Shown: positions 1 to 33,777 of the stretch, in pieces
Position numbering within the stretch: position 1 is the first letter of the stretch
Layout of the letters: every line of letters begins with the position of its first letter
DNA from: Comamonadaceae bacterium
GTDB lineage: Bacteria; Pseudomonadota; Gammaproteobacteria; Burkholderiales; Burkholderiaceae_C
Direction: 5' to 3'
DNA: 33,777 nucleotides
NCBI GenBank assembly: GCA_025352965.1
Contig: JANXRP010000128.1
Span: 1-33,777, forward strand
The notes under the pieces: generated by a model
Told to the model about the DNA's origin: nothing
Seen by the model: the letters and a program-made list of their open reading frames with translations, nothing else
Databases searched by the model: none
Position numbers and translations under genes: made by a program

Positions 1-1183
1 TGAGGCCGCCCCAATCTGCTCCGCGCGGATAGCTCCACCAGAGTTGCTGCCCTGTGGCCGTTTTGCCAAGCGCCGTGCCTGTGCGTGCAGCAACCGACTC
101 GTTGGCGTCATAGCTGCCATCTGTGGTTGCGCCGTACCAGATTTTGTTGATAACGCGTGCTTCCGCCCGATTAACGCAGCTTGTAGCGTCAGCGTTCGCT
201 CCCACCACACCATCGCCAGCAACGCCTGTGCAAAGCGCTGCTCTATCTTTTGCAGGATCGTAGTTGCAGGCAAACGGATCGAGTAAAAATCCAAGGCCTT
301 CCTTGTCGCAAGACTTGACGGCCAGTTTGTTGACTTCAGTCATTTTTGCTTTGAAATTGGCTGCAACAAACGCAGGGTCGGCTGAGGTGTAGCCAAGATC
401 CGCCTTCATCACCAATTGCGGATAAAAGGCGCTTGCGTTGAATTTACCTGTGCTAATGGCAGGCGCTGCACTCAAATAACCGTCGTAGAGTTCGGGGTAA
501 TCTTGTGCGATTTTCCAAACCTGACGTCCACCTGTCGAGTGCCCATCAAAGTAAGCAAATTTTTGTACTCGCCCGTAATAGAGCTGCACCAGCGCCTGTG
601 TTTTCAGTGCTTGTTCTACTAAGCTTCGGTACGAAAAATCGTGCAGCAAAGTTGTATTGAGCTTGCCATCAGGCAAGAAACGAAAGGAGCTGTTTTGCGA
701 CCAGCGCTGTCCTGCGTCTGTGGTGCCCGAGGCAAAGCCCATGCCCGCAATGATGGGCGCAGGGAACTTGCTACCGACTTCTTTTTCTTTGGATTGACCA
801 AAGCTGTCCGCATAAATGTGGTTGCCACCCACTGCACCGCCGCCACCATAGTTGCGGATACGTTCGTTCCAATTGGCGTGCGTGGGCAGCCATACTTCAA
901 TGCCAATGCCTGCTGATGTAGATCGCGCCTCCGCAGGACCGGGATTGCCAGGGCCCACCAAAATTTTGACCATGCATAAATCATTTGATAGCGTGACGGG
1001 TGCGCCCGAGTCAGAGACAAAAACTTTGTCACCTTTGGCGTAGGATTTAACCGCCACGACCGAGGTCAAGGCATCTGGCTTGAATGCTGTTTTAAGCTGG
1101 TCATCACACGCCAGCGGTGCGGCGAACGTGATGTGGCTGCAAGTTGCCAGCAGTGTGGCTATAAATAGATAAGTACGTTTCAT
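1..1183 (-). CDS. Tannase/feruloyl esterase family protein (3' end outside window)
   Basis: This open frame runs off the left edge after 394 codons, starting at ATG 1183. A Sec-type signal peptide (MKRTYLFIATLLATCSHITFA, cut near residue 21) predicts export. The family hydrolyses ester bonds of gallate or hydroxycinnamate esters. The nucleophile motif is visible as GHSTGGRQ, with Ser216 the expected catalytic serine; FDGHSTGGRQ and the following Cys-rich segment (CNYDPAKD, SCVNRAEA, INKIWYGATTDG) follow the family order. Two oddities: the residue before Ser216 is His where the family's disulfide-forming Cys usually sits, and the calcium-loop region reads CDKEGLGFLLDP rather than the usual CD-x-x-DG-x-x-DG pattern. 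The catalytic Asp and His lie beyond the window. An AAAGGG about 7 nt upstream may be a weak ribosome site. Family call is firm; substrate is unknown. Confidence 0.82.
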   Translation of the reverse strand, partial: MKRTYLFIATLLATCSHITFAAPLACDDQLKTAFKPDALTSVVAVKSYAKGDKVFVSDSGAPVTLSNDLCMVKILVGPGNPGPAEARSTSAGIGIEVWLPTHANWNERIRNYGGGGAVGGNHIYADSFGQSKEKEVGSKFPAPIIAGMGFASGTTDAGQRWSQNSSFRFLPDGKLNTTLLHDFSYRSLVEQALKTQALVQLYYGRVQKFAYFDGHSTGGRQVWKIAQDYPELYDGYLSAAPAISTGKFNASAFYPQLVMKADLGYTSADPAFVAANFKAKMTEVNKLAVKSCDKEGLGFLLDPFACNYDPAKDRAALCTGVAGDGVVGANADATSCVNRAEARVINKIWYGATTDGSYDANESVAARTGTALGKTATGQQLWWSYPRGADWGGL

Positions 1184-1219
1184 AGGATGCCCTTTCAAAA
1201 AACGAAATAAAAACCAAAT

Positions 1220-2044
1220 TTAAGCTGCCCACTTAACCAAACCCGAGTACGCAGTCGCCAACACAACAACTCCAAACCCAATCCGATACCACGCAAACAC
1301 CACAAAGCTGTGCGTGGCAATGTATTTGAGCAGCCAGCGCACACAGACCCAAGCACTTAAAAATGAGAATAGCAAACCCACGGTAAACATGGGCGCATCT
1401 GTTACTGATAGCAAGGCGCGCTCTTTGTAAAGGCTGTACGCGCCTGCACCAATGAGTGTGGGAATGGCGAGGTAGAACGAAAAATCCGTTGCCGCTTTGC
1501 GCGAGAGCCCCAAGAGCATCCCACCAATAATGGTTGCGCCGCTGCGGCTGGTACCTGGAATCATGGCGAGGCACTGCACGAGACCGATTTTGAGTGCGAG
1601 GAGGGGGGTCATGCCTTCGACAGTTGAAGTCACCTCAAAGCGCTTGTCGCGCTTTTCGACCCACAAAATAATCAGACCACCCAAAATAAACGTTGTCGCC
1701 ACCACCACGGGCGTAAACAAATGCGCCTTAATATATTTGCCAAACAAGAGCCCGAGCACCACGGCAGGCACAAAAGCAATCAGTACATTAAGCGCAAAGC
1801 CACGGCTGGCTTGGCTTGTGGGTAAGGTCACGAGTGTGTCTTTAATCTTTTGCCAATACACCATGATGACCGCAAAGATGGCGCCCGTTTGAATGGCAAT
1901 GTCAAACATCTTGGCTTTGTCGTCATCAAACCCCAAGAGTGCGCCCGCCAGGATGAGATGTCCCGTGCTGGATATGGGAAGAAACTCGGTGAGTCCTTCA
2001 ACAATGCCCATGAGGGCGGCTTTGAGTAAGAGCGTAATGTCCAT
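1220..2044 (-). CDS. uppP: Undecaprenyl-diphosphatase UppP/BacA
   Basis: Integral membrane enzyme that dephosphorylates undecaprenyl pyrophosphate to recycle the lipid carrier for peptidoglycan and other envelope polymers; overproduction gives bacitracin resistance in relatives. The 274-residue protein has the usual length and both signature blocks: [14 protein letters not shown] (residues 16-29, with Glu16, Glu20 and His29) and PGTSRSGAT (163-171, with Arg167). Multiple hydrophobic helices cover the rest. It lies 12 nt after parC on the same strand and is probably the last gene of the parE-LT-parC-uppP transcript. No clear Shine-Dalgarno precedes ATG 2044, so coupling to parC translation is plausible. 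Confidence 0.95.
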
Positions 2045-2056
2045 GACTGCTAGTGA

Positions 2057-4456
2057 TTAAAGGGCTTTCAATCCTGTAATTTTGAATCCTACATCCAAAA
2101 CCTTGCCTTTGCGACCGCGCGGCGCGGCGGTCATGGCAATCATTTTGTGATCGAGTTTTTCTGTTTTTTCTTTGCCGCCGCGCCCTGCGCCATACAGCAT
2201 GGCAGATGCGCCTTGGACTATGGCAATCGCACCAACCAGCGCGTCTTTGCTGTCCACATCCATCAGCATCAGGCCGCGTCCACCGCCTGCCATTTGGCGC
2301 AAGTCGGTGAGCGCAAAGCTAAGCAAGCGCCCCTCGCGCGAGCCACAGACCACTTGCCTTGCGGGGCTGGGTGGCTGGGAAGCCACAGCGGATGCGGCTT
2401 GTGGCATGGGTGCAATGTGGGTGGGTGCGTTTAACGTTTCGCCCTTCCCGCCATGCTCGCCCAAGCTCACAAAGGCCTTGCCCGCTTTTTGGCGCGAAAC
2501 CATGTTGGCTACGCTGGCGTAAAAACCGTAGCCGCCACTGCTCGATAGCAGCAGTTGCTCTTCCACAGCACCCGCAAAGTAATACTGTGCCTGCGTGCCT
2601 GCTTCTAGTTCGATGAGACTAGAAATCGGCTGGCCGTCACCCCGACCGCCTGGCAGTGCAGACACTGCGACTGAGTAGACGCGGACGCCTCCACTAGCCC
2701 CATTGCTGTTCGCTGTGCCAAAGACAATCAACGCGTCAATCGAGCGGCATTCGAACGTCGCGTGCAGCGCATCGCCTGCCTTAAACGTGAGCGTGCTTTT
2801 GTCCACGCCGTGCGCTTTTTGCGTGCGTACCCAGCCTTTATCCGACACGATCACAGTCATGGGCTCATCGACAATTTTGATCTCTAACGTGACACGTTTT
2901 TCTTCTTGAATCAAAGTGCGCCTTGCGTCAGTAAACACTTTTGCATCCGCTTCAATTTCTTTAATCATGAGGCGCCTAAGGGCGGCGGGGCTATTCAAAA
3001 TCTCTTCTAATTTGCCTTGCTCGGTACGCAGCTGGGACAGCTCTTGCTCAATCTTGATGGCTTCTAATCGCGCGAGTTGGCGTAGACGAATTTCTAAGAT
3101 GTCCTCAGCCTGTCGATCCGATAGTTTGAAGCGTGCAATCAAGGCCGCCTTGGGTTCATCCGATTGACGAATGATGGCAATCACTTCGTCAATATTGAGC
3201 AGCACCAATTGCCGCCCCTCCAAAATATGAATGCGCTCCAAGACCTTGCCCAAGCGGTGTTTACTGCGCCGCTCAATGGTTTGCGCGCGGAACATCACCC
3301 ACTCGTTTAGCATCTGGCGCAGACTCTTTTGTATCGGCCTGCCGTCAATGCCAATGGCCGTCATGTTGATGCTGGACGAGGTCTCCAGCGATGTGTGCGC
3401 CAGCAGTGTCGTAATCAAATCTTGCTGTTCCACGCGAGAGCTTTTGGGCTCAATCACGATGCGTACCATCGCGTCTTTGTTCGACTCGTCACGCACGGTA
3501 TCGACGACTGCAAGGAACGTGGCTTTGAGTTGCACTTGCTCTGCGAGTAGCGCTTTCTTGCCCGCCTTGACTTTGGGGTTGCTAATCTCTTCAATCTCGC
3601 CTAGCACGCTGGCGGTGCTGACCCCAGGTGGCAGCTCGTCAATCACCAATTGCCACTGACCACGCGCCAAGTCTTCGATGTGCCAACGCGCCCGCACTTT
3701 GAGCGAACCGCGTCCTGTTTTGTAGGCCGCTGCTATGTCAGCAGTGCTACTGATGATTTGTCCGCCGCTGGGGTAATCGGGCGCAGGAAGAATAGCAAAT
3801 AGCTCATCGTCCGAGAGTTGCGGGTTTTTAATAAGCGCCACGCAAGCGCTGGCAACTTCGCCCAAGTTGTGACTTGGGATTTCGGTCGCCAAGCCCACGG
3901 CAATGCCGCTTGCGCCGTTCAGCAAATTAAACGGCAAACGTGCAGGTAGCTGGCGCGGCTCTTCGGTTGAGCCGTCGTAATTGGGCACAAAGTCCACCGT
4001 GCCCATGTCGATTTCATCCATCAGCAGTGTTGTGATTTTGCTGAGCCGTGCCTCGGTGTAGCGCATAGCAGCAGCGTTGTCACCGTCGCGCGAACCAAAG
4101 TTGCCTTGACCATCCACCAGCGGATAGCGCTGCGAAAAATCTTGCGCCATGCGCACCATCGCGTCATACGCGGCTTGGTCACCGTGCGGGTGAAAGCGAC
4201 CCAGTACATCGCCCACCACGCGAGCGGACTTGACGGGACGCGCACCTGTATTTCCACTCAAACCACCAAAGCCAAGCCCCATGCGCGACATCGAATACAA
4301 AATGCGGCGCTGCACGGGCTTTTGTCCATCGCACACATCAGGCAGGGCGCGGCCTTTAACGACGCTAAGTGCGTATTCCAAATAGGCTTGCTGGGCGTAG
4401 TGCGCGAGCTCTAGCGATTCGCCGTCAGGCTCAATGGTGATGATGTTGTCTTGCAT
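2057..4456 (-). CDS. parC: DNA topoisomerase IV subunit A
   Basis: ATP-dependent decatenation of daughter chromosomes, as ParC2ParE2. The 799-residue protein has the winged-helix/tower breakage-reunion domain (about residues 30-500) and a C-terminal beta-pinwheel domain (about 530-799). The catalytic tyrosine is in [10 protein letters not shown], Tyr133. The isoleucine region [13 protein letters not shown] is intact. The quinolone-resistance-determining region reads [12 protein letters not shown] (residues 89-100): Gln94 occupies the place of E. coli Ser80, and Asp98 that of Glu84. The degenerate CTD box GRGGKEK near 760, in place of the GyrA box QRRGGKG, favours ParC over GyrA, as does the adjacent parE. 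Transcribed after the transglycosylase with a 24-nt gap. Confidence 0.95.
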
Positions 4457-4480
4457 ATCGTGTTTTGATGGTTTGAGTTT

Positions 4481-5335
4481 TTATTTGAGCGGCAGTCCAT
4501 TTGCCCGCCCTTTGGTAGGCCGCAGTGGGTCTGGCCCTGCGGGCGGTTTGGGCTGAGGAGCCACGATGGGCGGGGCTTGCACAGGAGGTGGCGGTGGCTT
4601 GAGCGCCGCGTACATCTGCGTGACCGTCTTCACGTAGTTTTGCGTCTCGGGATAGTTGGGGATTTTGTTGCCCGCTTTTTGCACCGCGCCTTCGCCCGCG
4701 TTGTAGGCGGCCAGCGCCAAGTCGAGCTGACCTTTAAAGAGCGTCAGCAGATCGCGCAGATAGTGTGAGCCCGCATGGATATTGGTATACGGATCGAATA
4801 ACTTTTGCTGTTGCGATGTGCGTCTGTCACCCTGTACGCCGTATCTGGCGGCGGTTTCAGGGATGAGCTGCATGAGTCCCAGCGCACCTTTGGGCGAAAT
4901 GGCGGTGACATTAAAGCCAGACTCGGCGGCAATCAAAGCTTGCAACAATTCGACATCAAGCAGGTATTTGTGCGCAGCGGCTTGCATGTGCGGCTTGATA
5001 TTTTTGAGGACTTGTGATGACTCAAAAAACGCCGCAAGCTTAGGGGAAAGCGGGGAAATAGAGGGGGGAGCAGGCGAACAATTGAGATTAGCGCCAAACA
5101 ATTGGGGTCGGGTGCAGGTAGCCGCTGGCGACGATTCGTCACCTGAGCCCAATTGGCTTGGCGCGGGTTCTGGCGAAATCTCTTTTGAGAACAACTCATA
5201 CCGAGCGTCTTCTTTAGTTGCCGAAAAATGCCCCACACCCTTGTCGTCGATAAAGCCCCAAATTTCGGCGTGAGCTGCGCACACCCCTAGCCAAAGAGCA
5301 AAACACGCGGCGAAAAGCTTAAACATCAATCTCAA
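4481..5335 (-). CDS. Periplasmic lytic transglycosylase (SLT domain)
   Basis: Cleaves the MurNAc-GlcNAc bond of peptidoglycan, forming 1,6-anhydro-MurNAc ends. The 284 residues start with a signal peptide (about 1-23, cut after AAHA). A short DUF4124-like segment (EIWGFIDDKGVGHFS) follows, then a low-complexity linker, then the SLT domain (about 115-235). Seen there: the catalytic glutamate in AAESGFN (Glu138), GALGLMQLIPETA, and LALAAYNAGEGAV. The C-terminal 40 residues are proline-rich. It overlaps the end of parE by 17 nt and precedes parC by 24 nt, so it is built into the topoisomerase IV operon; I infer this reflects shared transcription rather than a known shared process. Confidence 0.9.
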   Translation of the reverse strand: MRLMFKLFAACFALWLGVCAAHAEIWGFIDDKGVGHFSATKEDARYELFSKEISPEPAPSQLGSGDESSPAATCTRPQLFGANLNCSPAPPSISPLSPKLAAFFESSQVLKNIKPHMQAAAHKYLLDVELLQALIAAESGFNVTAISPKGALGLMQLIPETAARYGVQGDRRTSQQQKLFDPYTNIHAGSHYLRDLLTLFKGQLDLALAAYNAGEGAVQKAGNKIPNYPETQNYVKTVTQMYAALKPPPPPVQAPPIVAPQPKPPAGPDPLRPTKGRANGLPLK

Positions 5336-7319
5336 TCCCGTCGCCGTGAATCTCCATCAGCTCGCGCCTAGATGCCGCTTCGCCCTTGCCCATCAGCTTG
5401 GTCATTTGCACATGCGTTTGCGCTAAATCCAATGCGCTCCATTTCACGGGCAGCAATCGCCGCGTGTCGGGGTTGAGCGTGGTGTCCCACAGTTGCTCGG
5501 CGTTCATTTCACCCAAACCTTTGAAGCGGCTAATCTGGCAGCGCTCACGAGCGACACCATCCTTGGCGGCCTTATCCAGCAAGGCTTGCAGCTCGCCGTC
5601 GTCTAGCGCGTAGAGTTTGCTGGCGGGTTTTTTGCCGCGTGCTGGCACGTCTAGCCTAAACAGCGGCGGACGGGCGATGTAGATGTGACCTGTCTCAATT
5701 AGTTTGGGAAAGTGCTTGAGGAATAGCGTGAGCAAGAGCACCTGAATGTGCGAGCCGTCCACGTCCGCGTCCGACAAGATGCAAATCTTGCCGTAGCGCA
5801 GACCGCTAAGGTCAGGGCTATCGTTTTCGCCATGTGGATCAACGCCAATGGCGACCGAAATGTCGTGAATTTCGTTATTGGCAAAGAGGCGGTCGCGCTC
5901 CACTTCCCAAGTGTTGAGCACCTTGCCGCGCAGGGGCAGCACGGCTTGTGACTCCTTATCGCGCCCCATTTTTGCGGAGCCGCCCGCAGAGTCTCCCTCG
6001 ACTAAAAACACCTCGTTGTGTGTGATGTCGCGGCTTTCGCAGTCGGTTAGTTTGCCAGGCAGCACAGCTACACCCGAGCCTTTGCGCTTTTCCACTTTTT
6101 GTCCTGCGCGTTGACGGGCTTGGGCTGCAGAAATCGCTAGCTCGGCGAGTTTTTTACCCCAATCGACGTGCGAGTTGAGCCATAACTCTAAGCTGGGGCG
6201 CACGTAGTTGGAAACCAATTTGAGCGCATCGCGCGAGTTCAGGCGCTCTTTAATTTGCCCTTGGAATTGCGGATCGAGCACCTTGGCAGAGAGCACATAA
6301 CTGGCGCGGGCGAATACGTCCTCACTCAGTAGCTTCACGCCCTTGGGCAGGAGCGCGTGCATCTCGATAAAGCTTTTGACCGCTTGAAACAGACCATCGC
6401 GCAGCCCGCTTTCGTGTGTGCCGCCAGCGGTGGTCGGGATGAGATTGACGTAGCTCTCGCGCATCACAGCGCCGTCCGCTGTAAATGCCACCGCCCACGC
6501 CGCACCCTCACCTTCGGCAAAGCCCGTGTCTTCGACTTCTTTGCCCGCTTTGGTAAATTGCTCGCCTTCAAATAGCGGAATCACAGGATCAGCCGCCAAG
6601 CTTTGCGTGAGGTAGTCGGTAAGGCCGCCCTTGTATTGCCATATGGTGGTTTGCTCTGCTTTGTCTTTTGCTTTTTCGTTCACCAGCGTGACGATCACGC
6701 CTGACATCAGTACCGCTTTGGAGCGCAGCAAGTGCGTGAGCTCGGACAGCGGAAAGTGAGGTGAATCGAAATACTTGGCGTCAGGCCACACGCGCACAAC
6801 CGTACCTTGCTTCTTGTCGCCTGCCTGCAAAGCGTGCTGGGTAAGGGGTTCAATCACATCGCCTGCCGCAAACACCAAGCGTGCGACTTTGCCATCGCGG
6901 TGCGATGAAACTTCTAGCCGTGTGGCCAGTGCATTGGTTACGCTCACGCCCACACCGTGCAGGCCGCCTGCAAAGCTGTACGCGCCGCCCGAGCCTTTGT
7001 CGAACTTGCCGCCCGCATGCAATTGGGTAAACACAATTTGCATCACGGGCAGACCTTCGCCCTCGTGAATACCGTGTGGGATGCCGCGCCCGTCGTCTTC
7101 CACGCTCACCGAGCCGTCCGTGTGCAAGGTCAAAGTGATGCGCTTGCCAAAGCCCGCCAGCGCTTCGTCGGCAGCGTTGTCCAGTACTTCTTGGATCATG
7201 TGTAGCGGGTGGTCAGTGCGCGTGTACATGCCAGGGCGCTGCTTGACGGGCTCTAAGCCTTTTAAGACGCGGATGGAGTCTTCGGAGTAATCTTTTGTGG
7301 TGTTTGCTGGTTTTGCCAT
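5319..7319 (-). CDS. parE: DNA topoisomerase IV subunit B
   Basis: ATPase subunit of topoisomerase IV. From ATG 7319 the protein has 666 residues. The GHKL ATPase domain carries EVLDNAADEA, DDGRGIP and GGLHGVGVSVTNALA. The transducer follows, and the TOPRIM domain shows LVEGDSAGGSAKMGRD and ILSDADVDGSHI. FKGLGEMNAEQLWDTTL marks the C-terminal end. A TTG three codons upstream (7328) is in frame, but ATG 7319 is preferred because MAK leads directly into the conserved KDYSEDSIRVLKGLEPV. No Shine-Dalgarno is present; an AATAAT hexamer lies 8 nt upstream on this strand (7333-7328), fitting a leaderless or near-leaderless start. Only 16 nt separate it from the divergent glycosyltransferase gene. 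Confidence 0.96.
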   Translation of the reverse strand: MAKPANTTKDYSEDSIRVLKGLEPVKQRPGMYTRTDHPLHMIQEVLDNAADEALAGFGKRITLTLHTDGSVSVEDDGRGIPHGIHEGEGLPVMQIVFTQLHAGGKFDKGSGGAYSFAGGLHGVGVSVTNALATRLEVSSHRDGKVARLVFAAGDVIEPLTQHALQAGDKKQGTVVRVWPDAKYFDSPHFPLSELTHLLRSKAVLMSGVIVTLVNEKAKDKAEQTTIWQYKGGLTDYLTQSLAADPVIPLFEGEQFTKAGKEVEDTGFAEGEGAAWAVAFTADGAVMRESYVNLIPTTAGGTHESGLRDGLFQAVKSFIEMHALLPKGVKLLSEDVFARASYVLSAKVLDPQFQGQIKERLNSRDALKLVSNYVRPSLELWLNSHVDWGKKLAELAISAAQARQRAGQKVEKRKGSGVAVLPGKLTDCESRDITHNEVFLVEGDSAGGSAKMGRDKESQAVLPLRGKVLNTWEVERDRLFANNEIHDISVAIGVDPHGENDSPDLSGLRYGKICILSDADVDGSHIQVLLLTLFLKHFPKLIETGHIYIARPPLFRLDVPARGKKPASKLYALDDGELQALLDKAAKDGVARERCQISRFKGLGEMNAEQLWDTTLNPDTRRLLPVKWSALDLAQTHVQMTKLMGKGEAASRRELMEIHGDGIEIDV

Positions 7320-7323
7320 AAGC

Positions 7324-7333
7324 GACAATTATT
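7324..7333. promoter_or_regulatory. Overlapping divergent -10 boxes, parE / GT41 gene
   Basis: On the plus strand GACAAT (7324-7329, 4/6 match to TATAAT) ends 6 nt before ATG 7336. On the minus strand AATAAT (7333-7328, 5/6 match) ends 8 nt before parE ATG 7319. Neither gene has a Shine-Dalgarno. With a start site about 7 nt past the hexamer, both messages would begin at or very near the start codon. Convincing -35 boxes are not visible, so this is an inference from spacing. Confidence 0.45.
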
Positions 7334-7335
7334 TC

Positions 7336-9027
7336 ATGATTGACCGCGAAGCCACCGTAGCCGCTCTTTTATTAAATTACGACCACAACCCTCAGGAGGG
7401 GCTGCTGGTGTATCGCCGCGCGATCGCGTCGGGTTTGCGCGGCATTGCTAACAATCCCGATGTACATGTCAATCTGGCGCTGTACCTGATGGCACTTGGC
7501 GAGTCGGTAGAAGCCGAGGCGACGTTTCGCAAAGCGCTGGATCTTGCACCTGCGCACATCGCTAGCCTCTACAACTTGGGTTATTTGCTCTATACGCAGC
7601 ATCGCGCATCAGAGGCGGCGTCTATTTTTCGGCAAGTGTTGGCGTTAGATCCCGCGCACGTGAATGCGATGATTAATTTAGCGAATAGTCTGCAAAGCCT
7701 TATGCAGCGTGACTTAGCGCAGGGGCTGATGCGACAAGCTCAGTTACTTGCGCCCGATAACTATTTGCCAGCTTCTTTTGAGTTGTTTGAATCGACTTAT
7801 GACACCAGCAGCACCGATGCCACGATTTTTACGAAAGCCAAACACGCGGCCGATTTGCGCTGCGCGGGTTTTCAAACGCCCATACAAATGCAGATAAAAA
7901 AGCCTTGGTATCAAGGTGAGCGCCCACTGCAAGTTGGGTTTGTCTCGGGTGATTTCAAAATGCATCCTGTGGGGTTTTTCTTGCAAGACTGGTTGCCCTT
8001 TGTGGATAAAAGCCGTTTAACGCTACATGCGTTTTCAATGCTGGAGGTGGATGACGCGGTTGCACAAAAGCTACGGGCACAATTTGCCACGTGGCAGTCG
8101 GTCGCGCGAATGGGCGACGAGGAAGTGCAGGCACTTACGGCAAAGCTGGGCATCGATTTGCTGATTGATCTGTCGGGGCATACCGATATGAATCGCTTGC
8201 CGCTCTTTGCCTGCCGCGCCGCGCCCGTGCAAATATCGTGGCTTGGCTGGTACGCCACGACGGGCGTGGCCAATATGGATTATTTCTTGACCGACCGCAT
8301 TAGCAGCCCAGAGTCGTCCGCCGCACACCATTCTGAGCGCTTGCTTTATTTGCCAACTACGCGGCTGTGTCTGTGTGAGCCGATTTTTGCGCCCCCAGTC
8401 AGTCCGCTACCCGCATTGCAAAACAAGCGTATTACTTTTGGCTCGCTGCAATCTTTGCTCAAAATTACCGATGCCACGCTCCATTTGTGGCGGCGGGTGC
8501 TGGAGCGAACGCCAAGTGCGCACTTGCACATCCGCTGTACACAGCTTGGACAAGCTGAGATGGTGGCGCTGTTTGAGCAGCGGCTGAGGGACTTTGAGTT
8601 GCCGCTTGCGCGAATTGAGCTTTTATCGCCAGTTTCCTATGCGGCGTACCTTGAAAGTTATCAAAGCATCGATTTGATGTTGGACACGATTCCGTTCTCT
8701 GGCGGTACCACCACTGCCGAGGCACTCTGGATGGGCGTGCCCACGCTGACTTTGCTTGGGAACACGCTGATTGCGCGGCAAGGCGCTAGTTTGATGTCTA
8801 CAGCAGGGCTTGCGGATTGGGTTGCGGACTCGGAGGAGGACTACGTGGCTAAGGCGCTGTATTGGAGCGGGCATTTGGATGAGCTGGCTGAGCTTCGGGC
8901 AGGCCTTCGAGAAGCGGTGCGTGCCAGCCCTTTGTTTGATAGTCCGCGTTTTGCCCGCGCTTTTACCGAGGCTATCGAGTCAGCGTACAATGCAAACCTT
9001 CTTTTACAACCCTTGAGGGATATATGA
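7336..9027 (+). CDS. TPR protein with GT41 (O-GlcNAc transferase/SPINDLY-like) domain
   Basis: Predicted cytoplasmic protein glycosyltransferase. The 563 residues begin with about three TPRs (residues 35-150), ending in the consensus [18 protein letters not shown]. The C-terminal GT41 catalytic domain (about 195-550) shows [11 protein letters not shown] (201-211, His210 in the position of the OGT active-site His), [11 protein letters not shown] (His282), [19 protein letters not shown] (Lys376) and [18 protein letters not shown] (450-467), the nucleotide-sugar site. Family members transfer GlcNAc or other sugars to Ser/Thr of proteins; the target here is unknown. ATG 7336 is preferred over an in-frame GTG at 7297, which would run through the parE start. 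The stop overlaps the acpP start in ATGA (9024-9027), so the two are probably translationally coupled. Confidence 0.88.
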
Positions 9028-9263
9028 GCGATATCGAAACCCGTGTCAAAAAAATCATTGCCGAGCAACTTGGCGTGGAAGAGTCTGCTGTGACCAACGA
9101 AAAAGCCTTTGTGGCTGACTTGGGCGCTGACTCACTAGACACAGTGGAATTGGTCATGGCCTTGGAAGACGCGTTTGGTATTGAGATTCCTGATGAAGAC
9201 GCAGAGAAGATCACGACCGTGCAAAACGCGGTTGACTACGCCAGCACCCACAGCAAGGCTTAA
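9024..9263 (+). CDS. acpP: Acyl carrier protein
   Basis: Carries acyl intermediates of type II fatty acid synthesis on a 4'-phosphopantetheine arm attached to Ser37 in the DSLD motif ([15 protein letters not shown]). The protein has 79 residues, the usual length, strongly acidic, with the canonical ends [18 protein letters not shown] and [16 protein letters not shown] 5 nt before the ATG gives a good ribosome site inside the end of the GT41 gene, with which it overlaps by 4 nt. In most bacteria acpP follows fabG; here the gene before it is a glycosyltransferase and fabD/fabG are not in the window. A strong terminator follows directly and separates it from fabF, its usual partner. Confidence 0.97.
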
Positions 9264-9284
9264 GCCTTCGGTTAATCAAATTTA

Positions 9285-9319
9285 AAAAAGCCTGATCCTT
9301 GAACAAGGTCAGGCTTTTT
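9285..9319 (+). terminator. Rho-independent terminator after acpP
   Basis: AAAAAGCCTGA (9285-9295) pairs perfectly with TCAGGCTTTTT (9309-9319). Inside, CCTT pairs with AAGG around a GAAC loop, with a single unpaired T. The run of five T closes the plus-strand side, and the A-rich start lets it work on either strand. It would end most transcripts leaving acpP and so uncouple acpP levels from fabF. Confidence 0.88.
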
Positions 9320-9351
9320 GTCGTTGCTAGTTGTGAATTGGAGAAGTGAGT

Positions 9352-10596
9352 ATGACAAAACGTAGAGTTGTGGTGACAGGTCTTGGTTGCGTGACCCCCG
9401 TGGGTAACGATGTGGCGACGAGCTGGGCAAATTTGCTGGCAGGCCAATCGGGCATTGCCAATATCACCAAATTTGATGCTGCAGCATTTGCTTGCACATT
9501 TGCGGGCGAGGTGAAGGGCTTCAAGGTGGAGGATTACCTCAACACCAAAGAAGTCCGCACCATGGATACGTTTATTCATTACGGTATTGCGGCGGCTGAC
9601 CAAGCCGTGCGCGATGCGGGCTTGCTGACTGGCGAGGCGCTGGGCGAGGAAGAGTCTTTGCGCATCGGTTGCAACATTGGCTCAGGCATTGGTGGGTTGC
9701 CGCTGATTGAAGAGACGCAAATTGAGCTAACCGCTCGTGGTCCGCGCCGCATCACGCCATTTTTTGTGCCTGCGTCCATCATTAACATGATCTCGGGTCA
9801 TGTGTCGATTCGCTTTGGTTTTAAAGGTCCAAATATTGCCGTCGTCACGGCTTGCACCACGGGCTTGCATGCCATTGGCCTGTCGGCGCGGATGATTGAA
9901 TATGGCGATGCGGATGTGATGATCGCTGGCGGGGCCGAGTCTACGGTGTCGCCACTCGGTATTGGCGGATTTGCGGCGGCACGCGCGCTGTCTACTCGCA
10001 ACGACGACCCCGCTACGGCTTCGCGCCCATTTGACAAAGACCGTGACGGCTTTGTGCTGGGCGAAGGTGCGGGCGTATTGGTGCTAGAAGAATATGAACA
10101 CGCCAAAGCACGTGGTGCCAAGATTTACTGCGAACTCTCAGGCTTTGGCATGAGTGGCGACGCGTACCACATGACGGCGCCCAATACCGACGGCCCACGC
10201 CGCGCCATGGTCAATGCCCTTGCTAACGCGGGGGTGAACCCAGACCAAGTGAACTACGTTAACGCGCACGGCACATCCACGCCGCTGGGCGACATCAACG
10301 AAACCAACGCGATCAAAGCTGCGCTGGGTGATGCGGCTCGGCGAGCGCTTATCAACTCGACTAAATCTATGACAGGGCATTTGCTAGGCGGTGCAGGCGG
10401 CATTGAGTCGGTGTTCACGGTGCTCGCACTACACCACCAAAAAAGCCCACCAACAATCAATATCTTTAACCAAGACCCAGAGTGCGATTTGGACTATTGC
10501 GCCAATACCGCGCGGGACGTAAAAATTGACGTGGCGCTTAAAAACAACTTTGGTTTTGGTGGTACCAACGGTAGTTTGATCTTTAAGAGAATTTAA
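9352..10596 (+). CDS. fabF: 3-oxoacyl-[ACP] synthase II (KAS II)
   Basis: Condenses malonyl-ACP with acyl-ACP in fatty acid elongation. The 414 residues contain the Cys-His-His triad: Cys168 in [12 protein letters not shown], the first His in [11 protein letters not shown], and the second in [15 protein letters not shown]. The C-terminal [10 protein letters not shown] is also present. ATG 9352 is chosen over an in-frame GTG at 9346 because GGAG (9340-9343) lies 8 nt before the ATG but only 2 nt before the GTG. Only 32 nt lie between the acpP terminator and the ATG, so a dedicated fabF promoter would have to overlap the terminator; otherwise expression depends on read-through. Confidence 0.97.
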
Positions 10597-10615
10597 TTAG
10601 GGTCAGATCCTAATT
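10595..10615 (+). terminator. Palindromic hairpin at the fabF stop codon
   Basis: AATTAGGGT (10595-10603) pairs with ATCCTAATT (10607-10615), with one G-T pair, around a CAG loop, giving 9 bp. It begins inside the TAA stop of fabF and is followed by CTTTCTAATTCTTT. The stem is AT-rich, so it could be a weak terminator or a processing/stability hairpin, or a lone REP-like palindrome. plsY follows 25 nt downstream without an obvious ribosome site. Confidence 0.45.
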
Positions 10616-10640
10616 CTTTCTAATTCTTTGCCAACTGTTT

Positions 10641-11264
10641 ATGTTGTATACGCTACTTGCCATCATCGCCGCCTATTTACTAGGCGCTCTCACTTTTGCC
10701 GTCTTTGTTTGCAAGATGCTGGGCCTGCCCGATCCGCGCAGCTATGGCAGCAACAATCCTGGCGCGAGCAATGTGCTTAGGTCAGGCAGCAAGTTGGCAG
10801 CGATTTTGACGCTGCTGCTCGACGCGTTCAAAGGATTTATTCCTGTATTGCTTGTCAAGCTTGATGGCGAGCCTTATGGAATGGGCGCTGGCACCATGGC
10901 ACTTGTTGGTCTTGCCGCATTTTTAGGGCACCTCTACCCTATCTTTTTTGGGTTCAAAGGTGGCAAGGGCGTGGCCACCGCAGCAGGCGTGATTCTCGCC
11001 ATCAGCTGGCCGCTAGGCCTTGCTACGCTTGGCACGTGGCTCATCATTGCGTATTTCTTTCGCTATTCATCGCTCGCGGCCTTGGTCGCCGCAGTCTTTG
11101 CGCCCGTCTATTACCTCATGGGTGATGGCGTGGCTTGGAGTGCCGATAAGTCAATCGTGATGGCATTGGTTGTGATGAGCGCAATGCTGGTCTACGCGCA
11201 CCGCGAGAACATCACGCGGCTGCTGAAAGGTACGGAGTCGCGATTAGGTAAAAAAGCCGCTTAG
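10641..11264 (+). CDS. plsY: Glycerol-3-phosphate acyltransferase PlsY
   Basis: Inner-membrane enzyme that acylates the sn-1 position of glycerol-3-phosphate from acyl-phosphate, the first step of phospholipid synthesis in the PlsX/PlsY route. The 207 residues hold several membrane helices and the family signatures [13 protein letters not shown] (G3P binding), LLDAFKG, and [21 protein letters not shown] (acyl-phosphate and catalytic loop). ATG 10641 gives [20 protein letters not shown], a good first helix; there is no clear Shine-Dalgarno. It follows fabF, consistent with a lipid-synthesis unit. Its stop overlaps the stop of convergent fbp by 4 nt. Confidence 0.95.
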
Positions 11265-12262
11265 GCGTGATACCCCGTTACGCGCTCCACTTCATTCTTC
11301 GCACCCAAAATCACACTCACACGTTCGTGCAGGTTTTTGGGTTGAATATCTAAAATTCGCTGCTTGCCGTTGGTGGCAGAACCGCCCGCTTGCTCGATTA
11401 GCCAGCTCATCGGATTGGCTTCGTACATGAGGCGGAGCTTGCCTGGTTTTTCAGGCTCGCGCTTATCCCATGGGTACATAAAGATCCCGCCACGCGACAA
11501 GATGCGGTGAACTTCTGCCACCATGCTGGCAATCCAGCGCATGTTGAAGTCTTTTTTTCGTACACCTGTTTTGCCAGCCAGGCATTCGTCGATATAGCGT
11601 TTGACGGGCTCATCCCAGTGGCGCATATTGCTCATGTTGATGGCGAACTCTTTGGTGTCCTCAGCGACGCGTACGTTTTCTTCGGTCAGCACGAAGCTAC
11701 CTTGCTCGCGGTCTAGCGTAAACATCGCCACGCCATCGCCCACGGTCAATACTAGCGTGGTCTGCGGGCCATAGACGCAGTAACCTGCAGCGACTTGCGC
11801 TGTGCCTTTTTGCAAGAAATCCTTTTCACTCACGCCTGCATCACCATCGGGTTTTTTGAGTACGCTAAAAATCGTACCGATGCTGACATTGATGTCAATG
11901 TTGGACGAGCCATCGAGTGGATCAAATAGCAACAAGTATTCGCCTTGCGGATACCGATTGGGCACGACGTAGATGCCCTCCATCTCTTCGGAGGCCATCG
12001 CCGCCAAGTGACCGCCCCATTCGTTGGCCTCAATCAGCACTTCGTTGGCGATGATGTCTAGCTTTTTTTGTACCTCACCCTGCACGTTTTCGCTCTCAGC
12101 CGAGCCCATGACTTCACCAAGATTACCTTTGTTGACAGCATGACTAATGGTTTTGCAGCACCGCGCCACCACTTCTAAAAGTAACCGTAACTGAGCTGGG
12201 ATGTGACCATGGTCGCGTTGTTGCTCGACCAAATAGCGGGTAAGAGAGATTTTTTGTGTCAT
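11261..12262 (-). CDS. fbp: Fructose-1,6-bisphosphatase class I
   Basis: Hydrolyses fructose-1,6-bisphosphate to fructose-6-phosphate in gluconeogenesis; metal dependent. The 333 residues include the metal/substrate block [20 protein letters not shown] (about residues 108-127), the upstream ASEEMEG acidic site, and NMRHWDEP and [24 protein letters not shown] segments typical of the class I enzyme. It starts 9 nt after the stop of ugpE on the same strand, so it is probably co-transcribed with the sugar-phosphate permease genes. Both deal with glycerol-phosphate/hexose-phosphate metabolism, but a direct functional link is only inferred. Confidence 0.96.
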
Positions 12263-12271
12263 GAACCGATT

Positions 12272-13120
12272 TTACTTCTCGGCATCCACCAAGCCCTTCA
12301 CAAACCAGCGTTGCATGCCAATCACCACTAGCACGGGTGGAATGAGCGCCAGCATGGCGGTCGCCATGACTAAAGGCCACTCCACTTGGCTCTCAGCAGA
12401 AATCATTTGTTTGATGCCAATCACGATGGGGTAGTACTTTTCTTCTGTGCTGACGAGAAGCGGCCACAGGTATTGGTTCCAACCGTAGATGAACATGATG
12501 ACAAATAGCGCTGCGATATTGGTTTTAGACAGCGGCAACAGCACATCCCAAAAAAAGCGCATGGGGCTTGCCCCGTCCATGCGCGAGGCTTCTGCTAGCT
12601 CGTCGGGGATGGTCATAAAAAACTGCCTGAACAAAAACGTGGCTGTGGCAGATGCCAGTAGCGGCAGCGTGAGTCCTGCATAGCTGTTGAGCATTCCCAG
12701 GTTGCTCACGATTTGGTAGGTGGGCGAGATGCGCACTTCCACGGGCAGCATGAGCGTAATAAAAATAAGCCAAAACACCATCTGCTTGAAGCGAAAACGG
12801 AAGTACACCAAAGCAAATGCGGAGATCAGCGCAAGGATAATTTTGCCAACGGCAATGAGCGAAGCAATCACAAAGCTCACCCCCAGCATGCGCAGCACGG
12901 GCGCGCGCGTACCGCCTGTGCCGCCCGAGGTTAAAACTTGGCCGTAGTTTGCCCATAGCTCTGCGCCAGGCCATATAGGCATTGGGCTGGCGATGATGGC
13001 ATCTAAGGTGTGGGTCGAGCCAACGAAGGCAATCCAAATGGGCAGTGCGACCACCAACACGCCCACAATCAAGATGCCGTGCGAGAGCCAATCGAGAAGT
13101 GGTTTGCGTTCAACCATCAA
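12272..13120 (-). CDS. ugpE: ABC transporter permease, UgpE type
   Basis: One of two inner-membrane subunits of an sn-glycerol-3-phosphate (or related carbohydrate) importer of the MalG/UgpE family. The 282 residues contain about six hydrophobic helices and the EAA loop EASRMDGASPMRFFWDVLLP, which docks the ATPase. LWPLLVSTEEKYYPIVIGIKQMI resembles UgpE. It overlaps the end of ugpA by 4 nt (13117-13120). No UgpC ATPase gene follows; fbp does. Substrate is judged from UgpA/UgpE similarity and could be another glycerol- or sugar-type solute. Confidence 0.85.
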   Translation of the reverse strand: MMVERKPLLDWLSHGILIVGVLVVALPIWIAFVGSTHTLDAIIASPMPIWPGAELWANYGQVLTSGGTGGTRAPVLRMLGVSFVIASLIAVGKIILALISAFALVYFRFRFKQMVFWLIFITLMLPVEVRISPTYQIVSNLGMLNSYAGLTLPLLASATATFLFRQFFMTIPDELAEASRMDGASPMRFFWDVLLPLSKTNIAALFVIMFIYGWNQYLWPLLVSTEEKYYPIVIGIKQMISAESQVEWPLVMATAMLALIPPVLVVIGMQRWFVKGLVDAEK

Positions 13121-14010
13121 TAGTTCACCTTTTTTTCGACATAGCGAAACTGCACGATCGTGAGCACCACCACAATCGCCATCAAAATAACGCTTTGCGC
13201 GGCCGAGCCGCCTAAGTCTTGCGCTTTAAAGCCGTCGTAGTACACGCGGTAAACCAGGATAGCGGTGTCTTTGCCAGGGCCGCCATGTGTGGTGGCATCC
13301 ACGATGGCGAAGGTGTCAAAAAAAGCGTAGACGATATTGATGACAAGCAAGAAAAATGTGGTTGGCGTCAGCAGCGGAAACGTAATCGTCCAAAACCTGC
13401 GCCAAGGGCTAGCGCCGTCAATCGACGCGGCTTCAATTAGCGAGCGAGGGATGGATTGCAAGCCCGCCAAGAAGAAGAGGAAGTTGTAGCTAATTTGCTT
13501 CCACACAGCGGCCATCACGATCAGTGTCATGGCGTGCGTGCTATTGAGGGCATAGTTCCAATCGACGCCAAGCAGGTGTAGCACATAAGTCAGCACGCCA
13601 AATGAACTGTTAAACAAAAACATCCACAGCACGGCGGCCACCACAGGCGCGACGGCGTAAGGCGTAATAAGCAGCGTTTTGTACAGCGCCGCACCACGCA
13701 TGACGCGATTGGCACAAACAGCCAAGAGTAAAGAGAATGAAAGCCCAATGCCCGCCACCAGCGTGGAGAAGAATGCCGTCGTTTTGAATGAACCCAAATA
13801 CGTCGGATCAGCCCAGAGCGCTTTGAAGTTTTCCAGCCCTACAAATTCGCGGCTCACGCCAAAGGCATCCTCTTGCAGTACCGATTGATAGAGCGCTTGC
13901 GCGGCGGGCCAAAAGAAAAACAACGCCACGATGACCAGCTGCGGCGCAAGCAAGAGCCACGGCAACCAGCGATGCGTGAGTCGAGTCGAGAAGGTGACGC
14001 GCTTTTCCAT
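13117..14010 (-). CDS. ugpA: ABC transporter permease, UgpA type
   Basis: Partner permease of UgpE. From ATG 14010 the protein has 297 residues, close to E. coli UgpA, beginning MEKRVTFSTRLTHRWLPWLL. It shows LLAPQLVIVALFFFWPA, FVGLENFKALWADP and the EAA loop EAASIDGASPWRRFW. An ATG nine codons upstream (14037) has a good Shine-Dalgarno (AGGAGAAG) and is the main alternative; it would add MRIVYAYAN and make the two divergent start codons overlap in CATG. I prefer 14010 on length and family N-terminus. The substrate-binding protein gene ugpB, usually upstream, is absent: the next gene is divergent. Confidence 0.82.
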   Translation of the reverse strand: MEKRVTFSTRLTHRWLPWLLLAPQLVIVALFFFWPAAQALYQSVLQEDAFGVSREFVGLENFKALWADPTYLGSFKTTAFFSTLVAGIGLSFSLLLAVCANRVMRGAALYKTLLITPYAVAPVVAAVLWMFLFNSSFGVLTYVLHLLGVDWNYALNSTHAMTLIVMAAVWKQISYNFLFFLAGLQSIPRSLIEAASIDGASPWRRFWTITFPLLTPTTFFLLVINIVYAFFDTFAIVDATTHGGPGKDTAILVYRVYYDGFKAQDLGGSAAQSVILMAIVVVLTIVQFRYVEKKVNY

Positions 14011-14023
14011 GTTGGCATAAGCA

Positions 14024-14029
14024 TAAACT
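14024..14029 (+). promoter_or_regulatory. Candidate -10 box for the EamA gene (leaderless start)
   Basis: TAAACT (4/6 match to TATAAT) ends 6 nt before ATG 14036, and no Shine-Dalgarno is present. A transcript start at the ATG would give a leaderless message. No good -35 is seen. Weak alone; listed because the same geometry recurs at the other divergent gene starts in this window. Confidence 0.3.
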
Positions 14030-14035
14030 ATCCGC

Positions 14036-14944
14036 ATGAACACTTCTCCTGCTCGCAAAACTCATCTTGACGCTTTGGCTATCGGCTTGCTACTCATTTG
14101 CTGCGTCTTTTGGGGTTGGCAGCAAGCGCTGGTGAAGGCCACGCTGCCAATGATTCCGCCTGTGCTGCAAGTGGGTGTACGCTTTGCGCTAGGGACGCTG
14201 GTGCTGATGTTGTGGTGCCGCTATCGTCCCGGTGCGGGTAAGGTTGATTTATGGAGCGCTGACGGCACGCTAGGCGCAGGATTGTTGGTGGGCGGTTTAT
14301 TTGCGCTGGAGTTTGTTTGCTTGTATGTGGGGCTGGTGCATACCAGCGCGTCAAGACTCACTCTCTTTTTGTACACCTCGCCGTTTATCGTTGCCTTGGT
14401 GTTGCCGCGCTTTATTCCTAGCGAGCGTTTAAAGCCTTTGCAGTGGGTGGGTTTGGCCTGTGCTTTTGTCGCCGTGATGCTGGCGATGATGGATAAGCTG
14501 GATGGCGGATCGATGCTGGGCGATTTGCTGGCGTTGGCGGCAGGATTGTTTTGGGGTTTGACGACGGTGGCCATCCGTAGCACCAGTCTTGCGCGGGTGA
14601 GTGCTGAAAAATTATTGTTTTATCAATTGATCATTAGTGCTGCTTTGCTGTTGCCGCTATCCCTCTTGATGGGTGAAAACTGGAGCGCCACACTGGCTGG
14701 CATGACGGGTTTTGCTTGGGGCTCGCTTGCCATCCAAGTGTTTGTGGGAGCGTTTGCGAGTTATCTCACGTGGATGTGGATGCTGGGGCGTTATCCAGCG
14801 ACCAAGCTTTCGTCGTTTGTGTTTTTAACACCTGTGTTTGCACTGGTGTTTGCTGCCGCTTGGCTGGGCGAGCCGATCACGGCCAAGCTTGTGACAGCGC
14901 TGGTGCTGGTGGGCGTAGGCATTGTGCTGGTCAATCGCAAATGA
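14036..14944 (+). CDS. EamA/DMT superfamily transporter
   Basis: Inner-membrane permease of the drug/metabolite transporter superfamily, with about ten hydrophobic segments in 302 residues arranged as two EamA repeats (about 15-145 and 160-300). Characteristic fragments are FWGWQQALVKATLP, YVGLVHTSASRLTLFLYTSPF (end of repeat one) and SYLTWMWMLGRYPATKLSSFVFLTPVFALVFAAAWLGEP (repeat two; the last part is the usual signature). Members export amino acids, nucleosides or drugs; the substrate cannot be read from sequence. ATG 14036 is the only start that keeps helix one. The stop overlaps the next gene's start in ATGA (14941-14944), implying coupled expression. Confidence 0.88.
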   Translation: MNTSPARKTHLDALAIGLLLICCVFWGWQQALVKATLPMIPPVLQVGVRFALGTLVLMLWCRYRPGAGKVDLWSADGTLGAGLLVGGLFALEFVCLYVGLVHTSASRLTLFLYTSPFIVALVLPRFIPSERLKPLQWVGLACAFVAVMLAMMDKLDGGSMLGDLLALAAGLFWGLTTVAIRSTSLARVSAEKLLFYQLIISAALLLPLSLLMGENWSATLAGMTGFAWGSLAIQVFVGAFASYLTWMWMLGRYPATKLSSFVFLTPVFALVFAAAWLGEPITAKLVTALVLVGVGIVLVNRK

Positions 14945-16617
14945 ATCTCACGATCGCGCAACCTACAAATTTCGATCGGCTCATTGAGCTTTCAGCCCAG
15001 CAGTATCACGCGGGTCAGCCAGAGCTGACGCTGGCGACGTGTCAGCAAATTCTTACGCAGGATATCCATCACGTGATGGCTTGGAGCAACGCCTCGGCGG
15101 CGCTAGCAGCGCTGGGGCGCTGGGTAGACGCATTGGCGTATGTGCGGCAAGCCTTGGCGTTAGAGCCACACAGGTTAGATGCACTCAATAATGGCGCGCA
15201 GATTTTGCTCGCACTGGGTCGTTTGGATGAGGCTTGTGCGCTTTTTCGCAATCTGGGTTGGACGCAGCACCAAGCCAAAGAGCGAGCTGCAGCGATGGCG
15301 AGTTATGAGCGGGCACTATCGATGAATCCTAACGACGTCGAGTCCTTGCATGTGTTGGCGGGGCTGCACAGCGAGGGCAAAGAGGTGACGCAGGCTTTGG
15401 TTTTGATGAACCGTGGGTTGGCGATTAACCCACTGCACTTAACGACCTTAGCCGCCAAGGGTAACTTGCTGGGAGGCCAATCAGGACAAGGCTTAGAGGC
15501 CGAGACCTGCTTTAAAACAGCACTATCGGTAGACCCGAATCATTGGATGACGCTGTACAACTACGGCGTTTATTTGGCGAGTATGCGGCGCTATGCCGAA
15601 GCGATTGAGATGTACGAGCGAGCGGGCCGTGCGGATCCGAATCATCACTTGTCGTTTTGGAATTTGTCGAACTTGCTGCTGCGGCTGGGTGACTATCCGA
15701 GGGCCTGGCCGATGTACGAGTGGCGCTGGAAAACGGATCACTTAAAGCCCGCTTATTTGCAATTACCGATGCCGCTTTGGACGGGGCAGGACTTGAAGGG
15801 CAAGCGTATTTTGTTGCATTTTGAACAAGGCTACGGCGATGCGTTTCAGTTCATTCGCCTCGCCAAAGATGTGGCTGCACGAGGAGCGCATGTCACCATC
15901 TTTATGCCACGCGAGATTTGCGAAAACTTTGTCGGCGCTGACGGCGTGCATGAGATTCGTCCGTGGAACGACATTCCGCAAGGGTTTGACTATCACGCGC
16001 CCTTGATGTCGCTGCCTGCGCCGCTGGGATTGACGATTCACAACATCCCAAGCGCCACGCCTTATCTATTCGCTAGTCCACAGCGCATCAGGCTTTGGCA
16101 AGAGCGACTGCCAAAACTGGATAAGCGCAAAAAGCAAAAATTAAGAGTCGGTTTGACTTGGTGCGGTCGCCCGACGCATGACAACGACCGTAATCGCTCG
16201 CTTGCGTTTGCCGAGCTGCTACCGCTGATTGACGCTTTCCCACAGATAGAGTTTGTCTCGGTGCAAGTTGGGCCGCGAGAGTCTGATTTGGCAGACTTAG
16301 CCGCGTGTCAGCAGATGGTGCGTGCCGAGTCTGCGATTCAAGATTTTTCAGATACAGCCGCGCTGGTCATGCAGCTTGATTTGCTGATTAGTGTGGACAC
16401 GGCAGTCGTGCATTTGGCGGGCGCTTTGGGTAAACCTGTGTGGGCTTTGATTGCGGCATCCTCCGACTGGCGCTGGCTAGAGGAGCGCGAAGATACGCCG
16501 TGGTATCCCAATGTGCGGCTTTTTCGTCAAACGGATGCGGACGGTAAAACATGGAACTGGATGCCCGTATTGGCACGCATCCAGCTAGAGCTTCAAAAAT
16601 TACTTCTTGGCGAGTAA
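14941..16617 (+). CDS. TPR protein with GT9-like glycosyltransferase domain
   Basis: The 558-residue protein begins with about six TPRs (residues 15-270), e.g. CFKTALSVDPNHWMTLYNYGVYL. The linker motif WPMYEWRWKTD follows, then a C-terminal GT-B domain resembling heptosyltransferases (about 300-555): HFEQGYGDAFQFIRLAK near its start, RVGLTWCGRPTHDNDRNRS, and SVDTAVVHLAGALGKPVWAL, the nucleotide-sugar side. It ends in the shared W-x-W-L-x-x-R-x-D-(T/S)-PWYP block. Predicted role is sugar transfer, acceptor unknown. ATG 14941 overlaps the EamA stop by 4 nt; an open frame extends upstream to 14716 but only inside EamA and has no TPR character. Its tail overlaps yidB, on the opposite strand, by 18 nt. 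Confidence 0.82.
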   Translation: MNLTIAQPTNFDRLIELSAQQYHAGQPELTLATCQQILTQDIHHVMAWSNASAALAALGRWVDALAYVRQALALEPHRLDALNNGAQILLALGRLDEACALFRNLGWTQHQAKERAAAMASYERALSMNPNDVESLHVLAGLHSEGKEVTQALVLMNRGLAINPLHLTTLAAKGNLLGGQSGQGLEAETCFKTALSVDPNHWMTLYNYGVYLASMRRYAEAIEMYERAGRADPNHHLSFWNLSNLLLRLGDYPRAWPMYEWRWKTDHLKPAYLQLPMPLWTGQDLKGKRILLHFEQGYGDAFQFIRLAKDVAARGAHVTIFMPREICENFVGADGVHEIRPWNDIPQGFDYHAPLMSLPAPLGLTIHNIPSATPYLFASPQRIRLWQERLPKLDKRKKQKLRVGLTWCGRPTHDNDRNRSLAFAELLPLIDAFPQIEFVSVQVGPRESDLADLAACQQMVRAESAIQDFSDTAALVMQLDLLISVDTAVVHLAGALGKPVWALIAASSDWRWLEEREDTPWYPNVRLFRQTDADGKTWNWMPVLARIQLELQKLLLGE

Positions 16618-17025
16618 GCCGCCTAGCATGCCAGCTAGGTCACCCATATTGCCAAGCCCGCCTGCTGGAGCCGCGCCGTTAGGTGTGAGCTTGTCTACCA
16701 AGCCTGGCAACATGGTGCTGAGTTGACCCATGGCATCCGCAGGGTTGATGCCCAATTTGGCGGCAATGCCAGCAACGGCATCGGAGCCTAATATGCTTTG
16801 TAATTGCTCAGCGCTAATCGGCAAGTTTTGTCCGCCGCCAATCCAAGAGCTGACAACGTTGCCAAGCCCAGCTTGCTCGAACTTGCCAACCAATCCGCCG
16901 AGACCGCCGTGGTCGCCGTCGTTCGCTAAGAGGCTACCTGCTACGCTAGCAATGGCACCAGCGGCTCCGCCTTGCTGACCCATGTTGCCCAAAACTGCAC
17001 CCAAAATATTGCCGAACATGCCCAT
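16600..17025 (-). CDS. yidB: YidB/DUF937 family protein
   Basis: Small soluble protein (141 residues) of the YidB family, function not established. Seen: a Gly/Ala-rich N-terminus (MGMFGNILGAVLGNMGQQGG), then LVGKFEQAGLGNVVSSWIGGGQNLPISAEQLQSILG (about 45-80), the core of the family, and a Gly/Leu/Met-rich C-terminal tail ending in LAKK. AGGAG 7 nt before the ATG is a good ribosome site. It is the last gene of the amgK-rsmE-yidB series on this strand. Confidence 0.88.
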   Translation of the reverse strand: MGMFGNILGAVLGNMGQQGGAAGAIASVAGSLLANDGDHGGLGGLVGKFEQAGLGNVVSSWIGGGQNLPISAEQLQSILGSDAVAGIAAKLGINPADAMGQLSTMLPGLVDKLTPNGAAPAGGLGNMGDLAGMLGGLLAKK

Positions 17026-17056
17026 CTCAATCTCCTAGTTAATAAAAAATACTATC

Positions 17057-17797
17057 TTATCCGCAAGCCAAGATGACCAAAGCAGCTATCGCTGCCGTCT
17101 CCGCGCGTAGCACCCTATTCCCGAGGGTGGCGGGCTGGTAGCCTGCCGCCAGCGCTTTGGATTCCTCAGCAGGAGACAAGCCGCCTTCTGCCCCTGAGAG
17201 TACAAAAACGGCCTCGCAGCCGTTACTGGATAAGGCTTGTAGCTGTGCCGTGAGAGTTTTGCTGTCTTCGCGCAGACTCAAAATGACGCGAGTGGTGTTC
17301 TCTAGTGTTGCGTTTTTTTGTGCCGCCAGATATTCGGAAAGCGTTTTGACAACATGGATTTGCGGTGCGCGATTACGCCCCGATTGCTCGCAGGCCGCAT
17401 GGGCTATGCCTTGCCAGTGAGCTTGTTTTTTTTCCGCTCGTTCGCCAGCAAGGCGCAGTACGCCACGCTCGGTCATCAGGGGCTGGATGCTGGCCACGCC
17501 TAACTCGGTGGCTTTTTCGACCAACCAATCCATGCGCTCGTTGGCGGGAACGCCTAGCGCCAAATGCACGGCCAGTTTGGCTTCGCGTTCGATAGCATGA
17601 TGTGCCGTTACTTTCACAGTAACGCTGGATTTGCCCATGCGCACAATCACAGCCTCACACTCGCCGCCTTCTCCATCAAACAGCGTGAGCGTCATTTCGG
17701 GCTGCATCCGTAGCACTTGCACGTGACGCGCCGCGCCAGCTGGCAACTCTAGTGTGAGGCCGATGGAAAGCGGGGAGGAGCAATAAAAGCGTGGCAT
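17057..17797 (-). CDS. rsmE: 16S rRNA (uracil-1498-N3)-methyltransferase
   Basis: SPOUT-class enzyme that methylates N3 of U1498 in 16S rRNA in the assembled small subunit. The 246 residues have an N-terminal PUA-like part (AARHVQVLRMQPEMTLTLFDGEGGE) and the C-terminal knotted methyltransferase: LVEKATELGVASIQPLMTERG, the SAM-binding FVLSGAEGGLSPAEE, and LGNRVLRAETAAIAALVIL. It starts 2 nt after the amgK-like gene and 31 nt before yidB on the same strand. Confidence 0.96.
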   Translation of the reverse strand: MPRFYCSSPLSIGLTLELPAGAARHVQVLRMQPEMTLTLFDGEGGECEAVIVRMGKSSVTVKVTAHHAIEREAKLAVHLALGVPANERMDWLVEKATELGVASIQPLMTERGVLRLAGERAEKKQAHWQGIAHAACEQSGRNRAPQIHVVKTLSEYLAAQKNATLENTTRVILSLREDSKTLTAQLQALSSNGCEAVFVLSGAEGGLSPAEESKALAAGYQPATLGNRVLRAETAAIAALVILACG

Positions 17798-17799
17798 AG

Positions 17800-18909
17800 T
17801 TATTTAGCTTCAATCTCATCGACCAAACGCAGTAAAGGCTTGAGCTCGATATAACGATTGCACGTAGCCCGCACATAAGCAATAAAGCGTGGCGTATCGG
17901 CCAAGTATTTGGGTTTGCCGTCGCGTAGCGTGAGCCGCGCAAAGATGCCCAAGATTTTGAGATGCCGCTGCAGACCCATCCATTCGACGGCTTTATAAAA
18001 CGTGCCGAAGTCGTCCGTCCATTCATCTAGCATGGGCAAGCCCGCCGCCTTGGCTTTTTGCCAATAGCGAATCGTTACGTCCAGCACGAAGTCTTCTTCC
18101 CAGCTTAAAAATGCGTCGCGCATGAGGCTTGCAATGTCGTAGGTGATGGGGCCATAAACCGCGTCTTGGAAATCGAGTACGCCGAGCATTTGCGCCGGCG
18201 TGGCGTTTTTTAATAGCTCGGGATACGGCGCCATCAAGTTGCGCGGCATGTAGTCGCGATGCACATAGACGCTGGGACTTGCTAAATTGTTGGCAACGAT
18301 ATAGCTGTAAGCCTTATCCAGTATGGCCTGCTGGCGTGCATCGAGTAGGGTACCTTTGTGCTTGGCGATGTACCAATCGGGGAAGAGTTGTAGTTCACGG
18401 CGCAAAAGCGCTTCGTCGTAGGGCGGCAACATATTAGGCTTGGATGCGAGTTGCCACGCCACCAACGCATCCAGCGCCTGGTCGTAGAGCGGCAAGTTGC
18501 TGCTGACGGTGCTACTGGTGTGCTCGTAGCCTGCTTGCTTGTCTAAAACATCGAGCATGGTTTTGCTGCCCAAATCGCTAAGCAGCATGAATCCGTCTGC
18601 AGTTTGCCAGTCAAGGATTTGCGGCACTAAGAGGCCTGCCAAGCGCAGTAGCTTGGCGATGCGAACAAAGGGCGCGCTGTCTTCCTTATCTGGCGGAGCA
18701 TCCATGATGATGAAGCTTTTGTTGGCAGAGTCAATTCTGAAATAACGCCTAAAGCTGGCGTCGGCCGAGGCGGGGCGCAGCGTTGCGATTTGCAGTTGGT
18801 GCGTGGTCGAGACGGTGGCTAACCAAGTGTCAAATTGCGTTAGGCGCGTGCTATCCGCCCAAACAATAGAAGAAGGTGTTGGCGCAGGAGAAATAGGGGG
18901 CTGTAGCAT
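17800..18909 (-). CDS. amgK: Aminoglycoside-phosphotransferase-fold kinase, AmgK-like
   Basis: Predicted anomeric MurNAc/GlcNAc kinase of the cell-wall recycling route, a member of the APH fold. The 369 residues show ASFRRYFRI near residue 50, an ATP-binding segment FIIMDAPP, the catalytic loop VYVHRDYMPRNLM, and the metal site VLDFQDAVYGPITYDIASLMRDAF. Placement opposite lptD is typical of AmgK in proteobacteria. The usual partner uridylyltransferase murU is not next to it: rsmE follows after 2 nt. The kinase fold is certain; the sugar substrate is inferred from similarity and context. The ATG lies only 10 nt from the lptD ATG. Confidence 0.78.
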   Translation of the reverse strand: MLQPPISPAPTPSSIVWADSTRLTQFDTWLATVSTTHQLQIATLRPASADASFRRYFRIDSANKSFIIMDAPPDKEDSAPFVRIAKLLRLAGLLVPQILDWQTADGFMLLSDLGSKTMLDVLDKQAGYEHTSSTVSSNLPLYDQALDALVAWQLASKPNMLPPYDEALLRRELQLFPDWYIAKHKGTLLDARQQAILDKAYSYIVANNLASPSVYVHRDYMPRNLMAPYPELLKNATPAQMLGVLDFQDAVYGPITYDIASLMRDAFLSWEEDFVLDVTIRYWQKAKAAGLPMLDEWTDDFGTFYKAVEWMGLQRHLKILGIFARLTLRDGKPKYLADTPRFIAYVRATCNRYIELKPLLRLVDEIEAK

Positions 18910-18910
18910 G

Positions 18911-18916
18911 GATAAT
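18911..18916 (+). promoter_or_regulatory. Candidate -10 box for lptD
   Basis: GATAAT (5/6 match to TATAAT) lies 3 nt before ATG 18920 and 6 nt before the second ATG at 18923. With normal spacing to the start site, transcription would begin at the second ATG, giving a leaderless lptD message. No Shine-Dalgarno and no clear -35 are present. On the other strand TTCAAT (18920-18915, 4/6) lies 5 nt before the amgK ATG. Confidence 0.42.
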
Positions 18917-18919
18917 TGA

Positions 18920-21256
18920 ATGATGTTTCTACGGGCTAGTCATCGCTATTATTTATTACCGCTTTTGATGGGCTCGGCACAGTTGGCTTTTGCACAATTT
19001 AAAACCAGCCCGATGCTGGGTGAACGCCTGCCAGAGAGTGTACGCAAACAAACGCCGACTTTCATTTTTGGCGATGCTGTGACAAGTCGCCCTGAGCTTG
19101 AAGTCATCATCGAGGGTAACGCCGAAATACGAAAAACAGAGACGGTGATTCGTGCCAAGCGCATTGAATATAACCAAGCCAGCGACGTTGCCAAACTCTC
19201 GGGCGATGTGGTGGTCAATCAAGGCGGCAATCGTTTTTGGGGTCCCTATCTTGAGCTTGGGATTAGCGACTTCGCTGGATTTTTTAGCCAGCCTAGTTAT
19301 CGGTTTTATAAAACAGGCGGGCAAGGTAGCGCTAAGCAGTTGGATTTTGTCAGTCAGCGCTCAGCTATCGCCAAGTTTGCCGACTACAGTACGTGCAAGC
19401 GACCCGAGGCGATGGATGGTAAGCCTTGGAAGCCAGATTGGATTTTGAATGCAGATCAAATCGACTTCAATATGGAAGAGGATATTGCGACCGCGTCTGG
19501 CACCACACTTCGGTTCAAAGATGTTCCGATCCTAGCGATTTCAAGCTTTAGTTTCCCCATGAGTGGGGCGAGAAAGTCGGGGCTGCTCGCACCATCTTTT
19601 ACCAGCGATAACCAAAGCGGATTCATTGTCACGCAGCCCGTGTATTGGAACATCGCGCCGAATCGTGACGCGACGCTTTATCCGACCACGATTGGACGGC
19701 GCGGTTTTAACTATGGTGGCGAGTTTCGCTACCTAGAGCCTAATAGTGTGGGCACGCTACGCGCGGACTATTTGCCAAACGACAAACTCGTGAACAGTAA
19801 TCGCTGGGCTTATGCGGTCGATCAACGCAATTTGATTCGAGCGCCGATTCAGGGTTCTAGTGATGTGACGATGACGTTGAAGTTAAATCGCGTCAGCGAC
19901 AACCAATATTGGCGCGATTTACCCAATTCCACTTCATCACTGACGCAGCGCCTGCTCAACAACGAACTCAATACCTCGGCTAATTTGAATGGCTGGGCCA
20001 CGCTGGCTCGTATTCAGCGTTGGCAAACTCTGCAAGATACGACCAGTACGATTGTGCCGCCATTTGACCGCAGTCAATTATTGACGCGCCGTAGTTTTAA
20101 TTTGCCTAGCGGCTTGAGTTTTCAGTTAGAGGGCGACATCACAGAATTTCGTTCGCGTCCTGAGTTGACCTTGCAACCCAATGGCACCAGGGCTTATGGG
20201 CTGGCGCAGGTGTCTAGGTCATGGATACAGCCGTGGGGTTACATCACGCCAAAACTCCAATGGCATGGAACGACCTATCACGTTGAGAATTCTGCCTTGG
20301 GGGTAGATACGACGAAACAGCGCGCCTTGCCTATTTTTAGCATCGATAGCGGTTTGTTTTTTGAGCGCGGCATGACACTTTTGGGGCGCGACTTCACGCA
20401 AACACTAGAGCCACGTGTGTTTTATGTGCGCACGCCTTATTTTGATCAGTCAGGCTTGCCCAACTACGACAGCGGTGCCAAAGACTTTAGCCTTTCAACG
20501 ATTTATAGCGAAAACAGCTTTGTCGGTAACGACCGCATCTCTGATATGCGGATGTTGACCTTAGGTGTCACGAGTAAGTTTTTAAATCCAGATACAGGTG
20601 CACAGGCTTTTAGTGCGGGTATTGCGCAGCGCTTTAGCTATATCGATCAATTGGTCACGCTACCTAATACGGCGGCGCCTACTAGCCGATTGAGTGATTA
20701 TTTGCTGAATGCGAGTGCCCGACTGTATCCTAGCTGGCAAGTCGATGGCACGGTTCAAGTGGGCGCTAACTCAGGGACAGCAGAACGAACCACGGTGAGC
20801 ACGCGCTATGCTCCTAGCAATTACCGATCCATCTCCGCAGCCTATCGTATGCAGCAAGGCGTGAGCGAACAAGTGGATGTGAACTGGCAGTGGCCACTGG
20901 GTGATTTGTTTCAGCGAGCAGATGCGAATGAGGGTGCAAATAGTGCTGGCCGCGGCCTTGGACCCAATCGCTGGTACAGCGTGGCACGGTTAAATTACAG
21001 CGCTTTTGATAAACGTCTTGTTGGTGCCATCGCGGGCTTTGAGTACGATGCCGACTGCTGGATTGGTCGTGTTGTCTTAGAGAAAACGCAATTGGATGCC
21101 AGTACGGTCAATCAACGTATCATGTTCCAAATCGAGTTCACGGGATTTTCACGATTAGGTACTAGTCCACTCGCCAGTTTGCGCAGTAACATTCCACGCT
21201 ATCAAAACTTGCGCGAGCAAATTACTGCGCCAAGTCGCTTCAGCCAATATGACTAA
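18920..21256 (+). CDS. lptD: LPS-assembly protein LptD
   Basis: Outer-membrane beta-barrel that inserts lipopolysaccharide into the outer leaflet with LptE. The 778 residues carry a signal peptide (about 1-25, LLPLLMGSAQLAFA), an LptA-like periplasmic domain (about 55-150: VIIEGNAEIRKTETVIRAKR, AKLSGDVVVNQGGNRFWG), and the barrel (about 190-778) starting near FSFPMSGARKSGLLAPSF. Only two cysteines occur, Cys159 (DYSTCKRP) and Cys713 (DADCWIGR), where E. coli LptD has four. ATG 18923 is an equally possible start (MFLRAS). It overlaps surA by 8 nt. Confidence 0.95.
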   Translation: MMFLRASHRYYLLPLLMGSAQLAFAQFKTSPMLGERLPESVRKQTPTFIFGDAVTSRPELEVIIEGNAEIRKTETVIRAKRIEYNQASDVAKLSGDVVVNQGGNRFWGPYLELGISDFAGFFSQPSYRFYKTGGQGSAKQLDFVSQRSAIAKFADYSTCKRPEAMDGKPWKPDWILNADQIDFNMEEDIATASGTTLRFKDVPILAISSFSFPMSGARKSGLLAPSFTSDNQSGFIVTQPVYWNIAPNRDATLYPTTIGRRGFNYGGEFRYLEPNSVGTLRADYLPNDKLVNSNRWAYAVDQRNLIRAPIQGSSDVTMTLKLNRVSDNQYWRDLPNSTSSLTQRLLNNELNTSANLNGWATLARIQRWQTLQDTTSTIVPPFDRSQLLTRRSFNLPSGLSFQLEGDITEFRSRPELTLQPNGTRAYGLAQVSRSWIQPWGYITPKLQWHGTTYHVENSALGVDTTKQRALPIFSIDSGLFFERGMTLLGRDFTQTLEPRVFYVRTPYFDQSGLPNYDSGAKDFSLSTIYSENSFVGNDRISDMRMLTLGVTSKFLNPDTGAQAFSAGIAQRFSYIDQLVTLPNTAAPTSRLSDYLLNASARLYPSWQVDGTVQVGANSGTAERTTVSTRYAPSNYRSISAAYRMQQGVSEQVDVNWQWPLGDLFQRADANEGANSAGRGLGPNRWYSVARLNYSAFDKRLVGAIAGFEYDADCWIGRVVLEKTQLDASTVNQRIMFQIEFTGFSRLGTSPLASLRSNIPRYQNLREQITAPSRFSQYD

Positions 21257-22679
21257 ATACAAATTACTTGCTGCCGTTTCTTTTTTATATTTATGTTTGA
21301 GCAGCATGGATACATTGGCACAGATCAGTGTCAAAAAACGTGCGCCAGCGGCAAAGGCAAAGGCTAAGCCCATCGCACCAGCGTCGACTCCCGAAGTTAA
21401 ATTACCCGAGCCAAGCGTTGCCGCTGCCGTCAACTTGGCGCCAGTTAATGTGCTGCGCGAAGTGGACTATATCGTGGCGCTTGTGAATTCAGAGCCTATT
21501 ACGCGCAACGACGTGCTTATTAGGCAAAAGCGACTGCAAGCACAGTGGGCGACTCAGGGGGTGTCTCCCCCAACTGAGCAAGAGCTTTTTAAACGTGTAC
21601 TTGAGCAGTTGATCGATGAGCGCGTGATGCTCCAAATGGCGAAAGACGATGGCGTGCGAATTTCAGATTCGCAGTTAAACGAGGCGCTTGTCAATATGGC
21701 TCGGCAAAGTCAGCTGGAGGGCTTGAGGGAGCTGCAGGCCACTTATGAAGCGGAGGGGGGTAATTGGAGTAATTACCGCGAAGAAATCCGTGGGGAGCTC
21801 ATTCGTGCGCAAATCCGTGAGCGTGAGGTGAGTGCACGCGTGCGCGTCAGTGAGAGTGATGTTGATCAAGCTTTGCAAGATCAAAAAGCGGACACTAAAG
21901 GCAGCCAAGATATTAACCTTGCCCAAATTTTGGTCGCCCTACCAGACAATCCAACTCCGACGGAAGTGGCGTTGGCTAGAGAGCGCGCCCAGAAAGTTTT
22001 AACCGAGGCGCGTAGGGGCGTGGACTTTGCGAAACTGGCAGAGCAAGCCTCGGATGCGGCAGACAAAGCCAAAGGCGGTGTGATGGGTTTGCGTGCGGCG
22101 GATCGCTATCCAACACTTTTTGTGGAGGCCACTAAAGAGCTCAAAGTGGGTGAGGCGAGTGACATCCAGCGTAGTGATGCAGGATTTCATATTCTTAAAT
22201 TATTAGAGCGCCAAAGCAGCAGTACAGCAACGATTGTGCAATCTCGTGTGCGTCATATTTTGTTGCCTATTACCGCCCAGCTGAATGAAGAGCAGGCAAA
22301 AGCTCAGCTGCGAAACTATAAAGCACAAATTGAATCTAATCGTAGTACGTTTGCCGCCCTTGCGCGCGAGCATTCTGTAGATGGCTCCGCCGCTCAAGGC
22401 GGTGATTTGGGATGGACGACGCCGGGTCTTTTTGTGCCAGAGTTTGAGCGTGTGATGAGTGCACTCCCGACAGGTAAGGTCTCGGAGCCGTTTACATCAC
22501 GGTTTGGCGTGCACTTGCTGGAAGTGGTTGATCGCAAAGCGGTAGCAGTGAGTGTGCGTGAACAGCGCGAAGCGGTGCGAAATCAGCTGCGTGAAAAGAA
22601 AGCGGGTGAGGCTTATGTGCTTTGGATTGCCGACGCACGTGGACGCGCTTTTGTTGAATATAAAAACGCCGCGCAATGA
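21249..22679 (+). CDS. surA: Periplasmic chaperone/peptidyl-prolyl isomerase SurA
   Basis: Escorts unfolded outer-membrane proteins, LptD among them, through the periplasm. The 476 residues have a signal peptide (about 1-24, ending DTLA) and a Lys/Ala/Pro-rich stretch (about 28-60). The SurA N-terminal chaperone domain starts at DYIVALVNSEPITRNDVLIR, and two parvulin domains follow (about 215-320: INLAQILVALP, KLAEQASDAADKAKGGVMG; about 330-430: RVRHILLPI, AREHSVDGSAAQGGDLGWTTPG). Coupled to lptD by an 8-nt overlap; rsmA follows 10 nt later. The pdxA gene found between surA and rsmA in enterics is absent. Confidence 0.95.
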   Translation: MTKYKLLAAVSFLYLCLSSMDTLAQISVKKRAPAAKAKAKPIAPASTPEVKLPEPSVAAAVNLAPVNVLREVDYIVALVNSEPITRNDVLIRQKRLQAQWATQGVSPPTEQELFKRVLEQLIDERVMLQMAKDDGVRISDSQLNEALVNMARQSQLEGLRELQATYEAEGGNWSNYREEIRGELIRAQIREREVSARVRVSESDVDQALQDQKADTKGSQDINLAQILVALPDNPTPTEVALARERAQKVLTEARRGVDFAKLAEQASDAADKAKGGVMGLRAADRYPTLFVEATKELKVGEASDIQRSDAGFHILKLLERQSSSTATIVQSRVRHILLPITAQLNEEQAKAQLRNYKAQIESNRSTFAALAREHSVDGSAAQGGDLGWTTPGLFVPEFERVMSALPTGKVSEPFTSRFGVHLLEVVDRKAVAVSVREQREAVRNQLREKKAGEAYVLWIADARGRAFVEYKNAAQ

Positions 22680-22689
22680 GTGAGCTGCG

Positions 22690-23469
22690 ATGAAGACGCA
22701 CATTCCGCGCAAGCGTTTTGGGCAACATTTCTTGTCTGATAACGGGATGATTGGTGACATCGTGGCGGCTATTGCGCCCGTGCATGATGACTTTATGGTT
22801 GAAATTGGTCCTGGCCTTGGCGCCATGACGATGCCGCTGCTAGAGGGGTTGGATCACTTGACGGTGATCGAGCTAGATCGTGATCTAGCTGTTCGGCTGA
22901 GACAAAAAGACAAGATCACGGTGATTGAGTCGGATGTGCTGAAGGTTGATTTTGCCGTGATTGCTGCTAGCGCTAGGCCAAGCCTGATACGGGTTGTGGG
23001 CAATTTGCCGTACAACATCTCGACGCCCATCTTGTTTCATTTGTTGGATGTCGCACACCTCGTGCAAGACCAACACTTCATGCTGCAAAAAGAAGTGATT
23101 GATCGCATGGTAGCGAAGCCTGCCACGTCTGACTATGGCCGCCTCAGCGTGATGCTGCAGTGGCGTTATGAGATGCAGTCGTTGTTTAACGTGCCGCCCG
23201 AATCTTTTAACCCGCCGCCGCGGGTCATGAGCGCCATCGTGCGAATGCGGCCTCGTCCTGTGCCTGCTACCCTAGAGGTTGCTGGTTTGAGCGAGATTGT
23301 GAAAGTGGCGTTTAGCCAAAGACGCAAGTTATTGCGTCACACCCTGGGCAGATGGCTAGATGAAAAAAGCTTTGGTGGCAGTTTTGATGTACAGCGCCGA
23401 GCCGAAGAAGTGCCTGTTAGCGAGTACATACAACTCGCGCAAAATACTCAGCTGGCAGCGAGCCAATAA
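22690..23469 (+). CDS. rsmA: 16S rRNA (adenine-1518/1519-N6)-dimethyltransferase
   Basis: Dimethylates the two adjacent adenines near the 3' end of 16S rRNA. The 259 residues have [15 protein letters not shown] at the start, the SAM-binding [24 protein letters not shown], and the catalytic [15 protein letters not shown] (motif IV). The C-terminal substrate domain includes [16 protein letters not shown] 22690 gives the normal family start. The 3' end overlaps the convergent barstar-family gene by 22 nt. Confidence 0.97.
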
Positions 23470-24035
23470 CCTGCGTTGAAGGGGCTGCTCATGCGCAGGG
23501 CGAGCGGCGAGACATCCACCAACTTGTCAGTCGGCATAGGCTCATCAAATCCTTCGAGCTCTTGTCCGTCTTTGCCAGTGCCAGCCTCGCCAGCGGTGCG
23601 AGCCACGGAGAAAGAGTAAAAACAGCGAAATGGAATTTTGCGGTCATGCCAATAATCGGCCGCGTCGCGGAAGATATCGATCAATTGTTCGCGTGTTTCT
23701 TTGTCGAACTTGGAAGTGATCGGGATGTGCTCCAGCACCAAAATAAAGCCAGCCTGTTGGCCTGCTTTGTAAATGGGATCAGTCAGGCAGTCGTACAGGG
23801 CATCAAAATTTTTGCCAAAGTGCGAAGGGAACGTGAACTGTAGAGCAATCGTGTCCAAGATGTCTTGCTTGGTTTGCGTGGCACCTAAATTGGCGTATAA
23901 AAAATGATGCCCTAATTGGGTTGCGGCAGCTTGCAATTCTTCAACACCGTGGGCGCGAATTGATTGCACGATATTGGGTTTGACGCGCTTGAGGGGTTGA
24001 TCTTTAATGATTTCTTGGGCAGGCAGGGTATTCAT
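23448..24035 (-). CDS. Barstar-family ribonuclease inhibitor
   Basis: Cytoplasmic inhibitor predicted to neutralise the RNase encoded just upstream. From ATG 24035 the protein has 195 residues, roughly twice the length of classical barstar. The barstar fold covers about residues 50-150, with [19 protein letters not shown] matching the inhibitory helix region (Asp in NFDALYD) and FILVLEHI as a core strand. An N-terminal extension of about 45 residues ([20 protein letters not shown]) and an Asp/Pro-rich C-terminal tail ([20 protein letters not shown]) are not part of the minimal inhibitor. A further in-frame extension to 24101 runs into the RNase gene and is unlikely. It starts 14 nt after the RNase stop. 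Confidence 0.83.
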
Positions 24036-24049
24036 GGTTTTTATTTTTC

Positions 24050-24415
24050 TTAGGGCATGATTCTTTTGAAAGACGCGTAGTGATCGTCGGTGTAATAGCA
24101 AGTGTCAAACGTTTTTTTCTTTTCACCCCCGCAAACAATGCGTATTGCGCCGCGGTTTTTGGTTGCTGGCGTTTTGACCGTGTACTCGTGGTAATAACCG
24201 TGTTTTTGCTGCGGCAATTGGCGTTCACGATTACCAAAGACCACACCGTCTTTTTCGTAGGGGAAGGGGCCACCCTGTTGAATTAAGGTGTAGGTGCTTT
24301 GAGCTTGTTTGGGCAGCTCAGCCAGGACAATATTGTTTGAAAAAGCCAATGCGGCAGCCGAACTCGCAAAAAGAACGAGTGAAACTAAAAATCGAGTTAA
24401 ATTTTTTGGAAACAT
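24050..24415 (-). CDS. Secreted guanyl-specific ribonuclease (barnase/RNase Sa type)
   Basis: The 121 residues begin with a signal peptide (about 1-24, VSLVLFASSAAALA), so the mature enzyme is about 97 residues, as in RNase Sa. The N1/T1-family core is visible: GGPFPYEKDGVVFGNRERQLP (guanine-binding region), the general base Glu77 in HEYTV, Arg92 in RIVCGG, and His112 in YYTDDHYASFKRI, the last matching barnase's C-terminal His strand. Cys95 and Cys106 could form a disulfide. Expected action is cleavage of RNA 3' of G, outside the cytoplasm. GGAGG lies 9 nt before the ATG. The inhibitor gene follows directly, and the metH module precedes it by 75 nt on the same strand. Confidence 0.87.
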   Translation of the reverse strand: MFPKNLTRFLVSLVLFASSAAALAFSNNIVLAELPKQAQSTYTLIQQGGPFPYEKDGVVFGNRERQLPQQKHGYYHEYTVKTPATKNRGAIRIVCGGEKKKTFDTCYYTDDHYASFKRIMP

Positions 24416-24490
24416 GCGGTCTGACCTCCAGCCAAACCTCTAGTGTGAGGCTAAATGCTAAAAAAATCAAGCCCTTAGCGCAAGAAGTGC
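24416..24490 (-). promoter_or_regulatory. Leader between metH module and RNase gene
   Basis: This 75-nt gap holds the RNase Shine-Dalgarno (GGAGG, complement of 24425-24429). It also holds a small hairpin, CCTC/GAGG around six bases (24437-24450), overlapping an alternative AGCC/GGCT pairing (24430-24433 with 24449-24452). The same CCTC could instead pair with the Shine-Dalgarno. A T-run on this strand (24460-24466) follows the metH stop but lacks a convincing GC stem, so termination is not established. Confidence 0.3.
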
Positions 24491-25525
24491 TTAATAATTA
24501 AGCATGCGAGGGGGTAATTTAAACACCGCATGACCAATCGCGCCAATGTGCTCTGGCGTCGTGCCGCAACAGCCGCCCACAATGTTGACTAGGCCCTCTG
24601 CCCCAAATTCGTGCAATAAACGGCTCGTGACCTCGGGCGTTTCGTCAAAACCTGTCTCTGCCATCGGATTGGGCAGGCCCGCATTGGGGTAGCAGCTAAT
24701 AAAGGTATCGTCCGCCACTTTGGCCAATTCTTGAATGTACGGACGCATCAGCGCTGCGCCTAGCGCACAGTTCAATCCCACCGCCAGTGGCTCTGCATGG
24801 CGGATGGAGTGCCAAAACGCTGTCACCGTTTGCCCGCTTAAGATGCGCCCAGATGCGTCGGTCACCGTGCCGCTGATGATGATGGGCAGACATTCGCCGC
24901 TAGCCTCAAAGTACTCGTCAATGGCAAAGAGCGCAGCCTTCGCGTTCAAGGTATCAAAAATGGTTTCAACCAAAAGTAAATCTGAGCCACCCTCGACGAG
25001 CGCTTCTACCTGCTCGTAGTAAGCGGCTCGCAGCTGTTCAAAGCTGACATTGCGCGCACCAGGGTCATTCACGTCAGGGCTAATGCTGGCGGTTTTGGGT
25101 GTGGGACCTAATGCGCCTGCGACAAAGCGCGGTTTATCAGGAGTCGAAAACTTATCGCAAGCCGCTCTGGCTAACTTGGCAGATGCCAGATTCATCTCCT
25201 TGGCTAGATCCTGCATGTCGTAGTCAGCCTGCGCCACTGTGGTCGCACCAAAGGTGTTGGTCTCCACCATGTCCGCACCAGCGGCAAGGTAGCCCTCGTG
25301 GATGTCGCGAATGATGTCAGGGCGCGTGAGACTCAGCAGCTCGTTATTCCCTTTAATGTCTTTGTGGAAATCTTTAAACCGCTCACCGCGAAACTGCGCT
25401 TCGTTCAATTTGAAGCGCTGCACCATCGTGCCCATGGCACCATCCAAAATCATGATTCTGTTTTTGAGAATCTCAGGGAGCGCTTGCCCGCGTGTGTACT
25501 CGCGCGTATATTTTTTTGCAGTCAT
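24491..25525 (-). CDS. metH: Homocysteine S-methyltransferase module of split methionine synthase
   Basis: Corresponds to the N-terminal homocysteine-binding barrel of cobalamin-dependent MetH: transfers a methyl group to homocysteine to form methionine. The 344 residues show [20 protein letters not shown], the zinc ligands Cys253 (GLNCALGA) and Cys319/Cys320 ([14 protein letters not shown]), and [17 protein letters not shown]. The folate, cobalamin and activation domains are missing and not in the window; betaproteobacteria often encode them as a second protein. ATG 25525 has no Shine-Dalgarno but a TAAAAT hexamer 6 nt upstream. An independent methyltransferase using another methyl donor is less likely given the MetH-type N-terminus. 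Confidence 0.86.
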
Positions 25526-25531
25526 TGCCTG

Positions 25532-25541
25532 ATTTTAGAAT
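25532..25541. promoter_or_regulatory. Overlapping divergent -10 boxes, metH / rhodanese
   Basis: Plus strand: TAGAAT (25536-25541, 5/6 match) ends 7 nt before ATG 25549. Minus strand: TAAAAT (25537-25532, 5/6 match) ends 6 nt before ATG 25525. The two boxes share two base pairs, and both predict transcripts starting at the start codon. TTTGCA (25515-25520) is a possible -35 for the rhodanese gene at 15-nt spacing; none is seen for metH. Confidence 0.5.
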
Positions 25542-25548
25542 AGAGCGT

Positions 25549-25941
25549 ATGAAACACCTCTCTCCTCGCCAAAGCTGGGACTTGCTGCAAGCCAAGTCAG
25601 ATGCCGTCCTAGTCGATGTTCGTATGGAAATTGAATCACTCTACGTGGGGCGGCCGCCACGAGCCATCAACATTCCTTGGTACGAGTTTCCAAATTTTGA
25701 GTCTGATGCCGTCGTTTTTGTGCAAGCTGTTGAGCGCGAAGTTGCCAGTAAAGATCAAACGATTGTGCTGATTTGCAGAAGCGGATCGCGCACACTCGAT
25801 GCAGGGGAAGCCTTGGTGCGAGCGGGCTTCACCCAAGTCGTCAACGTCGTCAATGGTTTTGAAGGTGATTTAGATGCCAATGACCATCGCAGCACCGTGA
25901 ACGGTTGGCGTTTTGATGGGTTACCTTGGGAGCAGATGTAA
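25549..25941 (+). CDS. Rhodanese-like domain protein
   Basis: Single-domain sulfurtransferase of 130 residues. The active-site loop CRSGSR carries the persulfide-forming Cys76. Earlier rhodanese motifs are VLVDVRMEIESLYVG and AINIPWYEF, and NVVNGFEGD follows the loop. No signal peptide, so cytoplasmic. ATG 25549 begins the conserved LSPRQSWDLL; longer frames would overlap the divergent metH start. Its likely role is sulfur transfer, acceptor unknown. The stop is 3 nt from the stop of the convergent OsmC gene. Confidence 0.9.
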   Translation: MKHLSPRQSWDLLQAKSDAVLVDVRMEIESLYVGRPPRAINIPWYEFPNFESDAVVFVQAVEREVASKDQTIVLICRSGSRTLDAGEALVRAGFTQVVNVVNGFEGDLDANDHRSTVNGWRFDGLPWEQM

Positions 25942-25944
25942 CTC

Positions 25945-26394
25945 TTAAACCTCCGTGTAATCAAACCCAGTCGTAATCTCCGCCATCTTGCCAAGCATGA
26001 TGGACGCGGAGCAATATTTGTCGTGGCTCATCGCAATGGCGCGTTCAATGGCGGAAGCTGGAATCCCTTTGCCCGTGACGCTAAATTGCATATGAATCTT
26101 GGTAAAAATTTTCGGATCAACTTCGGCGCGTTCGCTGGTTAGCTTGACAGAGCAACCCCGCACATCGTGCCGACCGCGCTTGAGGATGAGCACCACGTCG
26201 TAAGCCGAGCAGCCGCCTGTGCCAGCCAGCAGCAGCTCCATGGGGCGCGGCGCTAAATTCTGCCCGCCGTTTTCGGGTTTGGCTGCGTCTGGTGCGCCGT
26301 CCATCATCAGCGTGTGACCTGTCCCTGTTTCCGCTAAAAATCCCATGTTGGAGTTGGCACCCGTAGCGCCCGTCCAGCTGACTGTGCATTGCAT
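25945..26394 (-). CDS. OsmC family protein
   Basis: Small redox protein of the OsmC/Ohr superfamily, 149 residues. The two cysteines expected in peroxide-reducing members are present: Cys62 in GTGGCSAYDVV and Cys128 in DKYCSASIML. The N-terminus MQCTVSWTGATG and length resemble the YhfA-type branch rather than Ohr; substrate is not predictable. AAGGA lies about 7 nt before the ATG, so unlike its divergent neighbour ilvA it has a conventional ribosome site, and its promoter must lie inside ilvA. Confidence 0.88.
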   Translation of the reverse strand: MQCTVSWTGATGANSNMGFLAETGTGHTLMMDGAPDAAKPENGGQNLAPRPMELLLAGTGGCSAYDVVLILKRGRHDVRGCSVKLTSERAEVDPKIFTKIHMQFSVTGKGIPASAIERAIAMSHDKYCSASIMLGKMAEITTGFDYTEV

Positions 26395-26404
26395 ATTTGT
26401 TCCT

Positions 26405-26410
26405 TATGAT
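26405..26410 (+). promoter_or_regulatory. Candidate -10 box for ilvA
   Basis: TATGAT (5/6 match to TATAAT) ends 8 nt before ATG 26419, leaving room for a leader of at most about two bases, and no Shine-Dalgarno is present. The -35 region (around 26382-26388) has only weak matches. The OsmC start codon is 24 nt away on the other strand. Confidence 0.45.
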
Positions 26411-26418
26411 TGAGCACT

Positions 26419-27981
26419 ATGAATAAGTTGCTCACACCTAACGATTATCTAAAGAAAATCCTTGCCGCTCGCGTCTACGACGTAGCCAAGGAAACAGCGC
26501 TCGATTACGCCAAAAATTTGAGCGCGCGCATTGGACACACGGTGCTGCTCAAGCGTGAAGACCAGCAACCCGTGTTTAGTTTCAAGCTACGCGGTGCGTA
26601 CAACAAGATGGTGCAGCTAAATGCTGCACAGCTCAAAAAAGGTGTGATTTGCGCGTCGGCGGGCAATCATGCGCAGGGCGTGGCGCTAGGCGCAAAAACG
26701 CTGGGAACGCGCGCCATCATCGTGATGCCAACGACCACACCGTCGGTCAAGGTTGATGCGGTGCGGGCGCTGGGCGGTGATGTGGTGTTGTTTGGCGAGA
26801 GTTATTCGGATGCCTCCTTGCACGCGCAAAAGCTACAGGCGCAAAAAGGTTTAACGTTTATTCATCCATTTGATGACCCTGATGTGATTGCGGGTCAAGG
26901 CACGATTGGCCTTGAAATTCTTCGCCAAATGCAAAGCGCACCATCCAAAAAATTAGATGCCGTTTTTGTAGCGATTGGTGGTGGGGGTTTGATTTCGGGA
27001 GTAGCCAACTGCATCAAAGCGATCGACCCCAGCATCCGCGTAATTGGTGTGCAAATGAACGACTCCGACGCGATGATGCAATCGGTGCAATCAGGCAAGC
27101 GCGTGACGCTTGCCGATGTGGGTTTGTTCTCCGATGGTACGGCCGTCAAGTTGGTGGGCGAGGAAACCTTCCGTGTGGCTAGCAGCGGTTTGGTGGATGA
27201 ATTTATGACGGTGGATACCGACGCTGTTTGCGCGGCGATCAAGGATATCTACGTGGATACGCGCTCGATCGTCGAGCCCGCTGGAGCGCTGGCCGTTGCT
27301 GCGATTAAGCAATATGTTGAAAGAAGAAAAACAGCTCGAAAAACCACAAAACCAGAAACCTACGCCGCGATTTTGTGCGGCGCGAATATGAACTTTGATC
27401 GCTTGCGCTTTGTCGCCGAACGCGCTGATGTGGGCGAGCACAAAGAGGCGGTCTTTGCTGTCACTGTCCCCGAAGAGCGGGGTAGCTTTAAACGGTTTTG
27501 CACGCTGGTCGGTGCGGGGCGGAGCATTACTGAATTTAATTACCGCATGTCGGACGCAAAAGTCGCCCATGTGTTTGTAGGTTTATCAACTAGCACGGCA
27601 GACGAATCGAAAAAAATCGCCAAAGCCTTATCCACTGAGGGCTTCAAGGCGATTGACCTCACGCATGACGAACTGGCAAAGGAGCATATTCGCTACATGG
27701 TGGGCGGCGCATCTAGCTTGGCGGTGAATGAGCGTGTTTTGCGTTTCACTTTCCCTGAGCGCCCAGGCGCCTTGCTGAAATTTTTAAGCGCGATGCAGCC
27801 TAGTTGGAATATCAGCTTGTTCCATTACCGCAATCAAGGCGCGGATTACGGACGGATTTTGGTCGGCATTCAAGTGCCTAAAAAAGAATCGAAGGCGTTT
27901 GACGCTTTCCTCAAAAACTTAGGCTACCCCTTTGTTGAAGAAACCGACAACCCCGCGTATCGGCTTTTTTTACAAAGTTAA
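26419..27981 (+). CDS. ilvA: Threonine ammonia-lyase, biosynthetic
   Basis: PLP enzyme that deaminates threonine to 2-oxobutanoate, first step of isoleucine synthesis. The 520 residues match the long biosynthetic form. Lys56 in FSFKLRGAYNKM binds PLP; the glycine loop IGGGGLISGVANC and SAGNHAQGVALGAK are clear. Two C-terminal ACT-like regulatory repeats (about 335-515: FAVTVPEERGSFKRFC and RFTFPERPGALLKFL) predict feedback control by isoleucine. ATG 26419 is preferred over TTG 26410, which lies in the putative -10 box. The stop overlaps the gspC stop by 4 nt. Confidence 0.95.
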   Translation: MNKLLTPNDYLKKILAARVYDVAKETALDYAKNLSARIGHTVLLKREDQQPVFSFKLRGAYNKMVQLNAAQLKKGVICASAGNHAQGVALGAKTLGTRAIIVMPTTTPSVKVDAVRALGGDVVLFGESYSDASLHAQKLQAQKGLTFIHPFDDPDVIAGQGTIGLEILRQMQSAPSKKLDAVFVAIGGGGLISGVANCIKAIDPSIRVIGVQMNDSDAMMQSVQSGKRVTLADVGLFSDGTAVKLVGEETFRVASSGLVDEFMTVDTDAVCAAIKDIYVDTRSIVEPAGALAVAAIKQYVERRKTARKTTKPETYAAILCGANMNFDRLRFVAERADVGEHKEAVFAVTVPEERGSFKRFCTLVGAGRSITEFNYRMSDAKVAHVFVGLSTSTADESKKIAKALSTEGFKAIDLTHDELAKEHIRYMVGGASSLAVNERVLRFTFPERPGALLKFLSAMQPSWNISLFHYRNQGADYGRILVGIQVPKKESKAFDAFLKNLGYPFVEETDNPAYRLFLQS

Positions 27982-28430
27982 TTTTTGCTCGGTAACTCTA
28001 GCGTAAAGGCGGTTGCACCATTGGTTCCGATGGATGCGCTGCGAGCCGCAACGGCTGTGACTTCCAAGCCCTCCTCAATGGCAGAGCCCACGGAATAAGG
28101 CTTGGCGGGCTTGCCATCGACAGATATCAGTGCCGCACCGCGCGTCGCTCCGACAGCCAATACGCCTTGCAATTGAAGGCGTGCTTGCAGCGCCGATAGA
28201 GCACCTGCTGCAGTGGGTGCAACTGGATTTTTTGCGCCAAGTGCAACAGCAACTCTCGGTGTGAGGCTTGGCTCTTGTGCCTCGCCCGCCCGTGCAGCAG
28301 TTAAAGCGGCAGATGGGGTCGGCGCGTCCATGCTTTGCAAAATCCAAAACGCAGCACTGCCAGCAGCTAAAGCCCAGAGCAAAAAAGTGGTGAGACGAAC
28401 CGTCCAAAATGGAAGCAAGGAAGAAGGCAT
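27978..28430 (-). CDS. gspC: Type II secretion protein GspC (homology-region domain only)
   Basis: Inner-membrane component that links the type II secretion platform to the secretin. The 150 residues have a short cytoplasmic start, a transmembrane helix (about 12-31, TTFLLWALAAGSAAFWIL), an Ala/Pro-rich linker, and the periplasmic HR domain (about 80-125: LQLQGVLAV, AALISVDGKPAKPYSVGSAI). The C-terminal PDZ or coiled-coil of some GspC proteins is absent. A gspC divergent from gspG is the arrangement known in Burkholderia-type clusters, which supports the call. The next gene in its direction is ilvA, not gspD/E/F. No Shine-Dalgarno; GATAAT lies 6 nt before the ATG. Confidence 0.8.
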   Translation of the reverse strand: MPSSLLPFWTVRLTTFLLWALAAGSAAFWILQSMDAPTPSAALTAARAGEAQEPSLTPRVAVALGAKNPVAPTAAGALSALQARLQLQGVLAVGATRGAALISVDGKPAKPYSVGSAIEEGLEVTAVAARSASIGTNGATAFTLELPSKN

Positions 28431-28436
28431 GAGAGG

Positions 28437-28444
28437 ATTATCAT
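28437..28444. promoter_or_regulatory. Overlapping divergent -10 boxes, gspC / gspG
   Basis: Minus strand: GATAAT (28442-28437, 5/6 match) ends exactly 6 nt before gspC ATG 28430. Plus strand: TATCAT (28439-28444, 5/6 match) ends exactly 6 nt before gspG ATG 28451. The boxes share four base pairs, both genes lack a Shine-Dalgarno, and both messages would start on the A of the ATG. -35 matches are poor. This is the clearest case of the pattern in the window. Confidence 0.52.
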
Positions 28445-28450
28445 TCAGCC

Positions 28451-28873
28451 ATGAAAAACTTAAATACAGAGCGCGGCTTTACCTTAATCGAGCTGATGGT
28501 GGTGCTGGTCATTATTGGTATCTTGGCGGTGCTGATTGTCCCAAACGTGCTGGATCGTGCGGACGATGCGCGAGTGACGGCCGCTAAAACCGACATCGCC
28601 AATCTCACGCAGGCCTTGAAGCTGTACAAGTTAGATAACCAGCGTTATCCGGGCGCAGAGCAAGGTTTGCTGGCGCTAGTGGCAAAACCAACCGCTGGAC
28701 AAATTCCCGTGACGTGGCGTCCCTATATCGATAAACTGCCGCAAGACCCGTGGGGCAAGCCTTATCAGTATTTAAACCCAGGTATCAAGGGCGAAATTGA
28801 CGTGATGTCTTTTGGCGCAGACGGCGTGCCTGGCGGTGAGGGTAAAAACGCGGATATAGGATCTTGGCAATAA
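28451..28873 (+). CDS. gspG: Type II secretion major pseudopilin GspG
   Basis: Main subunit of the periplasmic pseudopilus. The 140 residues start with a short prepilin leader cut after Gly9 (NTERG|FTLIELMVV), Glu at +5 of the mature protein, and a hydrophobic assembly helix. The globular part has the GspG signature RYPGAEQGLLALV, DPWGKPYQYLNPG, and the calcium loop DVMSFGADGVPGGEGKNADIGSW. Maturation needs the GspO/PilD peptidase, not encoded here. First gene of gspGHIJK. Confidence 0.96.
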   Translation: MKNLNTERGFTLIELMVVLVIIGILAVLIVPNVLDRADDARVTAAKTDIANLTQALKLYKLDNQRYPGAEQGLLALVAKPTAGQIPVTWRPYIDKLPQDPWGKPYQYLNPGIKGEIDVMSFGADGVPGGEGKNADIGSWQ

Positions 28874-28878
28874 GGAGC

Positions 28879-29313
28879 GTGGCCATCAACAAAGTTCGCG
28901 GCTTCACGCTTTTAGAGCTGCTCGTGGTCATCGCCGTGATTGCACTGGGTACAGCGGGCGTGACTTTGGCGATGCGGGATGCGGGGCAAACCAGCTTAGA
29001 GCGCGAGGCGCTTCGGCTCTCGGCCTTGCTGGATGCGGCTCGCAGTCAATCACGGGCTTCTGGCGTGATGGTGACTTGGGAAGCGGTGCAAGATGATTCC
29101 GCGTTGCCCGTCATGCGCTGGCGCGGTCTGCGCAGCAAAGAGCCGCTACCAACGCAGTGGCTAGACGCGCAAACTCGTGTCATCGCAAGAGCCCCACTGG
29201 TGCTTGGCCCCGATCCCGTGATAGCGCCGCAGCGTGTTCGCTTGACTCTTGATACAGAACACCGCGATGTGGTGACCGATGGTGTGGGTGCGTTTCGGGT
29301 GGAGGTCAAGTGA
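28879..29313 (+). CDS. gspH: Type II secretion minor pseudopilin GspH
   Basis: From GTG 28879 the protein has 144 residues: leader MAINKVRG|FTLLELLVVIAVIALGTA, with Glu at +5, and a GspH-type C-terminal domain with VRLTLDTEHRD near its end. It begins 5 nt after the gspG stop. AAGGAG is only 1 nt from the GTG, unusually close; an in-frame TTG at 28864, overlapping gspG, is an alternative but also has poor spacing. No ATG is available before the prepilin motif. Confidence 0.85.
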   Translation: MAINKVRGFTLLELLVVIAVIALGTAGVTLAMRDAGQTSLEREALRLSALLDAARSQSRASGVMVTWEAVQDDSALPVMRWRGLRSKEPLPTQWLDAQTRVIARAPLVLGPDPVIAPQRVRLTLDTEHRDVVTDGVGAFRVEVK

Positions 29314-29684
29314 GACGCACGCGCGGCTTCACGCTTGTCGAGGTGCTGGTCGCGCTGGCGATTGTCGCTATTGCGCTGGGCGCTGGATTGCGCGTGAGCG
29401 GTTCGCAAATCAATCATGCCCAGCGCCAAGGCGATATGTTCCGTGCGCAACTCTGCGCTGAGAACGAGCTCATCAAGCTGCGCCTAACAAGGCAACTGCC
29501 CGACACGGGGGATAAGAGTTTTAGTTGCGAGCAAGCGGGGATTGTTTTAGAAGGCAAGCTGCATGTGGAGGCCACGCCCAACCCAAGTTTTCGCAAAGTT
29601 GATGCACTGGTTTATCAAGCCGCAGGCGATGACAGGCAAGCTTATACGTTGGTGAAGCTCTCAACCCTCGTGGGGCGGTTTTGA
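29310..29684 (+). CDS. gspI: Type II secretion minor pseudopilin GspI
   Basis: The 124-residue minor pseudopilin forms the pseudopilus tip with GspJ and GspK. Leader MRRTRG|FTLVEVLVALAIVAIALGAGLR, with Glu at +5; FRAQLCAENELIKLRL fits the GspI globular start. GTG 29310 overlaps the gspH stop by 4 nt, with GGAGG 4 nt before it, so it is translationally coupled. Confidence 0.9.
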   Translation: MRRTRGFTLVEVLVALAIVAIALGAGLRVSGSQINHAQRQGDMFRAQLCAENELIKLRLTRQLPDTGDKSFSCEQAGIVLEGKLHVEATPNPSFRKVDALVYQAAGDDRQAYTLVKLSTLVGRF

Positions 29685-30355
29685 TGCATCCATCTCGTTT
29701 ATCACGGACGCACGGCTTTACTTTGATCGAAGTGCTGGTGGCGCTGGTGCTGGTCAGCCTGCTCTCGCTCATGGCGTGGCGCGCCTTGGAGGGCATGGGG
29801 CAAGCAGGTGAACTCACTCGGGTCAACGAACAAAGCTTGCAGCGCATTCAGGTGGGGCTGGCGCAGTGGACAGTAGACCTAGACGCGATAGCGGATACAG
29901 GCCTCGCTCAGCCCTTGGATTTTGATGGTCAGCGGCTACGCCTCACGCGTCATAGCAGCGAGCCAAACGCAGGTATCGTGGTCGTGGCGTGGTTGCTGCG
30001 TAGTACCGAACAAGGACGCGTGTGGCAGCGCTGGGCATCGCCGCCTGTCACCACACGAATCGGCCTGCAAGCCGCATGGGATGGGGCTGAGCGCTGGAGT
30101 CGCACGCCGCTCTCGGAGGACGCGGCACGTACCGTGACGTTCATGCCTGTCAGTAGCTGGCAGCTGTTTTATTACCGAGGCGATGCGTGGAGCAATCCAC
30201 AGTCCTCCGCAGGCGGGCCAGGCGCGGACGCCTCCACGAAGTTACCTGATAGTGTGCAGTTGATTTTGGATGTGCCCGCTGGCGCTAGCGATGGATCAAT
30301 AGCTGGCAAGCTGACGCGCTACTGGATTGCACCTCGGCAAGGAGCGACGCGGTGA
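29684..30355 (+). CDS. gspJ: Type II secretion minor pseudopilin GspJ
   Basis: The 223-residue minor pseudopilin has leader MHPSRLSRTHG|FTLIEVLVALVLVSLL, with Glu at +5, then WRALEGMGQAGELTRVNEQSLQRIQ, as in GspJ. The size, larger than GspH and GspI, fits. The ATG shares one base with the gspI stop (TGATG at 29682-29686). A Ser/Gly/Pro-rich stretch near residue 175 (SSAGGPGADAST) may be a surface loop. Confidence 0.9.
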   Translation: MHPSRLSRTHGFTLIEVLVALVLVSLLSLMAWRALEGMGQAGELTRVNEQSLQRIQVGLAQWTVDLDAIADTGLAQPLDFDGQRLRLTRHSSEPNAGIVVVAWLLRSTEQGRVWQRWASPPVTTRIGLQAAWDGAERWSRTPLSEDAARTVTFMPVSSWQLFYYRGDAWSNPQSSAGGPGADASTKLPDSVQLILDVPAGASDGSIAGKLTRYWIAPRQGATR

Positions 30356-31281
30356 AGGCGCTTGTGCATCGTCGCTCTAAGCAAAGCGGTGCTGCCATTT
30401 TGGTAGCGATGCTAGTCGTCACCTTGGTCGCTACGCTGGCCGCAGGACTCCAGTGGCGGCAGTGGCGCATGCTCCAGCAAGAAGCGGCGGCGCGCGCGCA
30501 AAGCCAAGCGGGCTGGGTCTTGGTGGGGGCGCTCGATTGGGCGCGGCTGATTTTGCGCGAAGACGCGCGCTCAGCGGGCAATATTGGCATCATCGACCAC
30601 TTGGGCGAGCCGTGGGCGCTGCCCTTGCAGGAGGCCAAGCTAGCATCGTTTTTGACGGCCGATAGCCTATCGGATCCTAGCCAAGATGCGGCTTATCTAT
30701 CGGGCTATCTCATGGATGCGCAAAGCAAAATCAATCTCACCAACTTGGTATCCAGCCAAACGGGCGAAGCCGTGCTGTCAACCAGTACTTACCAAAGTTT
30801 GACGCGGCTCTATCAGCAACTTAATCTTCCGATTGCAGAGCTTAAAAACTGGACCGAACGCTGGCAAGCCAAATCGGACGGGGCTTTGCGGCCTATGCGT
30901 ATCGAGCAGCTCACGTGGCTAGGTGTGCCAGCCAGCAGCGTCCAAGTGCTTAAAAATCACCTGACCATCTTGCCAAACCGAACGCCTATTAATCTCAATA
31001 CAGCAAGCGCCATGGTGGTTTTTGCTGCGGTGCCAGGCATTGATATGGGCGCTGCGCAAAAGCTGGTGGCGGGGCGTGCGCAGTCGCCGCTGCAAAAACT
31101 ATCGGAAGCCAGCAACATGATGGGTCTTGGCACGAACTTATTGGAGACCGACTTCAGCATTTACAGCCAGTACTTTGAAGTGCGTGGTCGTTTGCGCTTA
31201 GGCGATTGGATCGTGATTGAAGAGTCGCTGGTGCAGCGCGAAGGTTTGAACGTCACCACGGTGTGGCGCAGGCGACTATGA
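30352..31281 (+). CDS. gspK: Type II secretion minor pseudopilin GspK
   Basis: Largest minor pseudopilin (309 residues), predicted to cap the tip. The prepilin segment QSG|AAILVAMLVVTLVATLAAGL lacks Glu at +5, as is normal for GspK. The insert domain (DAQSKINLTNLV, YQSLTRLYQQLN) and the helix-hairpin-like segment LPNRTPINLNTASAMVVFAAVPGIDMGAAQKLV are typical. GTG 30352 overlaps the gspJ stop by 4 nt, with AAGGAG 7 nt before it. gspL would be expected next; a TPR-glycosyltransferase overlaps its stop instead. Confidence 0.92.
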   Translation: MKALVHRRSKQSGAAILVAMLVVTLVATLAAGLQWRQWRMLQQEAAARAQSQAGWVLVGALDWARLILREDARSAGNIGIIDHLGEPWALPLQEAKLASFLTADSLSDPSQDAAYLSGYLMDAQSKINLTNLVSSQTGEAVLSTSTYQSLTRLYQQLNLPIAELKNWTERWQAKSDGALRPMRIEQLTWLGVPASSVQVLKNHLTILPNRTPINLNTASAMVVFAAVPGIDMGAAQKLVAGRAQSPLQKLSEASNMMGLGTNLLETDFSIYSQYFEVRGRLRLGDWIVIEESLVQREGLNVTTVWRRRL

Positions 31282-32621
31282 CGATGAGTGATGTGGCGAC
31301 TCTTTTCCATCAAGGCTATGCGCTCTACACCCAAGGGCGCGAGGACGAGGCGCTGAGTTGTTTTGATGCGGTTATTGCCGCAGCGCCAGACTACTGGCAA
31401 GCGCGCAATAACCGTGCTGATTTGCTGCAAAATGCCGAGCGCTACGAAGACGCATTGATCGATGCCGACTATCTGTTAAAGCTAGAGGCTGCAAATGCAG
31501 GCATGAATGCGGGCACATGGGCCATGCGCGGCCGCATCATGCTTAGGCTAAATCGATTTGCCGATGCGCTCGCCAGTTATGCGCGTGTTCGAGAGCTAGA
31601 CCCTCGTTATCCGCTCGATGTGTTTGAAGAAGCGCTTTGCAGACTTGCGCTTGGCGACTATGCGGCGGGATGGTCACTACACGAGGCGCGCTGGCGTACC
31701 GACTCGATGCAGGCGGCGGCGACGCAGTTAGAGCAGCGTGGGTATGCCCAACCGATGTGGCTGGGGCAAGAGTCGCTTTTAGGAAAAACTATTTTTTTAT
31801 GGCCCGAGCAAGGTTATGGCGATACGCTACAGTTTTGCCGTTATGTCCATGTGGTGCAGCAAAGGGGCGCCAAAGTGATTTTGGCAAGCAACCGACCGAT
31901 GATGCAGTTGCTAAAAAATGCTTTTACGCATCCCGATATTGAGGTCGTGCTTGATTTGGTTAGCAGCCCCTACGCCTTTGATTTTCATTGCCCTTTGATG
32001 AGTTTGCCGTTGGCTTGTGGCACCGACAACTTGGACAAAATTCCTAGCCAAATTCCTTATCTCTTTGCGGATGCACAAAGCAGGCAACAATGGCAAGCTG
32101 CCTTGCAGACCATGCCACATAAGGGCTTGCGCATAGGGCTTTTGTGGGCGGGCGGGCCAAGACCCAACCAACCCACGCTGCAAAGCATTGATGCGGCACG
32201 TTCTTTAAGGCTTGAGCAATTCGCACCTTTGTTCGATTTGGCGCAAACTAGCCCCGCGCAATTTTTTAGTTTACAGCTTGGCGAGCCTGCCAAGCAATTG
32301 CAAGAGCAGCAAGGACTCCCCATCATTGACCTCACGGCAGATCTGACGGATTGGGCCGATACAGCGGCGCTTGTTGCTAACCTTGACCTCGTCATCACTT
32401 GCGATACGGCGGTTGCACACCTTGCCGCCGCGATGGGCAAACCGACTTGGGTGCTGTCTCGGTTTAATGGCTGCTGGCGCTGGTTGACTGACCGAGACGA
32501 TAGTCCGTGGTATCCCGCCGTGCGGCTCTTTCGGCAAACCACGCGTGGCGACTGGACTGGCGTGATGAGCGCGGTGGTGATTGCGTTGCAAGCAAAATTA
32601 AACGAGGCGACGCATGAGTGA
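31278..32621 (+). CDS. TPR protein with GT9-like glycosyltransferase domain
   Basis: The 447 residues have about three TPRs (residues 8-115; EDEALSCFDAVIAAAPDYWQARNNRADLL), the hinge GDYAAGWSLHEARWRTD, and a GT-B domain (about 165-445): LWPEQGYGDTLQFCRYVH, RIGLLWAGGPRPNQ, TCDTAVAHLAAAMGKPTWVL, and WRWLTDRDDSPWYPAVRLFRQ. ATG 31278 overlaps the gspK stop by 4 nt (ATGA); ATG 31284 is the alternative. It is thus locked into the pseudopilin operon. Closely related to the next gene (shared CGTD-x-LDKIP block), suggesting a tandem duplication. Acceptor unknown. Confidence 0.82.
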   Translation: MTMSDVATLFHQGYALYTQGREDEALSCFDAVIAAAPDYWQARNNRADLLQNAERYEDALIDADYLLKLEAANAGMNAGTWAMRGRIMLRLNRFADALASYARVRELDPRYPLDVFEEALCRLALGDYAAGWSLHEARWRTDSMQAAATQLEQRGYAQPMWLGQESLLGKTIFLWPEQGYGDTLQFCRYVHVVQQRGAKVILASNRPMMQLLKNAFTHPDIEVVLDLVSSPYAFDFHCPLMSLPLACGTDNLDKIPSQIPYLFADAQSRQQWQAALQTMPHKGLRIGLLWAGGPRPNQPTLQSIDAARSLRLEQFAPLFDLAQTSPAQFFSLQLGEPAKQLQEQQGLPIIDLTADLTDWADTAALVANLDLVITCDTAVAHLAAAMGKPTWVLSRFNGCWRWLTDRDDSPWYPAVRLFRQTTRGDWTGVMSAVVIALQAKLNEATHE

Positions 32622-33777
32622 GCCGCTGCAACTTTTTACGGATGCCATCGCTTTGCAAAACGCAAGGCGGTTTGAAGAAGCGGTTGAAAAATACGACGCG
32701 TTTTTACGAGGCTATGTTGGTAACGCGCAAATGCATACCAACCGTGGCCTGGCGCTGTTTGAACTGGGGCGCATAGGCGAGGCAATTGCGGCTTACCGCG
32801 AAGCCGTGCTCTGTGATGCGGGTTACTTTGATGCGCACTACAGCATGGGGCTGGCGCTGTTTGTTGAGCGTCGCTACCTTGATGCACTCATGAGTTTTGA
32901 TTCTGCAATAGCGATTGCGCCAAGTGTGGATGCGCATGTTTCGCGCGGATCCACGCGCCTGGAACTAGGGCAATACGACGCAGCGTTGGTTGACTATGAC
33001 GCCGCCTTGCGCATCCATCCAAACTTTGCCAAAGCCCATATGAATAAAGGCTCGGCGCTGTATGAAATGGAACGGCTAGGCGAAGCCCAAGCTTGCTACG
33101 AGCAAGCGCTCTTGCTTCATCCAAACGATCACAGCGTGGAGTGGAACGAAGCGCTATGTCTTTTGCGCGCGGGTCACTTACTGCGTGGCTGGCAGCGTTA
33201 CGAGCGGCGCTTAGAAGGCAGTCTTTCCCAGCCGCTTCGACGCGCCGACTATGGCAAACCCCGTTTTTTGGAAGCGGCGACGGCGCAGAGTTTGTCTGGC
33301 AAAACCATTTTGCTTTGGCCCGAGCAAGGGCATGGTGATGTGATTCAGTTTTGTCGCTATGCGTCAGAGTTAGAGAGATTGGGTGCAAGGGTCATCCTGG
33401 AGGTTTATCCGCCCTTGCTGCGTTTGATGGAGGCAGCATTTGCAAACACGGGCATTCGTGTGGCGTTGGATGGAACCGTCAGCCCCTCCGAGTTTGATTT
33501 CCATCTGCCGCTTTTGAGCTTGCCGCTTATTTGCGGCACGGACAGCTTGGACAAAATTCCAGCGACCACGCCCTATCTTTTTGCTGTGCCACAGGAGGTG
33601 CAAGCGTGGCAAGAGCGCATGGTTCATAAGGGCTTGCGCGTCGGTTTGGTGTGGGCTGGCGGCCACCGCCCCCATCAACCGATTGATGCCAAGGTGGACG
33701 CGGCTCGCTCGCTGCGTCTTGAAGCGTTTGCGCCGCTACTTGCGCTGTCGCACACGATGGACGTGCAATTCTTTAGC
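32614..33777 (+). CDS. TPR protein with GT9-like glycosyltransferase domain (3' end outside window)
   Basis: The first 388 codons are visible and open to the right edge. About five TPRs (residues 10-180), e.g. ALRIHPNFAKAHMNKGSALYEMERLGEA, are followed by HLLRGWQRYERRLEG and the glycosyltransferase start LLWPEQGHGDVIQFCRYA. Then come FDFHLPLLSLPLICGTDSLDKIP and RVGLVWAGGHRPHQ. The second half of the GT domain, with the DTA-x-x-HLA site, is beyond the window. The ATG overlaps the previous stop by 8 nt, so it is translationally coupled. Two more TPRs than its upstream paralogue. Confidence 0.8.
   Translation, partial: MSEPLQLFTDAIALQNARRFEEAVEKYDAFLRGYVGNAQMHTNRGLALFELGRIGEAIAAYREAVLCDAGYFDAHYSMGLALFVERRYLDALMSFDSAIAIAPSVDAHVSRGSTRLELGQYDAALVDYDAALRIHPNFAKAHMNKGSALYEMERLGEAQACYEQALLLHPNDHSVEWNEALCLLRAGHLLRGWQRYERRLEGSLSQPLRRADYGKPRFLEAATAQSLSGKTILLWPEQGHGDVIQFCRYASELERLGARVILEVYPPLLRLMEAAFANTGIRVALDGTVSPSEFDFHLPLLSLPLICGTDSLDKIPATTPYLFAVPQEVQAWQERMVHKGLRVGLVWAGGHRPHQPIDAKVDAARSLRLEAFAPLLALSHTMDVQFFS

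Follow-up and report, generated by a model that had tools for sequence, protein, structure and literature searches.

A TPR-GT9-type gene pair between gspK and gspL of a type II secretion operon, probably derived from a dispersed glycosyltransferase family

FlmG of Caulobacter, a flagellin O-glycosyltransferase, is composed of an N-terminal TPR part and a C-terminal GT-B domain, as outlined in the available portion of its description (PMC7591256). TibC and AAH are heptosyltransferases whose substrates are autotransporters, and a beta-hairpin thumb, an iron-finger motif and a dodecameric assembly are given for TibC in the accessible part of that report (PMC4358343). WaaC and WaaF are LPS heptosyltransferases of the GT9 family. 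A further group is formed by bacterial and phage TPR-GT9-like enzymes, in which PF01075 occurs along with TPR. Judged by titles and the starts of abstracts, nothing recognisable in the literature describes glycosylation of type II secretion system (T2SS) pseudopilins by such an enzyme, and a literature search on phage TPR-GT enzymes found nothing.

The window, the whole analysed stretch of 33,777 nucleotides (contig C32), possesses the genes gspG-H-I-J-K at 28451-31281 on the forward strand, followed by two related TPR open reading frames, here called gene 1 and gene 2. The major pseudopilin gene gspG is situated at 28451..28873, followed by gspH (28864..29313), gspI (29310..29684), gspJ (29681..30355) and gspK (30352..31281); gspH and gspJ were assigned by position along with matches to TIGR01708 and TIGR01711, respectively, which lie below the cut-offs of these profiles. 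gspC (27978..28430, PF11356) lies on the reverse strand, divergent from gspG. Gene 1, with gspK directly 5' of it, has two in-frame starts at 31278 and 31284 and ends at 32621, and gene 2 starts at 32614 and leaves the contig at 33777, both on the forward strand. The 4-nt ATGA overlap between the gspK stop and the gene 1 start at 31278 and the 8-nt overlap between genes 1 and 2, described in the initial annotation, were both read in the window. The same annotation placed the pair in the usual position of gspL and gspM. This was a misreading due to the contig end, and replacement of the two genes by the pair is ruled out, as both are present on contig C58 of the same genome after the tail of gene 2. 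Nucleotides 1-44 of C58 represent this tail, the last eight being common with gspL (C58:37-810), which is followed by gspM (C58:807-1286), gspN (C58:1273-2076), gspD (C58:2087-4165), gspE (C58:4185-5579) and gspF (C58:5593-6816). Since the gene 2 tail opens C58 and the same order is found in two other genomes of the genus (G002 and G004), C32 presumably joins C58; judged by G004, about 90 codons of gene 2 fall in the gap. By this assembly, the pair stands between gspK and gspL of an otherwise complete T2SS operon. Contig C115 was rejected as a source of the missing part of gene 2: next to the tail on it lies a convergent gene (start MKEIW), the same as at locus L118, where this gene is NtrC-like and the glycosyltransferase is an exonuclease III-linked paralog.

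Both genes had been called GT9-like. For gene 1 this holds in the C-terminal domain, which matches PF01075 (GT9) with 26.4 bits against a cut-off of 22. For gene 2 it holds by way of the G004 ortholog (29.2 bits against 22), as the window copy, which also possesses TPR repeats, ends 5' of the part recognised by PF01075 and gives no match. The PF01075 matches span only about 30-35 profile positions in the C-terminal part. The product of gene 1 is predicted, at a mean pLDDT of 93.6, to consist of N-terminal TPR repeats and a GT-B domain, and the best solved relatives of its GT part are 3tov (Z 18.6), WaaF (1psw, Z 17.8), TibC (Z 17.2) and WaaC (2h1f, Z 16.4). Gene 1 is a GT9 member both by profile and by its predicted heptosyltransferase-type GT-B fold. 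D180 is present in all 43 alignment rows, and D374, T375 and H379 are found in 42 of the 43, the remaining row being a gap. Sequence and model suggest that both products are active cytoplasmic GT-B transferases. ADP-heptose is a candidate sugar donor, and HldD was found over cut-off in all five genus genomes. Membership of OGT (GT41) is not supported by profile: neither gene matches Glyco_transf_41 (PF13844) at E 0.001, and the window ORF at 7297-9027 does match it. With the gene 1 model, OGT and SPY head the Foldseek ranking, although TM is no higher than 0.24-0.31 and rmsd about 14-24. In VIA-align, full-length OGT chains reached Z of about 16-17 at rmsd 13-17, or small rmsd was obtained on the TPR repeats alone.

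The pair was found between gspK and gspL in three of the five genus genomes, the window's own (G000), G002 and G004, so the linkage is not unique to one genome. G001 and G003 possess T2SS genes and an empty gspK-gspL site. In a tree of the genus genomes the three carriers formed one clade (support 100/100), and since the tree needs one gain only, a single insertion in their common ancestor is suggested. The earlier proposal of a newly captured function agrees with this single insertion. Outside the genus, a TPR-GT gene was found next to gspK at none of 73 loci within the DNA read, which in many of them reaches only about 1.45 kb past gspK. Three of 76 loci had been excluded as too short. gspL, recognised by a profile built from matches in the same loci, was not seen within 250 nt in 10 of the 73, and one locus had it at 888 nt. 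In the larger set of 83 gspK loci, at least two genomes are represented double (L020/L073 and L021/L075). The TPR-GT survey of 299 genomes, with at most five candidates scored per genome, gave at least 23 positive genomes, and adjacency of TPR-GT and gspK in these was judged where both places were among the matches listed. G057 was not accepted as a case of linkage; its TPR-GT gene and gspK are about 11 kb apart with several other ORFs between them. The pair is thus not a core T2SS component, being absent from two of the five genus genomes and from all 73 outside loci.

The ATGA overlap with gspK is present in two of the three carriers; G004 has a 12-nt spacer and no overlap there. Similarly, the 8-nt overlap between genes 1 and 2 occurs in two carriers, while in G002 the genes are fused in a single 901-codon frame. 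All three carriers show an 8-nt overlap of gene 2 with gspL, the gspL start lying inside the gene 2 end. The old gspL leader, TTCATACAAT, is present at the G001 empty site as well as at the end of gene 2 in every carrier, and the empty site of G003 retains 9 of its 10 letters. Gene 2 takes its final codons (Ser-Tyr-Asn) from spacer sequence that persists at the empty sites. Empty sites and junction show precisely where the TPR-GT9 pair lies inserted in this conserved operon. Of the fixed co-expression with gspGHIJK proposed from the overlaps, a likely co-expression stands: contiguity and overlaps kept in three species, above all with gspL, suggest that the pair is probably expressed with the T2SS. 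Paralogs in the genus overlap unrelated genes equally tightly, so an overlap is weak evidence for a role in secretion.

Both genes are under purifying selection. Among the three carriers dN/dS (NG86) was 0.09-0.13 in gene 1 and 0.16-0.23 in gene 2, of which the G000 copy is incomplete; many pairs approach saturation of synonymous changes (dS > 1). As it recurs in three of five genomes with both genes under purifying selection, the arrangement is more than chance. The position of the gspL start inside gene 2 in every carrier would also fit a largely neutral insertion, whose genes persist since a stop or frameshift would be polar on gspL-F. However, polarity keeps the frame and not the amino acids, and with dN/dS well below 1 and the motifs kept this explanation is very improbable. 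The TPR part of gene 1 shows 77-81% identity among carriers. In gene 2 the TPR array lacks such conservation, with 44-54% identity between G002 and the other two carriers, and its GT domain shows 73-78% over the N-terminal half.

The family is widely scattered. The window genome possesses eight further copies with GT sequence away from gsp, and up to 14 matches per genome were found in the genus, the number differing between species. Within the window, a paralogous TPR-GT9 gene without gsp linkage lies at 14941..16617 on the forward strand and overlaps a permease-like gene (14036-14944) by 4 nt. Other genus paralogs adjoin exonuclease III, TsaD, gamma-glutamyltransferase, SerS, a permease and others, and several overlap these unrelated neighbours by 4-7 nt. 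Apart from the three carriers, the family thus occurs largely at random places without gsp linkage, in view of the eight unlinked copies, the unrelated neighbours and the 73 negative loci. Genes 1 and 2 fell in one genus paralog group (support 98/96), which G003 lacks entirely; loss of the pair in G003 is conceivable, though one gain suffices for the tree. The two genes are joined as sisters with weak support only (87/43), in a tree whose bootstrap had not settled, so the suggested tandem duplication is not proven. Phage contigs also carry TPR-GT9 relatives with the same domain order, the motifs and full-length similarity. There are phage relatives that stand close to head-protein genes.

The GT9 fold common with WaaC and WaaF, the presence of HldD in five of five genomes and the many, variable family members are also what would be expected if the pair encoded surface-sugar transferases for LPS, capsule or another envelope glycan, the T2SS operon then mattering for their expression alone. 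Against this, TPR repeats mostly mediate protein contact, and in the neighbourhoods read most paralogs are single genes with housekeeping neighbours, outside sugar clusters (inspected by eye; ten proteins checked). This possibility is doubtful, and its odds overlap with those of the best explanation, of which it is a special case with the acceptor named.

The best explanation, to which we give a probability of roughly 70%, is that a dispersed cytoplasmic TPR-GT9 family inserted once between gspK and gspL and stayed active, with no need of a T2SS-specific acceptor. A gene of the multiplied family would have entered in the ancestor shared by G000, G002 and G004 and would now be represented by a tandem pair, fused in G002. 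The insertion would have run into the old gspL leader, placing the last codons of gene 2 in the old spacer and the gspL start inside gene 2. The TPR solenoid may present an acceptor to the GT9-type domain, in which the GD and DTxxxH motifs are conserved and which would pass on a sugar taken from a nucleotide donor, with ADP-heptose as candidate. The acceptor is probably not T2SS-specific. On the other hand, persistence in three species, coupling on two sides and the conserved TPR part of gene 1 could hint at a T2SS-related role.

The initial annotation had read the pair as glycosylating pseudopilins or a secreted substrate. The TPR parts would then bind pseudopilins, GspD or an exported enzyme for glycosylation by the GT domains ahead of export. 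The operon position and coupling in three species, the purifying selection and the gene 1 TPR conservation agree with this, as does the analogy with FlmG in TPR plus GT-B architecture and with TibC in GT fold, both described, in the portions of the sources available, as modifying exported proteins. However, two genus members have T2SS genes without the pair, the 73 gspK-positive loci outside the genus lack it within the DNA read, family members stand beside unrelated genes, the Gsp proteins of the carriers show no raised Ser+Thr content, and the TPR array of gene 2 is far less conserved than its GT N-terminal half. A dedicated T2SS glycosylation is thus unlikely. Its broader form, a T2SS of one clade with a built-in cytoplasmic glycosylation module in which the coupled pair modifies pseudopilins, secretin or substrates, is highly speculative; if true, the phage relatives near head-protein genes would suggest that TPR-GT9 enzymes widely modify proteins of their own assembly. 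Modification of T2SS proteins by the pair would represent a cytoplasmic glycosylation linked with the T2SS, which was not found in the literature searched.

Among the known systems, FlmG resembles gene 1 in its TPR plus GT-B architecture and, by the part of its description available, acts on proteins for export. The likeness is one of architecture and not of a comparison with the FlmG sequence, and the flagellin acceptor is missing: flagellin (PF00669) was found in none of the five genus genomes, with positive controls in 4 of 14 named genomes including Caulobacter vibrioides, so flagellin glycosylation by the pair is ruled out. A NeuB-family enzyme, which would serve a donor of the FlmG kind, was found in one of the five genomes and not in the other four. 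TibC resembles gene 1 in GT fold (Z 17.2, rmsd 3.2 over 257 residues) and, by the accessible text, is a precedent for a GT9-fold enzyme modifying a secreted protein; the TPR array present in genes 1 and 2 is not mentioned for TibC in that part of the source (PMC4358343). WaaC and WaaF share the GT-B fold and a DT-x-x-x-H type motif, but their solved chains align with the GT part of gene 1 and not with the TPR part, and apart from the motif the sequences have negligible similarity (best profile E-value 0.66). The bacterial and phage TPR-GT9-like enzymes agree with the pair described here in domain order and motifs and are similar to it over the full length, and the pair differs from them by its location in a T2SS operon, coupled or fused.

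The window is contig C32 of genome G000 (2.29 Mb in 203 contigs, completeness 96.7%). Near its right end, a minus-strand gspC is followed by gspG, H, I, J and K and then by two ORFs with TPR repeats. Gene 1 starts at 31278, overlapping gspK by 4 nt, or at 31284, and ends at 32621; gene 2 starts at 32614, overlaps gene 1 by 8 nt and runs to the contig end. A profile search found PF01075 (GT9) over cut-off in gene 1 (residues 362-395 when the longest ORF is taken). In the window, gene 2 stops short of this region, and its ortholog in G004, from the same genus, matches at 29.2 bits. The repeats, the PF01075 match and both overlaps bear out the initial annotation of two TPR-glycosyltransferase (TPR-GT) genes after gspK, which was sound as a whole except in placing the pair in the gspL/gspM position: gspL-M-N-D-E-F are present on another contig of the same genome, C58. 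Searches of G000 with GspL and GspD of locus L020 located gspL at C58:37-810 (79% identity over match 37-807) and gspD at C58:2081-4156. The first 44 nt of C58 read as the last part of a coding frame and correspond to the 3' end of gene 2 in G004 and G002 (ending SYNV versus SYNA), after which gspL-M-N-D-E-F follow in order. The assembly break falls inside gene 2, with roughly 90 codons absent when G004 is taken as guide, and was perhaps caused by the similarity of the GT domain to many paralogs. We infer the operon gspGHIJK-GT1-GT2-gspLMNDEF. In all three genomes carrying the pair, gene 2 overlaps gspL by 8 nt, the gspL start codon being contained in its 3' end.

Across the genus, all five genomes have short GspL frames (251-265 aa; in other gspK loci mostly about 400-440 aa), and that of G004 (L100:11114-11911) matches PF05134 only in part; the short frames are independent of the GT insertion. 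The same operon has a second insertion in G001 and G002, an ORF of ~1450 aa between gspE and gspF (L101:1670-6049 and L102:1071-5417, both minus strand). The G002 copy is an Eco57I-type DNA methylase by Pfam (PF07669), and this insertion was not present in the type II secretion system (T2SS) loci of G000, G003 and G004.

All five genomes sampled from the genus possess gspK. The pair is present in G000, G002 and G004, and G003 and G001 run directly from gspK to gspL. In a phylogeny from concatenated T2SS proteins plus IlvA, the carriers grouped together (100/100), G003 branched next (96/97) and G001 beyond it, so that one gain suffices. The leader before gspL at the empty sites is TTCATACAAT in G001 and TTCATAGAAT in G003, and in carriers those letters encode the terminal Ser-Tyr-Asn of gene 2. 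This common stretch locates the 3' junction and speaks for an ancestral empty site. Of 76 gspK loci from outside the genus, 73 offered 400 nt or more of downstream sequence; gspL lay within 250 nt of gspK in 63 of these, and a TPR-GT gene after gspK, within 4 kb or to the locus end, in none of the 73. The gspK-gspL gap is 888 nt in L060, from a MAG labelled Bordetella. The family survey found gspK in 265 of 299 genomes (E 1e-15) and a close TPR-GT in at least 23 (E 1e-60, with up to five candidates scored in each genome). Of the genomes outside the genus with both places listed, G057 had the nearest pair, ~11 kb apart, and was rejected as a linkage when its locus showed the genes not to be adjacent. 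The best reading is that an expanding TPR-GT9 family would have been inserted into the T2SS operon in a lineage-specific manner. That T2SS proteins are instead the target, as proposed initially for pseudopilins or a secreted substrate, is favoured by the operon place, the coupling and the retention in three species, but the pair is dispensable within the genus and absent from the gspK loci read elsewhere.

Gene 1 finds 11 matches in G000: genes 1 and 2, eight further copies that include GT sequence (two being fragments close to contig ends) and one match to TPRs only. Counts for the five genomes of the genus are 11, 7, 9, 2 and 14. By profile matches, some below the model's cut-off, the paralogs adjoin, among others, exonuclease III, TsaD, gamma-glutamyltransferase (GGT), a permease-like gene, SerS and indolepyruvate oxidoreductase, unrelated neighbours which speak against a T2SS target. 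They overlap by 4 nt the exonuclease III gene (G001 and G004), the permease-like gene in the window (14941/14944) and the GGT gene (G001), and by 7 nt tsaD (G000 and G003). The start form ATGAGTGA, ATGAGCGA or GTGAGCGA occurs in 10 of the 22 GT frames listed for overlap comparison. Starts of this kind contain an out-of-frame stop, which alone would yield 4-nt overlaps (with ATGAGTGA, also 8-nt) with a gene running in. Since paralogs are equally tight with unrelated genes and the start forms are overlap-prone, the gspK overlap is weak evidence of a common function. In a phylogeny of 56 GT domains, whose bootstrap had not settled, a group confined to the genus (21 rows, 98/96) contained both gsp GT genes; each gene formed a clade of its own (100/99 and 100/100), and their sister relation was weak (87/43).

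Other arrangements of the family were also observed. In G004, two TPR-GT9 units share a single 1026-aa frame (L104:8192-11272, minus strand), a tandem fusion besides the G002 gsp pair. At L107:7246-9261 (plus strand) an FkbM methyltransferase domain is fused to TPR-GT9, right after another FkbM gene and overlapping tsaD, and a similar gene in G003 (L117) overlaps a TsaD-like gene. The window also has a TPR and GT41 (OGT-like) gene at 7297-9027 (plus strand), by eye divergent from a topoisomerase-like gene.

TPR-GT9 relatives occur on many environmental phage contigs, some close to head or tail genes. The viral contig scan gave 97 relatives, 80 of them kept; 52 of the 80 match from residue 10 or earlier to 424 or later, over TPR and GT parts, with 29-38% identity. 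Four loci were checked for phage neighbours, with 3 of 8 tested neighbours lacking a match: in L190 and L217 the GT has a major head protein (PHROG 371) no more than two genes away, and a tail protein (L222) and a tail fibre or fibre-assembly match (L193) each lie within ~2.5 kb. One neighbour in L217 looks FkbM-methyltransferase-like, by eye only. Phages may help to spread the family. The gsp GT genes are nearer to many genus paralogs (gene 1, 44-54% in the closest families) than to viral relatives, and the inserted gsp copy seems to have come from inside the genus.

Among carriers, NG86 dN/dS was 0.10, 0.13 and 0.09 for gene 1, 0.23, 0.19 and 0.16 for gene 2 and 0.07-0.11 for gspK, with several dS values above 1, and both genes look like working genes. 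Identity is 75-77% for gene 1, 65-71% for gene 2 and 80-91% for gspK, the GT genes evolving faster. The TPR part of gene 1 is conserved like its GT part (77-81%), a point for a T2SS target, but the TPR array of gene 2 has drifted: in the fused pair of G002 it is shorter and only 44-54% identical to the two other carriers, against 73-78% for the N-terminal GT half. Between G000 and G002, dS of gene 1 (1.2) exceeds that of the adjacent gspK (0.7), which could reflect local recombination or conversion among paralogs.

The predicted model of gene 1 (mean pLDDT 93.6, pTM 0.91) has a TPR solenoid at residues 1 to ~140 and a GT-B domain at ~162-445. Nearest structures to the latter were the Veillonella GT9 protein 3tov (Z 18.6), WaaF (17.8), TibC (17.2) and WaaC (16.4), 237-258 residues being aligned at rmsd 3.0-3.3. 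The EQGxGD residue D180, which by motif we take to resemble the catalytic Asp of WaaC, is invariant in 43 of 43 aligned rows, and D374, T375 and H379 in all 42 rows covering them. For TibC, PMC4358343 names Asp-110 as candidate base through superposition with WaaC and MurG. The ADP-heptose epimerase HldD was over cut-off in all five genus genomes, making ADP-heptose a possible donor. No acceptor signal was found for the gene pair.

The Gsp proteins of carriers are not enriched in Ser+Thr; on balance, T2SS proteins are an improbable target. Titles and abstract openings in the literature searched held nothing recognisable as glycosylation of T2SS proteins by such enzymes. The finding usefully corrects the gspL/gspM placement and documents a neat insertion into an operon, though its interest would be limited unless T2SS proteins proved to be acceptors. 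In Caulobacter, FlmG glycosylates flagellins, to which it binds through its TPR part (PMC7591256). The genus differs from that setting, with flagellin, the FlmG acceptor, in none of the five genomes and a NeuB-family enzyme in only one. Of the described architectures found whose function is known, FlmG comes closest.
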